A DNA stretch of 64,000 bases, taken from Mycolicibacterium madagascariense. Its GTDB lineage: Bacteria; Actinomycetota; Actinomycetes; Mycobacteriales; Mycobacteriaceae. How positions within the stretch are numbered: position 1 is the first letter of the stretch; the number at the start of each line of letters is the position of its first letter. A program made the position numbers and the translations under genes. Under the pieces are notes generated by a model. That model saw only the letters and a list, made by a program, of their open reading frames with translations, was not told the origin of the DNA and searched no databases. The DNA lies in assembly GCF_010729665.1 (NCBI RefSeq), contig NZ_AP022610.1, positions 868,001 to 932,000 on the forward strand, given 5' to 3'. This document shows, in pieces, positions 1 through 64,000 of the stretch.

Positions 1-2
1 GC

Positions 3-683
3 GTTTACGTGCTCGAGCAGGTCTACGACCAGTTCGTCGCGGCCGTCGTGCGCGACGTCGAGAACCTCAGGATGGGCGCGGGGGAGGGCCATGACTTCGG
101 CGCCCTGATCGACGACAGCCAGGTCGAGGTCACCGACAAGCACGTCCAGGACGCCATTGCCAAGGGTGCCAGGGCGTTGACCGGCGGCCGGCGACCGACG
201 GGCCCGGGCAGCTTCTACCCGCCGACGGTGCTCGTCGACGTCGACCACTCGATGCTGTGCATGACCGAGGAGACCTTCGGGCCCACGCTGCCGATCATGA
301 AGGTGTCCACCGTCGCCGAGGCGGTGCGGCTGGCCAACGACAGTCCGTACGGGCTGAGCGCAGCGGTGTTCTCCAAGGACGTCGAACGCGCCAATGACGT
401 TGCGCTGGAATTGGATTGCGGTGCGGTCAACGTCAACGACGTGATCTCCAACCTGATGTGCACCACCGCGCCGATGGGCGGTTGGAAGACCTCCGGTATC
501 GGCGCCCGGTTCGGTGGCGCCGAGGGCCTGCGCAAGTTCTGCCGCCAGGAGGCCATCGTCGCGCCCCGCACGGCGATCGGCGCGGGCGGCAACTACTACC
601 ACAACTCGCTCAAGGCGATGAAGCGGATGAACTTGATGATGACGAAGCTGGCGCTGATGCGCCCCAAGCGCGTCGCCAAGTGA
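3..683 (+). CDS. NAD(P)+-dependent aldehyde dehydrogenase, C-terminal part
   Basis: This is the 3' part of a gene that begins before the window; the frame is open from base 3. The visible C-terminal domain carries the family motifs EETFGPTLPI, SPYGLSAAVFSKD and PMGGWKTSGIG, typical of ALDH-superfamily enzymes that oxidise aldehydes to acids with NAD(P)+. The catalytic Cys/Glu region lies upstream, so substrate class cannot be judged. Position matches Rv0458 of M. tuberculosis. A perfect inverted repeat follows 13 bases after the stop. I am confident of the family and not of the substrate. Confidence 0.93.
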   Translation, partial: VYVLEQVYDQFVAAVVRDVENLRMGAGEGHDFGALIDDSQVEVTDKHVQDAIAKGARALTGGRRPTGPGSFYPPTVLVDVDHSMLCMTEETFGPTLPIMKVSTVAEAVRLANDSPYGLSAAVFSKDVERANDVALELDCGAVNVNDVISNLMCTTAPMGGWKTSGIGARFGGAEGLRKFCRQEAIVAPRTAIGAGGNYYHNSLKAMKRMNLMMTKLALMRPKRVAK

Positions 684-696
684 TTCCTCGCCGAGA

Positions 697-742
697 CTAC
701 GGTTGATGACGGAAATCGGCCCGATCCCGTCATCAACCGTAG
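697..742. terminator. perfect 16-bp inverted repeat after the aldehyde dehydrogenase gene
   Basis: The arms at 697-712 (CTACGGTTGATGACGG) and 727-742 are perfectly complementary, with a 14-base loop that itself contains ATCGG/CCGAT. No T-run follows, so it is either a non-canonical mycobacterial hairpin terminator or a dispersed palindromic element. Confidence 0.5.
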
Positions 743-812
743 GGTCGGCGCGCCACCTGCCGTTCACCCGGCCGTCACCCCCGATTCGGCCGTGGTCGAT
801 AGTTTCTCGGGC

Positions 813-1676
813 GTGACTGCGCTCCAGGGATCCGAGTTCTACTCCGTCCGCGACGACGATGACGACGATCCCGTGCTGGTCCACCATCCCAGCGGCAAGG
901 ACGTCGACACGTGGCGCGAGGGCTACCCCTACGACGAGCGCATGTCGCGCCACGACTACGAGGAGCAGAAGCGGCTGCTGCAGATCGAGCTGCTCAAGCT
1001 GCAGGTGTGGAGCCAGGCCAACGGCCTGCGGCACGTCATCGTCTTCGAGGGCCGCGACGCCGCCGGCAAGGGCGGCACCATCAAGCGCTTCATGGAACAC
1101 CTCAACCCCCGCGGCGCCCGCGTCGTCGCGCTGGAGAAGCCCACCGACCGCGAACGCACCCAGTGGTACTTCCAGCGCTACGTGACCCACCTGCCCGCCG
1201 CCGGTGAGATCGTGCTGTTCGACCGCTCCTGGTACAACCGGGCCGGGGTCGAGCGCGTCATGGGCTACTGCACGCCCGAGCAGCACGCCGAATTCATCAG
1301 GCAGGCACCGCTGTTCGAGCAGATGCTGGTCGACGACGGCATCAGCCTGACCAAGCTGTGGTTCTCGGTCACCCAGGCCGAGCAGCGCACCCGGTTCACC
1401 ATCCGCCAGGTCGACCCCGTGCGGCAGTGGAAGCTCTCCCCGACGGACCTCGCGTCACTCGACAAGTGGGAGGCCTACACCGCGGCCAAGGAGGACATGT
1501 TCGCGCTGACCGACACCGACGTCGCGCCGTGGACCGTGGTCAAGAGCAACGACAAGAAGCGCGCCCGTCTCAACGCCATGCGCCACGTGCTCGGTAAGTT
1601 CGACTACGACAACAAGGACCGCGAGGTGGTCGGCGTCGCCGATCCCCTCATCGTGGGGCGCGCGCTGACTGACTGA
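813..1676 (+). CDS. ppk2: polyphosphate kinase 2 (PPK2 family)
   Basis: PPK2 enzymes transfer phosphate between inorganic polyphosphate and nucleotides in the cytoplasm. The Walker A-like loop GRDAAGKGG is at residues 80-88. It is followed by the family blocks EKPTDRERTQWYFQRYV and FDRSWYNRAGVERVMGYC (lid and Walker B region). The N-terminus has a run of six aspartates. I chose GTG 813 because TAGTTT (800-805) lies 7 nt upstream and fits a leaderless promoter; GTG 792 is an in-frame alternative. The gene stands alone between the dehydrogenase hairpin and a membrane-protein gene. A second, more divergent PPK2 lies at 16377-17249. Confidence 0.93.
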   Translation: MTALQGSEFYSVRDDDDDDPVLVHHPSGKDVDTWREGYPYDERMSRHDYEEQKRLLQIELLKLQVWSQANGLRHVIVFEGRDAAGKGGTIKRFMEHLNPRGARVVALEKPTDRERTQWYFQRYVTHLPAAGEIVLFDRSWYNRAGVERVMGYCTPEQHAEFIRQAPLFEQMLVDDGISLTKLWFSVTQAEQRTRFTIRQVDPVRQWKLSPTDLASLDKWEAYTAAKEDMFALTDTDVAPWTVVKSNDKKRARLNAMRHVLGKFDYDNKDREVVGVADPLIVGRALTD

Positions 1677-1706
1677 TCGGCGGCGTCCCGGAGTGGAGGG
1701 ACGCCC

Positions 1707-2555
1707 GTGCGGTTGCTGACGGCCGTCCTCTGCTGGCTGCTGACGACCCTGGCGCTGGCGGTGGCCATCCCGGCGGCGTGGGCCCAGCACGACCTCGTCG
1801 ATCGCCAGGGCTACTCCGCGCTCGCCACCTCCGCGGCCAAGGACCCGGTTCTGCAGCAGGCGATGGCCGGCGCGCTCGCCGACCAGCTGACGACGCTGGC
1901 CGTGAACTCCGGGTACGACGACGTCAACCCCAACCTGATCGCGGGGGCGGCCAGGGCCTACACCGGAGGCAACGCGTTCCCCGGCCAGTTCGCGCTGGCC
2001 AATCAGGTGGCCCACGACTGGCTGTTCACCGACACGGTCGCCCGGACCGACGCGTCCGGCCGCTGGGAGATCGACCTGTCGCCCATGTTGGCCGACTCCT
2101 CGTTCCAGCAGACGTTGGCGGGCTTCGGCATTCGGCCGCCCAAGACGCTGGAGATCCCGCTGACGGAGGACGTGTCGCACTCGCTGCGGCCCGGCCAGCT
2201 GCGCCAGGTGGCGGCGTGGGGGCCCTGGGTCAGTGTCGGGGCCGCCGTGCTGGCGGGGGTCTTCGCGCTGTTGACGCTGGCCGCCGCCCGGCGCCGCGGG
2301 AAGGCGCTTGTCGCACTTGGCGTTTCGGGCCTGATCGTGGGTGCCGCGGGTTGGGCGGCCATCGAGGTGGGTCGGCGGTATCTCGCCAGGGCTCTCGACG
2401 CCGCGGCGACCGACGTCAGGAACGTGGCGGCCGCGATGATCGAGCACGCCATCGGCAGCGCGCACACGTGGCTCAATCTGGTGCTGGCGGCCGGCGGAGG
2501 TCTGGTGGTGCTCGGCGTGCTCGCGACGACGCTCGGCGGCCTGCGCCGCCGCTGA
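1707..2555 (+). CDS. conserved mycobacterial membrane protein
   Basis: A 282-residue protein with a signal-like hydrophobic segment at residues 4-26, an extracytoplasmic domain of about 140 residues, and hydrophobic segments near 170-192, 200-220 and 254-276, ending in an arginine-rich tail. No enzymatic motif is visible and I do not know its function. GTG 1707 is preceded by GGAGGG (1695-1700), a good ribosome binding site at 6-nt spacing. It begins 30 bases after ppk2 in the same direction and may be cotranscribed with it. Confidence 0.75.
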   Translation: MRLLTAVLCWLLTTLALAVAIPAAWAQHDLVDRQGYSALATSAAKDPVLQQAMAGALADQLTTLAVNSGYDDVNPNLIAGAARAYTGGNAFPGQFALANQVAHDWLFTDTVARTDASGRWEIDLSPMLADSSFQQTLAGFGIRPPKTLEIPLTEDVSHSLRPGQLRQVAAWGPWVSVGAAVLAGVFALLTLAAARRRGKALVALGVSGLIVGAAGWAAIEVGRRYLARALDAAATDVRNVAAAMIEHAIGSAHTWLNLVLAAGGGLVVLGVLATTLGGLRRR

Positions 2556-2986
2556 CCAAGCGCGCGCCGGAGAGCAAACGCGCGTTCGCCTACGGCCGCA
2601 CGTCGCGGCGCGGTGCGGCGATCACGTGCCGCGGCACTGGCCGTTCGAGTGCCGACACCGGGTCCAGCAACGTTGGAATCCAAAATATCTCGCACGAATC
2701 TCAGCGCGTGTCCGCTGTCCGTTCGCTGAGCGCGCGATCGTTTTGCCGATGAGTCGAGACCCGTTCACGAACTGAATCGAGCAAAGCAAAACCCCCGTTG
2801 ATGACGTCGCTTTGGCTAACTAAGTAGAGAACTGACGTCTTTGCTAATTCATCAAGATCACGTTCATTTTACACTCCTGTGAGGGCGGCGAAGTGTCCAA
2901 AGACCCTGCTCAAGCCTGGTTTTTTCATCGTAAGCAGGGTTATTCGACGAATCGATCGGGAACAAGCCAGGAAGAGGAGGTCTCGG
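2556..2986. other. 431-bp AT-richer gap upstream of the secreted glycosidase
   Basis: No convincing gene is present. The stretch from about 2640 to 2960 is clearly richer in A+T than its surroundings. It has two TGACGTC words (near 2800 and 2834) and several T-runs. A GTTT (2919-2922) followed after 14 bases by GGGTTA (2937-2942) resembles, with a slightly short spacer, a mycobacterial SigF-type promoter. If used, it would place a transcript start about 40 bases before the GTG at 2987. Confidence 0.35.
2974..2980 (+). promoter_or_regulatory. strong ribosome binding site that decides the start of the glycosidase gene
   Basis: The sequence GAGGAGG ends 6 bases before GTG 2987 and is by far the best Shine-Dalgarno match near any in-frame start of the downstream gene. 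ATG 3029 and GTG 2879 are weaker alternatives. Confidence 0.7.
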
Positions 2987-4801
2987 GTGGACGGGATCTC
3001 ACGACGAGTAGCGAAGAGGGGTTCAAAGATGCGGCAAATGACTGGCAGGAGATGGCAACCGCCGGTGATCAGGATCGTCTGTGCCGGGGTGTCGACGGTG
3101 GCGGTGGCCGCCGTCGGCGCGACCGCGCTGGTTCCCGCGATGAACGTGGCAACCGTCAACATCATGCCGGCGGCCGCGATCGACGACTCCGGCTCGACCA
3201 TCGGGTTCTCCGATCCCTACCTGTACGGCGCGACCCCGGCCCAGATCGACCAGCAACTCGACCAGATGCAGGCGCTCGGCGTGAACGACGTGCGCGTGCT
3301 CATTCCGTGGGCCGGCGTCGAGCCCGTTCAGGGGTACTACGACTGGAGTTCGGTCGACTACACGATCGATGCCGCCAACGCCCGCGGCATGGGCGTGCTG
3401 GGCGTGCTGAACTCGTCCCCGCAGTGGGCGGTGAACCCCGGGGTGCCGGCGATCAGCGGGGCGCCTGCCTCACCCGCCCAGTACGGCGACTTCGCGGGTC
3501 TGGTGGCCCAGCGCTACGCCGGCAAGGTCAGCGCCTACGAGATCTGGAACGAGCCCAACGGCCAGACCTACTACGCGCCGAAGCCGGATCCCGCGGCCTA
3601 CACCGAACTGCTCAAGGCCGCCTATCCCGAGATCAAGGCCGCCGACCCGAACGCCACCGTGATCGGCGGCGTGACCGGTGCCGTCGTCGACTACGGCGAC
3701 TTCACGATGAACCCCGTGACGTTCGTCAAGGGCATCTACGCCGCGGGCGGTGAGGGCTACTTCGACGCGCTGTCCTTCCACCCCTACAACTACGGCACCC
3801 CCTTCTCGCAGGGGGCGTCCCTGCCCGACTCGCCGCTCAACCAGTTGACCGAGATGCGCGACGTCATGGTCGCCAATGGCGATGCGAGCAAGCAGATCTG
3901 GGCCTCCGAGTACGGCGAGCCGACGTCAGTGGCCACCGAGGACCAGCAGGCGGCCTTCATCAAGGACATGCTGACGACGTGGCCGACGCTGGGCTACACG
4001 GGTCCGACGTTCATCGACACCCTCAACGACGTCGACTCCAGCAGCACGGATCCGGAGGACACCCTCGGCGTGATCCGGTCCGACGGCACCCTCAAGCCCG
4101 CCGCCTACGTCATCCAACAGCTTGCGGAGCAACGCGATACGACGCCGGCGATGGCTCAGCTCGCGCTCGCCATGCCGGGCGCCACGGCCGCCGACCCCGC
4201 CGACGTCGCGAAGCTGACGAAGCTCGCACAGACGCCGGACGCTCCCGCCGTCACGCCGGCCGACGCCGCGGCGGTCGCCGCACTGGCGACCACGCCCACC
4301 GTCGCCCAGCCGACCGATCCCGCCGCGGTGATGGCCGCCAACGTGAACGCGATGGCGGGCGCCGTGGGCACGCAGCTGGAGGCCTCCGCGAACGCCGCGG
4401 GCACGGCGCTGCAGGCCTCCGTGCAGGCCGCTGCCGTCGGCTTCCAGAAGCAGGTGGCGGCGATGATGGGGGCCAAGGCGCCGGCCACGGCGACGGCTAA
4501 TAAGGCGGCGACCCCGGCTGCGACGGCGACCAAGGCCGCGACCGACGCCGCGACGCCGACGCAGGCGGCGACCAAGGCAACAACCAAGGCTGCTACCTCA
4601 CCCGCCGCGATCCCGGCTACGCAGCCCGCCTTGACGTCCCTGGCGCCGACCAAGACCACGGGCACCAAGACCGCTGCGGCACAGTCGGATTCGACGGCGA
4701 AGACGTCGCCCAAGCATCAGAAGGCGGATGCGACGGGCTCGTCACACGCTGCGCCGGCGGCGTCGAGCTCCGACAAGAAGCCCAAGCACGCGAAGGGCTG
4801 A
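2987..4801 (+). CDS. secreted GH-A clan (GH5/GH39-like) glycoside hydrolase with Ala/Thr/Lys-rich tail
   Basis: A 604-residue exported protein. A basic N-terminus is followed by a hydrophobic signal segment (about 25-50), then a (beta/alpha)8-type catalytic domain. The presumed acid/base is Glu189 in EIWNEPNG and the presumed nucleophile is Glu308 in WASEYGEPT, with HPYNYG between them. Such enzymes cleave beta-linked polysaccharides; the true substrate here is unknown. From about residue 400 the protein becomes a low-complexity Ala/Thr/Pro region ending in lysine-rich KKPKHAKG, which could anchor it to the envelope. The start follows the SD at 2974-2980. Position and architecture suggest it acts outside the cell, on its own or host glycans. 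Confidence 0.85.
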   Translation: MDGISRRVAKRGSKMRQMTGRRWQPPVIRIVCAGVSTVAVAAVGATALVPAMNVATVNIMPAAAIDDSGSTIGFSDPYLYGATPAQIDQQLDQMQALGVNDVRVLIPWAGVEPVQGYYDWSSVDYTIDAANARGMGVLGVLNSSPQWAVNPGVPAISGAPASPAQYGDFAGLVAQRYAGKVSAYEIWNEPNGQTYYAPKPDPAAYTELLKAAYPEIKAADPNATVIGGVTGAVVDYGDFTMNPVTFVKGIYAAGGEGYFDALSFHPYNYGTPFSQGASLPDSPLNQLTEMRDVMVANGDASKQIWASEYGEPTSVATEDQQAAFIKDMLTTWPTLGYTGPTFIDTLNDVDSSSTDPEDTLGVIRSDGTLKPAAYVIQQLAEQRDTTPAMAQLALAMPGATAADPADVAKLTKLAQTPDAPAVTPADAAAVAALATTPTVAQPTDPAAVMAANVNAMAGAVGTQLEASANAAGTALQASVQAAAVGFQKQVAAMMGAKAPATATANKAATPAATATKAATDAATPTQAATKATTKAATSPAAIPATQPALTSLAPTKTTGTKTAAAQSDSTAKTSPKHQKADATGSSHAAPAASSSDKKPKHAKG

Positions 4802-4816
4802 CGAATCACCCAGCGC

Positions 4817-4847
4817 GGCAGGTGAGTCGGGGCCCGGCTCGCCTGCC
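4817..4847. terminator. hairpin between convergent genes
   Basis: The arms GGCAGGTGAG (4817-4826) and CTCGCCTGCC (4838-4847) pair over 10 bases with one G-U-type mismatch. The hairpin lies exactly between the convergent stop codons of the glycosidase and the anti-sigma gene. There is no T-run. Confidence 0.4.
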
Positions 4848-4848
4848 G

Positions 4849-5073
4849 TCAGCGCCAGTCCTCGAACGCCCGCAGGAGGCGGGCGCGGAACTCCGGTGCG
4901 ACGTCCCGGGGCTCGAGCGAGCCGAGAGTGCGCACGGTGACCCGGAACTGCTGGAGGTAGTTCTCGCAGCCGTCGCACTCCAGCAGGTGCAGGTCGAATC
5001 GCTCCCTGGTCTGCGCGTCCAGTGATCCGTCGAGATAGGCCGTCACCAATTCGACGAGTTCAATGCAGTCCAT
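4849..5073 (-). CDS. zinc-binding anti-sigma factor (ZAS/zf-HC2 type)
   Basis: This 74-residue protein has the ZAS signature His29-x3-Cys33-x2-Cys36 (HLLECDGC), as in RsrA/RshA-like anti-sigma factors that hold an ECF sigma factor inactive and may release it on thiol oxidation or zinc loss. Its ATG overlaps the stop of the ECF sigma gene as TGATG, so the two are translationally coupled. It has no membrane segment, so it is a soluble anti-sigma. The partnership with the adjacent sigma is inferred from this overlap. Confidence 0.88.
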   Translation of the reverse strand: MDCIELVELVTAYLDGSLDAQTRERFDLHLLECDGCENYLQQFRVTVRTLGSLEPRDVAPEFRARLLRAFEDWR

Positions 5074-5708
5074 CAGACGTCATCCCCCAGATAGTCCTCC
5101 AGCTGCTGGCGGATCGCCGCCCTCCCGCGGTGCAGCAGCACGCGTTGATTCGCCACGCTCAGGTCGAGCAGCTCGCAGACCTCGCCCGAGTCGAACCCCA
5201 GCATGTCGCGCAGCGTCACCACGACACGTTGGCGCTCCGGCAGTTTCGCGAGTGCCCGCTGTGCGACGTCGAGCAGTTCCGCGCCGAGGGCCGAACCCTC
5301 GGGCGTCTCGGGGAACGGCGAGGGCTCCTCGGTCTCGCGCCAGTGTCCGGCCCACTCCTCGCCCGCGGCGCGAAACCGCGACGGGTCCACGGTCCCGCCG
5401 GTGAAGGCCGTCACGGCGACGTCGGCGTCACGGCGCTCGCGGACCCCGCGGTTCTTGGCGATGTTGATCAGCACCGTGAACAGCCAGGTGCGCAAGGACG
5501 ATCGGCCCTCGAACGCGTCGATGCCCTTGACCAGTGCGAGCCAGGTCTCCTGGACGACCTCCTCGGCGATCGCCGCATTGGGCACGTATCCGCGCGCCAC
5601 GCGCAGCATCGACGGCGTATGCAGGTCGACCACGCGGGCGAACGCCGCCCCGTCGCCGGCCTGCAGGGCGGCGATGAGGGCGGTCTCGTCGTACGGCGCG
5701 GGGGTCAT
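5073..5708 (-). CDS. ECF-family RNA polymerase sigma factor
   Basis: 211 residues with sigma region 2 (VVDLHTPSMLRVARGYV, then EEVVQETWLALVKGIDAFEG and TWLFTVLINIAKNR) and region 4 (LAKLPERQRVVVTLRDML followed by DLSVANQRVLLHRGRAAI). It directs RNA polymerase to a small stress regulon that cannot be read from the window. The ATG at 5708 overlaps the stop of the upstream S9 peptidase gene as ATGA, and its own stop overlaps the anti-sigma start. The three genes therefore form one coupled operon. Region 2-4 linker length and the zinc anti-sigma partner resemble RpoE/SigE-like oxidative-stress modules. Confidence 0.9.
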   Translation of the reverse strand: MTPAPYDETALIAALQAGDGAAFARVVDLHTPSMLRVARGYVPNAAIAEEVVQETWLALVKGIDAFEGRSSLRTWLFTVLINIAKNRGVRERRDADVAVTAFTGGTVDPSRFRAAGEEWAGHWRETEEPSPFPETPEGSALGAELLDVAQRALAKLPERQRVVVTLRDMLGFDSGEVCELLDLSVANQRVLLHRGRAAIRQQLEDYLGDDV

Positions 5709-7702
5709 TCGAGCGCGCGGTGCAGGAACTCGTAGATCAGTGCCGACCGGAACGCCGTCTGCGCGTTGTCCGCAGCCCCCGCGTGCCCGCCCTCGACGTT
5801 CTCGTAGTACCGCACCCGGTGGCCGGCCTCCTCCAGCGCCGCCGTCATCTTCCTGGCGTGGCCCGGGTGCACGCGATCGTCGCGCGTCGACGTCGTCATC
5901 AACAACTCCGGATACTCGCGTTCGGCCGAGATGTTCTGGTAGGGCGAGTACTTCGAGATGAAGGCCCAGTCCTCCGGGTCGTCCGGGTTGCCGTACTCGG
6001 CGACCCAGGAGGCCCCGGCGAGCAGCAGGTGGTAGCGCTTCATGTCCAGCAGCGGCACGCTGCACACCAGTGCGCCGAAGAGTTCCGGATACTTCGTCAG
6101 CATGATGCCCATCAGCAGCCCGCCGTTGCTACCGCCTTGCGCGCCAAGCTGTTCGACGGTCGCGATGCCGCGTTTCACGACGTCGGCTGCGACGGCGGCG
6201 AAGTCCTCGTCGACCAGGTGCCTGCCCTCCCGCATCGCCTGGGTGTGCCAGCGCGGGCCGTATTCGCCGCCACCGCGGATGTTCGCCAGCACGTACGTGC
6301 CACCCCTGGACAGCCACAGCTTGCCGAGCACGCCGCCGTAACCCGGGGTGTTGGACGACTCGAATCCGCCGTACCCGCCGAGCAGTGTTTTGCCCGGACC
6401 CGTCGAATTGCGGTGTCCCACCACGAAGTACGGGATCATGGTGCCATCCGCCGAGGCGACGAAGTGCTGGGCGACCTCGATGTCGGAGGCGTCGAAGAAC
6501 GACGGTGCGCTCTTGATCTCCGTGACCGCGTCACCCGCGCGGCCCCACAGCAGGGTCGAGGGCCTGTCGAATCCGCTGGAGTCGAGGAAGATCTCGTCGC
6601 CGTACTCGTCGACGTCGACGATCACGGTGGTGGCGTGCTCGGGGACGCCGGCGATGGGTTCCCTGGCCCACGAGCCGGGCGTGACGAGTTCGACGTGGGT
6701 GGCGACGTCGACGAGGGTCACCAGGACCATCCGATCGCGGGTCCAGGCGTAGGTGTCCAGGCTGGTGTGGTCGTCCGGTGTGAACACCACGGTCAATTCG
6801 ACCGTGCCACTGAGGAAGTCGTCGTAGCGGGCGGCGAGTAGCGAGCCTGCCGGGTGGGTCGTGTCGCCGACGGTCCAGTCGGTGCGCGGTCGCACCAGCA
6901 GCCACTCCCGGTGGATGCCGATCGACGCGTCGGTCGGCACGTCGATGCGGACGAGCTCGTCACCGCGGATCTCGAAGTGCTCGTGGTTGAAGAAGTCGAC
7001 CGACCGCGACGCCAGCAGCCGCTCGAAACCCGGCGTGAGGTCGACGCCCACCCCGACGCTGACGTCGGTGGCGACGCCCTCGAATACGGTGGGCGCGTCG
7101 GCCAGTGGCTCGCCGCGGCGCCACCGCTTGACCACCCTGGGATAGCCGGACTCGGTCAGCGACCCGGGGCCGAAGTCCGTGCCGACGAGCACCGTGTCGC
7201 GGTCCTCCCACGACACGCTCGACTTGGCCTCCGGCAGCGTGAAGCCGTCGACGACGAATTGGCGTGCGGCCACGTCGTATTCGCGGGTGACGGTCGCGTC
7301 GGAGCCGCCGCGGGACAGGCTGATCAGCGCCAGCGAGTAGTCGGGCTCGAGGACGTCGGCACCCGCCCACACCCAGTTCTCCCCGTCGGCGGCGGCGAGG
7401 GCGTCGACGTCGAGCAGGACGTCCCAGTCGGGGTCGTCGGTGCGGTAGTCCTCCAGCGTGGTGCGACGCCACAGCCCCCGCGGGTGCTCGGCGTCGCGCC
7501 AGAAGTTGTAGAGGTACTCACCGCGGCGCCGCACGTAGGGGATGCGGGCGTCGGTGTCGAGGATCTGCAGCGCCTCGGCGCGCATCTGCTCGAAGCGCTC
7601 GCCGCAGAGCTCGTCGAGGGTCGGCTCGTTGTGCCGGCGCACCCACTCCAGCGCGTCGTCACCGGTGATGTCCTCGAGCCACAGATGGGGGTCCTGGTTC
7701 AC
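5705..7702 (-). CDS. prolyl oligopeptidase (S9 family serine peptidase)
   Basis: About 665 residues: an N-terminal DPHLWLEDITG block, a beta-propeller region and a C-terminal alpha/beta hydrolase domain. Ser525 lies in GGSNGG, the likely Asp is in TSTRDDRVHPGH, and the His is in VEGGHAGAADN. Family members cut short proline-containing peptides. I placed the start at GTG 7702, where CACAAT lies 6 nt upstream and the length matches the Rv0457c family; ATG 7723 or 7735 are possible. Its stop overlaps the ECF sigma start (ATGA). A peptidase as the first gene of a sigma/anti-sigma operon is unusual. No signal peptide is evident, so it is probably cytoplasmic. Confidence 0.9.
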   Translation of the reverse strand: MNQDPHLWLEDITGDDALEWVRRHNEPTLDELCGERFEQMRAEALQILDTDARIPYVRRRGEYLYNFWRDAEHPRGLWRRTTLEDYRTDDPDWDVLLDVDALAAADGENWVWAGADVLEPDYSLALISLSRGGSDATVTREYDVAARQFVVDGFTLPEAKSSVSWEDRDTVLVGTDFGPGSLTESGYPRVVKRWRRGEPLADAPTVFEGVATDVSVGVGVDLTPGFERLLASRSVDFFNHEHFEIRGDELVRIDVPTDASIGIHREWLLVRPRTDWTVGDTTHPAGSLLAARYDDFLSGTVELTVVFTPDDHTSLDTYAWTRDRMVLVTLVDVATHVELVTPGSWAREPIAGVPEHATTVIVDVDEYGDEIFLDSSGFDRPSTLLWGRAGDAVTEIKSAPSFFDASDIEVAQHFVASADGTMIPYFVVGHRNSTGPGKTLLGGYGGFESSNTPGYGGVLGKLWLSRGGTYVLANIRGGGEYGPRWHTQAMREGRHLVDEDFAAVAADVVKRGIATVEQLGAQGGSNGGLLMGIMLTKYPELFGALVCSVPLLDMKRYHLLLAGASWVAEYGNPDDPEDWAFISKYSPYQNISAEREYPELLMTTSTRDDRVHPGHARKMTAALEEAGHRVRYYENVEGGHAGAADNAQTAFRSALIYEFLHRALE

Positions 7703-7768
7703 GGCCCCATTGTGCCCACCCATCGGCGAGGTCATCGCGATGCGGTCTCCGCCGGCACCTGCGAGGGC

Positions 7769-7774
7769 TACCGT
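7769..7774 (+). promoter_or_regulatory. -10 hexamer TACCGT of a probable leaderless promoter
   Basis: TACCGT is separated by 7 nt from ATG 7782, so transcription would start at or next to the start codon of the DUF779 gene. Confidence 0.5.
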
Positions 7775-7781
7775 GGAGACG

Positions 7782-8270
7782 ATGACCACACCCCCGCGGG
7801 CATTGATCACCGAAGCCGCCGCCGCGCTGCTGCGCACGCTGCAGGATCGCCATGGCGCGTTGATGTTCCACCAGTCCGGCGGGTGCTGTGACGGGTCCTC
7901 GCCGATGTGCTACCCGCAGGGGGAATTCCTGGTCGGTGACCGCGACGTCCTGCTGTCGGTCCTCGACGTGGGTGACGGGGTGCCGGTCTGGATCTCCGGC
8001 AGCCAGTTCGAGGCGTGGAAGCACACGCAGCTCGTCATCGACGTGGTCCCCGGCCGCGGCGGTGGGTTCAGCCTGGAGGCGCCCGAGGGCATGCGCTTCC
8101 TCAGCCGCGGTAGGGCCTACACCGAGGACGAGAACCAGCAGCTCGACGGGGAACCACCGGTGACCGGAGCGAGGTACGAGGCGGGTGATCGACCCCGTGA
8201 CACCGGCACGCACGTCGTGGCCGAGGCGCAGGACGCCTGCCCGATCCCCGCGGCCCGCATTCAGCGCTGA
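7782..8270 (+). CDS. DUF779 protein
   Basis: 162 residues, matching the Rv0459 family. It has a conserved cysteine-rich stretch (HQSGGCCDGSSPMCYPQGEF) near residue 30 and WISGSQFEAWKHTQLVIDVVPGRGG in the middle, both diagnostic of DUF779. Members often lie beside aldehyde or alcohol dehydrogenases, and an aldehyde dehydrogenase stands at the start of this window with unrelated genes in between. The Cys-rich motif suggests metal or thiol chemistry, but no activity is established. GAG-rich sequence precedes ATG 7782, and a -10 hexamer 7 nt upstream predicts a leaderless mRNA. Confidence 0.85.
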   Translation: MTTPPRALITEAAAALLRTLQDRHGALMFHQSGGCCDGSSPMCYPQGEFLVGDRDVLLSVLDVGDGVPVWISGSQFEAWKHTQLVIDVVPGRGGGFSLEAPEGMRFLSRGRAYTEDENQQLDGEPPVTGARYEAGDRPRDTGTHVVAEAQDACPIPAARIQR

Positions 8271-8279
8271 CGCTGCCAT

Positions 8280-8285
8280 TAGGCT
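8280..8285 (+). promoter_or_regulatory. -10 hexamer TAGGCT, leaderless promoter of lpdC
   Basis: TAGGCT ends 6 nt before GTG 8292. The same hexamer and spacing recur before 20664, 40734 and, on the minus strand, 23830. Confidence 0.6.
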
Positions 8286-8291
8286 GGGTAC

Positions 8292-9686
<1,395 letters not shown>

Positions 9687-9696
9687 GGGTCGACGC

Positions 9697-9966
9697 GTGA
9701 GAGCGACGGTCGTCGCGGGGCTCGGAGGTCTGATCGTCGGGCACATGCTGTGGCTGCTGGCGATCTCGCTGGCGACCTCGACGACGACGGTGAGCACGTG
9801 GGTCCTCGTCGTCGCGGCGGGCTCATTGGTGCTGGCGGTCGTGGCGGGATTGCTCGGGCGAATCAGCTACGGCCGCAAGGCTTTTGCGAAGGCGGCGTTC
9901 CTCTGGTGCCTGCCGGTCTCGCCGATCGTGTTCTCGATCAGCGTGCTCGCGGTCACCTACCTCTAG
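9697..9966 (+). CDS. small membrane protein (Rv0463-like)
   Basis: 89 residues with three hydrophobic segments (about 5-27, 33-53 and 66-88) and almost no soluble part. It follows lpdC by 10 bases in the same direction, so cotranscription is likely. It ends 1 base before the convergent stop at 9968. The function is unknown; conservation of position beside lpdC in mycobacteria is the only clue. Confidence 0.75.
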   Translation: MRATVVAGLGGLIVGHMLWLLAISLATSTTTVSTWVLVVAAGSLVLAVVAGLLGRISYGRKAFAKAAFLWCLPVSPIVFSISVLAVTYL

Positions 9967-9967
9967 C

Positions 9968-10519
9968 TCAGTCCCGGAAGTCGAGCGGGACCCGCAGCGT
10001 CGCCAGCGTCGCGGCCAACCCGTCGTACTGGGCGGCCAGCATGCAGAACTCGATGAGCTGCTTGCGGTCCAGGTGCGACGCCAGCGCCGACCAGGTCTCC
10101 TGCGACATCGACCGGGTGACGACGAACTCGTCGGTCGCGGTGATCAGCACCCGCTGGCGGTCGGTCAGCCCGTCGGAGTCGGGGCCGGCGAAGATGGCGG
10201 CCTGCGTCTCGTCGCTGAGCCCCCGGCTGCGGGCGAGCCGGCGGTGCTGCTGCAGCTCGTATTCGCTGTCCCGAAGATGCCCGACGCGCAGGATGACCAG
10301 CTCGGCGTCCTTGCGAGACAGCTTGCCCCAGTTGAGCAGCACGCCGGAGTAGGGCAGCCACGCCAGCAGCAGCAGGCGGTGCTGACCGATGACGTCCATT
10401 AGGTGAAAGCGCGGCGCGCGTATGACGCGGGCCCCGAGCTTGGCGATGATCCAGCCGATCGGGCCGAGTTCGCGCACGCTCCCGGTCGACGGGATGCGGG
10501 CGGGCTGAGTCTCCGTCAT
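9968..10519 (-). CDS. carboxymuconolactone decarboxylase/AhpD-like family protein
   Basis: 183 residues, matching the Rv0464c family. The central block ELVILRVGHLRDSEYELQQHRRLARSRGL is the CMD/AhpD core with its Glu and His. The CxxC pair of true AhpD peroxidases is absent, so a thiol-peroxidase role is not supported. The ATG at 10519 overlaps the ramB stop as ATGA, indicating coupled translation with the regulator. It may act in the same acetate or fatty-acid response, but this is inferred from position only. Confidence 0.82.
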   Translation of the reverse strand: MTETQPARIPSTGSVRELGPIGWIIAKLGARVIRAPRFHLMDVIGQHRLLLLAWLPYSGVLLNWGKLSRKDAELVILRVGHLRDSEYELQQHRRLARSRGLSDETQAAIFAGPDSDGLTDRQRVLITATDEFVVTRSMSQETWSALASHLDRKQLIEFCMLAAQYDGLAATLATLRVPLDFRD

Positions 10520-11943
10520 GAGTGCTTCACCAGGTAGGGCGACACCGTGCTCCGATGCTCGTCGAGGTCGAGCGCGCGACCCAGAGCGGGAAACGCGCGT
10601 TGAGGGCAGTTGTCCCGCTCGCAGACCCGGCACCCCGCGCCGATCGGCGTGGCGACGTCACCAGACAAGTCGAGACCCTCCGAATACACCAGACGCTGCG
10701 CGTGCCGGAGCTCGCAGCCGAGCCCGATCGCGAACGTCTTACCCGGCTGACCATAGCGCGACGCCCGTCGCTCCACCGTACGGGCGACCCACATGTAGTG
10801 CCGCCCGTCGGGCATCTGGGCGATCTGCACCCCGATCTTGCCGGGGTTGGCGAACGTCTCGTAGACGTTCCAGAGCGGGCAGGTGCCGCCACTGGCGGAG
10901 AAGTGAAAACCCGTGGCGGACTGGCGTTTCGACATGTTGCCCGCGCGGTCCACGCGGACGAACGACAGCGGCACCCCGCGCATCGACGGACGCTGCAGGG
11001 TGGACAGCCGGTGCGCGATGGTCTCGTAGCTGACCGAGTAGAACGCCGACAGCCGCTCGACGTCGTAGCGGAACTCCTCGGCCTTGTCGTGGAACTGACG
11101 GTAGGGCAGCACGGTGGCCGCGGCGAAGTAGTTGGCCAGGCCGAGCCGCGCCAGGATCCGCGATTCGTCGCTGGCGAACATGCCCTCGTCGACGAGGGTG
11201 TCGATCAGGTCGCCGAACTCGAGGTAGCCCAGCTCGGCGGCGAGCCGGAACACGTACTGGCCCGACGGCAGGTGGCCGGCGATCTCCAGGGTCTTGGTCG
11301 CCGGGTCGAAGCGGTGCAGCACGCCGCCGCCGAGGTCGACGCGGTTGACGATCCGCACGCCGTGCACGGCCACCAGGCGGTCGGACAGGTCCCGGGACAG
11401 GTCCGCGCGGTGCATGCGCATCCGCAGCGTGAGGTCCTCGGCGGCGGTGTCCAGCTCGTGCAGGTAGTTCTGCCGCTGGTAGAAGTAGTCGCGCACCTCT
11501 TCGTGCGGCATGGAGATCGCGCCCGACCCGGAGCTGGCGCCGCTGCCGTCGGAGAAGCGGTCCTCGGTGGCCGCGGCCAGCTGCGTGGTGGTCAGGCGGT
11601 AGCGCCGGTGCAGGTTGACCATCGCGCGCGCCAGGGTCGGATGCGCGCCCACCACGTCGGCGATCTCGGCCAGGTCGACGTCGACGCCGAGGTCGCGGTC
11701 CATCGTCACCTCGCGCAGCTCGGCCACCAACCGCGTGTCGTCCTGGCTGGCGAAGAACGTCGCGTCGACGCCGAACACCTCGGTTATCCGCAGTAGGACC
11801 GCCACCGTGAGCGGCCGCACGTCGTGCTCGATCTGGTTGAGGTAGCTGGGGGAGATGTCCAGCATCTGCGCCAACGCCGCCTGGCTGAAGCCGCGTTCGC
11901 TGCGGAGCTGGCGCACGCGCGATCCGACGAAGGTCTTGGCCAC
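10516..11943 (-). CDS. ramB: transcriptional regulator of acetate metabolism RamB
   Basis: 475 residues. An N-terminal XRE helix-turn-helix (VRQLRSERGFSQAALAQML, then SPSYLNQIEHDVRPL) is followed by the short-chain fatty acyl regulator domain and a C-terminal cysteine cluster GAGCRVCERDNCPQRAFP. In mycobacteria and corynebacteria RamB controls icl and other glyoxylate/acetate genes. Here icl1 lies 1.2 kb away with possible target sites. The GTG at 11943 is followed upstream by an inverted repeat TGCGAA-N7-TTCGCA (11964-11982), a candidate autoregulatory operator. The downstream AhpD-like gene overlaps its stop. Confidence 0.95.
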   Translation of the reverse strand: MAKTFVGSRVRQLRSERGFSQAALAQMLDISPSYLNQIEHDVRPLTVAVLLRITEVFGVDATFFASQDDTRLVAELREVTMDRDLGVDVDLAEIADVVGAHPTLARAMVNLHRRYRLTTTQLAAATEDRFSDGSGASSGSGAISMPHEEVRDYFYQRQNYLHELDTAAEDLTLRMRMHRADLSRDLSDRLVAVHGVRIVNRVDLGGGVLHRFDPATKTLEIAGHLPSGQYVFRLAAELGYLEFGDLIDTLVDEGMFASDESRILARLGLANYFAAATVLPYRQFHDKAEEFRYDVERLSAFYSVSYETIAHRLSTLQRPSMRGVPLSFVRVDRAGNMSKRQSATGFHFSASGGTCPLWNVYETFANPGKIGVQIAQMPDGRHYMWVARTVERRASRYGQPGKTFAIGLGCELRHAQRLVYSEGLDLSGDVATPIGAGCRVCERDNCPQRAFPALGRALDLDEHRSTVSPYLVKHS

Positions 11944-11963
11944 GACGTCGAGGCTAGCAACCG

Positions 11964-11982
11964 TGCGAAGGCATTCTTCGCA
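11964..11982. promoter_or_regulatory. inverted repeat TGCGAA-N7-TTCGCA between ramB and the thioesterase gene
   Basis: Perfect 6-bp arms lie at 11964-11969 and 11977-11982 in the divergent gap. The half-site TTCGCA recurs twice upstream of icl1, which suggests a shared regulator, most simply RamB. Confidence 0.5.
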
Positions 11983-12020
11983 TCATTGGCATGGAAATGC
12001 CTGTGGCAGTATCGGGATCC

Positions 12021-12863
12021 GTGAGCAACACCGGGGGAAGTGCCGAAGACCCGTCGCACAGCCTGCGAACCGGCCTGGCCAAGACCATGATGCCGGTGCC
12101 GGACCCGCACCCCGACGTCTTCGACACCCAGTGGCCGCTGCGGGTGGCCGACGTGGATCGCCGGGGCCGGTTGAAGTTCGACGCCGCCACCCGCCACATC
12201 CAGGACGTCGGCTCGGATCAGCTGCGCGAGATGGGCTACGACGAGACCCACCCGCTGTGGATCGTCCGGCGGACCATGATCGACCTCATCGAGCCCATCG
12301 AGTTCAAGGACATCCTGCGCCTGCGCCGCTGGTGCTCGGGCACGTCGAACCGGTGGTGCGAGATGCGCGTGCGCATCGACGGCCGCAAGGGCGGGCTGAT
12401 GGAGTCCGAGGCGTTCTGGATCAACATCAACCGCGAGACGCAGGGCCCATCGCGCATCTCCGACGACTTCCTGGCCGGCCTGCGGCGCACGACCACCGTC
12501 GACCGGCTGCGGTGGAAGGCCTACTTGACGGCGGGCGGCCGCGACACCGCCGACGAGACCCGCGACTACCCGGTGCGGGCCAGCGACATCGACATCTTCG
12601 ACCACATGAACAACTCCGTGTACTGGTCGGTGGTCGAGGAGTACCTCGACGCCCACCCCGATCTGCTCGGCGCACCGCTGCGGGTCACGATCGAGCACGA
12701 CCTGCCCGTCGCCCTCGGGGACAAGCTCGAGATCCTCACCCACGTGCACCCGGCGGGTTCGACGGACGCGTTCGGCGACTACCTCGTCGACCGCACTGTT
12801 ACAACGCTCACATATGTGGTCGGCGACGAGGTCAAGGCCGTCGCCTGCCTGTTCGCACTCTGA
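12021..12863 (+). CDS. hotdog-fold acyl-ACP/acyl-CoA thioesterase-like protein
   Basis: About 280 residues, matching the Rv0466 family. Two hotdog domains are visible: the first with PLRVADVDRRGRLKF and IVRRTMIDL, the second with YPVRASDIDIFDHMNNSVYWSVVEEYL, the thioesterase signature with its D-x-D-x(2)-DHMNN element. Such enzymes release fatty acids from acyl carrier protein or CoA. I chose GTG 12021 because TTGGCA (11986-11991) and TATCGG (12010-12015) are spaced 18 bases apart and would start transcription at that codon. ATG 11991 is possible. It is divergent from ramB and upstream of icl1. Confidence 0.88.
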   Translation: MSNTGGSAEDPSHSLRTGLAKTMMPVPDPHPDVFDTQWPLRVADVDRRGRLKFDAATRHIQDVGSDQLREMGYDETHPLWIVRRTMIDLIEPIEFKDILRLRRWCSGTSNRWCEMRVRIDGRKGGLMESEAFWININRETQGPSRISDDFLAGLRRTTTVDRLRWKAYLTAGGRDTADETRDYPVRASDIDIFDHMNNSVYWSVVEEYLDAHPDLLGAPLRVTIEHDLPVALGDKLEILTHVHPAGSTDAFGDYLVDRTVTTLTYVVGDEVKAVACLFAL

Positions 12864-12877
12864 ATCGGTCCGGTTAA

Positions 12878-12893
12878 CAGTACGAGCGTACTG
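12878..12893. promoter_or_regulatory. perfect palindrome CAGTACG-AG-CGTACTG upstream of icl1
   Basis: Two 7-bp arms (12878-12884 and 12887-12893) flank AG, 15 bases after the thioesterase stop and 226 bases before icl1. No T-run follows, so an operator is more likely than a terminator. Confidence 0.45.
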
Positions 12894-12950
12894 ACCTGCG
12901 AGGACGTGCTACCGTCGGGTAACTTCTGAACCGTTTCAGCTCCGCTTGGC

Positions 12951-12966
12951 TTCGCAACCTTCGCAA
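12951..12966. promoter_or_regulatory. tandem TTCGCAA boxes upstream of icl1
   Basis: TTCGCAA occurs at 12951-12957 and again at 12960-12966, a 9-bp period. It is followed by CCGAAGG, which pairs with the second box. The half-site matches the inverted repeat in the ramB promoter. Confidence 0.45.
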
Positions 12967-12990
12967 GATGCCGAAGGTGCTTGGCGAAAA

Positions 12991-12996
12991 TTGACA
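12991..12996 (+). promoter_or_regulatory. consensus -35 box TTGACA of the icl1 promoter
   Basis: A perfect TTGACA is followed after 18 bases by GCGTAT. It lies just downstream of the TTCGCAA boxes and leaves a leader of about 95 bases before icl1. A GTTAAC word is repeated in that leader at 13054-13059 and 13070-13075. Confidence 0.4.
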
Positions 12997-13119
12997 AGCG
13001 AAACGGGTGGACCTGCGTATATGGGCTGTGACACTCTCGTCTTAGCAGTAAAAGTTAACTCGCGGTGGCGTTAACAAGATCAGCCAGACGTCGCCTGCGG
13101 CCGTAACCGAAGGAGCCCG

Positions 13120-14406
13120 ATGTCCACCGTTGGCACACCGAAGTCGCCCGAACAGATCCAGCACGACTGGGACCACAACCCCCGCTGGAAGGGCATCACC
13201 CGCACCTACAGCCCGCAGGACGTCGTGGCGCTGCAGGGCACCGTCGTCGAAGAGTCCACCCTCGCCCGCCGTGGCGCCGAGGTGCTGTGGGAGCAGCTCC
13301 ACGACATGGACTTCGTCAACTCGCTCGGCGCCCTGACCGGCAACCAGGCCGTGCAGCAGGTCCGCGCCGGCCTCAAGGCCATCTACCTATCCGGGTGGCA
13401 GGTCGCCGGTGACGCGAACCTGTCCGGCCACACCTACCCCGACCAGAGCCTCTACCCGGCCAACTCGGTGCCGCAGGTCGTGCGCCGCATCAACAACGCG
13501 CTGCTGCGCGCCGACCAGATCGCCAAGGTCGAGGGCGACCGCTCCGTCGAGAACTGGCTCGCCCCGATCGTCGCCGACGGCGAAGCCGGCTTCGGTGGCG
13601 CGCTCAACGTCTACGAGCTGCAGAAGGCCATGATCGCGGCCGGTGTCGCCGGTTCGCACTGGGAGGACCAGCTGGCCTCGGAGAAGAAGTGCGGCCACCT
13701 CGGTGGCAAGGTGCTGATCCCCACCCAGCAGCACATCCGCACCCTGACCTCGGCGCGTCTGGCGGCCGACGTCGCCGACGTCCCCACGCTCGTCATCGCC
13801 CGCACCGACGCCGAGGCCGCCACGCTCATCACCTCCGACGTCGACGAGCGCGACCGCCCGTTCGTCACCGGCGAGCGCACCGCCGAAGGCTTCTACCGCG
13901 TCAAGAACGGCCTGGAGCCGTGCATCTCGCGCGCCAAGTCCTACGCGCCGTACGCCGACCTCATCTGGATGGAGACCGGCACCCCGGACCTGGAGCTGGC
14001 CAAGAAGTTCGCCGAGGGCGTCAAGAGCGAATTCCCCGACCAGATGCTGGCCTACAACTGCTCGCCGTCCTTCAACTGGAAGCAGCACCTGGACGACGCG
14101 ACCATCGCGAAGTTCCAGAAGGAGCTCGGCGCCATGGGCTTCAAGTTCCAGTTCATCACCCTGGCCGGCTTCCACGCCCTCAACTACTCGATGTTCGACC
14201 TGGCCTACGGCTACGCCCGCAACCAGATGAGCGCGTACGTCGAGCTGCAGGAGCGGGAGTTCGCCGCTGAGGAGCGTGGCTACACCGCGACGAAGCACCA
14301 GCGCGAGGTTGGCGCCGGCTACTTCGACCGCATCGCCACCACCGTGGACCCGACCTCGTCGACCACCGCGCTCGCGGGCTCGACCGAAGAGGGCCAGTTC
14401 CACTAA
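13120..14406 (+). CDS. icl1: isocitrate lyase
   Basis: 428 residues. It cleaves isocitrate to succinate and glyoxylate in the glyoxylate shunt and can act as methylisocitrate lyase in propionate use. Catalytic Cys191 lies in [11 protein letters not shown], as in M. tuberculosis ICL1. The substrate-binding [11 protein letters not shown] and NCSPSFNW blocks are present. ATG 13120 follows AAGGAG at 6-nt spacing. A 256-bp upstream region carries a consensus -35, TTCGCAA boxes and a palindrome, fitting tight carbon-source control by RamB and others. A strong intrinsic terminator follows. Confidence 0.98.
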
Positions 14407-14424
14407 GTCCCGGTTTTCTGCGCG

Positions 14425-14477
14425 AGCAGACGCAAACGGCCCTGAAACCGCGTGTTTCAGGGCCTTTTGCGTCTGCT
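14425..14477 (+). terminator. long intrinsic terminator after icl1
   Basis: An inner perfect 11-bp stem GGCCCTGAAAC (14438-14448) pairs with 14454-14464 around a CGCGT loop and is followed by TTTT. An outer 12-bp stem AGCAGACGCAAA (14425-14436) pairs with 14466-14477. Together they give a 23-pair hairpin with a single C/T mismatch. Confidence 0.85.
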
Positions 14478-14501
14478 GGCGGTTCAGGAGAGAGTGTCAG
14501 C

Positions 14502-15356
14502 GTGACTATCGAACGAGTGGGCGTCGTGGGCGCCGGGCAAATGGGAGCGGGCATCGCCGAGGTGTCACTGCGGGCCGGTGCGGACGTCCGCATCTACGAG
14601 CCGACCGAGGCGCTGGCGAAGGCGGGCCGCGACCGCATCGCCACCTCGCTGGAGCGTGGCGTCAGCCGCGGCAAGCTGTCTGAGGCCGACCGCGACGACG
14701 CGTTGGCGCGGCTCAGCGTCGCGACCGACATGGCCGACCTCGCGGACCGTCAGCTGGTGGTCGAGGCGATCGTCGAGGACGCCGCGGTGAAGACCAAGGT
14801 GTTCGCGCAACTCGACGAGGTCGTCACCGATCCGGACGCGGTATTAGCGTCCAACACCTCGAGCATCCCCATCATGAAGATCGCGGCGGCCACCAAGAAC
14901 CCGAGCCGCGTGCTCGGACTGCACTTCTTCAACCCGGTCCCGGTGCTGCCGCTCGTCGAGCTGGTGCCCACGCTCGTCACGTCCGACGGGGCGCTTGCGC
15001 GCGTCGAGCAGTTCGCCAGCGAGACCCTGGGCAAGAAGGTCGTGCGGTGCACCGACCGCTCGGGCTTCGTCGTCAACGCGCTGCTGGTGCCCTACCTGCT
15101 ATCCGCGATTAGGATGGCGGAGGCCGGCGTCGCGACGGTCGAGGACATCGACACCGCCGTCGTCGCCGGGCTGTCGCACCCGATGGGCCCGCTGCGGCTG
15201 AGCGACCTGGTGGGGCTGGACACGCTGAAGCTGATTGCGGACAGCATGTTCGAGGAGTTCAAGGAGCCGCAGTACGGCCCGCCGCCGCTGCTGCAGCGCA
15301 TGGTCGAGGCGGGGCAGTTGGGCAAGAAGTCGGGCAAGGGCTTCTACGACTACTAG
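14502..15356 (+). CDS. fadB2: 3-hydroxybutyryl-CoA dehydrogenase
   Basis: 284 residues. It interconverts 3-hydroxybutyryl-CoA and acetoacetyl-CoA with NAD(P)(H) in fatty-acid oxidation. The N-terminal Rossmann motif is GVVGAGQMGAGIAEV. The catalytic His-Glu region is HFFNPVPVLPLVELVP, and the C-terminal domain has GFVVNALLVPYL. GTG 14502 follows AGGAGAGAG. The gene comes just after the icl1 terminator, so it has its own promoter or depends on readthrough. A palindromic repeat begins 6 bases after its stop. Confidence 0.96.
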   Translation: MTIERVGVVGAGQMGAGIAEVSLRAGADVRIYEPTEALAKAGRDRIATSLERGVSRGKLSEADRDDALARLSVATDMADLADRQLVVEAIVEDAAVKTKVFAQLDEVVTDPDAVLASNTSSIPIMKIAAATKNPSRVLGLHFFNPVPVLPLVELVPTLVTSDGALARVEQFASETLGKKVVRCTDRSGFVVNALLVPYLLSAIRMAEAGVATVEDIDTAVVAGLSHPMGPLRLSDLVGLDTLKLIADSMFEEFKEPQYGPPPLLQRMVEAGQLGKKSGKGFYDY

Positions 15357-15361
15357 TCGGC

Positions 15362-15425
15362 CGCCGAGCGCACGCTTCTTGTACGCAAACGTCGAGTAAC
15401 CCCGTCAACAAGCGTGCGCTCAGCG
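15362..15425. repeat. 64-bp palindromic intergenic repeat, copy 1
   Basis: A 20-bp arm (15362-15381) pairs with 15406-15425 (two mismatches) around a 24-base loop. It is about 86% identical (9 differences in 64) to copy 2 at 16312-16375, in the same orientation. It fills the gap between the convergent stops of fadB2 and the nuclease gene, and contains the latter's stop codon. Confidence 0.9.
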
Positions 15426-16268
15426 ATGCCCGAGCGCTCTCTGGACCCTGGCCACGATCGCAGCGCGCTCGTAGCGCAGTTGACGCGCGCTGACCCTGAC
15501 GATCGTCCACCCGCGGTTGGCCAGGAACTCCAAGCGCATGATGTCGTTGGCGTAATCGGCGGGACCCGTGAAGTGCTGCTCGCCGTCGTACTCAGCACCG
15601 ACCATTCGCTCGGGCCACCCCATGTCGATGCGGCGGACGACACGACCCCATTCGTTCGTCACGGGGATCTGCGTGACGGGCCGTGGCAGGCCCGCCTCCA
15701 CCAGGAGTAGGCGGAGGCGTGTCTCTTGCGGTGACTCGGCACCCGTATCGACTAGATCGAGCGCCCGTCGCAAACGCCGCACACCTCTCGCGCCCGGGTA
15801 CCGTGCCGCGACGTCCTCGACTCGCGACGGCGGCGTGCCCGTCGCATTCAGGAGAGCGTCGATGCGGATCACGGCGGTCTCGAGGGGTAGTCGGCGCCCG
15901 AGGTCATAGGACGTCCGGGCATCCGTCGTGCACACCATGCCGTCGACGGTGCACAGTTCGTCGTCTCGAATGTCGTTGCTGTGCATCACGATTCCGCGTG
16001 GCGTATCCCGGCGCGAGTGCGCGACCTCTGCCGGTAACTCCGGTGGAATCCAGCGGCTGCCCAGGAGGGCTGCTGCCGAATGCCCGACGAGGACGGCTCG
16101 TCGGCCCGACCACAGCCACGCCGCATGCGCCCGGTCGCGGGCCGTCAACTCGGCGCCGTGGGGAGCGTAGACGTTTCGATAGACCTTGGTGTAGCGCTGC
16201 CGTAGGTCGCGCCTCGTCAACTGTCCCGAGGCGAGCGCTTCGGTGGCGACGATCAGGCGGTCCGGCAC
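15420..16268 (-). CDS. AbiEi-like/DUF559-type putative nuclease
   Basis: About 282 residues. The N-terminal part (TRRDLRQRYTKVYRNVYAPHG) resembles the AbiEi antitoxin N-terminal domain. The C-terminal part (RRIDMGWPERMVGAEYDGEQH, then EFLANRGWTIVRVSARQL) has the D-x(n)-E-Y-D-G pattern of the DUF559/Vsr-like restriction-endonuclease fold. Its DNA target and role are unknown; relatives are scattered and multicopy in actinobacteria, often linked to defence or mobility. I chose GTG 16268, because the longer frame upstream only translates the flanking repeat. The gene sits between two copies of a palindromic repeat, at the site where H37Rv has mycolic-acid methyltransferase genes. Confidence 0.75.
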   Translation of the reverse strand: MPDRLIVATEALASGQLTRRDLRQRYTKVYRNVYAPHGAELTARDRAHAAWLWSGRRAVLVGHSAAALLGSRWIPPELPAEVAHSRRDTPRGIVMHSNDIRDDELCTVDGMVCTTDARTSYDLGRRLPLETAVIRIDALLNATGTPPSRVEDVAARYPGARGVRRLRRALDLVDTGAESPQETRLRLLLVEAGLPRPVTQIPVTNEWGRVVRRIDMGWPERMVGAEYDGEQHFTGPADYANDIMRLEFLANRGWTIVRVSARQLRYERAAIVARVQRALGHR

Positions 16269-16311
16269 CCGTCCATCGTCACGGCGCCGGCGGGGCCTCG
16301 GTCGCACCGAT

Positions 16312-16375
16312 CGCCGAGTGCACGCTTGTTGGACACGAACGTCGAGTAGAGCCGTCAACAAGCGTGCGCTCGGCG
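16312..16375. repeat. 64-bp palindromic intergenic repeat, copy 2
   Basis: The arms 16312-16331 and 16356-16375 match over 20 bases with a single mismatch, around a 24-base loop containing the shared AACGTCGAGTA. It ends 1 base before the stop of the second PPK2 gene and could act as that gene's terminator. Confidence 0.9.
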
Positions 16376-16376
16376 G

Positions 16377-17249
16377 CTAGGCCGTCTTGAGCCGACGCTT
16401 CTCCGCCTTGACGTCGAAATCCGGTGGCGGCCAAGCCAAGTCGAGGCCGTCGAGCGCCTCGATCAGCAGCTCGGTGATCGCCAGGCGCGAGTACCACTTG
16501 CGGTCGCAGGGGATGACGTGCCACGGCGCGTATTCGGTCGAGGTGCGGTCGAGCACCGCCTGGTAGGCCTCCTGGTACTTGGGCCACAGCTCGCGTTCGT
16601 CGATGTCGGCGGGGTTGAACTTCCAGAACTTGTCGGGGCGGCGCAGCCGTTTGGCGAGCCGCTTCTTCTGCTCGTCGAGCGAGACGAACATCGCGCACTT
16701 GACGATCGTCGTCCCGTCGTCGACGAGTTCCCGCTCGAACGCGTTGATCTCGTCGTAGCGTCGGCCCCACACCTCGGGCGGCACCAGATCGTGCACCCGT
16801 ACGGCGAGGACGTCCTCGTAGTGCGACCGGTCGAACACGCCGATGTGGCCCGCCGGCGGCAGCGCCTTGCGAATCCGCCACAGGTAGTCGTGGGCGAGCT
16901 CCTCCTCGGTCGGCTTGCCGAAGCTCGAGTATCGGATGCCCTGCGGATTGCCCGCTCCCACAACGTGTTTGACGATTCCGCCCTTGCCCGCGGTGTCCAT
17001 GCCCTGCAGCACGAGGAGGATCTTGCGGGTGTCCCCGGCGCGGCTGCCGGCATACAGCATCTCCTGCAGGTCGGCGAACACCTCGTTGCGCTCGTCCTGC
17101 AGGTCGCCCGAATCCTTCTTCTTGCCGGTGAATCCGGGCGTCGAAGCCGTCTCGATGTCGGCGACCGCGGTGCCCGCCCGGAACTCCAGGAGGTCGTGCG
17201 GTTCGTGGGTCCAGAGCGACGGAAGGTCGGCGTCGGGGGTTCGGGCCAT
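16377..17249 (-). CDS. PPK2-family polyphosphate:nucleotide phosphotransferase
   Basis: About 290 residues. The Walker A region is LQGMDTAGKGGIVKHVVGAGNPQG, and the lid/Walker B region is FDRSHYEDVLAVRVHDLVP. APWHVIPCDRKWYSRLA is near the C-terminus. It belongs to a different PPK2 subgroup from the gene at 813 and probably uses polyphosphate to phosphorylate nucleotides. The frame is open to TTG 17261, but I chose ATG 17249, just after the TetR stop at 17254. The pair TetR-PPK2 reads in the same direction, so the regulator gene and this gene probably share a transcript. Confidence 0.88.
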   Translation of the reverse strand: MARTPDADLPSLWTHEPHDLLEFRAGTAVADIETASTPGFTGKKKDSGDLQDERNEVFADLQEMLYAGSRAGDTRKILLVLQGMDTAGKGGIVKHVVGAGNPQGIRYSSFGKPTEEELAHDYLWRIRKALPPAGHIGVFDRSHYEDVLAVRVHDLVPPEVWGRRYDEINAFERELVDDGTTIVKCAMFVSLDEQKKRLAKRLRRPDKFWKFNPADIDERELWPKYQEAYQAVLDRTSTEYAPWHVIPCDRKWYSRLAITELLIEALDGLDLAWPPPDFDVKAEKRRLKTA

Positions 17250-17253
17250 CCCG

Positions 17254-17958
17254 TCAGTCAAGCAGGTGCGGCGGCAACACCGGGGAGGGATGGGGTGACG
17301 CGTTGAAACTCTCCAGCGATCCGCCCACCTCGACGATGCCCCGCAACGCGTTCCACGACAGCATCGTCAGGTAGTCGATCAGCTCGTCGGCCGTCATCCG
17401 CGGGTTCGACATCCAGGAGTGGGTGGCCAGCTGCACGCCGCCGACGATCATGAACGCCCACGGGTTGGCGCCGCTGGTGTCCATGCCGACCGACGCCATC
17501 CGCCTGCGCAGCATGACGCCGAGCATGCGGGCGATGATCTGTTCGGACTCGGCTACGGCCTTGCTCTTGCTGGCCGAACTGTTGGCCATCACGAACGGAT
17601 AGATCTCCGGCTCGGCGGCCACCGTGTGGACGTACACCCGGATGATCTCGCGGGTCAGGTCGTAGCCGTCGAGGTTGGCCGTCAGCGCGGCCGCCATGTT
17701 GGGGATCAGGGTGGTCTGCGCGAACCGCATCATGACGGCGGTCGTCAGGTCGTTCTTGTCGACGAAGTAGCGGTAGAGCACGGTCTTCGACACACCGATC
17801 TCGGCGGCGATCTCATCCATGCTCACGTTGCTGCCACGGAGCCGGATGGCATCGAGCGTGCCGTCGACCAACTCGTTGCGTCGATCGACTTTGTGCTGGT
17901 GCCAGCGTCGTTTGCGCCCGTCGGTCTTCACCGGTCCGGCCGGGGTCTGCTGTGCCAC
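17254..17958 (-). CDS. TetR-family transcriptional regulator (Rv0472c-like)
   Basis: 234 residues. The N-terminal helix-turn-helix is DEIAAEIGVSKTVLYRYFVDKNDL. A variable ligand-binding domain follows, with a C-terminal WNALRGIVEVGG segment. GTG 17958 gives the length known for Rv0472c. It is divergent from the DUF445 gene across a 105-bp gap, in which I see no clear palindromic operator. The downstream PPK2 gene begins within a few bases of its stop. The ligand and targets are unknown. Confidence 0.9.
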   Translation of the reverse strand: MAQQTPAGPVKTDGRKRRWHQHKVDRRNELVDGTLDAIRLRGSNVSMDEIAAEIGVSKTVLYRYFVDKNDLTTAVMMRFAQTTLIPNMAAALTANLDGYDLTREIIRVYVHTVAAEPEIYPFVMANSSASKSKAVAESEQIIARMLGVMLRRRMASVGMDTSGANPWAFMIVGGVQLATHSWMSNPRMTADELIDYLTMLSWNALRGIVEVGGSLESFNASPHPSPVLPPHLLD

Positions 17959-18063
17959 TTCCGCCCGTCTTCCATTCCCTCGTTCTCGTCGATGATACGG
18001 CCGAATCCGACGCGTGCCTCGGTGGGACGACCTGCCGCGGCGGACATGCAGGATGATGGACCC

Positions 18064-19377
18064 GTGGCACGAACCCCCACCGCGGAACCGCGGTCGAGCT
18101 TTGCCGAATCCTTCGCGGGCGTGGACTCCGCGGCCGATGCCGAGCGGCGTCGCGGGCTGCGCCGGATGAAGGTCGTCGCGCTGAGCTTCCTGCTCGGCGC
18201 GCTCCTCGTCTACGTCGTCACCAAGATCGTCGGCACGCACGGGTGGCTGGGCTACGTCAACGCCGCCGCCGAGGCGGGCATGGTGGGCGGGCTCGCCGAC
18301 TGGTTTGCGGTCACGGCGCTGTTCAAGCATCCGCTGGGCATCCCGATTCCGCACACCGCGATCATCAAGCGCAAGAAGGACCAGCTGGGCGAGGGGCTCG
18401 GCTCGTTCGTGCGCGAGAACTTCATGTCGCCCGAGGTGATCGAGACCAAGATCCGCGAAGCCGACGTCGCGAGCCGCACGGGCAAGTGGCTCGCCGACAC
18501 GCGCAACGCCGAGCGGGTGGCCGCCGAGGCCTCGACGGTGTTGCGGGTGATCGTCGAGATGCTGCGCGACGAGGACGTCCAGCAGGTGCTGGACAAGATG
18601 ATCGTCAAGCGCATCGCGCAGCCGCAGTGGGGGCCGCCGGCGGGCCGGGTGCTCTCCAGCCTGCTCGAGGAGCATCGGCAGGAGGCGCTGCTGCAGCTGC
18701 TCGCCGACCGCGCGTTCGAATGGTCGCTGGGCGCCGACGACATCATCGAGCGCGTCATCGAGCGGGACTCGCCGACGTGGACACCCCGGTGGGTCGACAG
18801 CCTGGTGGGCGACCGGATCCACCGCGAGCTGATGGACTTCACCGACAAGGTGCGCCGCAATCCCGACCACGAGCTGCGGCGGTCGGCGACGAAGTTCCTC
18901 TTTGAGTTCGCCGACGACCTGCAGAACGACGAGGCGACCATTGCCAGGGCCGAGAAGGTCAAGGACCAGATCATGGCCCGCGAAGAGGTGACGAAGGCCG
19001 CGGAGACGGCGTGGACGACGGCCAAGCGCATCTTCATGGAGTCCGTCGACGACCCGCAGTCGACGCTGCGCACCAGGATCGCCGACTCGGTGGTGCACAT
19101 CGGGGAGTCGCTGCGCGATGACGCCAACCTGCGCGACAAGGTCGACAACTGGATCGTCAGGGCCGCCCAGCACCTCGTCTCGCAGTATGGGACGGAGATC
19201 ACAGCAATCATCACCGACACCATCGAGCGCTGGGACGCCGACGAGGCGAGCCGTCGCATCGAGCTGCACGTCGGCCGTGACCTGCAGTTCATTCGCATCA
19301 ACGGCACGGTCGTCGGCTCGGTCGCGGGGTTGATCATCTTCTCGATCGGTGAACTGGTCAGCCATCTCTCGCATTAG
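18064..19377 (+). CDS. DUF445 membrane protein
   Basis: 437 residues, matching the Rv0473 family. A hydrophobic segment at about 36-58 is followed by the DUF445 hallmark NAAAEAGMVGGLADWFAVTALFKHPLG (YjiN type). A long helical, charged region comes next, and a second hydrophobic segment lies at the C-terminus (GSVAGLIIFSIGELV). The protein probably spans the membrane twice with a large domain between. Its function is unknown. GTG 18064 was chosen; ATG 18046 is in frame. It is divergent from the TetR gene. Confidence 0.86.
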   Translation: MARTPTAEPRSSFAESFAGVDSAADAERRRGLRRMKVVALSFLLGALLVYVVTKIVGTHGWLGYVNAAAEAGMVGGLADWFAVTALFKHPLGIPIPHTAIIKRKKDQLGEGLGSFVRENFMSPEVIETKIREADVASRTGKWLADTRNAERVAAEASTVLRVIVEMLRDEDVQQVLDKMIVKRIAQPQWGPPAGRVLSSLLEEHRQEALLQLLADRAFEWSLGADDIIERVIERDSPTWTPRWVDSLVGDRIHRELMDFTDKVRRNPDHELRRSATKFLFEFADDLQNDEATIARAEKVKDQIMAREEVTKAAETAWTTAKRIFMESVDDPQSTLRTRIADSVVHIGESLRDDANLRDKVDNWIVRAAQHLVSQYGTEITAIITDTIERWDADEASRRIELHVGRDLQFIRINGTVVGSVAGLIIFSIGELVSHLSH

Positions 19378-19378
19378 C

Positions 19379-19404
19379 GCTAACAAGCGCTTGCAATAGT
19401 TAGC
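19379..19404. promoter_or_regulatory. nested palindrome at the promoter of the XRE gene
   Basis: GCTAAC (19379-19384) pairs with GTTAGC (19399-19404) across 14 bases that include the palindrome CAAGCGCTTG (19384-19393). It overlaps the -35 element of the promoter below, so it is a likely operator, probably for the XRE protein itself. Confidence 0.55.
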
Positions 19405-19419
19405 ACCCCGTTCTACGGT
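19391..19419 (+). promoter_or_regulatory. promoter of the XRE regulator gene
   Basis: TTGCAA (19391-19396) and TACGGT (19414-19419) are spaced exactly 17 bases apart. The expected start near 19426 leaves a leader of about 37 bases with GAAGGGG (19451-19457) before ATG 19463. Confidence 0.5.
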
Positions 19420-19462
19420 GGTGTTCGAAGCAATTCGGATACCCGATGTGGAAGGGGACGGC

Positions 19463-19855
19463 ATGCCGCAGGACGAGAACCTTGCCGCCGTCGTCTCCAC
19501 CGCCGCACAGGACATCGGAGGCTTCATCCGTAGCCAGCGCGAAGCTGCGCAGGTTTCGGTGCGGCAGCTGGCCGAGAAGGCCGGTGTCAGCAATCCCTAC
19601 CTCAGCCAGATCGAGCGGGGATTGCGGAAACCTTCTGCAGAGGTGCTCAACCAGATCGCCAAGGCGCTTCGGGTCTCTGCGGACGTGCTCTACGTCAGGG
19701 CCGGACTTCTCGAACCCAGCGAGCCGAGCGAGGTTCGCGACGCGATCGTCATGGACAGCGCGATCACCGAGCGGCAGAAGCAGGTGCTGCTCGACATCTA
19801 CACCTCGTTCCGTGAGCAGAACGAGGCCTTGGATGCGGAGCCAGCCACTGACTGA
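19463..19855 (+). CDS. small XRE-family transcriptional regulator (Rv0474-like)
   Basis: 130 residues. The helix-turn-helix is [24 protein letters not shown], followed by an acidic helical tail. The M. tuberculosis homologue Rv0474 has been described as a copper-responsive regulator; no obvious metal-binding cluster is visible here. ATG 19463 has GAAGGGG 5 bases upstream, so I prefer it to the upstream in-frame GTG codons at 19418 and 19421, which overlap the -10 region. It lies just upstream of hbhA and is divergent from nothing, so it may share a transcript with hbhA. Confidence 0.88.
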
Positions 19856-19911
19856 CATCCGACCATCTGCTGAAACAGCCAACCGAAACGACGTCCGAGA
19901 GGAAGAAGACC

Positions 19912-20589
19912 ATGGCCGAGAAGAACCAGCCCACCGTTGAAGACCTGAAGGCCCCGCTGCTTGCCGCCGTCGGCGCCGCCGATCTGGCGCTCGCGACCGT
20001 GAACGAGATCGTGACGAGCCTGCGCGAGCGTGCCGAGGAGGCCCGCTCCGAGGCCTCGACGCGCGCCGAAGAGCGCCGCGCCCAGCTGAGCAAGCTGCAG
20101 GAGGAGCTGCCCAACCAGGTCGCCGAACTGCGCGAGAAGCTGAGCTCCGACGAGCTGCGCAAGGCCGCCGAGGGCTACGCCGAGGCCGCGACCGCGCAGT
20201 ACAACAAGCTCGTCGAGCGTGGCGAGGAGGCGCTGACGCGTCTGCGCAGCACGCCCGCGCTCGAGGAGGCCGCCAGCCGCGTCGAGAGCGTCACCGACCA
20301 GGCCGTCGAGCTGACCCAGGATGCCCTCGGCACCGTCGCCTCGCAGACCCGCGCGGTCGGCGAGCGCGCCGCCAAGCTGGTGGGCGTCGAGCTGCCCAGC
20401 AAGGCCGCCGAGGCCGTCACCCCGGTGCAGCGCGCCGCGAAGAACGCGCCCCTGGACAAGGCCCCCGCCAAGGCGCCGGCGAAGGCCCCCGCCAAGGCCG
20501 CGGCGCCGGTGAAGGCCCCCGCCAAGAAGGCGCCCGCCAAGAAGGCTCCGGCCAAGAAGGCGCCCGCCAAGAAGGTCACCCAGAAGTAG
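19912..20589 (+). CDS. hbhA: heparin-binding hemagglutinin HbhA
   Basis: 225 residues. A long coiled-coil region (about 20-125, rich in Glu/Arg/Ala) precedes a C-terminal lysine/alanine/proline domain with repeats of [11 protein letters not shown]. These repeats bind heparan sulfate and, in pathogenic species, promote adhesion to epithelial cells; in saprophytes a surface or envelope role is likelier. ATG 19912 follows GAGAGGAAGAAG. It lies 56 bases after the XRE gene. A 14-bp GC palindrome (20611-20624) follows the stop. Confidence 0.95.
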
Positions 20590-20610
20590 GTCGGCGACCT
20601 GCCCCGACGA

Positions 20611-20624
20611 GCCGCCGCGGCGGC
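20611..20624. repeat. GC-rich palindrome GCCGCCGCGGCGGC
   Basis: A perfect 14-bp palindrome without loop or T-run lies 22 bases after hbhA. It might contribute to termination, but could be chance in GC-rich DNA. Confidence 0.25.
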
Positions 20625-20651
20625 GAGTCGACCAAGGGGACGTAACCCGCA

Positions 20652-20657
20652 TAGGCT
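20652..20657 (+). promoter_or_regulatory. -10 hexamer TAGGCT, leaderless promoter
   Basis: TAGGCT ends 6 nt before GTG 20664, identical in sequence and spacing to the lpdC promoter. Confidence 0.55.
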
Positions 20658-20663
20658 TGGAGC

Positions 20664-20948
20664 GTGATGCTTCAAAACCTGGCGAGTTACGTCCTCTTCG
20701 CCATTCAGGTGGGCGTTCTCCTCGCGGGGTTGTACGCCTTCGTGCACGCGGCGCTGCAGCGCACCGATGCCTACCCCGCCGCCGAGAAGCTCAGCAAGCC
20801 GATCTGGTTGGCCATCCTCGGCGGGACGGGCGTGTTGGGATTCCTCTTGCCGCCTCCGGTCGGCTCGGCGATCGCGGCGTGCGCCGTCGGCATCTACCTC
20901 GTCGACGTCAGGCCCAAGATCCTCGAGGTCCAGGGGAAGTCGCGATAG
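20664..20948 (+). CDS. DUF2516 membrane protein (Rv0476-like)
   Basis: 94 residues with hydrophobic segments at about 8-30, 47-63 and 66-82. The sequence [20 protein letters not shown] and the short polar C-terminus fit the small DUF2516 family of actinobacteria. No function is known. GTG 20664 is predicted to be leaderless; ATG 20667 would also work. Two further genes (DUF2599 protein and deoC) follow in the same direction with tiny gaps, so this promoter probably serves all three. Confidence 0.78.
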
Positions 20949-20953
20949 CCCGC

Positions 20954-21391
20954 ATGCTGCATCTGTTCGCCGCCGTGGCGGCGGCCGTCGTCCTGGCTGG
21001 GGTGATGGCAACGGGGGTCGTGGCGACGGGCCAGGCGCCCACCGCGGCCGCGGATCCCGCCGCCGCTCCGCCCTTCATCGACCACACCGAGTGGACCCAT
21101 TGGAACGGCCTGTCGAGTCTGCACGTGTACCCGACCGCCGCGGGCCGGCGCGCCGCCGCCGAGTTCAACGAGGACGCCCAGGGGCAGGAGGCGTGGACCG
21201 AGGTGCTGCGGCTGTCCCCCGACGCCGACACCCCGGGGATGCGCGCGCAGTTCCTCTGCCACTGGGCGTTCGCCGAGAAGGTGCAGCCCGGCAAGACCAG
21301 CTGGAATCTCGAGCCATGGCGCCCGGTGGTCAGCGACCAGACGATGGTCGACACCCGCTGCAACCCCGGTGGCGCCGAGGAGCCGTCCTGA
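20954..21391 (+). CDS. secreted DUF2599 protein (Rv0477-like)
   Basis: 145 residues. A signal peptide ([20 protein letters not shown]) is followed by a mature domain with [23 protein letters not shown] and two cysteines (in FLCHWAF and DTRCNPG) that could form a disulfide, fitting DUF2599. It is a small exported protein of unknown role. It starts 5 bases after the DUF2516 stop, and its own stop overlaps the deoC start as TGATG. Confidence 0.8.
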
Positions 21392-22062
21392 TGACCTGGA
21401 CCAGGGCCGCCGTGGCCGCGATGGTCGACCACACCCTGCTCAAGCCGGAGGCGAGGGCGGCCGACGTGTCGGCACTGGTAGCCGAGGCGGCCGACCTCGG
21501 CGTCTACGCGGTGTGCGTGTCGCCGTCGCTGGTGCCCGTCGCCGCAGGCGGATCGTCGGGTCTGGTGATCGCCGCGGTCGCCGGGTTCCCCTCGGGCAAG
21601 CACGTCTCGGACATCAAGGCGCAGGAGGCCGCACTGGCCGTCGCCGCGGGTGCCGGTGAGGTCGACATGGTCATCGACGTGGGCGCGGCGGTGGCCGGCG
21701 ACCTCGCGGCCGTCCGCGCCGACGTCGCTGCCGTCCGCGCCGCGGTCCCGGATGCGGTGCTGAAGGTCATCGTCGAGTCCGCCGCGCTCCTGACGCTCGC
21801 CGGTGAGCAGACGCTGGTCGAGGTGTGCCGGGCGGCGGCCGAGGCGGGCGCCGAATTCGTCAAGACCTCGACGGGCTTTCACCCCGCGGGCGGCGCGTCG
21901 GTTCGTGCCGTCGAGATCATGGCCGCCACCGTCGGCCCGACCGTGGCCGTCAAGGCCAGCGGCGGCATCCGGACCGCCGCCGACGCCGTCGCCATGCTCG
22001 ACGCGGGCGCGACGCGGCTCGGACTATCCGGCACCCGCGCGGTGCTCGACGGGCTGTCCTAG
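21391..22062 (+). CDS. deoC: deoxyribose-phosphate aldolase
   Basis: 223 residues. It cleaves 2-deoxyribose-5-phosphate to glyceraldehyde-3-phosphate and acetaldehyde in nucleoside salvage. Motifs are [10 protein letters not shown] at the N-terminus, the Schiff-base lysine in [11 protein letters not shown], and [13 protein letters not shown]. Its ATG overlaps the stop of the DUF2599 gene, so translation is coupled. Its TAG stop shares the palindrome CTAG (22059-22062) with the stop codon of the convergent DUF2993 gene. Confidence 0.96.
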
Positions 22063-23018
22063 AGACCGGCGAAGCAGGGGTCCTGGCTGTTGCCGTTGCT
22101 CGCGGGGATGGAGGCGTTGCGCGTCGAGAACTTGCTGACCACGCCCGAATCGGTGACCTGCACGCTGTCGGCGTGCACGCCGAGCGGGTAGTTCTGCGTC
22201 AGCTGTCCGCTGAACGCGTCGAGTGCGGGCTGCACGGTCTCCCTCGGCAGCGTGAACCCCAGGCCGGTCAGCTGCTGCACCTGCAGGGAGATGCCGTTGT
22301 TCACGACCTCCGGCTTGACCACGATGCTGCCGAGCATGCCCTCGAGGTCGACCGTGCCGTCGGCGGCGTTGGTCTTGACGCCCGTGACGAAGCCGCCGAT
22401 GAGGGGGATCGAGTTCTGGATGGTCTGTTTGATGCCGTCGGTCGACCACGTGAGCGTCGCGTCGAGCGCACCGATCGAGCCCGACGAGGAGCCGCTCTTG
22501 TCGATGCGCACGTCGTCGATGGAGATCTGGGCCTTCATGCCCTTGATGTTGCGGATCTGATTGCCGGCCGTGGTGACCGAGATGGTGTCGTAGTGGCTCG
22601 TCGCGTACTGGTAAAGGAACGGCGGGAATTTGGCGAACGACACGGTCACGTCGTCCTGGATCTCGCACTTCGTGGTGGCCGAGACGATCGAGTCGGCCCG
22701 CTGGCGCGCGTAGATCTCGCCCCCGACTAGGGCCGCCGCGCCGATCGCGAGCACGATGACGACCACCAGCACGATCGACAGGGGATCGCGCAGGAAGCCG
22801 AACCGTCCGCCACCGGACTCGTCGTGGTCACCGGCCTGCGCCGGCGAATGACCCTGTGCGGGCGGATATCCCTGCGCCGGCGGGTAGCCCTGCGCCGGCG
22901 AGTAGCCCTGCGGAGGTGGACCCGCGTACGGCGGCCCCGCCGGGTGCCCCGGCTGGGGCTGCTGCGGCTGGGGTTGCTGGTTGGCCGGTCGGGCCCACTG
23001 CTCGGAGGGGTCGGTCAC
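22059..23018 (-). CDS. DUF2993 membrane-anchored protein (Rv0479c-like)
   Basis: 319 residues. A Pro/Gln/Gly-rich cytoplasmic N-terminus contains repeats of GYPPAQ (about residues 40-60). One transmembrane helix follows (about 82-104, [21 protein letters not shown]), then an exported DUF2993 domain. DUF2993 proteins are lipid-binding-like; one mycobacterial member, LmeA, acts in lipomannan synthesis, but this is a separate paralogue. GTG 23018 overlaps the stop of the upstream hydrolase gene (GTGA). CACAAT lies 7 nt upstream and could add a leaderless promoter. The C-terminus has a single Cys near [10 protein letters not shown]. Confidence 0.85.
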
Positions 23019-23830
23019 CCCAGCGATTGTGCCCTACTCGTCTGAGCGAACCCGGCCCGGTTGCGCAGCACCGCGATGGCGTCGCGCGCCGGACCGACGG
23101 CGTCGAGGTCGACGTCGACGACCACGAGTTGCGGATCGGGTCCGGCCATGGCGACGACGTCACCGACCGGCGAGCACACCAGGCTGCCGCCGACGCCCGT
23201 CGGCCCCGCGGCGGCGATCTCGTCGCCGGGGTAGGCCTGGCCGACCGCGGCGAGGACGCTGGTGCAGTCGAGTGCGCGCGCCCGCGCCAGCAGCGTCCAC
23301 TGGTCGAGCTTGCCGGGGCCCGAGCCCCACGACGCGTGCACGGTGACGAGCTGGGCGCCGCGCTGGGCGAGCTCGACGTAGAGCTCGGGGAACCGGATGT
23401 CGTAACAGGTCGTCAGACCGACGTCGACGCCGTCGACCGTGATGAGCGTGGGCTCGAAACCCGGTGCGACGGTGCGTGATTCGGTGAATCCGAAGGCGTC
23501 GTACAGGTAGATCTTGTGGTAGTGCGCGTCGACGCCGGGGCCGGCCGCCACCAGTGTGTTGGTGACCCGCCCGTCGTCGCTGGGGCAGAACATCCCCGCG
23601 ACGACCACGATGCCCGCCTGCTCGGCGACGGCGCGGACCCCGTCGGCCCACGGCCCGTCGAGCGGTTGGGCGATGGGCTTGAGGGACACCCCGAACCGGC
23701 ACATCGTGGCCTCCGGGAACAGCACCATGGCCGCGCCCGCGTCGGCGGCGCGCCGGGTGTGGTCTTCGACGAGCGCGAGGTTCGCCGCCGGGTCGGTGCC
23801 ACTCTGGATCTGCGCCAAGGCAATCCGCAT
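23015..23830 (-). CDS. carbon-nitrogen hydrolase (nitrilase/omega-amidase superfamily)
   Basis: 271 residues, matching the Rv0480c family. The catalytic triad is visible: Glu in LFPEATMCRFG, Lys in HYHKIYLYDAFG and Cys in GLTTCYDIRFPELY. These enzymes hydrolyse amide or nitrile bonds, often for metabolite repair; the exact substrate cannot be told. TAGGCT at 23837-23842 (minus strand) is 6 nt before the ATG and predicts a leaderless mRNA. The stop overlaps the GTG of the DUF2993 gene, so the two are coupled. Confidence 0.93.
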   Translation of the reverse strand: MRIALAQIQSGTDPAANLALVEDHTRRAADAGAAMVLFPEATMCRFGVSLKPIAQPLDGPWADGVRAVAEQAGIVVVAGMFCPSDDGRVTNTLVAAGPGVDAHYHKIYLYDAFGFTESRTVAPGFEPTLITVDGVDVGLTTCYDIRFPELYVELAQRGAQLVTVHASWGSGPGKLDQWTLLARARALDCTSVLAAVGQAYPGDEIAAAGPTGVGGSLVCSPVGDVVAMAGPDPQLVVVDVDLDAVGPARDAIAVLRNRAGFAQTSRAQSLG

Positions 23831-23836
23831 TCCGAC

Positions 23837-23842
23837 AGCCTA
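23837..23842 (-). promoter_or_regulatory. -10 hexamer TAGGCT of the carbon-nitrogen hydrolase gene
   Basis: Read on the minus strand, TAGGCT is followed by GTCGGA and the ATG at 23830. Confidence 0.55.
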
Positions 23843-23849
23843 GTGCGGC

Positions 23850-24638
23850 TCAGCGCGGCGCGACGGCTTCCCACGGCACGCAGAGCACGCCGTCGCGCAA
23901 CCGCCGCCGTGGTGGCTCGACCGGATGTCCGTCGTCGGCCAGCGACTGCAGCATCGCTCGCCAGCGCACCCGCGGTCCGAACACCCCGTGTCCGGCGGCG
24001 GCGGCCCACGCCCGGTCGGCGGCGGTCAGCAGGTCGTGGATCGGCTGACCGGGCACGTTGTGGTGGATCAGCGCCTTGGGCAGACGTTCGGCCAGATCGG
24101 AGGGCCGGTCGATGGCGAACGGGTCGCACGCCATGACGAGATTCACCGGTCCGGCGTCGTCGAGCAGCACCCAGCAGCAGCGCCTGCCCAGCTCGTCGCA
24201 CGTGCCGTCGACGACGAGCCCGCCCGGCGCCAGCCGCGTCCGCAGCTGCGCCCACGCCTGCGCCACGTCGTCGACGTGGTACTGACGCAGCACGTTGAAC
24301 GCGCGTACCAGAACGGGTCGCAGGCCCGCGAGTTCGAAGCCGCCGAGCCCGAATTCGACGCCGTCGCGCGCGGGCACCACGCGGTCGGGATGGATCTCCA
24401 GTCCGACGACGCGCACGTCGGGCCGCACGCTGCGGAGTCGGGCCGCCAGCTCGAGCGTCGTCACGGGCAGCGCGCCGTACCCGAGGTCGACGACCAGGGG
24501 ATCGGTGGCCGACAGCAGCGCCGCGCGGACCCGCGGTGCGTGCATCAGCCAGCGGTCGCTGCGCCGCAGCCGGTTGTATCCGGTGGTGCCGCGGGTCGGC
24601 TGACCCAGGGGCGAGGTCAGGCGTTCTCCCTGATCCAC
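23850..24638 (-). CDS. class I SAM-dependent methyltransferase-like protein
   Basis: About 262 residues. The conserved opening QPTRGTTGYNRLRRSDRWL is followed by motif I, VVDLGYGALPVTTLELAARL, and by VVGLEIHPDRV, the acidic motif II region. The middle of the fold carries LAPGGLVVDGTCDELGRR. The substrate is unknown. I chose GTG 24638, which overlaps the end of the upstream DUF2505 gene by 22 bases and keeps the conserved N-terminal block; the next in-frame ATG (24545) would remove it. It is probably in one operon with the DUF2505 gene. Confidence 0.72.
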   Translation of the reverse strand: MDQGERLTSPLGQPTRGTTGYNRLRRSDRWLMHAPRVRAALLSATDPLVVDLGYGALPVTTLELAARLRSVRPDVRVVGLEIHPDRVVPARDGVEFGLGGFELAGLRPVLVRAFNVLRQYHVDDVAQAWAQLRTRLAPGGLVVDGTCDELGRRCCWVLLDDAGPVNLVMACDPFAIDRPSDLAERLPKALIHHNVPGQPIHDLLTAADRAWAAAAGHGVFGPRVRWRAMLQSLADDGHPVEPPRRRLRDGVLCVPWEAVAPR

Positions 24639-25123
24639 GCGGTCGTGAACTGCTGTTCGGAGGTCAGTAGGTCCTTCAGCTGGGCGCCGATGAAGTTCTC
24701 CACCTTGCCGCCGACCAGCGGGATGCGGACCTCGACGGTGGCGGTGACCTCGAGCCGGGAGCCGGCGCCCGACGGCACGAGCGCCATGGTGCCCGACAGC
24801 GTCGCCGGGGCTCCGGTGACCGAGCCCTTCACCGTCGCGGTCGCCCGCCCGTCGGTGACCGGCGTCCAGCGCTCCTCGCGCACGAAGATCAGGTCGCCGC
24901 GGTGGAATTGGGTGACGACGGCGGGCAGCCGGTCGGCGCTGAGCGTCTGGGTGGTGACGACGTCGAGGGTGCCGTCGGCGTCGTGCGTCATCGAGTCGAG
25001 GGACACCGTGTCGGCGCCGGAGTCGGCGAGCCGCTGCAGCCAGTACTGCTCGTCGGCGAACGCCTGATGGATCTGTTCGACGGAGCCGTCGTAGTCGGCG
25101 GCCATGTCGAAGGAACGTGGCAT
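24617..25123 (-). CDS. DUF2505 (START/Bet v1-like) protein
   Basis: 168 residues, matching Rv0481c. Sequence blocks YDGSVEQIHQAFADEQYWLQRL, VREERWTPVTDGRA and PLVGGKVENFIGAQLKDLL fit DUF2505, a helix-grip fold that may bind lipid or another hydrophobic ligand. No signal peptide is seen. The ATG at 25123 is 8 nt from TAGCGT, and the gene is separated by only 26 bases from divergently transcribed murB. Confidence 0.85.
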   Translation of the reverse strand: MPRSFDMAADYDGSVEQIHQAFADEQYWLQRLADSGADTVSLDSMTHDADGTLDVVTTQTLSADRLPAVVTQFHRGDLIFVREERWTPVTDGRATATVKGSVTGAPATLSGTMALVPSGAGSRLEVTATVEVRIPLVGGKVENFIGAQLKDLLTSEQQFTTAWIRENA

Positions 25124-25131
25124 AGCCGCCC

Positions 25132-25141
25132 ACGCTACCGT
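25132..25141. promoter_or_regulatory. overlapping divergent -10 elements for the DUF2505 gene and murB
   Basis: TAGCGT on the minus strand (25137-25132) and TACCGT on the plus strand (25136-25141) share the TA at 25136-25137. Each lies exactly 8 nt from its start codon. Each promoter's -35 region must therefore lie inside the other gene. Confidence 0.55.
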
Positions 25142-25149
25142 TGGGGCCC

Positions 25150-26214
25150 GTGGCCGTTTCGGATATCGCAGGCGTGGCCGTCGAGCGGTCCGTGCCCGTG
25201 GCGCCGATGACCACGCTGCGGGTCGGGCCCGTGGCCAGCCGGGTGATCACCTGCGCCACCACCGACGACCTGGTGCGGGTGCTGCGCGCGCTGCCCGTCG
25301 ACGATCCCGCCGAGCGCACGCTGGTGCTGGCCGGGGGGTCCAACGTCGTCGTGGCCGACGACCTGGCCGACCTGACCGTCGTGCGGGTGGCCAACACCGA
25401 GATCACCGTCGAGGGCGACGTGCTGCGCGCCGAGGCGGGGGCCTCCTGGGACGACGTGGTCGTGACGTCGCTGGCGTACGGGCTGGGCGGACTGGAGTGC
25501 CTGTCCGGGATTCCCGGCTCGACGGGTGCGACGCCGGTGCAGAACGTCGGCGCCTACGGCGTGGAGGTCGCTGACGTGCTCCGCCGGGTCCGGTTGCTGG
25601 ACCGCGGCACGGGGGAGGTGCGCTGGGCAGCGCCGGACGAGCTGCGGTTCGGCTACCGCACCAGCGTCCTGAAGCATTCCTCGCGCGTGGTGGTGCTCGA
25701 GGTCGAGTTCGCGCTCGACCCCGAAAACCGAAGCGCACCAATAAGATACGGCGAATTGGCCAGGGCGCTGGACGTCGCGCCGGGGGCGCGAGCGGAGCCG
25801 ACGCTGGTGCGCGAGCGGGTGCTGGCGCTGCGGGCGGGCAAGGGCATGGTGCTCGACGACGGCGATCCGGACACCTGGAGCGTCGGGTCGTTCTTCACCA
25901 ACCCCGTCGTGTCGGCCGCCGAGTTCGCGCGGCTGAGCGAACAGGTCGACGGTCCCGTGCCGCACTTCCCCGCCCCTGACGGGGTCAAGCTGGCCGCCGC
26001 CTGGCTCGTCGAGCGGGCCGGGTTCGCCAGGGGCTACCCCGGCGACGGGGCCGCGGCCCGGTTGTCGACGAAGCACGCACTGGCCCTCACCAATCGTGGT
26101 GCGGCCACCACCGCAGACCTGTTGGCGCTGGCCAGGACGGTGCGCGACGGCGTGCGGGAGGCCCTGCGGATCGAGCTCACACCCGAGCCGATTCTGGTTG
26201 GCTGCGTTCTCTAG
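25150..26214 (+). CDS. murB: UDP-N-acetylenolpyruvoylglucosamine reductase
   Basis: 354 residues. MurB makes UDP-N-acetylmuramic acid with FAD and NADPH in the second step of peptidoglycan precursor synthesis. The FAD-binding blocks [14 protein letters not shown] and [19 protein letters not shown] are present. The catalytic region includes [11 protein letters not shown] and [16 protein letters not shown] 25150 is preferred over TTG 25141 because the -10 hexamer at 25136-25141 predicts a leaderless transcript from this codon. The L,D-transpeptidase gene follows by 15 bases, so two cell-wall genes are side by side. Confidence 0.97.
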
Positions 26215-26229
26215 GTACCGTATCTGAAC

Positions 26230-27648
26230 GTGACCATCAACCGGCGCCAAGCGCTGACCGCCATCGCCGTGGGCGCCTCCGGCGTGCTCGCGGCGTGCAG
26301 CGGTAGGTCTTCGACCAGCCAACCCGAGGCGACCGAGGCTCCCGCGAAGGCGGAAATCACCTACACCCCGGCCAAGAATGCGGTCGACGTCGCACCGACC
26401 GACCGCATCTCCGTGACCGTCACGAACGGCTGGTTGCAGCGCGTCGCGCTGCTCAACGCCGACGGCAAGCCGGTCGCGGGCGCCATCAGCGGTGATCGCA
26501 CGTCGTTCTCGACCACCGAGCCGCTGGGCTACGGCGTGCAGTACACGTGGTCCGGGTCGGCCGTCGGCCGCGACGGCAAGGCCGTCCCGCTCGGGGGCAC
26601 CTTCACCACGGTGAACCCGTCGACTCAGGTGAACGGGCAGTTCCAGCTGGGCGACGGTCAGGTCGTCGGCATCGCCGCGCCGGTCATCCTGCAGTTCGAC
26701 GCGGCCATTCCCGACGACGCCAAACCCGCGGTCGAGCGCGCGCTGAGCGTGACGACGACCCCGCCGGTCGTGGGCAGCTGGGCCTGGCTACCCGACGAGG
26801 CGGCCGGTTCCCGCGTGCACTGGCGCACCCAGGACTACTACCCGGCGGGCACGAAGGTCCACGTCGCGGCCAGCACGTACGGCGTCCCGTTCGGCTCCGG
26901 TGCGTTCGGCGCCCAGGACATCACGCTGGACTTCGAGATCGGCCGCCGGCAGGTGGTCAAGGCCGACGCGTCGTCGCACCGCATCCAGGTCATCACCGAC
27001 GAGGGCGTGATCCTCGACCTGCCGTGCAGCTACGGCGAGGCCGACCTGCCGCGCAACATCACCCGCAGCGGCATCCACGTCGTCACCGAGAAGTACCAGG
27101 ACTTCTACATGTCCAACCCGGCCGCCGGCTACACCAACGCCCACGAGCGCTTCGCGGTGCGCATCTCCAACAACGGTGAGTTCATCCACGCCAATCCGTC
27201 CAGCGCGGGCGCCCAGGGCAACACCAACGTCACCAACGGCTGCATCAACCTGTCGACGTCGGACGCCGAGCAGTACTACAACACCGCCATCTACGGGGAT
27301 CCCGTCGAGGTGACCGGGACGTCGATCCAGCTGTCCTACGCCGACGGCGACATCTGGGACTGGGCGGTGGACTGGGACCAGTGGCGGTCGATGTCGGCGC
27401 TGAACAACGACACGCCGCTGCAGAACGTCCCGAGCAGCGCGCCCGCCACGCCGAGCGACGCGCCGACGCTGTCCGGCACGCCGACGACGACCCCGCCCAG
27501 CCAGGTGACGCTCACCCCGGCTCAGGGGTCCAGCACGTCGAGCCCCAGCACGACCACGTCGACGACGACGTCCACCACCACGTCCACCACGACGTCCACG
27601 ACGACGTCGGTACCGAACTCGAACCTCAGTCCGATTCCGGGCGGGTGA
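26230..27648 (+). CDS. ldtE: L,D-transpeptidase lipoprotein (LdtMt5/LprQ-like)
   Basis: 472 residues. A twin-arginine-like start ([10 protein letters not shown]) and lipobox LAAC (Cys22) predict a lipoprotein. Immunoglobulin-like domains come first, then the YkuD catalytic domain with His320 in FIHANPS and Cys338 in [10 protein letters not shown]. It forms 3-3 cross-links in peptidoglycan. The usual HG and S/T-HGC motifs appear as HA and TNGC, a variation I associate with the LdtMt5 branch. The C-terminus is a Pro/Ser/Thr tail with (TSTT)n repeats encoded at about 27555-27605. TACCGT (26216-26221) is 8 nt before GTG 26230. The 3' end overlaps the convergent SDR gene by 23 bases. Confidence 0.92.
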
Positions 27649-28384
27649 ACTTCCGCGTCGCGGTGGCCTGATCGCGCGGGCGGATGACGATCTGGTCCAG
27701 GTTGACGTGCGGGGGCCGGGAGGCCACGAAGCCGATCACCTCGGCGACGTCGGCGGCCACCAGCGGCGTCATGCCGCGGTACAGCGCGTCGGCGCGGTCC
27801 TGGTCGCCGCCGAACCGGACGACGGAGAACTCGGTCTCGACCATGCCCGGCGCAATCTCGGTGAGCCGCACGGGAAGACCCAGCAGCTCGCCGCGCAGGG
27901 TCTGGTGCAGCGCGGCCTGCGCGTGCTTGGCGGAGGTGTAGCCGGCGCCGCCGTCGTACACCTCGAAGGCCGCGATCGAGGTCACCGTGACGATGAGCCC
28001 GTTGCCGGAGGCGATCAGCTTCGGCAGCAGCGCCCTGGTCACGCGCAGGGTGCCCAGGACGTTGGTCTCCCACATCCAGCGCCAGTCGTCGAGGTCGGCG
28101 TCGGCGACCGTCTGGGTGCCCTTGGCGCCGCCGGCGTTGTTGACGAGGACGTCGACGCGCGTCAGGCCGTCGGCGAGCGCCTCGACCGCCGCGCCGTCAG
28201 TGACGTCCGCCACAATCGCGGTGCCACCGATCTCGGCGGCCAGCGCCGCGATGCGGTCCTGGCGACGGGCCACGCAGACCACGTGAAAGCCAAGTGCGGC
28301 AAGGGTTTTCGCTGTCGCCTCGCCGATGCCCGAGCTGGCGCCGGTGACCACGGCGACGGGCTGGGAGTTTCCGGATGCCGTCAT
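27626..28384 (-). CDS. short-chain dehydrogenase/reductase (Rv0484c-like)
   Basis: 252 residues. The classical SDR pattern is complete: cofactor loop [17 protein letters not shown] after the fourth strand, catalytic Ser in TSIAAFEVY, and Tyr/Lys in YTSAKHA. It is an NAD(P)-dependent oxidoreductase of unknown substrate. Its final codons overlap the transpeptidase gene on the other strand. The -10 TAGAGT (28397-28392) lies 7 nt before the ATG, so the mRNA is probably leaderless. It is divergent, by 35 bases, from the poly-cysteine ORF. Confidence 0.93.
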
Positions 28385-28391
28385 TCCGCCA

Positions 28392-28412
28392 ACTCTAGTG
28401 GCGTGCTAGGTT
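28392..28412. promoter_or_regulatory. divergent -10 elements for the SDR gene and the poly-cysteine ORF
   Basis: TAGAGT on the minus strand (28397-28392) and TAGGTT on the plus strand (28407-28412) are each 7 nt from their start codons. The whole gap between the two starts is 35 bases. Confidence 0.55.
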
Positions 28413-28419
28413 TCTCATC

Positions 28420-28494
28420 GTGTCCGCTGGTCTGACCTCCCGCATCGCCGTTCGGCGTGCGTGTTGTTGTCGTTGCCGCTGCAGCCGCGCCTGA
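28420..28494 (+). CDS. leaderless poly-cysteine short ORF upstream of the ROK regulator and mshA
   Basis: A 24-codon ORF from GTG 28420 to TGA 28494. Codons 15-21 read Cys-Cys-Cys-Arg-Cys-Arg-Cys (TGT TGT TGT CGT TGC CGC TGC). TAGGTT (28407-28412) is 7 nt upstream, which predicts a leaderless mRNA that starts on this codon. Leaderless poly-cysteine ORFs are known in mycobacteria as cysteine-responsive attenuators of sulfur-metabolism operons. By analogy, ribosome stalling on scarce Cys-tRNA would change expression of the downstream ROK regulator (GTG 28575, 80 bases later) and perhaps mshA. The coding pattern and promoter are seen; the attenuation role is inferred. Confidence 0.6.
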   Translation: MSAGLTSRIAVRRACCCRCRCSRA

Positions 28495-28574
28495 CCGAAT
28501 CACGGACGTCGTCCCCTCGAGTCGCCAGGTGAGGCCAAGAACCCACCAGCCGATATCGACGAAGGACACCTCCC

Positions 28575-29858
28575 GTGAGCACCACCGCCATTCGCGAGAC
28601 CCCCACCACCCCCACCGCCCTCTCGGCCGCCCACGCCAAGCGCGCGCTGATGGCCCGCCAGCACATCGTGGCGCCCTCGCTGCGGGTCGCCGAGGCGGCC
28701 GCCGCGTCGGTGTTCGGCGCCGCCCGGCTGCGCGGACCGATCGCCCGCGACGTCATCGCCCAGGCGACCGGGCTGAGCATCGCCACCGTGAACCGCCAGG
28801 TCACCGCCCTGCTCGACGCCGGTGTGCTGCGTGAGCGGGCCGACCTGGCCGTCTCCGGCGCCATCGGCCGCCCACGCGTTCCGGTCGAGGTCAACCACGA
28901 GCCGTTCCTCACCCTGGGCATCCACATCGGCGCCCGCACCACCAGCATCGTGGCGACCGACCTGTTCGGCCGGACCCTCGACGTGGTCGAGACCCCCACG
29001 CCACGCGGATCGCAGGGCACGGCGCTGGCCGCCCTCGCCGGCAGCGCCAGCCGCTACCTGAGCCGGTGGCACCGCCGCAGGCCGCTGTGGGTGGGGATCG
29101 CGTCGGGCGGCGTCGTCGACAGCGCCACCGGCCACCTCGACCATGCCCGGCTGGGCTGGACCGACGCGCCCGTCGGACCCGTGCTCGCCGAGGCCCTCGG
29201 GCTGCCGGTGTCGCTGGCGTCGCACGTCGACGCGATGGCCGGAGCGGAACTGCTGCTCGGCGCCCGCCGGATGAGTGCGACCTCGGCGCCGCTGACGAGC
29301 CTGTACGTCTACGCCCGCGAGACGGTCGGCTACGCGCTGTCCATCGGCGGCCGGGTGCACTCGCCCACCAGCGGTCCCGGCACCATCGCGGCGCTGCCCG
29401 TGCAGTCCGAGATCCTCGGCGGCACAGGGCAATTGGAGTCCACCGTGAGCGATGAGGCGGTGCTGACGGCGGCCCGCAGGCTGCGCATCGTGCCCGCCGA
29501 CGGACCATCGTCGACCGTGACCGCCGTACTGCGCTCGGCGCGCCAGGGCAACCGGGACGCCATCGACCTGCTCGACGAACGAGCCCGCGTGCTCGGGGAG
29601 GCCGTTGCGTTGCTGCGCGACATGCTCAACCCCGACGACCTCGTGGTGGGCGGGCAGGCCTTCACCGAGTACCCGCAAGCGATGGCCCGGGTCGAGGCGG
29701 CCTACCGCAGCCGCTCGGTGCTCGCCCCGCGCGACCTCCGGCTGACGTCGTTCGGGAACCGCGTGCAGGAGGCGGGCGCCGGCGTCGTGTCCCTGGGCGG
29801 GCTGTACGCCGACCCCATTGCTGCCATGCGGCGCGCCGTGCGCGACAAGACCGCCTGA
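28575..29858 (+). CDS. ROK-family transcriptional regulator (Rv0485-like)
   Basis: 427 residues. The N-terminal winged helix-turn-helix is GPIARDVIAQATGLSIATVNRQVTALLDAGVL. A ROK/NagC-type domain follows, with LTLGIHIGARTTSIVATDLFGR and LGWTDAPVGPVLAEALGLPV. The kinase-type ATP motifs are degraded, so it is a sugar-responsive regulator rather than a kinase. Its M. tuberculosis homologue affects PE/PPE gene expression. GTG 28575 is preceded by GAAGGA (28561-28566). The 190-bp upstream region contains the poly-cysteine ORF. mshA starts 56 bases after its stop. Confidence 0.88.
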   Translation: MSTTAIRETPTTPTALSAAHAKRALMARQHIVAPSLRVAEAAAASVFGAARLRGPIARDVIAQATGLSIATVNRQVTALLDAGVLRERADLAVSGAIGRPRVPVEVNHEPFLTLGIHIGARTTSIVATDLFGRTLDVVETPTPRGSQGTALAALAGSASRYLSRWHRRRPLWVGIASGGVVDSATGHLDHARLGWTDAPVGPVLAEALGLPVSLASHVDAMAGAELLLGARRMSATSAPLTSLYVYARETVGYALSIGGRVHSPTSGPGTIAALPVQSEILGGTGQLESTVSDEAVLTAARRLRIVPADGPSSTVTAVLRSARQGNRDAIDLLDERARVLGEAVALLRDMLNPDDLVVGGQAFTEYPQAMARVEAAYRSRSVLAPRDLRLTSFGNRVQEAGAGVVSLGGLYADPIAAMRRAVRDKTA

Positions 29859-29914
29859 CCCACCTCCGAGCAGGGCACGGGCAACTCCCGCGGGACCCGG
29901 TGTAAGTATTGGGT

Positions 29915-31195
29915 GTGCGCGTAGCCGTCCTGTCGGTCCATACCTCCCCCCTGGCCCAACCGGGGACCGGCGATGCGGGCGGGATGAACGTCTACGTCCT
30001 GCAGACCGCGCTCGAGCTGGCCCGCCGCGGCGTCGAGGTGGAGATCTTCACCAGGGCGACGACGTCGGCGGACGCCCCCGTCGTGCGGGTGGCCCCCGGC
30101 GTGCTGGTGCGCAACGTGGTGGCCGGACCGTTCGAGGGGCTCGACAAACACGACCTGCCCACACAGCTGTGTGCCTTCACCGCGGGCGTCCTGCGGGCCG
30201 AGGCCACCCACGAGCCGGGCTACTACGACGTCGTCCACTCCCACTACTGGCTCTCGGGCCAGGTCGGCTGGCTGGCGCGGGACCGGTGGGCCGTGCCGCT
30301 GGTGCACACCGCCCACACCCTCGCGGCGGTGAAGAACGCCTCGCTCGCGGTCGGCGACCAGCCGGAGCCGCCGCTGCGCGCGGTCGGCGAGCAGCAGGTG
30401 GTCGACGAGGCCGACCGGTTGATCGTCAACACCGAATACGAAGCGCAGCAACTGGTTTCGCTGCACCACGCCGATCCGCAGCGCATCGACGTCGCTCATC
30501 CCGGCGTCGATCTGGAGGTGTTCACCCCCGGTGACCGCGCGCAGTCGCGGCGGGCGCTCGGACTGCGCGCCGACGAGCGGGTCGTCGCGTTCGTCGGCCG
30601 CATTCAGCCGCTGAAGGCGCCCGACGTGCTGCTGCGGGCGGTCGCCAAGCTGCCCGACGTGCGCGTCGTCATCGCCGGCGGGCCGTCGGGGTCGGGGCTG
30701 GCGAATCCGGACGGGTTGGTTCGGCTGGCCGACGAGCTGGGTATGTCAGACCGCGTGACGTTCCTGCCGCCCCAGACCAGAGACCAGCTCGTCGACGTCT
30801 ATCGCGCCGCCGACGTCGTGGCGGTACCGAGTTACGCCGAGTCGTTCGGGCTGGTCGCGGTGGAGGCCCAGGCCTGCGGAACGCCGGTCGTGGCGGCCGC
30901 GGTGGGTGGTCTCCCGGTGGCCGTCCGCGACGGCGTCAGTGGCGTCCTGGTCGACGGTCACGACCCCGGCGACTGGGCCGCGGCCATCGATGGGCTCTTC
31001 GAGCGCGGACCCGACACCCTGCGGACCGCCGCGATGGCGCACGCCGCGAGCTTCTCCTGGGCGCACACCGTCGACGCGCTGCAGGCCAGCTACGGCCGTG
31101 CGATCAGCGACTACCGGTCCCGGCACCAGCGGGCCGAGCTACCGGTCCGGCGCAACGCCCGCCGGTTCTCGATTCGACGGGGCATCCGGGCATGA
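29915..31195 (+). CDS. mshA: D-inositol-3-phosphate glycosyltransferase
   Basis: 426 residues. MshA joins UDP-GlcNAc to inositol-3-phosphate in the first committed step of mycothiol synthesis. The GT4 family features are all visible: [21 protein letters not shown] at the N-terminus, [18 protein letters not shown] in the linker, and the EX7E element in [26 protein letters not shown] 29915 has TAAGTA (29903-29908) 6 nt upstream and may be leaderless; TTG 29909 is an alternative. The stop overlaps the YbjN gene start (ATGA). Confidence 0.97.
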
Positions 31196-31695
31196 CTGCA
31201 CTCGAGGTCATCGAAGCCACGCTGAAGGAAGCCTCGCTGGAGTACGCCTTCCACCACGGCGTCGACGGTGCGCCGTCGGGCATCGTGGTCGAGGTGCCCG
31301 GCGAGCGCCGGCTCATTACGAACACGATCCTCACCGTCGGGGATCACTCCCTGCGCATCGAGGCGTTCATCTGCCGCAAGCCCGACGAGGACTTCGAGAA
31401 GGTCTACCGCTACCTGCTGCGGCGCAACCGCAAGCTGTTCGGCGTCGCCTACACCCTCGACAACCTCGGCGACATCTATCTGGTCGGTCGCATCCCGCTG
31501 GAGTCGGTGACCTCCGACGTCATCGACAACATCCTGGGCCAGGTCGTCCTCGCCGTCGAAGCCGACTTCAACATGTTGTTGGAGTTGGGCTTTCACTCGT
31601 CCATTCAGAAGGAATGGGAGTGGCGGGTGAAGCGGGGCGAGTCGCTGAAGAACCTGCGTGCCTTCGAGCACATGATCGACGACGGCGACGACTAG
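31192..31695 (+). CDS. YbjN-domain protein (Rv0487-like)
   Basis: 167 residues. The sequence fits the YbjN family, with [19 protein letters not shown] and [25 protein letters not shown]. Members resemble type III secretion chaperone folds, but no certain function is known. It overlaps the mshA stop by 4 bases, so the two are translated together, which suggests a link to mycothiol or another mshA-related process. It ends 37 bases before gpm1. Confidence 0.87.
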
Positions 31696-31732
31696 ATCCC
31701 ACGTCCGCGGGGGTCATGGCAAGATCGTCACC

Positions 31733-32473
31733 ATGCCGACTCTGGTGCTGCTCCGCCATGGCGAGAGCGAATGGAACGCGCTGAACCTGTTCACCGGCTG
31801 GGTGGACGTGGACCTCACCGACAAGGGTCGGGCCGAGGCGGTGCGCGGCGGTGAGCTGATGAAGTCGCAGGGCGTGTTGCCGGACGTGCTGTACACCTCA
31901 TTGCTGCGGCGCGCCATCACCACCGCGAACCTGGCGCTCGACGCGGCCGACCGGCACTGGATCCCGGTGGTCCGGGACTGGCGGCTCAACGAGCGGCACT
32001 ACGGCGCGCTGCAGGGCCTCGACAAGGCCGAGACCAAGGCCAAGTACGGCGAGGAGCAGTTCATGGCGTGGCGCCGCAGCTACGACACGCCGCCCCCGCC
32101 CATCGAGCCGGGCAGTCAGTTCAGCCAGGACGCCGACCCGCGCTACGCAGACATCGGCGGCGGACCGCTCACCGAGTGCCTCGCCGACGTCGTCGCCCGC
32201 TTCGTCCCGTACTTCACCAGCACGATCGCGCCCGATCTGCAGGCGGGCAAGACCGTGCTGGTCGCCGCGCACGGCAACTCGCTGCGCGCGCTGGTGAAGT
32301 ACCTCGACGGCATGTCCGACGATGACGTCGTCGGCCTCAACATCCCGACCGGGATACCGCTGGTGTACGAGTTGGACGACGCCTTGGCCCCGACCGTCCC
32401 CGGCGGGACGTACCTCGATCCGGACGCCGCCGCGGCGGGCGCCGCCGCCGTGGCCGCGCAGGGCGCGAAGTAG
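31733..32473 (+). CDS. gpm1: 2,3-bisphosphoglycerate-dependent phosphoglycerate mutase
   Basis: 246 residues. It interconverts 3- and 2-phosphoglycerate in glycolysis. The catalytic His lies in [12 protein letters not shown], followed by [15 protein letters not shown], the family signature of the cofactor-dependent enzyme. The second His is in [20 protein letters not shown]. Length and motifs match GpmA. It is followed by 139 bases that hold the senX3 control region. Confidence 0.97.
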
Positions 32474-32492
32474 TCGACCGGGGGACCGGCGA

Positions 32493-32520
32493 GGCGAACA
32501 GTGGGTGAACTCGGGTGAAC
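32493..32520. promoter_or_regulatory. GGTGAAC direct repeats upstream of senX3 (candidate RegX3/Pho boxes)
   Basis: GGTGAAC occurs at 32504-32510 and 32514-32520, spaced exactly 10 bases, preceded by GGCGAAC at 32493-32499. An oppositely oriented GTTCACC lies at 32587-32593, beside the -10 element. The arrangement fits an OmpR/PhoB-type binding site for RegX3. Confidence 0.55.
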
Positions 32521-32600
32521 GCAACCCGAACTCCTGTGTTTGCCTCTGTGACGTGTCCCGATTTAGCCGCACGCTGCTGGGATGGCGTTCACCGAGTGCG

Positions 32601-32606
32601 TACGAT
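32601..32606 (+). promoter_or_regulatory. -10 hexamer TACGAT of senX3
   Basis: TACGAT lies 6 nt before GTG 32613, predicting a leaderless senX3-regX3 mRNA and fixing the start codon choice. Confidence 0.6.
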
Positions 32607-32612
32607 TTTCGC

Positions 32613-33803
32613 GTGAGTGTGGTAGCGGCGCTGCTGACGGTGGCAGTAGTCGCCGTTCTCGCGCTCGCCGCGGGGGTGGGCGCCGGGCTGGCGCTGGCGC
32701 CGCGGATCGCCGCACGCCGGGAGCGGCGGGCCGTCGACCAGGCGGGCATCACCGTCTCGCAGATGCTGCAGAACATCGTGTCGCTCTCACCGGTGGGGAC
32801 CGTGGTCGTCGACACCTACCGTGACGTGGTCTACATGAACGACCAGGCACGCGAGCTGGGCCTGGTCCGGGACCGGTTGCTCGACGACCGGGCGTGGGCG
32901 GCCGCGCAGCGCACCCTGGCCACCGGCGCCGACGCCGACTTCGAGCTCGCCCCCGTGCGGCGCCAAAACCCCGGGCGCTCAGGGCTTTCCGTCAGAGGCC
33001 ACGTGCGGCTGCTGAGTCAGGACGACCGCCGGTTCGCGGTGGTGTACGTCGACGACCAGTCCGAGCACGCCAGGATGGAGGCCACCCGCAGGGACTTCGT
33101 CGCCAACGTCAGCCACGAACTCAAGACGCCGGTCGGCGCGATGGGGCTGCTGGCGGAGGCGCTGCAGGCCTCGACCGACGATCCCGCGACCGTGAGCCGC
33201 TTCGCCGAGATGATGATCACGGAGTCCGAACGGTTGGCGAACATGGTCGGCGAGCTCATCGAGCTGTCCCGGTTGCAGGGCGCCGAGCCGCTGCCCGATC
33301 TGGAGTCCGTCGACGTCGACTCCGTGGTCGGCGAGGCGCTGTCGCGCTACAAGGTCGCCGCGGACAACGCCGACATCGAGATCACCACCGACGCGCCCAC
33401 GGGGTACCACGTGCTGGGCGACCAGCCGCTGCTGGTGACCGCGATCGCCAACCTGGTGTCCAACGCAATCGCCTACTCGCCCAAGGGATCTCCGGTGTCG
33501 ATCAGCCGACGGCGCCGAGGTGACGACATCGAGATCGCGGTGACCGACCGCGGCATCGGCATCGCCCGCGACGACCAGGAGCGGGTCTTCGAGAGATTCT
33601 TCCGCGTCGACACGGCGCGGTCCCGGGCCACCGGCGGCACGGGACTCGGCTTGGCCATCGTGAAACACGTTGCGGCCAATCACAACGGATCCATCCGGCT
33701 GTGGAGTCAGCCAGGCACCGGTTCGACGTTCACCCTGTCGATCCCGGCCCATCACGAACCCGACGACGAGTCGGACGAACGAGAGGACCCATCGTTACCG
33801 TGA
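32613..33803 (+). CDS. senX3: sensor histidine kinase SenX3
   Basis: 396 residues. A hydrophobic N-terminus (about 2-28) is followed by a PAS-like sensing domain, and the dimerisation/phosphoacceptor region has His168 in [17 protein letters not shown]. The ATPase domain shows the N box [12 protein letters not shown]1 [10 protein letters not shown] and G2 [13 protein letters not shown]. With RegX3 it responds to phosphate limitation. GTG 32613 was chosen because of the leaderless-type promoter; the longer frame upstream covers the control region. Its stop overlaps the regX3 GTG as GTGA. Confidence 0.97.
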
Positions 33804-34486
33804 CGAGCGTATTGATCGTGGAAGACGAAGAGTCACTGGCCGATCCGTTGGCCTTCCTGTTGCGCAAGGAGGGCTTCGAGGCGACGGTCGTCACCGACGG
33901 CCCCGCGGCGCTCGCCGAATTCGAACGCGCGGGCGCCGACATCGTGCTGCTGGACCTCATGCTGCCGGGCATGAGCGGAACCGACGTGTGCAAGCAGTTG
34001 CGCTCGCGTTCCAGCGTCCCGGTGATCATGGTGACCGCGCGCGACAGCGAGATCGACAAGGTGGTCGGGCTCGAACTCGGCGCCGACGACTACGTCACCA
34101 AGCCGTACTCGGCGCGGGAGCTGATCGCCCGCATCCGCGCGGTGCTCCGCCGCGGCGCCGACAACGACGACGCGGGCATCGGCGACGGCGTGCTGGAGGC
34201 GGGCCCGGTCCGGATGGACGTCGAGCGGCACGTCGTCGCGGTCAACGGCGAGTCGATTACGTTGCCGCTCAAGGAGTTCGACCTGCTGGAGTATCTGATG
34301 CGCAACAGCGGCCGGGTGCTGACCCGCGGGCAGCTGATCGACCGGGTGTGGGGTGCGGACTACGTCGGTGACACCAAGACGCTCGACGTCCACGTCAAGC
34401 GGCTGCGCAGCAAGATCGAGGGCGACCCGGCGAACCCGGTGCACCTGGTGACGGTGCGGGGGCTGGGCTACAAGCTCGAGGGCTGA
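33800..34486 (+). CDS. regX3: response regulator RegX3
   Basis: 228 residues. The receiver domain has the acidic pocket VEDEES, phosphoacceptor Asp52 in [10 protein letters not shown], and Lys in YVTKPYS. The C-terminal OmpR-type winged helix has [15 protein letters not shown]. It controls phosphate-starvation genes together with SenX3. GTG 33800 overlaps the senX3 stop by 4 bases. In H37Rv the two genes are separated by MIRU repeats; here no such repeat is present. The convergent next gene ends at the adjacent base, 34487. Confidence 0.97.
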
Positions 34487-35263
34487 CTACTGCGCGGCGC
34501 GCGTCGCGGGGTGGATGGCGATCAGACCGAGGCGGCTGCGCTTCTTGCACATCGCCGCGAGTTCGGCGTACGCCTTCTCGCCGAGTAGCTCGGTCAGCTC
34601 GGGAGCGTAGGACTGCCACACCTGCCGCGCGCCGACGTGGGCGTTCGGGTCGCCGGTGCAGTACCAGTGCAGATCCGCTCCGCCCTCGCCCCAGCCGCGC
34701 CGGTCGTATTCGGTGATTGTGGTCCGTAGGACCTGCGTGCCGTCGGGGCGCTCCACCCACTCCTGGCTGCGCCGGATCGGCAGCTGCCAGCAGATGTCGG
34801 GTTTCATCGTCAGCGGCTCCACCCCGAGCGCGAGCGCCTTGGAGTGCAGTGCGCAGCCGATGCCCCCGGCGAAGCCGGGCCGGTTGAGGAAGATGCAGGC
34901 GCCCTTGTACTTACGGGTCCGCAGGTTGTCCTTGCCGTCGTATTCATCCATCTCGAGGTAGCCCTTGCGGCCGAGCCCCTTGTCGCGGAACTGCCAGTCG
35001 TCGTCGGTCAGCTGCGCCACCGCGGCGTCGAGCCGGGCGACGTCGTCGTCGTCGGACATGAACGCGCCGTGGCTGCAGCAGCCGTCGTCGGGGCGGCCCG
35101 CGACGGTGCCCTGGCACGCGGGGGTGCCGAACACGCACGTCCACCGCGAACACAGCCAGGTGAGGTCCGCGGCGATCAGATGCTCGGGGTTGTCGGGGTC
35201 GGGGAACTCCACCCATTCGCGGGCGAAGTCCAACTCCACCTCACCGGGGTGCGATGCGCTCAC
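34487..35263 (-). CDS. cysteine-cluster protein of unknown function (Rv0495c-like)
   Basis: 258 residues. The N-terminal part has a conserved cluster ([28 protein letters not shown]) and later Cys residues in [28 protein letters not shown] and LHWYCTGD. The pattern suggests metal or iron-sulfur binding, but the family has no proven activity that I know. GTG 35263 is 8 nt from TACCGT on the minus strand. It is divergent from ppx by 34 bases and convergent with regX3. Confidence 0.85.
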
Positions 35264-35271
35264 GGAACGCA

Positions 35272-35290
35272 ACGGTAGACCCGATAACGT
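35272..35290. promoter_or_regulatory. divergent -10 elements for the cysteine-cluster gene and ppx
   Basis: TACCGT on the minus strand (35277-35272) is 8 nt from GTG 35263, and TAACGT on the plus strand (35285-35290) is 7 nt from GTG 35298. The gap between the two start codons is 34 bases. Confidence 0.55.
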
Positions 35291-35297
35291 GGGTCGC

Positions 35298-36299
35298 GTG
35301 CGATTGGGCGTGCTCGACGTGGGCAGCAACACGGTTCATCTGCTCGTCGTGGATGCTCGGCGCGGTGGACACCCCACGCCGATGAGCTCCACGAAGGCCT
35401 CGCTGCGCCTGGCGGAGGCCATCGACGGGTCGGGAAAGCTCACCCGCAAGGGTGCCGACAAGCTGGTCGAGACCATCGACGAGTTCGCCAAGATCGCCAC
35501 CAGCTCGGGGTGTGCGGAGCTGATGGCGTTCGCCACGTCGGCGGTGCGCGACGCCACGAACTCCGATGACGTGCTCGCCCGGGTGCTCGCGGAGACGGGC
35601 GTGGCCCTCAAGGTGCTCTCCGGGGTGGACGAGTCCCGGCTGACCTTCCTGGCCGTGCGGCGCTGGTACGGGTGGAGCCCCGGGCGCATCATCAACATCG
35701 ACATCGGCGGCGGGTCCCTGGAATTGTCCAGCGGCGTCGACGAGGAGCCCGACATCGCGCTGTCGCTGCCGCTGGGCGCCGGCCGACTGACCAGGGAGTG
35801 GTTGCAGGACGATCCCCCCGGCCGGCGGCGCGTGGCAATGCTGCGGGATTGGCTGGCGACGGAGATGGCCGACGCGGCCGCCGAGGTGCTCGACGCCGGC
35901 GCCCCCGACCTGACGGTCGCGACCTCGAAGACGTTCCGCTCGCTGGCGCGACTCACCGGCGCAGCGCCCTCGGGCGCGGGGCCGAGGGTGAAGAGGACAC
36001 TGACGGCGGCAGGACTTCGTCAGCTCATAGCATTCATCTCTAGGATGACGACGGCCGACCGTGCGGAGTTGGAAGGGGTGAGCGCCGAGCGGGCGCCGCA
36101 GATCGTGGCGGGAGCGCTGGTTGCTGAGGCGAGTATGAAGGCCCTGGCGATAGACACCGTGGACATTTGCCCCTGGGCGTTGCGAGAAGGGTTGATCTTG
36201 CGGAGACTCGATAGCGAGGCAGACGGCACGGCCCTGGTCGGCACGTCGGCGGGCCTGGCCGGTGTGAAGAAGGCGATGGCCAGAGGCGCGACACGATGA
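35298..36299 (+). CDS. ppx1: Ppx/GppA family exopolyphosphatase
   Basis: 333 residues. It belongs to the acetate kinase/Hsp70 fold, with [15 protein letters not shown] as phosphate-1 motif, [12 protein letters not shown] and [14 protein letters not shown] as phosphate-2. These enzymes hydrolyse polyphosphate or (p)ppGpp; the M. tuberculosis homologue Rv0496 (PPX1) degrades short-chain polyphosphate. It complements the two PPK2 genes of this window. GTG 35298 follows a leaderless-type promoter. Its stop overlaps the next gene as ATGA. Confidence 0.93.
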
Positions 36300-37420
36300 C
36301 CGATTCCGACGACCAGACCCGGCCCATCTCGGTGGCCGAACTGCTGGCGAAGAACGGCACGATCGGCGCCCCGCCCGCGGGCGGCAGGCGCCGTCGCCGC
36401 AAGGGCAACAGCGACGCCGTGACCGTCGCCGAGCTCACCGGTGAGATCCCGATCGTCAACACCGGGTCGATGCCGGTCGTGCAGCCCGCGCCCGAGCCAC
36501 CCCCCGCCCCGACACCCACGCCCGAACCGCCCGCCCACGACGAATCCGCCGACACGGCCGAACCGGCCGACACGGTCGAACCCGCAGCCGACGCCGAACC
36601 GACGGAGGCCACCGAGCCCGCGCTCACCGACGCCGAGGCCGACTACCGCGCGCACCTCCAGAGCCGCGACGTCGACCCGGACCCCATCGACTTCAAGGCA
36701 CCCACGCGTCGGCCCCCGGTGGCGACGCCGGCCGCGTTCGCGTCCCCGTCCATCGGGGCCGAGCAGATGAGCCCCGATCCCGTCGTCGACGACGACGAAC
36801 TGCTCGACCTCGGCACGGACGTGGGCTTCGGCGGGGGCCTGGACGACGCGGACGACCTCGACGACCTCGCCCCTGCGGACGACCTCGACGACCTCGATGA
36901 CCTCGGCGGCGTGGACGACGCGGCAGAAGCCGCGGACGCCGCTGACACACCGCGCCCACGGGTGTCGTCCTACTCGCGGTCGGACTCGGACACGCTGTTC
37001 GGTGGCCAGTCCGTCGCCGACGAGGCGGCCCGGCGGGGACCGCGGCCGGGGCCCGAGGACATCGACCTCGGCCCCGACGCGAAGGGGGACCGCGCGGCCG
37101 GTGAGCTCGCCACCGCGGAGACGCCCGCCGAGGCGGGCGAGGCCACGGAGTCCGGCGGCTCCGCCGTCGTCAAGGGCATCTGGGTCGTCGTGCAGTGCGT
37201 GCTGGCCGTCGCGTTCGGCGCCGGGTTGTTCATCGCCTTCGATCAGCTGTGGCGGTGGAACACGATCGTCGCGCTGGTGCTGTCGGTACTCGTCATCCTC
37301 GGCCTGGTGGTCGGCGTGCGGGTCGTGCGCAAGACCGAGGACATCGGGAGCACGCTGATCGCGGTGGCGGTCGGCGCCCTGGTCACCCTGGGACCCCTGG
37401 CACTCCTCCAGTCGCACTGA
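36296..37420 (+). CDS. membrane protein with long acidic N-terminal region (Rv0497-like)
   Basis: 374 residues. It opens with TRPISVAELLAKNGTIGAPP and a basic GGRRRRRKGN patch. About 240 residues follow that are rich in Pro, Glu, Asp and Thr, including a run of DDLDDL-type repeats (about 180-205). Three hydrophobic segments end the protein (about 290-315, 322-344 and 351-371). The disordered part is probably cytoplasmic. The function is unknown. It overlaps the ppx stop and is followed after 20 bases by the isomerase gene. Confidence 0.8.
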   Translation: MTDSDDQTRPISVAELLAKNGTIGAPPAGGRRRRRKGNSDAVTVAELTGEIPIVNTGSMPVVQPAPEPPPAPTPTPEPPAHDESADTAEPADTVEPAADAEPTEATEPALTDAEADYRAHLQSRDVDPDPIDFKAPTRRPPVATPAAFASPSIGAEQMSPDPVVDDDELLDLGTDVGFGGGLDDADDLDDLAPADDLDDLDDLGGVDDAAEAADAADTPRPRVSSYSRSDSDTLFGGQSVADEAARRGPRPGPEDIDLGPDAKGDRAAGELATAETPAEAGEATESGGSAVVKGIWVVVQCVLAVAFGAGLFIAFDQLWRWNTIVALVLSVLVILGLVVGVRVVRKTEDIGSTLIAVAVGALVTLGPLALLQSH

Positions 37421-37440
37421 CCCGTCACACTGATCCCGCA

Positions 37441-38286
37441 GTGCGCCCCGCCATCAAGGTCGGTCTTTCGACAGCCTCGGTCTACCCGTTGAGGACCGAG
37501 GCGGCCTTCGAGTACGCCGCCCGCCTCGGCTATGACGGTGTCGAGCTGATGGTCTGGGCCGAATCGGTCAGCCAGGACATCGCGGCGGTGCAGCGGCTGT
37601 CGCAGCGCTACGCCATGCCGGTACTGAGCGTGCACGCGCCCTGCCTGCTGATCTCGCAGCGCGTCTGGGGGGCCAACCCGATCTCCAAGCTCGAACGCAG
37701 CGTGCGCGCCGCCGAGGACCTCGGCGCTCAGACCGTTGTCGTGCATCCGCCATTTCGCTGGCAGCGCCGCTACGCGGAGGGCTTCACCGACCAGGTCGCC
37801 GAACTCGAGTCGGGCAGCGCGGTGATGATCGCGGTGGAGAACATGTTCCCGTTCCGGGCCGACCGCATCTTCGGGACCGGCCAGTCGTCGATCTCCCGCA
37901 TGCGCAAGCGCGGAGGCACCCCGGGCGTCGCGGTGTCGGCGTTCGCGCCGTCCTACGACCCGCTGGACGGCAACCACGCGCACTACACGCTCGACCTGTC
38001 GCACTCGGCGACCGCGGGGACCGACGCCATCGACATGGCGGCCCGGATGGGCGAGGGGTTGGTGCACCTGCACCTGTGCGACGGCAGCGGGGCGTCGACC
38101 GACGAACACCTGGTGCCGGGCCGCGGCACCCAGCCCACCGCGGAGATCTGTCAGTCGCTGGCGGCGAGCAACTTCGCCGGCCACGTCATCCTCGAGGTGA
38201 CCACCTCGGGCGCCAGGACGGCCGCCGAGCGCGAGGAGTTGCTGACCGAGTCGCTGGAATACGCCAGGACCCACCTGTTGCGGTGA
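37441..38286 (+). CDS. sugar phosphate isomerase/epimerase-like TIM-barrel protein (Rv0498-like)
   Basis: 281 residues. It fits the xylose isomerase-like/AP endonuclease 2 TIM-barrel family, with VGLSTASVYPLRTEAAFEYAA at the start, the metal-ligand regions VVVHPPFRWQ, IAVENMFPF and TLDLSHSATAG, and LVHLHLCDGSG near the end. The substrate is unknown. GTG 37441 keeps the conserved N-terminus. Its stop overlaps the next gene by 4 bases (GTGA), and it sits in a run from ppx to the thioesterase-like gene. Confidence 0.87.
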   Translation: MRPAIKVGLSTASVYPLRTEAAFEYAARLGYDGVELMVWAESVSQDIAAVQRLSQRYAMPVLSVHAPCLLISQRVWGANPISKLERSVRAAEDLGAQTVVVHPPFRWQRRYAEGFTDQVAELESGSAVMIAVENMFPFRADRIFGTGQSSISRMRKRGGTPGVAVSAFAPSYDPLDGNHAHYTLDLSHSATAGTDAIDMAARMGEGLVHLHLCDGSGASTDEHLVPGRGTQPTAEICQSLAASNFAGHVILEVTTSGARTAAEREELLTESLEYARTHLLR

Positions 38287-39194
38287 ACGCCGCCGCGTCA
38301 CCCGAACGATTGGAGCTCATCGCCGTGTCGCACACCGTCGGATCGACGTCGTTCGCCGAGGCCATGGCACTCGTGCCGGTGCCCTCGGAGGGCGATGGCG
38401 TGCGCGCCGTCTTCGACGGGGTTCTCGACGAGGACTGGACCATCGGGCCGAAGGTCCACGGCGGCGCGATGCTGGCGCTGTGCGCGAACGCGGCCCGCAC
38501 CGCGGTCCAGGCAGCCGGTGCGGCCGACGTCGAGCCCATCGCGGTGTCGGGCAGCTTCCTGTGGGCGCCCGACCCGGGGCCGCTGCGCGTGCTCACCACG
38601 ATCCGCAAGCGCGGGCGGCGGGTCAGCCTCGTCGACGTCGAGCTGAATCAGGGCGAACGCACCGCCGTGCGGGCGACCATGACGATGGCGGCGCCCGAGC
38701 CCCACGCCGACCCGCTGCTGTCGGTGAACCCGGTGCTGCCGCTGATGGCCCCGGAGCCACCGCCCGACGTCGAGGCGATCGGCCCCGGGCATCCGATGGC
38801 CGACATCGTGCACCTCGCGCGCGGCTGCGAGATCCGGCCGGTGCTGACGACGATGGGGCCGCGCCCCGGTGACGGGCCGGGAGCGGATCGGGCACCGGTG
38901 ATCGAGTACTGGGTGCGGCCGCGGCAGGGTTCGCCCGACGTGCTGTTCGCGCTGCTGTGCGGTGACGTGTCGGCGCCCGTCACCTACGCGGTGAACCGAT
39001 TCGGTTGGGCCCCAACGGTTCAGCTGACGGCCTACGTCCGGGGCCGGCCCGCCGACGGCTGGCTGCGGGTGATCTGCACGACGACGGAGATCGGGCAGGA
39101 GTGGTTCGACGAGGACCACGTCGTCGTCGATTCGCAGGGACGCATCATCGTGCAGTCCCGTCAGCTCGCGTTGGTGCCCCAACCACCGTCGTAG
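38283..39194 (+). CDS. TesB-like acyl-CoA thioesterase (Rv0499-like)
   Basis: 303 residues. Two hotdog repeats are visible, the first with DEDWTIGPKVHGGAMLALCANAA and the second with the C-terminal DSQGRIIVQSRQLALV, like TesB-type thioesterases that hydrolyse acyl-CoA. The acyl chain preference cannot be read. Its GTG overlaps the isomerase stop. It ends 31 bases before proC. Confidence 0.82.
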   Translation: MNAAASPERLELIAVSHTVGSTSFAEAMALVPVPSEGDGVRAVFDGVLDEDWTIGPKVHGGAMLALCANAARTAVQAAGAADVEPIAVSGSFLWAPDPGPLRVLTTIRKRGRRVSLVDVELNQGERTAVRATMTMAAPEPHADPLLSVNPVLPLMAPEPPPDVEAIGPGHPMADIVHLARGCEIRPVLTTMGPRPGDGPGADRAPVIEYWVRPRQGSPDVLFALLCGDVSAPVTYAVNRFGWAPTVQLTAYVRGRPADGWLRVICTTTEIGQEWFDEDHVVVDSQGRIIVQSRQLALVPQPPS

Positions 39195-39225
39195 CCGGCC
39201 GCCGCGAGCATGCGATGCTGGCTGC

Positions 39226-40098
39226 GTGGCGAGAATTGCGATCATCGGTGGCGGAAGTATCGGCGAGGCACTGCTTTCCGGGCTCCTGCGTTCGGGCAGG
39301 CAGGCCAGGGACATGGTGGTCGCCGAGCGGTTCCAAGAGCGGGCCAGCTACCTGGCGGACAAGTACGCCGTGCAGACGGCGTCGGTCGCCGATGCCGCCG
39401 AGAACGCCACCTACGTGATCGTCGCGGTCAAGCCGACGGACGTCGCGCAGGTGATCGGCGACATCGCCGACGCCGCCGCGCGCGCCGAGACCAACACGGC
39501 CGAGCAGGTGTTCGTGTCGGTGGCCGCCGGTGTCACCACGGCCTACTACGAGGCCAACCTGCCCGCGGGGTCACCCGTCATCCGGGTCATGCCGAACTCG
39601 CCCATCGTCGTGGGCGGCGGCGTCAGCGCGCTGGCCCCCGGCCGGTTCGCGACCCCCGAGCAGCTGAGCGAGGTGTCGGCGATCTTCGACGCGGTCGGCG
39701 GCGTCGTCACGGTCCCGGAGAGTCAGCTCGACGCCGTCACCGCGGTCTCCGGATCGGGTCCCGGCTACTTCTTCCTGATGGTCGAGGCGCTCGTCGACGC
39801 GGGCGTGGCCGTCGGTCTGCCGAGGGCCGTGGCCACCGATCTGGCCGCCCAGACCATGGCCGGTTCGGCCGCGATGTTGCTGGAGAGCATCGACCGGGCC
39901 GGTCTGGCGGGCGCGGGAACGTTCGGTCCGGTGATGGACACCAGCCCCGCCCAGTTGCGTGCCACCGTGACGTCGCCGGGCGGCACCACCGCGGCTGGGC
40001 TGCGGGAATTGGAGCGGGGGGGCCTGCGGGCCGCGGTGGCCGACGCCGTCGTGGCCGCAAAAACCCGCTCTGAGCAGCTAGGAATTACATCCGAGTAG
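39226..40098 (+). CDS. proC: pyrroline-5-carboxylate reductase
   Basis: 290 residues. It reduces pyrroline-5-carboxylate to proline with NAD(P)H. The Rossmann motif is IIGGGSIGEALLSGLL, with VRVMPNSPIVVGGG-type sequence in the middle and the C-terminal signature SGSGPGYFFLMVEALVDAGV followed by TSPGGTTAAGLRELE. GTG 39226 is 6 nt after GATGCT, a weaker -10 candidate. The next gene is preceded by a 135-bp leader region. Confidence 0.96.
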   Translation: MARIAIIGGGSIGEALLSGLLRSGRQARDMVVAERFQERASYLADKYAVQTASVADAAENATYVIVAVKPTDVAQVIGDIADAAARAETNTAEQVFVSVAAGVTTAYYEANLPAGSPVIRVMPNSPIVVGGGVSALAPGRFATPEQLSEVSAIFDAVGGVVTVPESQLDAVTAVSGSGPGYFFLMVEALVDAGVAVGLPRAVATDLAAQTMAGSAAMLLESIDRAGLAGAGTFGPVMDTSPAQLRATVTSPGGTTAAGLRELERGGLRAAVADAVVAAKTRSEQLGITSE

Positions 40099-40155
40099 TT
40101 CAACGATTTCGGACGGATTAGCCCACACCCGTCGCAATAACCCCAGTGGCCACGC

Positions 40156-40215
40156 TATTCTCCTCGAGGTAGCACGCTCAGCGCCAGCGGTGGGGAAGCC
40201 GCTGGGGCAGCGTGC
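40156..40215 (+). promoter_or_regulatory. promoter and 5'-leader hairpin of the BldC-like gene
   Basis: TATTCT (40156-40161) is a likely -10. The predicted transcript would begin a few bases before a two-part stem-loop: GCACGCT (40172-40178) pairs with AGCGTGC (40209-40215), and inside it CCAGCGG (40184-40190) pairs with CCGCTGG (40199-40205). Confidence 0.45.
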
Positions 40216-40233
40216 CTGATTGATTGGGTTGCG

Positions 40234-40491
40234 ATGACGTCTATGAACGGGCCCTCTTCGCGGGATTCCGCCGGCGGCAAGTCCGCGCGGGATGGCTCCG
40301 GCGGAGAACCGCCGCGCCAGCAATTCCTGACCGTCGCCGAAGTCGCGAGCCTCATGCGGGTGAGCAAGATGACGGTCTACCGGCTCGTTCACAACGGAGA
40401 GCTCCCCGCCGTGCGCGTGGGCCGCTCCTTCCGCGTGCACGCCAAGGCCGTGCACGACCTCCTGGAGACCTCGTACTTCGACGCGGGCTAG
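40234..40491 (+). CDS. BldC/excisionase-like helix-turn-helix protein (Rv0500A-like)
   Basis: 85 residues. A disordered Ser/Gly-rich N-terminus is followed by a MerR/excisionase-type DNA-binding domain, LTVAEVASLMRVSKMTVYRLVHNGELPAVRVGRSFRV. Such small proteins bind DNA without an effector domain; the actinobacterial relative BldC is a developmental regulator. No recombinase gene is nearby, so it is not a phage excisionase in context. ATG 40234 or 40243 could be used. An upstream hairpin suggests leader-level control. Confidence 0.88.
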   Translation: MTSMNGPSSRDSAGGKSARDGSGGEPPRQQFLTVAEVASLMRVSKMTVYRLVHNGELPAVRVGRSFRVHAKAVHDLLETSYFDAG

Positions 40492-40544
40492 CGCACCGTC
40501 GCCCGCGCCGACGCAGCGGTTTTCGTACCGCCGCGGTCGCCGGG

Positions 40545-40550
40545 TAAGGT
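40545..40550 (+). promoter_or_regulatory. -10 hexamer TAAGGT upstream of bS22
   Basis: TAAGGT would start transcription near 40557, leaving a leader of about 45 bases before ATG 40603. Confidence 0.4.
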
Positions 40551-40602
40551 GGCGGTTCGGTTCTTTGGCACCACGCCGGAGATGTCTTAGGTAGCGGAGT
40601 TC

Positions 40603-40704
40603 ATGGGTTCAGTCATCAAGAAGCGGCGCAAGCGTATGTCGAAGAAGAAGCACCGCAAGCTGCTTCGTCGCACTCGGGTGCAGCGCAGAAAATTGGGCAA
40701 GTAG
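40603..40704 (+). CDS. small ribosomal subunit protein bS22 (AURKAIP1/COX24 domain)
   Basis: Only 33 residues, extremely basic: it starts [19 protein letters not shown] and ends in LGK. This matches the actinobacterial 33-residue protein once annotated as Rv0500B, which cryo-EM of mycobacterial ribosomes identified as bS22, bound to the 30S subunit. Over half the residues are Lys or Arg. It has its own -10 candidate at 40545-40550 and stands alone between the BldC-like gene and the epimerase gene. Confidence 0.93.
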
Positions 40705-40721
40705 CTCTCATCTTCGCCCGC

Positions 40722-40727
40722 TAGGCT
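40722..40727 (+). promoter_or_regulatory. -10 hexamer TAGGCT, leaderless promoter of the epimerase gene
   Basis: TAGGCT is followed by 6 nt and ATG 40734, matching the lpdC pattern. Confidence 0.55.
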
Positions 40728-40733
40728 GTGCCG

Positions 40734-41846
40734 ATGGATTCCGATGGCCGGCCTACGCATGGCCATGGGCACGACGCCGGTAGCTCCGACTCGAGGGATG
40801 CCGCGCAGGGCCCCAAGGTGGTGCTCGTCACCGGTGCGTGTCGCTTCCTCGGCGGCTACCTCACCGCCCGGTTGGCGCAGAACCCGACGATCGATCACGT
40901 CATCGCGGTCGATGCGATCACGCCGAGCAAGGATCTGCTGCGTCGGATGGGTCGCGCCGAGTTCGTGCGAGCCGACATCCGAAATCCCTTCATCGCCAAG
41001 GTGATTCGCAACGGGAACGTCGACACGGTGGTGCACGCGGCGGCGGCGTCCTACGCGCCGCGCGCGGGCGGTCGCGCCGCGCTCAAGGAGCTCAACGTCA
41101 TGGGCGCGATGCAGTTGTTCGCGGCATGCCAGAAGGCGCCGTCGGTGCGGCGGGTGGTCCTGAAGTCCACGTCGGAGGTCTACGGCTCGAGCCCGCGCGA
41201 TCCCGTGCTGTTCACCGAGGACGGCAGCTCGCGGCGGCCACCCGGTGAGGGTTTCGCGCAGGACAGCATCGACATCGAGGGCTACGCGCGGGGTCTGGCG
41301 CGGCGACGTCCCGACATCAAGGTGACGATCCTGCGGCTGGCCAACATGATCGGCCCCGCGATGGACACCGCGCTCTCCCGCTTCCTCGCCGGACCCGTGG
41401 TGCCGTCGGTGCTGGGTCACGACGCCCGCCTGCAGCTGCTGCACGAACAGGACGCCCTCGGCGTGCTCGAGCGGGCCACGATCGCGGGCCGCTCCGGCAC
41501 CTTCAACGTGGGCGCCGCGGGCATCATCATGATGTCGCAGGCGATTAGGCGCTCCGGCCGGGTGCCGCTGCCGGTGCCCAAATCGGCCCTCAGCGCGGTG
41601 GATTCGCTGCGCCGCGCCACCCGCTACACCGAACTCGACCGCGAACAGCTGAACTACGTCAGCTATGGGAGGGTCATGGACACCACGCGAATGCGCAAGG
41701 ACCTAGGTTACAGCCCGAAGTGGACCACGGCGGAGGCTTTCGACGATTACGTGCGCGGTCGAGGCTTGACCCCGATCGTGGACCCGCGCTGGGTACGCTC
41801 GCTGGAGAGCCGCGCCATTTCGGCGGCGCAGCGGTGGGGGAGATAG
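40734..41846 (+). CDS. galE2: NAD-dependent epimerase/dehydratase family protein (GalE2-like)
   Basis: 370 residues with a His/Gly-rich start and an extended-SDR domain. The cofactor loop reads VTGACRFLGGYL, and the NAD-binding aspartate region is VIAVDAITPS. Ser residues of KSTSEVYG occupy the catalytic Ser/Thr position. The usual YxxxK is not clear; the aligned stretch IEGYARGLARR has Tyr but no Lys, so epimerase activity is uncertain. ATG 40734 is preferred to GTG 40728 because of the leaderless-type promoter. Its stop TAG lies inside TAGTCT (41844-41849), a -10 candidate for the acyltransferase gene. Confidence 0.82.
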   Translation: MDSDGRPTHGHGHDAGSSDSRDAAQGPKVVLVTGACRFLGGYLTARLAQNPTIDHVIAVDAITPSKDLLRRMGRAEFVRADIRNPFIAKVIRNGNVDTVVHAAAASYAPRAGGRAALKELNVMGAMQLFAACQKAPSVRRVVLKSTSEVYGSSPRDPVLFTEDGSSRRPPGEGFAQDSIDIEGYARGLARRRPDIKVTILRLANMIGPAMDTALSRFLAGPVVPSVLGHDARLQLLHEQDALGVLERATIAGRSGTFNVGAAGIIMMSQAIRRSGRVPLPVPKSALSAVDSLRRATRYTELDREQLNYVSYGRVMDTTRMRKDLGYSPKWTTAEAFDDYVRGRGLTPIVDPRWVRSLESRAISAAQRWGR

Positions 41847-41849
41847 TCT
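41844..41849 (+). promoter_or_regulatory. -10 hexamer TAGTCT overlapping the galE2 stop codon
   Basis: The hexamer would start transcription near 41856. GGGGAGAGGG then serves as ribosome binding site for GTG 41880. Confidence 0.4.
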
Positions 41850-41879
41850 TGTACGACGGGGCGGGGAGAGGGTGGCGAC

Positions 41880-42944
41880 GTGGCGGGTGAGTCGAAGGCG
41901 AAAGTGATTCCGCTGCACTCCAATTCGGGCCGTTCATCGGCTCAGCGGAGAGCTGCGGCACGTGCCGACGGAGCGCGGCGGCATCCGTCGCTCATCGAGG
42001 ACCCCGGAACCAGGGCGTCGGCCGAGCAGGTCGCCGCCGTCGTCCGCGAGATCGACGACCGTCGCACGGCGGCCGGTGCCCCCAGCGAGGACTACGAGCC
42101 CAACGAACTCGCCCAGCGCATCGCCTCGGCCGCGGAGTTCCTGCGCAAGCGGATGAGCGGCGACTACGTCGTCGACGAGTTCGGCTTCGACAAGCACCTC
42201 AACGAGGCAATCTTTCTTCCGTTGCTACGCGGGCTCTTTCGCAACTGGTTCCGGGTCGAGGTCAGCGGTATCGAGAACCTCCCCGAGACCGGTGCGGCCC
42301 TCGTCGTCGCCAACCACGCCGGCGTCCTGCCGCTCGACGGGCTGATGGCCTCGGTCGCGGTGCACGACAATCACCCCACGAACCGCGACCTCCGGCTGCT
42401 GGCCGCCGACATGGTGTTCGACATGCCGATGGTCGGCCAGGCCGCGCGCAAGGCGGGCCACACGATGGCGTGCACCGCCGACGCCCACCGCCTGCTCGCG
42501 GCGGGCGAACTCACCGCGGTGTTCCCCGAGGGCTACAAGGGACTGGGCAAGAACTTCCGCGATCGGTACAAGCTGCAGCGCTTCGGCCGCGGCGGTTTCG
42601 TGGCCGCGGCGCTGCGGGCGGGCGCCCCGATCGTGCCCTGCTCGATCGTCGGGTCCGAGGAGATCTACCCGATGCTCAGCGACGTCAAGCTGCTGGCCCG
42701 GCTGCTTGGGCTGCCGTACTTCCCGATCACGCCGCTGTTTCCGCTGGCCGGTCCGCTCGGACTGGTGCCGCTGCCGTCGAAGTGGCACATCCAGTTCGGC
42801 GAGCCCATCTCGACGCGGGACTACGACGAGTCCGCGGCCGATGACCCCATGGTCACCTTCGAGCTGACCGACCAGGTCCGCGAGACCATTCAGCAGACGC
42901 TGTACCAACTGCTCGCCAACCGCAGGAACCCCTACCTCGGCTGA
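41880..42944 (+). CDS. phospholipid/glycerol acyltransferase (Rv0502-like)
   Basis: 354 residues. A polar N-terminal region of about 100 residues precedes an LPLAT-fold domain. The acyltransferase block is VVANHAGVLPLDGLM, the MGAT-like form of the NH(x)D motif, and FPEGYKGLGKNF follows as the second conserved block. It probably acylates a glycerolipid or related envelope lipid at the membrane. GTG 41880 is well placed behind GGGGAGAGGG. The convergent dehydratase gene ends 7 bases later. No cyclopropane synthase gene intervenes here, unlike H37Rv (cmaA2). Confidence 0.88.
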   Translation: MAGESKAKVIPLHSNSGRSSAQRRAAARADGARRHPSLIEDPGTRASAEQVAAVVREIDDRRTAAGAPSEDYEPNELAQRIASAAEFLRKRMSGDYVVDEFGFDKHLNEAIFLPLLRGLFRNWFRVEVSGIENLPETGAALVVANHAGVLPLDGLMASVAVHDNHPTNRDLRLLAADMVFDMPMVGQAARKAGHTMACTADAHRLLAAGELTAVFPEGYKGLGKNFRDRYKLQRFGRGGFVAAALRAGAPIVPCSIVGSEEIYPMLSDVKLLARLLGLPYFPITPLFPLAGPLGLVPLPSKWHIQFGEPISTRDYDESAADDPMVTFELTDQVRETIQQTLYQLLANRRNPYLG

Positions 42945-42950
42945 GCGTCG

Positions 42951-43490
42951 TCAGGAGCCGGCTTTGGTTTGCCCGGCAATCATGCGCTTCATCGCGGCGT
43001 CCCGCCCGGCCGCGATCTGCGCGGTGACTTCGGCGTTCTCGGCGGCGTTCGTCGACTCCCCGAACAGCGTGACGGTGCTCGTCAGCACGGGTCGGCCCTC
43101 GTCGTCGGTGACCTCGCCGCGGATCTCGGTGATGATCGCGCCGTGCGACTCGATCACCGAGTCGAGGTAGGAGTCGAACCACAGCTTGTCGCCGACCACG
43201 ATCGGGCGGTGGAACACCAGCTTCTGGTCGCGGTGCAGCACGCGCTCCATGTTGATGGGCACGTCGAACTGATGAAAGATCTCGTCCTGCACCCGGCGAC
43301 CCGCGACGGCGACGAAGGTCAGGGAGGCGATCAGCCCCTCCTGGCCACACTCGGCGGCCGCGGCCTCGGTGTAGTGGGCGGGGTGCTCGTCCTTCACCGA
43401 ACGGGCGAATTCCCGCACCTTCTCACGGTCCACCAGGAAGTAGTCGGGATACCTGTAGTGGGTGCCGATGATGTCTTCGGCGATGCTCAT
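42951..43490 (-). CDS. MaoC/HadA-like (UPF0336) dehydratase
   Basis: 179 residues, matching Rv0504c. The hotdog-fold dehydratase region is visible, with [26 protein letters not shown] at the N-terminus and [20 protein letters not shown] as the typical FAS1-DH/HadA motif. Proteins of this type dehydrate 3-hydroxyacyl-ACP in mycolic-acid elongation; this paralogue lacks a neighbouring HadB, so its partner is unknown. ATG 43490 follows GGGGAG. serB1 lies upstream on the same strand. Confidence 0.87.
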
Positions 43491-43550
43491 GTCTCGTCGC
43501 TCCCCGCGTCGGCCCTGGATCCCAGCGGCGCCGAGCCTATCAGCGCGCGG

Positions 43551-44471
43551 TCACCGGCCGATCCCGCGAAGGCCGTTCCCGCCGCGGTGGGACACGACGG
43601 CGGCGAGCGCACCGCCCGCGGCGCCCAGCGCCAGCGCCGAGGGCACCCCGATGCGGGCGGCCTTGCGGGCGGTGCGGAAGTCGCGGATCTCCCACCCCCG
43701 CTTGCGCGCCAGGTCGCGCAGCGCGGCGTCGGGGTTGATCGCCACCGCGGTGCCGACCAGCGACAGCATGGGGACGTCGTTGATGCTGTCGGAGTAGGCC
43801 GTGCAGCGCCTCAGGTTGAGCCCCTCGCGGATCGCGAGTGACCGCACGGCGTGCGCCTTGCCCGCGCCGTGCAGGATCTCCCCGACGAGGCGGCCGGTGA
43901 ACACCCCGTCCTTCGACTCGGCGACCGTGCCGAGCGCACCGGTCAGCCCGAGCTTGCGGGCGATCGTGGCGGCCAGCTCGTAGGGGGTGGCGGTGACGAG
44001 CCACACCTGCTGGCCGGCGTCGAGGTGCATCTCGGCCAGCGCGCGGGTGCCCTGCCAGATCTTGTCGGCGATGATCTCGTCGTAGATCTCCTCGCCGACC
44101 TCGGTCAGCTCCGAGGTCGGCCGCCCCTCGATGAACGCCAGCGCCTTGGTCCGGCCCGCGGCGACGTCGTCGCTGTTCTCCTTGCCGGTGAGCTGAAACT
44201 TGGCCTGCGCGTAGCCGAATCGCGCGAGGTCGCCGTAGGTGAAGTACTTGCGGGCCGCCAGGCCCCTGGCGAAGTGCACCAGGGAGGAGCCCTGCACGAG
44301 GGTGTTGTCGACGTCGAAGAACGCCGCCGCGGTCAGGTCGGGGGGCGGTGGGGCGTGCTCGACCTCGTCGGCGGCCACGGCGGCGGCAGCGGGCTCGACG
44401 GCGGCACCCGTGGCGGGGCCGGCCTCGAGATCGGCCGCCTCCGGACCGGTTGCAGCCCATGACTCGGACAC
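43551..44471 (-). CDS. serB1: HAD-family phosphoserine phosphatase-like hydrolase
   Basis: 306 residues. An Ala/Pro-rich N-terminus precedes a HAD phosphatase domain with motif [15 protein letters not shown], motif II TATPYEL and motif [18 protein letters not shown] hydrophobic C-terminal segment ([19 protein letters not shown]) may touch the membrane. The family dephosphorylates phosphoserine or a related substrate; activity on serine phosphate is assigned by homology only. GTG 44471 is 6 nt from TAATGT on the minus strand. It is divergent from the glutaredoxin-like gene by 33 bases. Confidence 0.88.
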
Positions 44472-44477
44472 GATTCA

Positions 44478-44499
44478 ACATTAGGGCACGCGATACTGG
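44478..44499. promoter_or_regulatory. divergent -10 elements for serB1 and the glutaredoxin-like gene
   Basis: TAATGT on the minus strand (44483-44478) is 6 nt from GTG 44471. GATACT on the plus strand (44492-44497) is 7 nt from GTG 44505, and the overlapping TACTGG (44494-44499) is an alternative. Confidence 0.5.
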
Positions 44500-44504
44500 G
44501 AGCC

Positions 44505-44813
44505 GTGGACCATGCGGCGAGTGCGCACACCGTGGAGTTGCTGACCCGGGCCGGCTGCAGCCTGTGCGAGAAGGCCGCGGCGCGGCTGGCCGAGCTGGCC
44601 GCCGAGTGGGGGTTCGCCCTCGTGTCGACCGACGTCGACGCTGCCGCGGCCGCCGGGGACCCCACCCTGCGCGCCGAGTACGGCGACCTGCTGCCCGTCG
44701 TGCTGCTCGACGGCGTCCAGCACAGCTACTGGGAGGTCGACGAGGCGGCGCTGCGGGCCGATCTGGCGGTCCCGCCGACGCGAGCCGACCGCCCGGCGAG
44801 CGAGCTCGGCTAA
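44505..44813 (+). CDS. glutaredoxin-like (DUF836) protein (Rv0508-like)
   Basis: 102 residues. The redox motif CSLC lies in LTRAGCSLCEKAAARLAELA, and DLLPVVLLDGVQHSYWEVDEAALRADL gives the thioredoxin-fold proline and C-terminal helix. It could reduce disulfides or transfer electrons; a partner is unknown. GTG 44505 is likely leaderless. It precedes the hemA leader region. Confidence 0.9.
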   Translation: MDHAASAHTVELLTRAGCSLCEKAAARLAELAAEWGFALVSTDVDAAAAAGDPTLRAEYGDLLPVVLLDGVQHSYWEVDEAALRADLAVPPTRADRPASELG

Positions 44814-44838
44814 TTTGGAGGGCGGGCTGGTAGACGGC

Positions 44839-44844
44839 TAATCT
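44839..44844 (+). promoter_or_regulatory. -10 hexamer TAATCT of the hemA transcript
   Basis: TAATCT lies 5 nt before GTG 44850 and about 88 nt before the hemA ATG, so hemA would have a leader of about 80 bases. Confidence 0.5.
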
Positions 44845-44849
44845 CGGAA

Positions 44850-44882
44850 GTGTTCCTGGGGCGAGCGAAGCGACGGGACTGA
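44850..44882 (+). CDS. short ORF 1 in the hemA leader
   Basis: GTG 44850 to TGA 44882 encodes 10 residues (VFLGRAKRRD), and the -10 TAATCT ends 5 nt upstream. It stops exactly one base before the next mini-ORF. It is built on the first of two imperfect 31-bp direct repeats (44851-44881 and 44884-44914). Translation is not proven. Confidence 0.3.
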   Translation: MFLGRAKRRD

Positions 44883-44914
44883 ATGTTCCTGAGCAACGAA
44901 GCGACGGGGGACTG
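44851..44914 (+). repeat. two imperfect 31-bp direct repeats upstream of hemA
   Basis: Copies at 44851-44881 and 44884-44914 share TGTTCCTG, CGAAGCGACGGG and GACTG. A degenerate third CACGAAGTGACGAGG follows at 44915. Confidence 0.6.
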
Positions 44915-44924
44915 CACGAAGTGA
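44883..44924 (+). CDS. short ORF 2 in the hemA leader
   Basis: ATG 44883 to TGA 44924 encodes 13 residues ([13 protein letters not shown]). It begins immediately after the stop of the first mini-ORF and ends 7 bases before hemA, so ribosomes reading it could influence hemA initiation. It is built on the second direct repeat. Confidence 0.3.
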
Positions 44925-44931
44925 CGAGGTC

Positions 44932-46302
44932 ATGAGCGTTCTTCTATTCGGAGTGTCTCACCGCAGCGCGCCCGTGTCGGTGCTCGAGCAGTTGAGCACC
45001 GACGAGGCCGATCAGACCAAGATCGTCGAAGAACTCCTGCGGTCGTCCCTCGTGACCGAGGCCATGGTGCTCGCGACCTGCAACCGCGTGGAGATCTACG
45101 CGGTCGTCGAAGCCTTCCACGGCGGCCTCTCCGTCATCGGCTCGGTGCTGTCCGAGCATTCCGGCATGTCCCTGGGCGACCTCACGAAGTACGCCTACGT
45201 GCGCTACGCCGAGGCCGCCGTCGAGCACCTGTTCGCGGTCGCCAGCGGCCTCGACAGCGCGGTGCTCGGCGAGCAGCAGGTGCTCGGCCAGGTCCGCCGC
45301 TCGTATGCCTCCGCCGAGGCCAACCAGACCGTCGGCCGCACGCTGCACGAGCTGGCGCAGCGGGCCCTGTCGGTCGGCAAGCGCGTGCACTCCGAGACGG
45401 GCATCGACGCCGCGGGCGCCTCGGTGGTCTCCGTCGCGCTCGACATGGCCGACCGCAAGCTGTCCGGGCTGGCAGGCCGCGCGGCCGCGGTGATCGGGGC
45501 CGGCTCCATGGGGTCGCTCGCCGCCGCGCACCTGAGCCGCGCCGGCATCGGCCGGGTGCACGTCGTGAACCGCTCGCTGCCGCGCGCGGAGCGGCTGGTC
45601 GAGAACCTCCGCGCCCAGGGCGTGGACGCCAAGGCCTTCCCGTTCGACCACATCCAGGCCGTGCTGGCCGACGCCGAGGTCGTGGTGACGTGCACCGGCG
45701 CCGTACGGCCCGTCGTGTCACTGGCCGACGTGCACCGCGGACTCGCGCACGGCCAGGAACCCAAGCAACTGGTGATCTGCGATCTCGGCATGCCCCGCGA
45801 CGTCGACCCGGCCGTCGCCGGACTGCCCGGCGTCTACGTCGTGGACATGGACCGGATCCTGCGCGAACCGGCGTCGCGCGCGGCGGTCGACGACGCCGAG
45901 GCGGCCCGCGCCATCGTTGCCGCAGAGGTGGCCAACTACCTTGCCGGACAACGCATGGCCGAGGTCACGCCGACCGTGACGGCGTTGCGGCAGCGGGCTG
46001 CCGACGTCGTGGAGGCCGAACTGCTCCGGCTGGACAACCGGCTCCCGGGGCTCGACGTCGCGCAGCGCGACGAGGTCGCCAGGACCGTGCGCCGCGTCGT
46101 CGACAAGCTCCTGCACGCGCCGACGGTGCGCGTGAAGCAACTCGCGAGCGCGCCCGGCGGGGACAGCTACGCCGAGGCCCTGCGCGAGCTGTTCGAGCTC
46201 GACCCGCAGGCCGTCGACGCCGTCGCCGCCGGCGAATTGCCGCTCGTCGCACCGGATTTGGTGTTGGGTGAGACCCGGCGCGATCTGGGCCAGGCTGAGT
46301 AA
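44932..46302 (+). CDS. hemA: glutamyl-tRNA reductase
   Basis: 456 residues. It reduces glutamyl-tRNA to glutamate-1-semialdehyde, the first step of the C5 heme pathway. The catalytic Cys is in [15 protein letters not shown]. The NADPH-binding motif is [15 protein letters not shown], and the C-terminal dimerisation region is helical. ATG 44932 follows GACGAGG. HemL, which uses the product, is encoded 11 kb downstream. hemC, hemD and hemB follow in the same direction with tiny gaps. Confidence 0.97.
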
Positions 46303-46307
46303 GCACT

Positions 46308-47267
46308 TTGTCATTCACGCGCGACACGGTGATCCGAATCGGCACCAGGGGCAGCCTGCTCGCCACCACCCAGGCCGGTCTGATCCGGGACACCCTGCTC
46401 GCCAAGGGACACGCGGCCGAACTCGTCGTCGTCTCCACCGCGGGTGACCGCTCCAGTGAGCCGATCGCCGACATCGGTGTCGGCGTGTTCACCGCGGCCC
46501 TGCGCGACGCCATCGCCGACGGCCGGGTCGACGTTGCCGTGCACTCCTACAAGGATTTGCCGACCGCGTCCGACGACCGGTTCGTCATCGCCGCCATACC
46601 GCCCCGCGAGGACGCCAGGGACGCGTTGGTGGCCCGCGACGGGCTGGTGCTGGGGGAGTTGCCGGCCGGCTCGGTGATCGGCACGTCGAGCCCGCGGCGG
46701 GCGGCGCAGCTTAGAGCACTGGGTCTCGGTTTGGAAATTCGCCCCCTAAGAGGCAACCTAGACACCAGGTTGAACAGGGTAAGCAACGGTGATCTCGACG
46801 GCGTCGTCGTCGCCCGGGCGGGACTGGTCCGCATCGGACGACAGGGTGACGTCACCGAGACATTGGAGCCGGTGCAGATGTTGCCAGCACCGGCCCAGGG
46901 TGCACTCGCAGTGGAGTGTCGCGCGAGCGACGCCGAGCTCGCCGCGCTGCTGGCGGAGATGGACCATTCCGACACGCGCGTCGCAGTCACCGCGGAGCGA
47001 GTCCTGCTCGCCCAACTGGAGGCGGGCTGTTCCGCGCCGGTGGGTGCGATCGCAGAGGTGGTCGAGTCCATCGACGAGGAGGGCAACGTCTTCGAGGAGC
47101 TGTCGCTGCGCGGTTGCGTGGCGGCGCTGGACGGATCCGACGTGATCCGTGCGTCCGGAATCGGGACCCCCGAACGGGCCAGGGAGCTTGGGCTCTCGGT
47201 GGCCGCGGAGTTGTTCGATCTGGGAGCGCGGGACGTGTTGGATCAGCGGACGACAGAGCGGGAGTGA
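46308..47267 (+). CDS. hemC: porphobilinogen deaminase
   Basis: 319 residues. It condenses four porphobilinogen molecules into hydroxymethylbilane. Conserved blocks are [35 protein letters not shown] and [14 protein letters not shown], in which Cys241 carries the dipyrromethane cofactor. TTG 46308 gives a start 5 bases after hemA; GTG 46329 also keeps the first motif and may be used instead. It is followed by hemD after 3 bases. Confidence 0.96.
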
Positions 47268-47270
47268 AGG

Positions 47271-48920
47271 ATGACGACCCGAGGGCGCAAGAGCAAGCCC
47301 GGCCGCATCACGTTCGTCGGTTCAGGTCCCGGTGACCCGGGCCTGCTGACGACGAGGGCGCGCGCGGTACTGGCCAACGCGGCACTGGTCTTCACGGACC
47401 CAGACGTGCCGGAGGCGGTGCTCGCCATGGTCGGCTCGGAGCTGCCGCCGACGTCGGGCCCCGCGGAGGCGAGCCCGGCCACCGACGACGATGCGACGGC
47501 CGAGTCACCGGCCCCGACGACGCTGCCCGGCGGTGCGGACGTCCGCCCCGCCCTGGGCGATCCGACCGAGGTCGCCAAGCTGCTGGTGCACGAGGCGCGC
47601 AACGGCGTGGACGTCGTGCGGCTGGTGGCGGGCGACCCGCTGTCGGTCGACTCCGTCATCACCGAGGTGAGCGCGCTGGCGCGCACGCAGTCGCACTTCG
47701 AGATCGTGCCCGGCCTCTCGCCGGCCGCCGCGGTGCCGACGTACGCCGGGCTGCCGCTCGGGTCCTCGCACACCGTGGCCGACGTCCGCGGCGACGTGGA
47801 CTGGGCCGCGCTCGCGGCCGCGCCGGGGCCGCTGATCCTGCACGCGACGGCCACCCACCTGCCCGACGCGGCGCGCACCCTGATCGAGTACGGCCTGACC
47901 GACACCACGCCCTGCGTCGTGACCGCGAACGGCACCACGTGCCAGCAGCGTTCGGTCGAGTCGACGCTGGCCGGGCTGCTCGACAAGGCCACGCTGGCCG
48001 GCGCCGATCCGGCCGGTCCGCTGGCGGGCCCGCTGGTGGCGACCATCGGCAAGACCGTCGCGAACCGCGCCAAGCTGAACTGGTGGGAGAGCCGCGCGCT
48101 GTACGGCTGGACCGTGCTGGTGCCGCGCACCAAGGACCAGGCGGGCGAGATGAGCGAGCGACTGGTGTCGCATGGCGCCCTGCCGATCGAGGTGCCGACC
48201 ATCGCCGTCGAGCCGCCGCGCAGCCCCGCTCAGATGGAAAGGGCCGTCAAGGGTTTGGTCGATGGCCGCTTCCAGTGGGTCGTGTTCACCTCCACCAACG
48301 CCGTGCGCGCCGTGTGGGAGAAGTTCAACGAGTTCGGTCTCGACGCGCGGGCGTTCTCCGGTGTGAAGATCGCCTGCGTCGGGCAAGCGACCGCAGATCG
48401 GGTGCGCGCCTTCGGCATCAATCCCGAACTGGTCCCGTCCGGTGAGCAGTCCTCCCTCGGCCTGCTCGACGAATTCCCGCCGTACGACGACATCTTCGAC
48501 CCGGTCAACCGCGTGCTGCTGCCGCGCGCCGACATCGCCACCGAGACGCTCGCCGAGGGACTTCGGATGCGCGGGTGGGAGATCGAGGACGTCACCGCGT
48601 ACCGCACCGTCCGGGCCGCGCCGCCGCCCGCGCAGACGCGCGAGATGATCAAGACCGGCGGGTTCGACGCGGTGTGCTTCACGTCGAGTTCGACGGTGCG
48701 CAACCTCGTCGGCATCGCGGGCAAGCCGCACGCGCGGACGATCGTCGCGTGCATCGGGCCCAAGACCGCCGAGACCGCAGCCGAATTCGGGCTTCGGGTC
48801 GACGTGCAGCCCGAGACCGCAGCCGTGGCTCCGCTGGTCGAGGCGCTCGCCGAGCACGCCGCGCGGCTGCGCGCCGAGGGTGCCCTGCCGCCCCCGCGCA
48901 AGAAGAGTCGCCGGCGCTAG
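47271..48920 (+). CDS. hemD: fused uroporphyrinogen methyltransferase-like/uroporphyrinogen-III synthase
   Basis: 549 residues. The N-terminal part resembles a tetrapyrrole (SUMT/CobA) methylase, with VGSGPGDPGLLTTRARAVL and GDPLSVDSVITEV. The C-terminal part, from about residue 275, is a HemD uroporphyrinogen-III synthase, with VFTSTNAVRAVWEKF and VCFTSSSTVRNLVGI. It closes hydroxymethylbilane to uroporphyrinogen III; whether the N-terminal domain still methylates toward siroheme is uncertain. A poorly conserved insertion of about 35 residues (Pro/Ala/Thr-rich, about 62-95) breaks the methylase domain. Confidence 0.92.
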   Translation: MTTRGRKSKPGRITFVGSGPGDPGLLTTRARAVLANAALVFTDPDVPEAVLAMVGSELPPTSGPAEASPATDDDATAESPAPTTLPGGADVRPALGDPTEVAKLLVHEARNGVDVVRLVAGDPLSVDSVITEVSALARTQSHFEIVPGLSPAAAVPTYAGLPLGSSHTVADVRGDVDWAALAAAPGPLILHATATHLPDAARTLIEYGLTDTTPCVVTANGTTCQQRSVESTLAGLLDKATLAGADPAGPLAGPLVATIGKTVANRAKLNWWESRALYGWTVLVPRTKDQAGEMSERLVSHGALPIEVPTIAVEPPRSPAQMERAVKGLVDGRFQWVVFTSTNAVRAVWEKFNEFGLDARAFSGVKIACVGQATADRVRAFGINPELVPSGEQSSLGLLDEFPPYDDIFDPVNRVLLPRADIATETLAEGLRMRGWEIEDVTAYRTVRAAPPPAQTREMIKTGGFDAVCFTSSSTVRNLVGIAGKPHARTIVACIGPKTAETAAEFGLRVDVQPETAAVAPLVEALAEHAARLRAEGALPPPRKKSRRR

Positions 48921-48931
48921 GAGTCGCTGTC

Positions 48932-49912
48932 GTGGCATTCCCGAGGCATCGCCCGCGTCGCCTGCGCACCACCCCGGCCCTGCGCCGGCTGGTGGCGCAG
49001 ACGTCGCTGGAGCCCCGGCATCTGGTGCTGCCGATGTTCGTCGCCGACGGCATCGCCGAACCGCAGCCGATCGCGTCCATGCCGGGAGTGGTTCAGCACA
49101 CCAGGGATTCGCTGCGCAAGGCCGCCGAGGAGGCCGTCGCCGCGGGCGTCGGCGGGCTGATGCTGTTCGGCGTCCCCCGCGACGAGGACAAGGACGCGGC
49201 CGGGTCGGTCGGCACCGCTCGCGACGGCATCCTCAACGTCGCGCTGCGCGACCTCGCGGCCGACCTCGGCCAGGACACGGTGCTGATGGCCGACACCTGT
49301 CTCGACGAGTTCACCGACCACGGCCACTGCGGCGTGCTCGACGCCCGCGGCCGCGTCGACAACGACGCCACCAATCTCCGATACGTCGAACTCGCAGTGG
49401 CACAAGCGAATTCGGGAGCCCACGTGGTGGCCCCGAGCGGCATGATGGACGGCCAGGTGGCGGCGATCCGCGACGGTCTCGACGCGGCGGGGCACACCGA
49501 CGTGGTGATCCTCGCCTACGCGGCAAAGTTCGCCTCCGGCTTCTACGGACCGTTCCGCGAGGCGGTCTCCTCGAGTCTGGATGGCGACCGGCGCACCTAT
49601 CAGCAGAATCCGGGCAATGCCCGCGAGGCGCTGCACGAGGTCGAACTCGACCTCGTCGAGGGCGCCGACATCATCATGGTCAAACCGGCCATGGCCTACC
49701 TCGACGTGGTGCGGGCCGCGGCCGAGATGTCACCGGTTCCCGTTGCGGCATATCAGGTTTCGGGCGAGTACTCCATGATCAGCGCGGCGGCCGCCAACGG
49801 CTGGATCGATCTGCGGACCGTCGCGCTGGAATCGCTGACGGGCATCCGCCGGGCGGGCGCCGACATCGTGCTGACCTACTGGGCGGCCGAGGTCGCGGAC
49901 TGGCTGGCGTGA
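48932..49912 (+). CDS. hemB: delta-aminolevulinic acid dehydratase
   Basis: 326 residues. It joins two 5-aminolevulinate molecules into porphobilinogen. The Schiff-base lysines are in AYAAKFASGFYGPFR and IMVKPAMAYLDVV. The metal region reads DTCLDEFTDHGHCG, with an Asp where many zinc enzymes have a second Cys, so metal use may differ from the triple-Cys type. GTG 48932 is 11 bases after hemD. Its stop overlaps the next membrane-protein gene as GTGA. Confidence 0.96.
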   Translation: MAFPRHRPRRLRTTPALRRLVAQTSLEPRHLVLPMFVADGIAEPQPIASMPGVVQHTRDSLRKAAEEAVAAGVGGLMLFGVPRDEDKDAAGSVGTARDGILNVALRDLAADLGQDTVLMADTCLDEFTDHGHCGVLDARGRVDNDATNLRYVELAVAQANSGAHVVAPSGMMDGQVAAIRDGLDAAGHTDVVILAYAAKFASGFYGPFREAVSSSLDGDRRTYQQNPGNAREALHEVELDLVEGADIIMVKPAMAYLDVVRAAAEMSPVPVAAYQVSGEYSMISAAAANGWIDLRTVALESLTGIRRAGADIVLTYWAAEVADWLA

Positions 49913-50313
49913 CGGCACCCGCGGGGCGGCCGGAGGACGTCGACACCGGATTCTGGCTGTGGTTGGTGGCGCTGCCGCTGATGATGATCGGGTACGTCGT
50001 CGACCTCGTGACGGTCCCCGTCCACGGCCCCGCGGTGCTGGTGTACGGCGTCTCGGCGATCTTCCTGGTCGTGGTGGCGTCGGTGGCGCTGACGTTCCTG
50101 CTGCTGATGCGGGTGGGCTATCGCTGGGCGCGCACGGTGCTCAGCGGCGGGGGCACGGCGACCATCGTCTACGCGGTGAGCAATCTGTTCGCCGACCGGC
50201 CCCCGGCGGCCGCGATGGCGTACGCGGGCACCGCGATCGTCGGATCGGTCTGCATCGCGGGTGGCGTCTTCGTGCTGCACCGTCAGGACGCCCACGCCTT
50301 CTTCGTTCGCTGA
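49909..50313 (+). CDS. small four-helix membrane protein (Rv0513-like)
   Basis: 134 residues with four hydrophobic segments (about 15-37, 40-62, 74-88 and 97-120). It overlaps the hemB stop by 4 bases, so it is coupled to the heme operon. No motif points to a function. Transport or insertion of a heme intermediate is possible, but this would be a guess from position. Confidence 0.78.
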   Translation: MTAPAGRPEDVDTGFWLWLVALPLMMIGYVVDLVTVPVHGPAVLVYGVSAIFLVVVASVALTFLLLMRVGYRWARTVLSGGGTATIVYAVSNLFADRPPAAAMAYAGTAIVGSVCIAGGVFVLHRQDAHAFFVR

Positions 50314-50337
50314 GCGGGACGATAGTCTGGTCCGACC

Positions 50338-50745
50338 ATGCCAGCCACCCCCTCGCCGCAGTCATCGCCTGCCGTCGGCAGGCCGCGCACCGTCACGATC
50401 GCGTTCTGGTGCTGGGTGGTGGCCGCCGTGCTCACCGCGGCCCAGGGCCTGTGGCTCGCGACCCACGCGGTCCCGCTGTTCTTCCTGCTGGCGGGCGTCC
50501 TGCTCGTCGTGATGGGGCTGGCGCAGGCCTGCCTGGCCGGTCAGGCCCGCAAGGGGCAGAAGCGCTTCGGCTTCGCGGCCGTCGGGCTGGCGCTGGCCTC
50601 GGTGGCGATCCTTGCGCTGCTGCTGCTGTTCGGTGGTGGCGGCGTCCTCACCGTTGCCGTCATCATGATCCTGCTGATCACCGGCTCGGCGATGAACCAG
50701 CGTCCGACGTCGCAGGAGTGGTACGACGGACTGGCCGGGGCATGA
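50338..50745 (+). CDS. small membrane protein (Rv0514-like)
   Basis: 135 residues. A Pro/Ser-rich N-terminus precedes four hydrophobic segments (about 22-42, 46-66, 79-97 and 103-118). The C-terminus ends in the polar motif NQRPTSQEWYDGLAGA. Its function is unknown. TAGTCT (50323-50328) is 9 nt before ATG 50338 and may be the -10 of its own transcript. Its stop overlaps the DUF3093 gene start as ATGA. Confidence 0.78.
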   Translation: MPATPSPQSSPAVGRPRTVTIAFWCWVVAAVLTAAQGLWLATHAVPLFFLLAGVLLVVMGLAQACLAGQARKGQKRFGFAAVGLALASVAILALLLLFGGGGVLTVAVIMILLITGSAMNQRPTSQEWYDGLAGA

Positions 50746-51221
50746 CCGACACCCGGCGCGACGAGTCGACGGTGTTGTTCGCCGAGCCTGGTGCGTCGCT
50801 GTGGTGGCTGCTGGCGGGCCCGCTGTCGGCGGCGACGATGCTGTCCATCCAGGTGTCCTCCGGGTACGGGTGGCGTCCGCTGCTGCCGCTGGTCTTCCTG
50901 CTGCTCGTCACCGCGTTCCTCGGCCTGCAGGTCAAGGCGGCGCGCATCCACACGTCGGTCGAGTTGACGCCGGAATACCTCCGGCAGGGCGCCGAGACCA
51001 TCCGCATCTCCGAGATCGTGAAGATCTACCCGGAGGCCGACGGTGACGAGGTGCCCCGATGGCAGTCGGCGCGGGCCCTCGGCGAGCTGACCGGCGTCCC
51101 ACGCGGCAGGACCGGCATCGGCCTCAAGCTCGACAGCGACCGCCGGGCGCAGGCCTGGGCGCGCAAGCACCGCCGGTTGCGGGCGGCGCTGGAGTCCCTC
51201 GTCGACGGGCGGGCGTCGTGA
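50742..51221 (+). CDS. DUF3093 membrane protein
   Basis: 159 residues. Two hydrophobic segments (about 20-38 and 43-62) precede a soluble domain with VELTPEYLRQGAETIRISEIVKIYPEADGDEVP and WQSARALGELTGVPRGRTGIGLKL, the DUF3093 pattern. The role is unknown. It overlaps the previous gene (ATGA), and its own stop overlaps the next one (GTGA). Confidence 0.8.
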   Translation: MTDTRRDESTVLFAEPGASLWWLLAGPLSAATMLSIQVSSGYGWRPLLPLVFLLLVTAFLGLQVKAARIHTSVELTPEYLRQGAETIRISEIVKIYPEADGDEVPRWQSARALGELTGVPRGRTGIGLKLDSDRRAQAWARKHRRLRAALESLVDGRAS

Positions 51222-51448
51222 GGATCCGGCCCGCCATCGAGCTGGTCGTCGCGGTGGTGGCCGCGATCGGAGCCGTCACGAGCTGGGTGGCGGCGCGGGC
51301 CGCCACGACGGCGGCCCCGGTCATCGCCTCGGAGCCGTCGATGCCGACGTCGACCTACGATCCGTCGCTGATCGTGCTGGCGCTGCTGCTGGCCACCGTC
51401 GCCGGCGTGCTGGCCGTGCTGGGGGTGGCCGGGCTGCGGCGACGGTGA
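51218..51448 (+). CDS. small two-helix membrane protein
   Basis: 76 residues with hydrophobic segments at about 7-30 and 50-71 and a C-terminal GLRRR. GTG 51218 overlaps the stop of the DUF3093 gene, which supports it as a real gene and the last of a four-gene membrane-protein run. I do not recognise its family. Confidence 0.65.
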   Translation: MRIRPAIELVVAVVAAIGAVTSWVAARAATTAAPVIASEPSMPTSTYDPSLIVLALLLATVAGVLAVLGVAGLRRR

Positions 51449-51464
51449 GCCCCGCCACCAGGGC

Positions 51465-51496
51465 TTGGTACAAAGTGCAATTTCTGTAACACTGTT
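51465..51496 (+). promoter_or_regulatory. promoter and candidate operator of the DUF2236-TetR operon
   Basis: TTGGTA (51465-51470) and TAACAC (51487-51492) are spaced 16 bases apart, and the -10 is 7 nt before ATG 51500. The perfect palindrome AACA-C-TGTT (51488-51496) covers the -10 and is a likely binding site for the TetR protein encoded next. Confidence 0.5.
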
Positions 51497-51499
51497 CCC

Positions 51500-52366
51500 A
51501 TGACCGAACTCGCGGACCCCCGCCCGCAGGCCGATGCCCTCCCACTCGGGCGTGACTCCCTGGTGTGGAAGTACTTCGGCGACAACCGCATGTACCTGAT
51601 CGGGCCGCGGCCCGCCGTGCTGCAGAACATGCTGGCCGAACTCGGGCAGGGCGTGCTGGACCACTCGGTGTTCTTCTCCGACACCGCCGCCAGGGTCAAG
51701 CGGTCGATCCCGCCGATCATGATGACGGTCTACGGCGAGCCGGATTCGGGGGAGGGCACCCGGGTGCGGGACTTTCACCGCGACATCAAGGGCGACATGA
51801 CCCTGCCCGACGGGACGGGCGTCCGCTACCACGCACTCGATCCCAACACCTACTTCTGGGCGCACGCCACGTTCGTCGAGCAGGTGCTGTACTTCGCCGA
51901 CACGTTCGTCACGCGCCTGACCGAGCGCGAGAAGGAGCAGATCTACGCCGAGTCCAAGACGTGGTACCGCCGCTACGGGGTCAGCGATCGACCGATGCCC
52001 GCGGATTACGCGGCGTTCCAACGGTATTGGGAGCACATGATGGACGACGTCCTGGTGGCCCACCCGACCGCGAAGTACGGTGTCGGCTACGTCACGAAGG
52101 GCTTCCCGCGGCCCAAGGGGGTCTCGCCGCTGGCGTGGCGGCTGATCGCCCCGCTGTTCGACCCGGTCGCCGCGTTCCTCACGACCGGTGGGCTGCCGCC
52201 GCGCGCCCGCGAGCTGCTGGACCTGCCGTGGAGCCGGCGCCAGGAGCGGGCCTACCGGGTGTTCGCGGCGGCGTGGCGCTCGCGACCGGTCAACTGGGTG
52301 TGGGACCGTCTGCCAATGACGGTGCGCTACAACACCTTTGCCCAAGCCGGCTATGCCCGCGGCTGA
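51500..52366 (+). CDS. DUF2236 oxygenase-like protein
   Basis: 288 residues. It fits DUF2236, the heme-binding oxygenase family that includes rubber oxygenase Lcp and MpaB. Conserved histidines occur in [21 protein letters not shown] and [11 protein letters not shown]. Relatives oxidise hydrophobic substrates. No signal peptide is visible. The TetR gene overlaps its 3' end by 14 bases, so the two form one unit with the palindrome at 51488-51496. It begins an accessory oxidative block that extends to the P450 gene. Confidence 0.87.
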
Positions 52367-52943
52367 CGCGACCCAGGCGATCCTGGACGCGGCCCTGGTG
52401 GAGTTCGAACGCCACGGCTTCCGCCGGGTCGCGCTCGACGACGTGGCCCGCCGCGCCGGGGTCAGTCGCACCACCATCTACCGCAGGTTCGCCAACCGCG
52501 ACGAACTGGTGGCCGCGGTCATCGAACGCGAGAACGTCGCGTTGTTCGCCGACATTGCCGCCGAGCTGAAGCATGCCGAGCGCACGGCGAACTACTACGT
52601 CGAGGCGTTCACGCAGTCGATCCTGATGTTCCGCCGACACCGCGTGCTCAACGGCATGATGACCGACGAACCCGCCCTGGTGCTGGAACTGGCGCGCCAG
52701 CACTACGGCGCCGCGGTCGGGCGGATGGCCGAAGCGCTGCGGGAGATCTTCCCCGCGGGTTTCGCCGACCGGATCGGCACGGCGGCCGTCGACGATCTGG
52801 CCGACACCATCCTGCGCTACGCGGCCGTGGTCCTGCTGCTGCCCAGTGCCGAACCGCTCGACACCCCCGACGCGCTGCGGGCGTTCGCCCGGCGCCACTT
52901 CGTGCCGAGCCTGCCCGCCGCGCTGCGCGCGGTCCCGGTCTGA
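52353..52943 (+). CDS. TetR-family transcriptional regulator
   Basis: 196 residues. The helix-turn-helix is [27 protein letters not shown]. The C-terminal domain is helical and hydrophobic, suggesting a hydrophobic ligand. ATG 52353 is chosen; TTG 52338 is in frame. It overlaps the DUF2236 gene by 14 bases and is followed by a small acidic-protein gene. It probably represses the DUF2236 operon through the palindrome upstream of that gene. Confidence 0.92.
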
Positions 52944-52995
52944 CGAGCCCACCTGCCACTGTTTCGTGCGTCACACTTTCGGGCAGCCTGCCGAC

Positions 52996-53301
52996 ATGGC
53001 AACCGAACAGCAGGACACCTCCCAGGAGCCCGAGACCTACGAGACCGGGCAACTCGCCGAGAAGCCCGAAGTCACGCAAGAGCACGAGGATAAGGCCAAG
53101 GAAATGGCCAAGGCCTACCAGGACGACCGACCCACCATCGGGTTGCCGGGAACCAGCAACACCGTGAGCGGGCAGGCGGTGAACGAGTGGGTCGACGAGG
53201 ACGGTTCGCCGAAGTTCGGCGACGTCGAGGACGGCGGGGGCGTCAAGCGCGAAGACGTCATGGGCGTCCGCGAGAAGCCGATGGGCGAGGACGACGAGTA
53301 G
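52996..53301 (+). CDS. small acidic hydrophilic protein of unknown function
   Basis: 101 residues, rich in Glu, Asp, Gln and Lys, with no hydrophobic segment and no cysteine. The central part reads AYQDDRPTIGLPGTSNTVSGQAVNEWVD, and the end is MGEDDE. It is probably intrinsically disordered. ATG 52996 is preceded by no strong SD. I do not recognise it. It lies between two TetR genes. Confidence 0.6.
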   Translation: MATEQQDTSQEPETYETGQLAEKPEVTQEHEDKAKEMAKAYQDDRPTIGLPGTSNTVSGQAVNEWVDEDGSPKFGDVEDGGGVKREDVMGVREKPMGEDDE

Positions 53302-53311
53302 TCCCGCCGAG

Positions 53312-53356
53312 CAGTCCGTCGCGGTTCAGTCCGTGGTGGTTCAGTCCGTCGTGATG
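53312..53356. repeat. three tandem 15-bp repeats at the 3' end of the TetR gene
   Basis: CAGTCCGTCGCGGTT (53312-53326), CAGTCCGTGGTGGTT (53327-53341) and CAGTCCGTCGTGATG (53342-53356) are tandem. The last contains the final codons and stop of the TetR gene, so the other two are duplications of that gene end. Confidence 0.7.
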
Positions 53357-53937
53357 GCGCGCAGGCCGGCGACGAGTTCGGTGACGGTCGCGGGCTCGCT
53401 CAGGTGGCGGGTCACCATCATCCCGGGCATCAGCGTCAGGAAGACCTTCGCGACGGCATTCGGGTCGGCGTCCGGCGCGATCACGCCGGTGGCCTGCCAG
53501 CGTTCGGCGAGTCGCGTGAAGTACACCAGCGCCTCGGCGTAGAAGCGAATGGCCTTGTCGTGCAAGGCCGGTCGACGCAGCGCCTCTCCCCATGCCACGA
53601 TGGAGATCTTGGTCATGTCATAGCCGGATCCCTCGGCCTGACGTCGCAGCCCCTCGGCCAGGAGGTCGAGCAGTTCCGCCGGGCCGGGCGCCGGATCGGT
53701 CAGCTCGGTGCCGCGCAGTGTCTCGCGCAGCACGAGCAGCGCCTCGTCGGCTGCGGCGTCGATCAGCTCCTCCTTCCCCGCGAAGTAGCGGTAGACCGCG
53801 TTCGGCGACATGCCCGTCTCGGCGATGATCTGATCCATCGACGTCGCGTGAAAACCCTGGCGGGAGAAGCACTTCCACGCACTGACCAGGACGTGTCGGC
53901 GACGCTGCTCGCGCACCTCGTCCGACAGCTTGGGCAT
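53341..53937 (-). CDS. TetR-family transcriptional regulator, divergent from the FAD-monooxygenase operon
   Basis: 198 residues. The helix-turn-helix is SMDQIIAETGMSPNAVYRYFAGKEEL. The regulatory domain contains RRPALHDKAIRFYAEALVYF and a C-terminal helical end. TAGAGT (53949-53944, minus strand) is 6 nt before the ATG, so its mRNA is probably leaderless. A 24-bp palindrome (53996-54019) in the divergent gap is its likely operator. It presumably represses the monooxygenase operon until a ligand is bound. Confidence 0.92.
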   Translation of the reverse strand: MPKLSDEVREQRRRHVLVSAWKCFSRQGFHATSMDQIIAETGMSPNAVYRYFAGKEELIDAAADEALLVLRETLRGTELTDPAPGPAELLDLLAEGLRRQAEGSGYDMTKISIVAWGEALRRPALHDKAIRFYAEALVYFTRLAERWQATGVIAPDADPNAVAKVFLTLMPGMMVTRHLSEPATVTELVAGLRAITTD

Positions 53938-53987
53938 TCGCCCACTCTAGGCACCCGTCACCCGTTGCGAGATCGGGCCGGGCCGCT

Positions 53988-53993
53988 TATTGT
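53988..53993 (+). promoter_or_regulatory. -10 hexamer TATTGT of the FAD-monooxygenase operon
   Basis: The expected transcript start near 54000 falls inside the palindrome at 53996-54019. The SD GAGAGAGG is at 54020-54027. Confidence 0.45.
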
Positions 53994-53995
53994 CT

Positions 53996-54019
53996 AAACG
54001 GTAACGAACGTTATCGTTT
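53996..54019. promoter_or_regulatory. 24-bp palindromic TetR-type operator
   Basis: AAACGGTAACG (53996-54006) and CGTTATCGTTT (54009-54019) are complementary at 10 of 11 positions around AA. It lies between the -10 and the ribosome binding site of the monooxygenase operon, an arrangement typical of repression. Confidence 0.7.
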
Positions 54020-54034
54020 GAGAGAGGTCATCGC

Positions 54035-55405
54035 ATGGTCGCCTCGCTGCCGACCCATACCGACGTCCTGATCGTGGGAGCCGGTCCCGCGGGACTCGCG
54101 CTCGCCGCCAGCCTGGCCCAGCTCGGCGTCGACCACACCGTCGTCGACCGGGCGCCCGGGCCGTCGACCGGTTCGCGCGCCGCCGCCGTCCAGCCCCGGA
54201 CGCTGGAGTACCTCGACCGCATCCACGTCGCCGACACCCTGATCGACGACGGGTTGCCGGGGCGCGGCTTCGTCGTCGCCGACCGGGACCGCACCCTGCT
54301 GCGGACCGACTACGGACGGGTCGCCAGCCCGTTCCCCTTCCTGCTGCTGATCTCTCAACAGCAGACCGAACTGCGGCTGCTCCAGCGGCTGGAAGCGCTC
54401 GGCGGACGGGTCCACCGCGGCGTGCGGCTGCTGACGCTGCAGGACGAATTCCCTGGCACCGCAGCGACTCTCGTCGACTCCACGGGCATCGTCCGGGTCA
54501 TCCACGCGCGGTACGTGGCGGGTTGCGACGGGCTGCACAGCCGGGTGCGCGACCAGGCGGGCGGCCGGTTCCCCGGCGAGGCGCCCGCGACGCTGTTCGC
54601 GGTCGCCGACGCCCGTGCGTCGGGACGCCCCGACGACGACCTCGACACGACGTTCACGCTGGCGCCCGCGGGTTTGCTGATCACCTCCGCGCTGCCCGGT
54701 GATCAGCTGCGGCTGGTGGCCGGGGTGGCGCCGGGCACGACGGCCCCGACGCCCGCCGAACTCGACGACCTGATCGCCACCAGGGGCGGGCGGGCCATGC
54801 GACGCCTGCGCATCACGGAAGTGGTGGCGAGCTCGACGTACCGCGTCCAGCAGCGGGTCGCGGATCGGCTGCGCCTCGGTGACGTCTTCCTCGTCGGCGA
54901 TGCCGCGCACACCCACAGCCCGGCGGGCGGCCAGGGGATGAACACCGGGATTCAGGACGCGGGCAACCTCGCGTGGAAGCTGGCCCTGGCGTTGGACCGT
55001 GCCAGGCCCATCGACGTGCTGGACACCTATCAGTCCGAACGCCACCCCGTCGCGGCCGAACTGATCGCATTCACCGCGCAGCTGATGGCGGTGGCTACCG
55101 TCGCCGACCCGGGCGCGGCCGCGGTGCGCAACGACGTCATCGCCGCTGCCGCCGGCGTGCCGGGGGTCACCGACCTGCTCGCGACCAAGCTGGCCCAGCT
55201 CGACATCGACTACGCCGACCGCACCGCCGGGCCGATGGCACCGGGCCGGCGGGCCCCGCTCGACCTCGCGCCGGCGGACGACCTCACCTGGAGTGTCGGC
55301 GCGCCCGACGACGCCGGGCAGTCCACCTACGTCCGCCCGGACGGCATCGTCGCCGACCCGGAGCTAGGCGCCCGGATCCTCGACCGCGAAGGAGCCACCC
55401 CATGA
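54035..55405 (+). CDS. FAD-dependent monooxygenase (PHBH-type aromatic hydroxylase family)
   Basis: 456 residues. The FAD-binding start is VLIVGAGPAGLALAASLAQ, the DG motif region is AGCDGLHSRVRDQ, and the second FAD block is VFLVGDAAHTHSPAGGQGMNTGIQDAGNLAWKL. The enzyme would hydroxylate or epoxidise an aromatic or similar compound with NAD(P)H and oxygen. It is the first gene of an operon controlled by the divergent TetR gene. Its stop overlaps the VOC gene as ATGA. Confidence 0.93.
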   Translation: MVASLPTHTDVLIVGAGPAGLALAASLAQLGVDHTVVDRAPGPSTGSRAAAVQPRTLEYLDRIHVADTLIDDGLPGRGFVVADRDRTLLRTDYGRVASPFPFLLLISQQQTELRLLQRLEALGGRVHRGVRLLTLQDEFPGTAATLVDSTGIVRVIHARYVAGCDGLHSRVRDQAGGRFPGEAPATLFAVADARASGRPDDDLDTTFTLAPAGLLITSALPGDQLRLVAGVAPGTTAPTPAELDDLIATRGGRAMRRLRITEVVASSTYRVQQRVADRLRLGDVFLVGDAAHTHSPAGGQGMNTGIQDAGNLAWKLALALDRARPIDVLDTYQSERHPVAAELIAFTAQLMAVATVADPGAAAVRNDVIAAAAGVPGVTDLLATKLAQLDIDYADRTAGPMAPGRRAPLDLAPADDLTWSVGAPDDAGQSTYVRPDGIVADPELGARILDREGATP

Positions 55406-55908
55406 CGGCCCCACCCGTCCTCGGCCTGCATCACCTCAAGGTGCCCGTCGCGGATCTCGACGCCGGCCTCGCCTGGTACGAACGGATCCTGGGCGCCACC
55501 CACCTGTCGCGGTTCGACCACGTCGACCGGCACGGCCAGCGCTACGCCGTCATCGTCGGCGTGCCCGGCCTCGACACGCCCGTGGAGCTGCGCTGGGCAC
55601 CCGCCGCGGCAACGGCCGCGGCGGGCTATGACCCGATCAATCTCGCCGTGGCATCCGTCGACGACCTGCACGCCTGGGCGGAGCACCTCGACGCCGAGGG
55701 CGTCGCCCACTCGGGCGTCGTCACCGGTGGAGCCGGCCACCTGCTGGTCTTCGCCGATCCGGACGGCATGTTCCTGCGCCTCGCCGACGTCCCGTCCGGC
55801 GGCGTCGAGGACATCACGATGCCCCAGGGCGACCCGGAGCCCGACGACCCGTGGCTCTCGCCGCCGTCGATGCGCCATCCCGGACCCGCCGCGCCTTTGC
55901 CGTCGTAG
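55402..55908 (+). CDS. VOC/glyoxalase superfamily protein
   Basis: 168 residues. The two beta-alpha-beta-beta-beta modules are seen, with GLHHLKVPVADLDAGLAWYERILG and INLAVASVDDLHAWAEHLDAEGV, plus a metal-ligand-type PDGMFLRLADV. Such proteins act as dioxygenases, isomerases or resistance proteins; here one could act on the hydroxylated product of the neighbouring monooxygenase. ATG 55402 overlaps the upstream stop. The P450 gene follows after 25 bases. Confidence 0.9.
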   Translation: MTAPPVLGLHHLKVPVADLDAGLAWYERILGATHLSRFDHVDRHGQRYAVIVGVPGLDTPVELRWAPAAATAAAGYDPINLAVASVDDLHAWAEHLDAEGVAHSGVVTGGAGHLLVFADPDGMFLRLADVPSGGVEDITMPQGDPEPDDPWLSPPSMRHPGPAAPLPS

Positions 55909-55933
55909 CGGATGGGGGCCAGACTGTGCAGAC

Positions 55934-57322
55934 ATGGTGACCACCGACACCCAGGCGCTGCCGCTGGTGCCCCGCAACCCGCTGTCCCTTCGCCAGCTGC
56001 TGGCGGCGACGCGCGAGTTCCACACCGGGGGTGAGGTGCTCAGCGCCGCGGGCGGTCCCGTCACCCGCATCCAGTTCGGCCCGGCGTGGCTGATGCCGCC
56101 CATCGTCCTGGTCACCTCGCCGGAGGGGATCGGCGACCTGCTCGCGCGCAACCACGTCTTCGGCGAGCGCTGCATCGTCCACGACGAGGTGCGGCACCTG
56201 GCCGGCGACAGCCTGTGGGTGCTGCCCAACGAGCGCTGGGTGCCGCGCAAGCGCGCACTGCAGCCGGTGTTCACCCAGCACAACGTGCGCCGGTTCGGCG
56301 GCCACATGTCGCGGGCGGCGCGGGCGCTGGTCGACGACTGGCGCGCCGCCGGTCTGCAGACGGGGCTCGACGTCGACCTCGACCTGGCGTGCCGCCGCGT
56401 GACCATGCAGTCGCTGGGCCGGTCCATCCTGGGCCTCGACCTCAACGAGCGCGGCGACGAGATCGCCCGGTCGATGCACGTCGCGTCGTCCTACGCCGCC
56501 GATCGGGCGCTACGGCCCGCGCGCACTCCCCGCTGGCTACCGACTCCGCGCCGCCGTCGCGCCCGCGCCGCGGTCGCGACGATGCTGGCGGTCGCCGACG
56601 AGATGCTGCAGGCGTGCCGGGCCGACCCGACCCGCGACGCCCCGCTGGTGCATGCGCTCGCGGCGGCGACCGATCCCGAGACCGGCGAGCGGCTGTCGGA
56701 CCGCGACATCTGCAACGACCTGCTGATCTTCATGCTGGCCGGGCACGACACCACGGCCACGGCGCTGACCCACGCGCTGTGGCAGCTGGGCCGCCACCCC
56801 GACGTGCAGGACCGTCTCGCGGCGGAGGTCGCCGAGCTGGGAGACCGCGAGCTGACGCCCGACGACGTCCCGCGGCTGCGCTACACCCGGCAGGTGCTCG
56901 ACGAGTCGCTGCGGCTGTGCCCACCCGCGGCGGGTGTGGGCCGGCTCGCGGTCCGCGACCTCGCGATCGGCGGGTACCGGGTGCGCGCGGGCAGCATCGT
57001 CGCCGTCGGCATTCAGGCCGTGCACCGAGACCCCGCGCTGTGGCGGGACCCGCTGGCGTTCGACCCGGATCGCTTCGCCGCCGACGCGTCGGCGACGCGT
57101 TCGCGCTGGCAGTTCGTGCCGTTCGCCGGGGGGCCGCGGTCGTGCATCGGCGAGCACTTCGCACTGCTGGAGACCACGCTCGCGCTGGCGACGATCGTCG
57201 CCGCGACCCGGATCGAGGCGCGCTCGGACGACTTCCCCGTCGAGGTGCCCTACACCACGGTGGCGAAGGGTCCGATCCCGGTCCACGTGCGCCCGCGCAC
57301 ACCTCCTACACCCTGTAGTTGA
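55934..57322 (+). CDS. cytochrome P450 (CYP132/135/138-like)
   Basis: 462 residues. The I-helix motif is [17 protein letters not shown], the K-helix ExxR is in [10 protein letters not shown], and the heme ligand Cys404 lies in [17 protein letters not shown]. It belongs to the group with an N-terminus lacking a membrane anchor, as in mycobacterial CYP135-type enzymes. The substrate is unknown but is probably hydrophobic. The gene closes the accessory oxidative block and is followed 31 bases later by hemL, so heme supply is encoded right beside it. Confidence 0.94.
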
Positions 57323-57353
57323 CGCCGGGGGCGCTGCTGGGACACTGGGGGAC

Positions 57354-58667
57354 ATGCGTGCTGACCCAAGGACGGACACCTCGGCACACCTGTTCGCCGA
57401 GGCGTCCGCCGTCATTCCCGGCGGGGTCAACTCGCCGGTCCGTGCCTTCAACGCGGTGGGTGGGACGCCTCGCTTCATCACGAAGGCCGCGGGCTGCTGG
57501 CTGACCGACGCCGACGACAACCGCTACGTCGACCTGGTGTGCTCGTGGGGGCCGATGATCCTCGGTCACGCCCATCCCGCCGTCGTCGAGGCAGTGCAGC
57601 GGGCCGCCGCCGACGGTCTGAGCTTCGGGGCGCCGACGCCGAGTGAGAGCGAACTGGCCGGCGAGATCATCGATCGCGTCGCCGCCGTCGAGCGCATCCG
57701 TCTGGTCAACTCCGGCACCGAGGCCACCATGAGCGCCATCCGGTTGGCCAGGGGCTTCACCGGCCGCGCGAAGATCGTCAAGTTCTCCGGCTGCTACCAC
57801 GGGCACAGCGACGCGCTGCTGGCCGATGCGGGCTCCGGCGTCGCGACGCTGGGCCTGCCGTCCTCGCCCGGCGTCACGGGGGCGGCCACGGCCGACACGA
57901 TCGTGTTGCCCTACAACGACATCGACGCGGTCGAGGCGGTGTTCGCCGAGTTCGGGCCCGAGATCGCCTGCGTCATCACCGAAGCGGCAGCCGGCAACAT
58001 GGGTACCGTGCCCCCGCTGCCGGGCTTCAACGCGGGCCTGCGCCGCGTCACCGCCGAGCACGGCGCGCTGCTCATCTCCGACGAGGTGATGACGGGCTTC
58101 CGGGTCAGCCGATCCGGTTGGTACGGCCTCGATCCCGTCGACGCCGACCTCTTCGCGTTCGGCAAGGTGATGAGCGGCGGGCTGCCCGCGGCCGCGTTCG
58201 GCGGCCGTGCCGAGGTCATGGAACGCCTTGCGCCCCTTGGTCCGGTCTACCAGGCGGGGACGCTGTCGGGGAACCCGGTCGCGATGGCCGCGGGACTGGC
58301 CACGCTGCGCGCCGCCGACGACGCCGTCTATGCGACCCTCGACCAGAACGCCGACCGGCTCGCGGGACTGCTCACCGGGGCGCTCACCGAAGCGTCTGTC
58401 GCACATCGGATTTCGCGGGCCGGCAACATGCTCAGTGTCTTCTTCGGCGAGACGCCCGTCGTCGACTTCGCCTCCGCGCGGGCCACCGAGACCTGGCGCT
58501 TCCCGCCGTTCTTCCACGCCCTGCTGAGCGCCGGGGTCTACCCGCCCTGCAGCGCCTTCGAGGCATGGTTCGTCTCGACGGCGCTCGACGACGACGCCTT
58601 CGACCGCATCGCCGCCGCACTGCCCGCCGCCGCCCGCGCGGCCGCGGCGGCGTCGAGGCCCGCATGA
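57354..58667 (+). CDS. hemL: glutamate-1-semialdehyde 2,1-aminomutase
   Basis: 437 residues. It converts glutamate-1-semialdehyde to 5-aminolevulinate using PLP, the step between HemA and HemB. PLP-binding Lys271 is in [18 protein letters not shown], with [19 protein letters not shown] and [10 protein letters not shown] as further aminotransferase motifs. ATG 57354 follows GGGGGAC. Its stop overlaps the phosphatase gene as ATGA, so it starts a run of coupled genes that ends with the cytochrome c assembly genes. Confidence 0.97.
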
Positions 58668-59278
58668 CCGAGAAGACGGTCGTGCACGTGATGCGGCACG
58701 GCGAGGTGCACAATCCGGACGCGATCCTCTACGGGCGGCTGCCCGACTTCCACCTGTCCGAGAAGGGGCGCGCCCAGGCCGAGCGGGTCGCGGATTGGCT
58801 TGTCGCCCATGACATCACCTACGTCGTGGCCTCACCGCTGGAGCGGGCGCAGGAGACCGCGGCGCCCATCGCGGCCACCCACGGCCTGTCGATCGACACC
58901 GATCCCGACCTCATCGAATCGGAGAACGTCTTCGAGGGCGAACGGGTGTCACCCGGCGACGGCGCGCTGCGCAACCCCCGCAACTGGTGGCATCTGCGCA
59001 ACCCGCGCACGCCGTCGTGGGGCGAGCCCTACGAGCAGATCGCCCAGCGCATGCAGGCCGCGCTCTACCGGGCCAGGGACCGGGCCAGGGGCCACGAGGC
59101 GGTGTGCGTCAGCCATCAGCTGCCGACGGCCACCCTGCGCCGCTCGCTCACCGGGCTCAAGCTGCCGCACCTGCCGACCGCGGCCAACCGGATGTGCAAC
59201 CACGCGTCGCTGTCGTCGTTCTACTTCCACGACGACGCGCTGGTCGGCTGGAGTTACGCGGAGCTGGCCGGGCGGTGA
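58664..59278 (+). CDS. histidine phosphatase family protein (Rv0525-like)
   Basis: 204 residues. The RHG motif is in [12 protein letters not shown], the second catalytic His is in [12 protein letters not shown], and [14 protein letters not shown] is the middle block. It is a phosphoglycerate-mutase-like phosphatase of unknown substrate. Its ATG overlaps the hemL stop, and its own stop overlaps the thioredoxin-like gene as GTGA. Confidence 0.92.
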
Positions 59279-59862
59279 GGGGGCTGATGGTCGTCCTGGT
59301 GTCGGCGGCGGTGGTGCTGACCGGCTGCGCGACCGGTGACGACGCGGTCGCCCAGGGCGGCGGCACCTTCGAGTTCGTCTCACCCGGCGGCAAGACCGAC
59401 ATCTCCTACGATCCGCCCCAAAGTCGAAGTCGCCCAGGCACGATCAGCGGCCCCGAGCTGACCGACCCCGCCAAGACCATCGGCGTGGACGACTTCGCGG
59501 GCCAGGTCGTCGTCGTCAACGTGTGGGGTCAGTGGTGCGGGCCGTGCCGCTCGGAGGTCGCCGAGCTGCAGAAGGTGTACGACGCCACGCGCGCCGAGGG
59601 CGTCGCATTCCTCGGCATCGACGTCCGCGACGACGACCGCGACGCCGCCGTCGACTTCGTCACCGACCGCAAGGTCACGTTCCCCTCGATCTACGACCCC
59701 GCCATGCGCACGATGATCGCGTTCGGCGGCCGCTACCCGACCACCGTCATCCCGTCGACGATCGTGCTGGACCGCCAGCACCGGGTTGCCGCGGTGTTCC
59801 TGCGCGAACTGCTCGCCGAGGATCTGATGCCCGTCGTGCAGAGGCTGGCGGCCGAGAAGTGA
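59275..59862 (+). CDS. ResA/TlpA-like thiol-disulfide lipoprotein (Rv0526-like)
   Basis: 195 residues. An N-terminal signal with lipobox LTGC (Cys18) predicts an anchored lipoprotein. The thioredoxin fold carries WGQWCGPCRSEVAE as active site. It probably keeps apocytochrome c thiols reduced outside the membrane, using electrons from CcdA, whose gene follows. GTG 59275 overlaps the phosphatase stop; ATG 59287 is an alternative. Its stop overlaps ccdA (GTGA). Confidence 0.93.
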   Translation: MRGLMVVLVSAAVVLTGCATGDDAVAQGGGTFEFVSPGGKTDISYDPPQSRSRPGTISGPELTDPAKTIGVDDFAGQVVVVNVWGQWCGPCRSEVAELQKVYDATRAEGVAFLGIDVRDDDRDAAVDFVTDRKVTFPSIYDPAMRTMIAFGGRYPTTVIPSTIVLDRQHRVAAVFLRELLAEDLMPVVQRLAAEK

Positions 59863-60653
59863 CGATCCTCGCGGTGAGTGCCGACGGCGTCGACCGGCTG
59901 GTGTCGGCGGGCCCGTTGCTGCTCGCCCTGCTCGTCAGCGCGCTCGCGGGGCTGGTGTCGTTCGCGTCGCCGTGCGTGGTGCCGCTGGTGCCGGGCTACC
60001 TGTCCTACCTCGCGGCGGTCGTGGGCGTCGACGATCGCGACGACGCCGCCGTGGCCGTGCGGACCGCGCGGCTGCGCGTGCTCGGTGCGGCCGCGCTGTT
60101 CGTGGTGGGCTTCACGGTCGTGTTCGTGCTCGGCACGGTCGCGGTGCTCGGGGTGACGACCTCGCTGCTGACCAACGAGCTGCTGCTGCAACGCCTCGGC
60201 GGCGTGGTGACGATCGTGATGGGTCTGGTGTTCGTCGGGTTCATCCCCGCCCTGCAGCGCGAGGCGCGGTTCGCTCCCAGGCTGCTGTCGACCGTCGGTG
60301 GTGCGCCCCTGCTCGGCGCCGTGTTCGCCCTCGGGTGGACGCCCTGCCTCGGTCCGACGCTGACCGCGGTGATCGCCGTCGCGTCGGCCACCGAGGGCGC
60401 CGGCGTGGCACGCGGCGTCGTCCTCGTCGTCGCCTACTGCCTGGGACTGGGAATTCCGTTCCTGCTCTTGGCCTTTGGCTCGGCCCGGGCGGTGCAGGGG
60501 CTCGGCTGGCTGCGCCGCCACACCCGCGGCATCCAGATCTTCGGCGGCGTGCTGCTCATCCTGGTCGGCGAGGCGCTGGTGACCGGCGTGTGGGCGGACT
60601 TCGTGTCCTGGGTGCGCGACGCCTTCGTCAGCGACATGCGGTTGCCGATATGA
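59859..60653 (+). CDS. ccdA: cytochrome c biogenesis membrane protein CcdA
   Basis: 264 residues with six hydrophobic segments. The two reactive cysteines lie in SFASPCVVPLVPGYLSYL and LGWTPCLGPTLTAVIA, the DsbD/CcdA pattern. It passes electrons across the membrane to the thioredoxin-like protein that precedes it. GTG 59859 overlaps that gene's stop, and its own stop overlaps resB (ATGA), so all are translated together. Confidence 0.95.
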   Translation: MTILAVSADGVDRLVSAGPLLLALLVSALAGLVSFASPCVVPLVPGYLSYLAAVVGVDDRDDAAVAVRTARLRVLGAAALFVVGFTVVFVLGTVAVLGVTTSLLTNELLLQRLGGVVTIVMGLVFVGFIPALQREARFAPRLLSTVGGAPLLGAVFALGWTPCLGPTLTAVIAVASATEGAGVARGVVLVVAYCLGLGIPFLLLAFGSARAVQGLGWLRRHTRGIQIFGGVLLILVGEALVTGVWADFVSWVRDAFVSDMRLPI

Positions 60654-62275
60654 CGACCAGCCCCCCGCGAGCAGACGTAGAAGTGCCGCCGACCCGGCGT
60701 GTCGGCGCACATTTGCGGCTGCTCGCGCTGATTCGGAACACGTGGCGCACGCTGACGTCGATGGGCACCGCGCTGGTCCTGCTGTTCCTGCTGGCGCTCG
60801 CGGCCATCCCCGGCGCGTTGCTGCCGCAGCGCGCCCTCAACCAGTCCAAGGTCGACCAGTACCTCGTGGACCACCCGGTGATCGGGCCCGTGCTCGACCG
60901 ACTGCAGGCCTTCGAGGTGTTCTCCAGCTTCTGGTTCACCGCGATCTACGCGCTGCTGTTCATCTCGTTGGTCGGGTGCCTGACGCCGCGTCTCGCCGAG
61001 CACGTCAAGGCCATGCGGGCCACGCCGGTGGCGGCACCGCGCAACCTCGCGCGGCTGCCCAAGCATCAGACGCTGCAGACCCAGGGCGACGTGGCGGACG
61101 TCGCCACCGCCGTGGAGGCGCGCCTGCGGGGGTGGCGTCGGGTCCGTCGCACCGACGGCGACACCGTCGAGATCTCCGCGGAGCGGGGCTATCTGCGCGA
61201 ACTCGGCAACATCGTCTTCCACTTCTCGCTGCTCGGCCTGCTCGTCGCGGTGGCCGTCGGCAAGCTGTGGGGCTACGAGGGCAACGTCATCGTCATCGCG
61301 AACGGCGGCCCCGGCTTCTGCTCGGCCTCCCCGGCGGCCTTCGACACCTTCCGGGCGGGCAACACGGTCGACGGGACGTCACTGCATCCGATCTGCTTGC
61401 GAGTCAAGGACTTCGACGCCAAGTACCTGCCGAGCGGGCAGGCGCTGACGTTCGCGGCCAACGTCGAGTACCAGACCGACGACGACCTCGTCACCAACAC
61501 GTGGCGGCCCTACCGGCTCGAGGTCAACCATCCGCTGCGCCTCGGCGGGGACCGGCTCTACCTGCAGGGGCACGGTTACGCCCCGACGTTCACCGTGACC
61601 TTCCCCGACGGCCGCAGCCGGACGCAGACCGTGCAGTGGCGGCCCGACGATCCGATCACCCTGCTGTCCTCGGGCGTCATCCGCGTCGACCCGCCGGCGG
61701 GCACCTACCCCAAGACCGGCGACCGTCGTCGCAACCAGATAGCGATCCAGGGGCTGTTCGCCCCGACCGAGCAGCTCGACGGCACGCTGCTGTCGTCGAG
61801 CTATCCGGCGCTCAACGACCCGGCCGTGGCCATCGACGTCTACCGCGGCGACACCGGTCTGGACACCGGCAGGCCGCAGTCGCTGTTCACCCTCGACCAC
61901 AGCCTGATCGCGCAGAAGCGGCTCAACCGCGAGGCGCGGGTCAACCTGAAGGCGGGCCAGTCCACGCGGCTCAAGGACGGCACGGTCGTTCGCTTCGACG
62001 GCGCGGTGCCGTTCATCAACGTCCAGGTCTCCCACGACCCCGCCCAGATCTGGGTGCTGGTGTCGGCGATCTCGATGATGGCCGGGCTGCTGGTGTCGCT
62101 GGTGATCCGCCGGCGCCGGATCTGGGTTCGGTTGTCCCCTGGCGGGCCGGGTACCGTGAGCGTAGAGCTGGGCGGTCTCGCCCGCACCGACAATTCCGGG
62201 TGGGGCGACGAGTTCGAGCGGTTGACCGCGCGGTTGGTGCCATCAGCGGAAGAAGGCGGAAGAGAACGCTCGTGA
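60650..62275 (+). CDS. resB: cytochrome c biogenesis protein ResB (Ccs1)
   Basis: 541 residues. Hydrophobic segments lie near 37-57, 92-110, 190-210 and 467-487, with a large extracytoplasmic domain between the third and fourth. That domain contains FCSASPAAFDTF and LHPICLRV, two cysteines. ResB and CcsA together form the system II heme exporter/lyase that attaches heme to apocytochrome c. It overlaps ccdA by 4 bases, and its stop overlaps ccsA as GTGA. Confidence 0.95.
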   Translation: MTTSPPRADVEVPPTRRVGAHLRLLALIRNTWRTLTSMGTALVLLFLLALAAIPGALLPQRALNQSKVDQYLVDHPVIGPVLDRLQAFEVFSSFWFTAIYALLFISLVGCLTPRLAEHVKAMRATPVAAPRNLARLPKHQTLQTQGDVADVATAVEARLRGWRRVRRTDGDTVEISAERGYLRELGNIVFHFSLLGLLVAVAVGKLWGYEGNVIVIANGGPGFCSASPAAFDTFRAGNTVDGTSLHPICLRVKDFDAKYLPSGQALTFAANVEYQTDDDLVTNTWRPYRLEVNHPLRLGGDRLYLQGHGYAPTFTVTFPDGRSRTQTVQWRPDDPITLLSSGVIRVDPPAGTYPKTGDRRRNQIAIQGLFAPTEQLDGTLLSSSYPALNDPAVAIDVYRGDTGLDTGRPQSLFTLDHSLIAQKRLNREARVNLKAGQSTRLKDGTVVRFDGAVPFINVQVSHDPAQIWVLVSAISMMAGLLVSLVIRRRRIWVRLSPGGPGTVSVELGGLARTDNSGWGDEFERLTARLVPSAEEGGRERS

Positions 62276-63249
62276 ACACTCCCCACATCGACATCGGGTT
62301 CGCGCGCTACTCCGACCTCGCGTTCACGTCGACCATCGTGGTGCTGGTCCTCGCCCTCCTGTTGCTCGCCGTCGAACTGGCCTACAGCCGCAGCCGTCTC
62401 GCCGACGCCAGGGAGCTGGTGCCCGCGGGTGCGGTGGCCGCCGACGACGACCGGCCCGGCGTGGTGGTCGAGGCCCCGCGGCGTCCCGTCGACGAGCGCA
62501 TCGGCCGGGCCGGTCTGGCGCTGGTGTACGTCGGCACGGCCACGTTGCTGGTGTGCATCGTGCTGCGCGGCCTCGCGACCGCGCGCGTGCCGTGGGGCAA
62601 CATGTACGAGTTCATCAACCTGACGTGCTTCTGCGGCCTGGTCGCCGCGGCCATCACGCTGCGCCAGCCGAAGTACCGCGCGCTGTGGGCGTTCGTGCTG
62701 CTGCCGGTGCTGATCCTGCTCGCGGTCTCGGGCAAGTGGCTGTACTCCAACGCCGCGCCCGTGATGCCCGCGCTGCAGTCCTACTGGTTGCCGATCCACG
62801 TGTCGGTGGTGAGCCTGGGCTCCGGGGTGTTCCTCGTCGCGGGCGTGGCCAGCATGCTGTTCCTGCTCAAGATGTCGCCGCTGGGCGAGCCCGATCGCGA
62901 CGGCACGCTGGCCGCCATCGTCGCGCGGCTGCCCGACGCGCAGACACTGGACCGCATCGCCTACCGCACCACGATCTTCGGGTTCCCCGTCTTCGGCTTC
63001 GGCGTGATCTTCGGCGCCATCTGGGCCGAGGAGGCATGGGGCCGCTACTGGGGTTGGGACCCCAAGGAGACCGTTGCCTTCATCGCGTGGGTCGTCTACG
63101 CCGCGTATCTGCACGCCCGATCCACCGCGGGGTGGCGGGACCGCAAGGCCGCGTGGATCAACGTCGTCGGCTTCGTGGCGATGGTGTTCAACCTCTTCTT
63201 CATCAACCTGGTCGTGACCGGTCTGCACTCCTATGCGGGGGTGGGCTGA
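62272..63249 (+). CDS. ccsA: cytochrome c biogenesis protein CcsA/CcsB
   Basis: 325 residues with about eight hydrophobic segments. The tryptophan-rich WWD heme-binding signature is WGRYWGWDPKETVAF, and conserved histidines occur in LPIHVSVVS and VTGLHSYAGVG. It carries heme to the outside and ligates it to apocytochrome c with ResB. GTG 62272 follows GAAGGCGGAAGAG. It ends 2 bases before the next start, so the ATPase gene is probably in the same transcript. Confidence 0.95.
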   Translation: MNTPHIDIGFARYSDLAFTSTIVVLVLALLLLAVELAYSRSRLADARELVPAGAVAADDDRPGVVVEAPRRPVDERIGRAGLALVYVGTATLLVCIVLRGLATARVPWGNMYEFINLTCFCGLVAAAITLRQPKYRALWAFVLLPVLILLAVSGKWLYSNAAPVMPALQSYWLPIHVSVVSLGSGVFLVAGVASMLFLLKMSPLGEPDRDGTLAAIVARLPDAQTLDRIAYRTTIFGFPVFGFGVIFGAIWAEEAWGRYWGWDPKETVAFIAWVVYAAYLHARSTAGWRDRKAAWINVVGFVAMVFNLFFINLVVTGLHSYAGVG

Positions 63250-63251
63250 GG

Positions 63252-64000
63252 GTGCTGCCCCAGGCGTCCGACCAGCCGGCCAGCTTCAGAGCCCAGCAGC
63301 GGTTCGTCGACCCCGCCCAGGCGATCCCGCCGGAGTGGACGGCGCCGACGCCACCGCACGGCATCCCCGTCGTCGAGCTGCCGGAGGCGCAGGCGCCGCA
63401 GCCCTACCTCGATCTGTCGACGGTCGCGCTGCTCGGTCAGCCCAAGCGCAAGCCGAGCGGCGGGTGGCGCCGCTGGCTGTACGCCGGATCCTTCGGGTTG
63501 ATCAACCTCGGCGAGGGCCGAAAGATCATGCGCCGCAAGGAGTTGACCGAACAGGCGAGCAAGCCGCTGCGCTCGTGCTACCGCATCGCACTGCTGTCGC
63601 TGAAGGGCGGCGTCGGCAAGACCACGATCACCGCGACGCTCGGGGCCACGTTCGCCTCGGCCAGGGGTGACCGCGTGATCGCCGTCGACGCCAACCCCGA
63701 CCGCGGCACGCTGAGTCAGAAGGTGCCGCTGGAGACGGCGTCGACCGTGCGGCACCTGCTGCGCGACGCCGAGGGCATCAGCAGTTACAGCGACGTGCGC
63801 GCCTACACCTCGCAGGGCCCGAGCCGACTGGAAGTGCTTGCCTCCGAAAGTGATCCGGCGGTGTCGGAGGCCTTCAGCAGCGAGGACTACCAGCGCACGC
63901 TCGAGGTGCTCGAGAAGTTCTACAGCCTGGTGCTGACGGACTGCGGGACGGGCATGCTGCACTCGGCGATGTCGGCGGTGCTCAACAACGCCGACGTCCT
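63252..64000 (+). CDS. MinD/ParA-type P-loop ATPase, N-terminal part (Rv0530-like)
   Basis: About 250 residues are visible and the frame runs off the end of the window. A Pro-rich N-terminal extension (about 1-100) precedes a deviant Walker A motif LSLKGGVGKTTITATLG and VIAVDANPDRGTLSQKV, typical of MinD/ParA and of the EspI-like ATPases of mycobacteria. It would act as a membrane- or DNA-associated switch; the partner is unknown. GTG 63252 comes 2 bases after the ccsA stop. The C-terminal part is outside the window. Confidence 0.88.
   Translation, partial: MLPQASDQPASFRAQQRFVDPAQAIPPEWTAPTPPHGIPVVELPEAQAPQPYLDLSTVALLGQPKRKPSGGWRRWLYAGSFGLINLGEGRKIMRRKELTEQASKPLRSCYRIALLSLKGGVGKTTITATLGATFASARGDRVIAVDANPDRGTLSQKVPLETASTVRHLLRDAEGISSYSDVRAYTSQGPSRLEVLASESDPAVSEAFSSEDYQRTLEVLEKFYSLVLTDCGTGMLHSAMSAVLNNADV

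Follow-up and report, generated by a model that had tools for sequence, protein, structure and literature searches.

A conserved leaderless cysteine-rich ORF ahead of a ROK regulator gene in mycobacteria and its probable role as an attenuation leader

What does a short cysteine-rich ORF do in front of a ROK-family regulator gene and the mycothiol gene mshA, and which of the two genes does it serve? We addressed this question in a 64,000-nucleotide stretch of the Mycolicibacterium madagascariense genome (contig NZ_AP022610.1, positions 868,001–932,000, forward strand; hereafter the window), comparing the locus with those of other genomes in the genus, the family and the order.

The ORF and its conservation in the genus

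The ORF lies on the plus strand at 28420–28494 and consists of 24 sense codons, starting with GTG (28420–28422), followed by TGA; it encodes MSAGLTSRIAVRRACCCRCRCSRA. Codons 15–21 (TGT TGT TGT CGT TGC CGC TGC; 28462–28482) specify the stretch CCCRCRC, the proposed stall site, near the end of the ORF, as is usual for leaders of this kind. TAGGTT (28407–28412) has the TANNNT form of a −10 box and stands 7 nt (28413–28419) before the GTG, a leaderless spacing, and transcription probably starts at the GTG itself. The first-pass annotation had described this ORF, its Cys codons and the box, and the sequence bears all of them out. The next gene encodes a ROK-family regulator (28575–29858; Pfam PF00480, 56.5 bits, cut-off 22.9), by its locus the likely ortholog of Rv0485/Msmeg_0932 and the presumed target; its start, an automated choice, is preceded by the Shine-Dalgarno sequence AAGGAC (28562–28567; AAGGA at 28562–28566). 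mshA follows (29915–31195; TIGR03449, 660 bits, cut-off 462.5). The minus strand holds the start of an SDR gene at 28384 and a mechanically called 62-residue ORF (28381–28569) that overlaps the leader; such ORFs are annotated without transcript support, according to the available passages of Shell et al. 2015 (PMC4633059). The Rfam 15 covariance models gave no match over 28000–30200 at E values up to 1.

We searched 118 genomes of the genus for the ROK gene and found a match at E ≤ 0.001 in 113, including one distant (G018) and two decayed (G074 and G114) copies. The remaining 110 loci (L009–L118) were taken, one per genome, leaving out a second copy in G106; one of them (L115) was excluded at a contig end, leaving 109 loci. 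A strict rule (TANNNT, a gap of 6–8 nt, ATG or GTG, an ORF of at most 45 codons and at least three Cys within eight codons) was satisfied upstream of ROK at 107/109 loci, compared with 0/109 on the reverse strand, 0/109 on each strand inside ROK and 0/2,180 dinucleotide shuffles. One locus missed by the strict search (L118) also carries a boxed ORF, giving 108/109; the upstream region of the other (L112) holds no boxed leaderless Cys-rich ORF. When the rule was relaxed to two Cys, the leader ORF was the sole match on either strand of the window. The leaderless Cys-rich ORF before ROK is not a chance occurrence, and position and Cys run are kept before one and the same downstream gene, in answer to the comparison across related genomes that the first-pass annotation had proposed.

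Loss of the ROK gene was also seen in the genus. Six of the 118 genomes have no ROK ortholog (five without a match, and G018 with a match of only 29%), the gene is decayed in two 3.3-Mb genomes (L191 and L192), and at L118 it has an internal deletion beside an intact leader.

Polycysteine leaderless short ORFs, the topic of Canestrari et al. 2020, are reportedly cysteine-responsive attenuators in which stalled ribosomes uncover a ribosome-binding site. The present ORF resembles that class in its Cys tract, in its presumed leaderless start (a −10 box at leaderless distance in 107/109 loci, with the transcript start itself deduced from it) and, in the proposed mechanism, in attenuation by stalled ribosomes; it differs in having a regulator gene as the target and, in other genera, a long form marked by a core that is not made of Cys. 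Members of the class usually, though not by strict definition, precede a gene for cysteine or sulfur metabolism; here the next gene is the ROK regulator. With a conserved leaderless poly-Cys ORF, of a kind shown or proposed to act in cysteine-responsive attenuation, standing before ROK, the class assigned in the first-pass annotation is probably right.

The same genome contains a second boxed leaderless poly-Cys ORF, VFTRHELQLTKRRAVDLCRVAGCRCCCCSC (L249:372–464 and L252:792–884, the same place), ahead of a two-rhodanese gene called cysA2-like. It resembles the ROK leader in its box (TACGAT), leaderless start, CRCCCCSC stretch and TGT run (TGT TGT TGT TGT), and differs in the rest of its peptide and in its sulfur-enzyme target. 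The fetched flanks of the sulfite/nitrite reductase loci of this genome held no boxed Cys ORF, so that these flanks did not reproduce the nirA case known from print.

The mycobacterial form of the ROK leader is already in print, as far as the available passages of PMC4633059 go: a small ORF before Rv0485/Msmeg_0932 is one of three examples (Fig. 7B), cysteine-directed attenuation is suggested, and tracks of RNA-seq and ribosome profiling for the ortholog are listed in the legend of Fig. 7. That ORF matches ours in locus (by gene names), leaderless start, Cys enrichment and conservation in two mycobacteria; the genus-wide count, the ROK target, the core leader of other genera, the codon bias and the clade-specific pairings are found here. 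The downstream genes are termed ‘putative hypothetical or cysteine-metabolic’ in that paper, and the word ‘mycothiol’ is absent from its available text. The earlier statement that the link had not been described stands, within the literature searched, only for mshA itself. A published passage on Rv0485 orthologs, in M. marinum and a second species, was counted in favour of the leader reading, and six M. tuberculosis ORFs are predicted to be of the polycysteine leaderless kind (PMC9094748), their names not being given in the passages available. Among open-licence papers we found none on Rv0485 together with mshA (an absence that is weak evidence), and four peptide strings gave only two unrelated papers there.

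A small Cys-rich protein acting in trans, for example in metal binding, would also account for a Cys cluster and would fit the ribosome-profiling tracks that the published legend (PMC4633059) announces for the M. smegmatis ortholog. However, the peptides differ greatly in length (14 to 37 residues among boxed genus peptides) and in the number and spacing of their Cys, yet the location ahead of ROK is constant, and eight of the peptides had no NCBIfam match at E values up to 1 (nor did two have a Pfam match); we consider such a protein very improbable.

The gene that the leader accompanies

The first-pass annotation had linked the ORF to mycothiol, proposing that cysteine may set the expression of the ROK regulator and possibly of mshA through it. 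Within the genus, the arrangement would permit this: ROK and mshA are adjacent on the same strand (median of 87 nt from the ROK stop to the start of mshA homology, 96 loci), and read-through is possible. Outside the genus, among 56 ROK loci from 24 other genera (ROK proteins 45–59% identical), mshA was inside the fetched stretch at only 7 and absent from it at 49. It lies a few kilobases downstream of ROK in some of these genomes and far away on the same contig in others (ROK near 2.27 and mshA near 3.13 Mb in G178; 3.97 and 0.66 Mb, respectively, in G164).

The reverse comparison used 30 mshA upstream regions, nearly all without an adjacent intact ROK: those of five ROK-less genus genomes, one with only a 37%-identical mshA paralog (the other 29 genes being clear mshA), two with a decayed ROK and 22 from other genera. 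No boxed Cys-rich ORF was found within 1.4 kb upstream of mshA in any of the 30; a leader in G151 would fall outside the 1.4 kb searched because ROK and mshA are approximately 0.7 kb apart there. The five ROK-less genus genomes, which retain mshA at 80–85% identity, lack such an ORF within this distance, consistent with co-loss. A relaxed search of these five and the two decayed loci returned scattered Cys-containing frames, none with a TANNNT box.

In the genus, mshA has a candidate start of its own. TGTARNNAT, followed after 5–7 nt by an in-frame RTG, precedes mshA at 82/96 genus loci, the window included (TGTAAGTAT, 29901–29909, 5 nt before GTG 29915), against one match in 86,400 bases of a control inside ROK. 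The strict TANNNT rule found nothing before mshA (0/96 genus loci), so that the site is promoter-like in a different form and has a putative promoter function. It characterizes the genus rather than every mshA gene, since only 2 of the 30 comparison loci carry it, and it is missing from four of the five ROK-less genus genomes. The site directly ahead of the mshA start (29901–29917 in the window) suggests a separate leaderless mshA transcript in the genus.

The ORF thus appears from these comparisons to go with ROK rather than with mshA, an association that is new relative to the published record, and its chief target is probably the ROK regulator. We rejected mshA as the main target: the ORF follows ROK to loci without an adjacent mshA, is found within 1.4 kb before none of the 30 mshA genes, and mshA in the genus mostly has its own promoter-like site. 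The possible read-through, together with the 14/96 genus loci and 28/30 comparison loci at which that site was not seen, leaves control of mshA, and hence of mycothiol, through the leader as an improbable reading.

Codon choice and RNA pairing

The leader is probably a ribosome-stalling device that controls ROK by attenuation and senses cysteine. Our preferred form of this reading, to which we assign a probability of roughly 60%, is a cis-acting leader peptide for ROK whose stalled ribosome would expose the ROK Shine-Dalgarno sequence. RNA polymerase would initiate at GTG 28420 and a ribosome would load immediately on the 5′ end; with charged tRNA-Cys plentiful it would reach the stop codon at 28492, and with charged tRNA-Cys scarce it would stall in the Cys codons, its position selecting the downstream pairing. 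In the set of leaders that includes the window's, a ribosome at the stop would cover a GGAC arm (arm 1, a candidate anti-sequestrator typically starting 8–9 nt beyond), leaving GTCC (arm 2) to pair with the ROK Shine-Dalgarno sequence (off), whereas a ribosome stalled upstream would let GGAC pair with GTCC and leave the Shine-Dalgarno sequence open (on). In another clade, the leader's first codons could pair directly with the ROK ribosome-binding site. Low cysteine would thereby give more ROK protein, and mshA would be read mainly from its own start.

Codon choice in the leaders is strongly biased. At the first Cys-Cys pair, TGT occupies the first position in 105/107 and the second in 107/107 genus leaders (44/51 and 40/51 in other genera), against a TGT background in ROK, and in mshA where fetched, of 41/254 Cys codons in the genus and 6/140 in other genera. 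Replacing TGT by TGC raised the predicted stability of the ORF fold in 84/107 genus leaders and 27/53 others; the preference may stem from slower decoding through wobble pairing or from avoiding structure. A hairpin inside the reading frame whose loop would hold the Cys codons was striking by eye and was rejected, as folding energies equalled those of synonymous versions (mean z −0.06, P = 0.32, n = 107 in the genus; −0.29, P = 0.06, n = 53 in other genera). The window ORF is less folded than its synonymous versions (z = +2.2).

For pairing, the genus leaders were sorted by how they look into 38 leaders with the window's among them (the window's set), 37 leaders (the second set) and 32 others, and all statistics were computed across related leaders, with kinship not removed. 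In the window, arm 1 (GGAC, 28504–28507) begins 9 nt past the leader stop; arm 2 (GTCC, 28511–28514) could pair with either arm 1 or the ROK Shine-Dalgarno sequence, over only 4 bp here; and a conserved hairpin region (GAGTCG..GGTG...CACC..CGAT, 28519–28554; alignment A2, pair counts) stands between the two, after arm 2 and before the Shine-Dalgarno sequence. Across the window's set, the longest complement to the Shine-Dalgarno sequence averaged 5.08 nt versus 3.13 nt in shuffles (P = 2.3 × 10−8, 38 leaders) and the complement between the arms 3.16 versus 1.21 (P = 1.9 × 10−5); arm 1 was present in 26/38 leaders, 8 or 9 nt from the stop in 18 of these 26. Pairing between the binding site and the ORF exceeded that of synonymous versions in only 8/38 (P = 0.0016), in line with arm 2 being the partner. 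In the pair counts of this set, 86.3% of cells were paired, compared with 84.7% in column shuffles and 30–54% in slid versions, and nine cells with double changes exceeded the shuffle mean of 3.2 (0/500 reached it); sliding the columns by −2 and +1 gave 10 and 9. Pairing of arm 1 with arm 2 was not clearly better than in column shuffles (56/500 reached its double changes).

The second set behaves differently. Binding site–ORF pairing exceeded that of synonymous versions in 30/37 leaders (P = 1.2 × 10−6), the partner being the leader's first codons; 88.9% of cells were paired (36 leaders), and 0/500 shuffles reached the covariation score. Double changes numbered 7 in the named structure versus 13 in one slid version, a comparison in which the structure is favoured by derivation from the same sequences. 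This set showed no arm 1 (below the null, P = 0.001). A helix between the 3′ end of the ORF and a downstream GGTGTGG in this set, 95.4% paired and without covariation (451/500 shuffles reached it), was not used. The 32 other genus leaders gave no ORF–binding-site signal (16/32, P = 0.79) and a weak one for arm 2 (P = 0.021); in other genera, ORF–binding-site pairing was slightly raised (29/47, P = 0.016) and the arm test failed (P = 0.99). The covariation argument is weakened because slid controls match or exceed the double changes of the named structures.

Predicted access to the Shine-Dalgarno sequence was higher with a stalled ribosome than with one at the stop in 28/38 leaders of the window's set (P = 0.0087; a small effect, 0.30 versus 0.27), in only 16/37 of the second set and in 30/47 leaders of other genera (P = 0.03). 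In the window leader, predicted access hardly shifts (0.396 free, 0.401 stalled and 0.403 at the stop). An access model for the whole genus was rejected: stalled exceeded free in 72/107 leaders, yet native access equalled that of 5′-shuffled leaders (45/107 lower, P = 0.43), giving no signal beyond removal of sequence. For sequestration of the binding site unless the ribosome stalls, as in the polycysteine class, the results are mixed: pairing at the level of sets speaks for it, and the genus-wide access model, ORF folding, the arm 1–arm 2 shuffles, the slid controls and the window leader are neutral or contrary. These models give partial, clade-dependent support for attenuation, weak in the window leader, and favour attenuation in general over any single pairing.

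Weak predictions of Shine-Dalgarno opening would also suit transcription attenuation, in which stalling in the ORF or finishing it decides whether RNA polymerase stops within the leader. Rv0485 orthologs of two species are described, in the published passage available, as having a high ratio of 5′-UTR to coding-sequence reads, although stability of the leader RNA could equally explain this ratio. The conserved hairpin region is followed by no U-run in the aligned leaders, so that termination would probably be Rho-dependent. The ilvB1 attenuator of M. tuberculosis, as far as it is described in the available passages of PMC13236596, is likewise built from regulatory codons in a leader ORF and mutually exclusive RNA pairings, and differs in its branched-chain codons and U-tract terminator, whereas the ROK leader has a leaderless start and no U-tract was seen. 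The complementarity of arm 2 to the Shine-Dalgarno sequence in the window's set, and the pairing of ORF with binding site in the other clade, argue against a polymerase stop as the point of control, and we regard it as a possible but rather unlikely alternative to stall-dependent Shine-Dalgarno exposure.

A long leader with a conserved core in other genera

Outside the genus, 49/56 ROK loci (19/24 genera) are preceded by a longer leader with the core VTYVTxALGxRLPxxRxLCC, recognized by eye and then by a profile; 13 of the 49 seeded the profile, and the matches among non-seed loci numbered 36/43. Twenty further loci, chosen only from nine genera already positive, all had the core (20/20) and a TANNNT box, with 0/20 on the reverse strand; among the original loci, a leader with the box ahead of it is present at 53/56. 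Seven loci lack the core, of which five (g2, g20 and g24) have a different boxed Cys-rich ORF and two (g14 and g26) have neither. The boxed leaders before ROK in these five (L146, L147, L172, L177 and L178) look unrelated, with ends such as CCRMCCRPS and CRMCCMHCC. Three loci within the genus (L066–L068) retain the long form and bridge to the other genera. The core is missing from nearly all genus leaders, and the window peptide (L009) gave no significant match to its profile (E = 0.35), nor did a search of the window's own genome (best E = 0.46).

We rejected the core as a general cysteine leader, as strong matches are confined to other genera of the family. A scan of 249 genomes from the order gave 41 matches at E ≤ 0.1, of which 11 were strong (E < 1 × 10−12), one per genome, and the other 30 were weak (E = 0.004–0.1) and not accepted as real. 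Ten of the 11 strong matches lie directly upstream of ROK; the place of ROK in the eleventh genome (G145) was not among the matches listed. The present study contributes the core-bearing leader outside the genus and its association with ROK.

Codon positions 1, 2 and 3 of the core differ at 0.127, 0.111 and 0.451 (40 distinct sequences from 46 loci, three of them in the genus, taken by a gapless fit to a pattern that demands the residues), with 5,487 synonymous and 2,883 other codon differences. Where Gly, Arg or Pro is invariant, the third codon position is free, and from these alignments the core appears to be constrained at the protein level, that is, by selection on the peptide. The core begins 30 nt from the ORF start (nt 31) in 44/45 leaders. 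Within it, two fixed synonymous sites form the inverted repeat GTCAC-N4-GTGAC (for example, in L132 and L142; perfect in 33/46), which may be an operator, possibly for ROK, or a hairpin overlapping the core peptide; the palindrome occurs in 0/110 genus leaders. The Cys run is not a universal feature of the leader, since 17/47 core peptides of other genera have just one or two Cys after the RLP motif.

Such peptides raise the alternative that the nascent peptide itself arrests the ribosome, sensing cysteine or another thiol metabolite, and that most mycobacteria retained only the Cys run. A core common to 19 genera, with its freedom at third positions, would suit an arrest peptide, as would the members with few Cys. 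The near absence of the core from genus leaders, the window's included, stands against it, as do the residue-demanding pattern by which the 46 loci were selected and the partial overlap of the core with a DNA or RNA palindrome; we hold this reading to be doubtful, and retain the cis-acting leader with stall-dependent exposure as the preferred one.

A wider scenario can be offered only tentatively. The mycobacterial poly-Cys ORF could be what erosion has left of an ancient leader peptide that served a single ROK regulator in the family. In other genera, the exit-tunnel part VTYVTxALGxRLPxxRxLC would sense a thiol or cysteine and arrest the ribosome, at a constant distance from the mRNA 5′ end; most mycobacteria would have switched to sensing starvation at Cys codons, with clade-specific pairings, and ROK would relay the cysteine signal to other genes.

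The leader–ROK tie corrects a mycothiol account that was tempting and is unsupported. With the leader of other genera, a nascent-peptide leader could be set beside a codon-starvation leader at orthologous copies of one gene. According to citations in the passages available, virulence requires the orthologous regulator Rv0485, which also regulates the PE13/PPE18 pair. If the preferred reading is true, cysteine supply would reach a conserved transcription factor, beyond the operons of sulfur enzymes.
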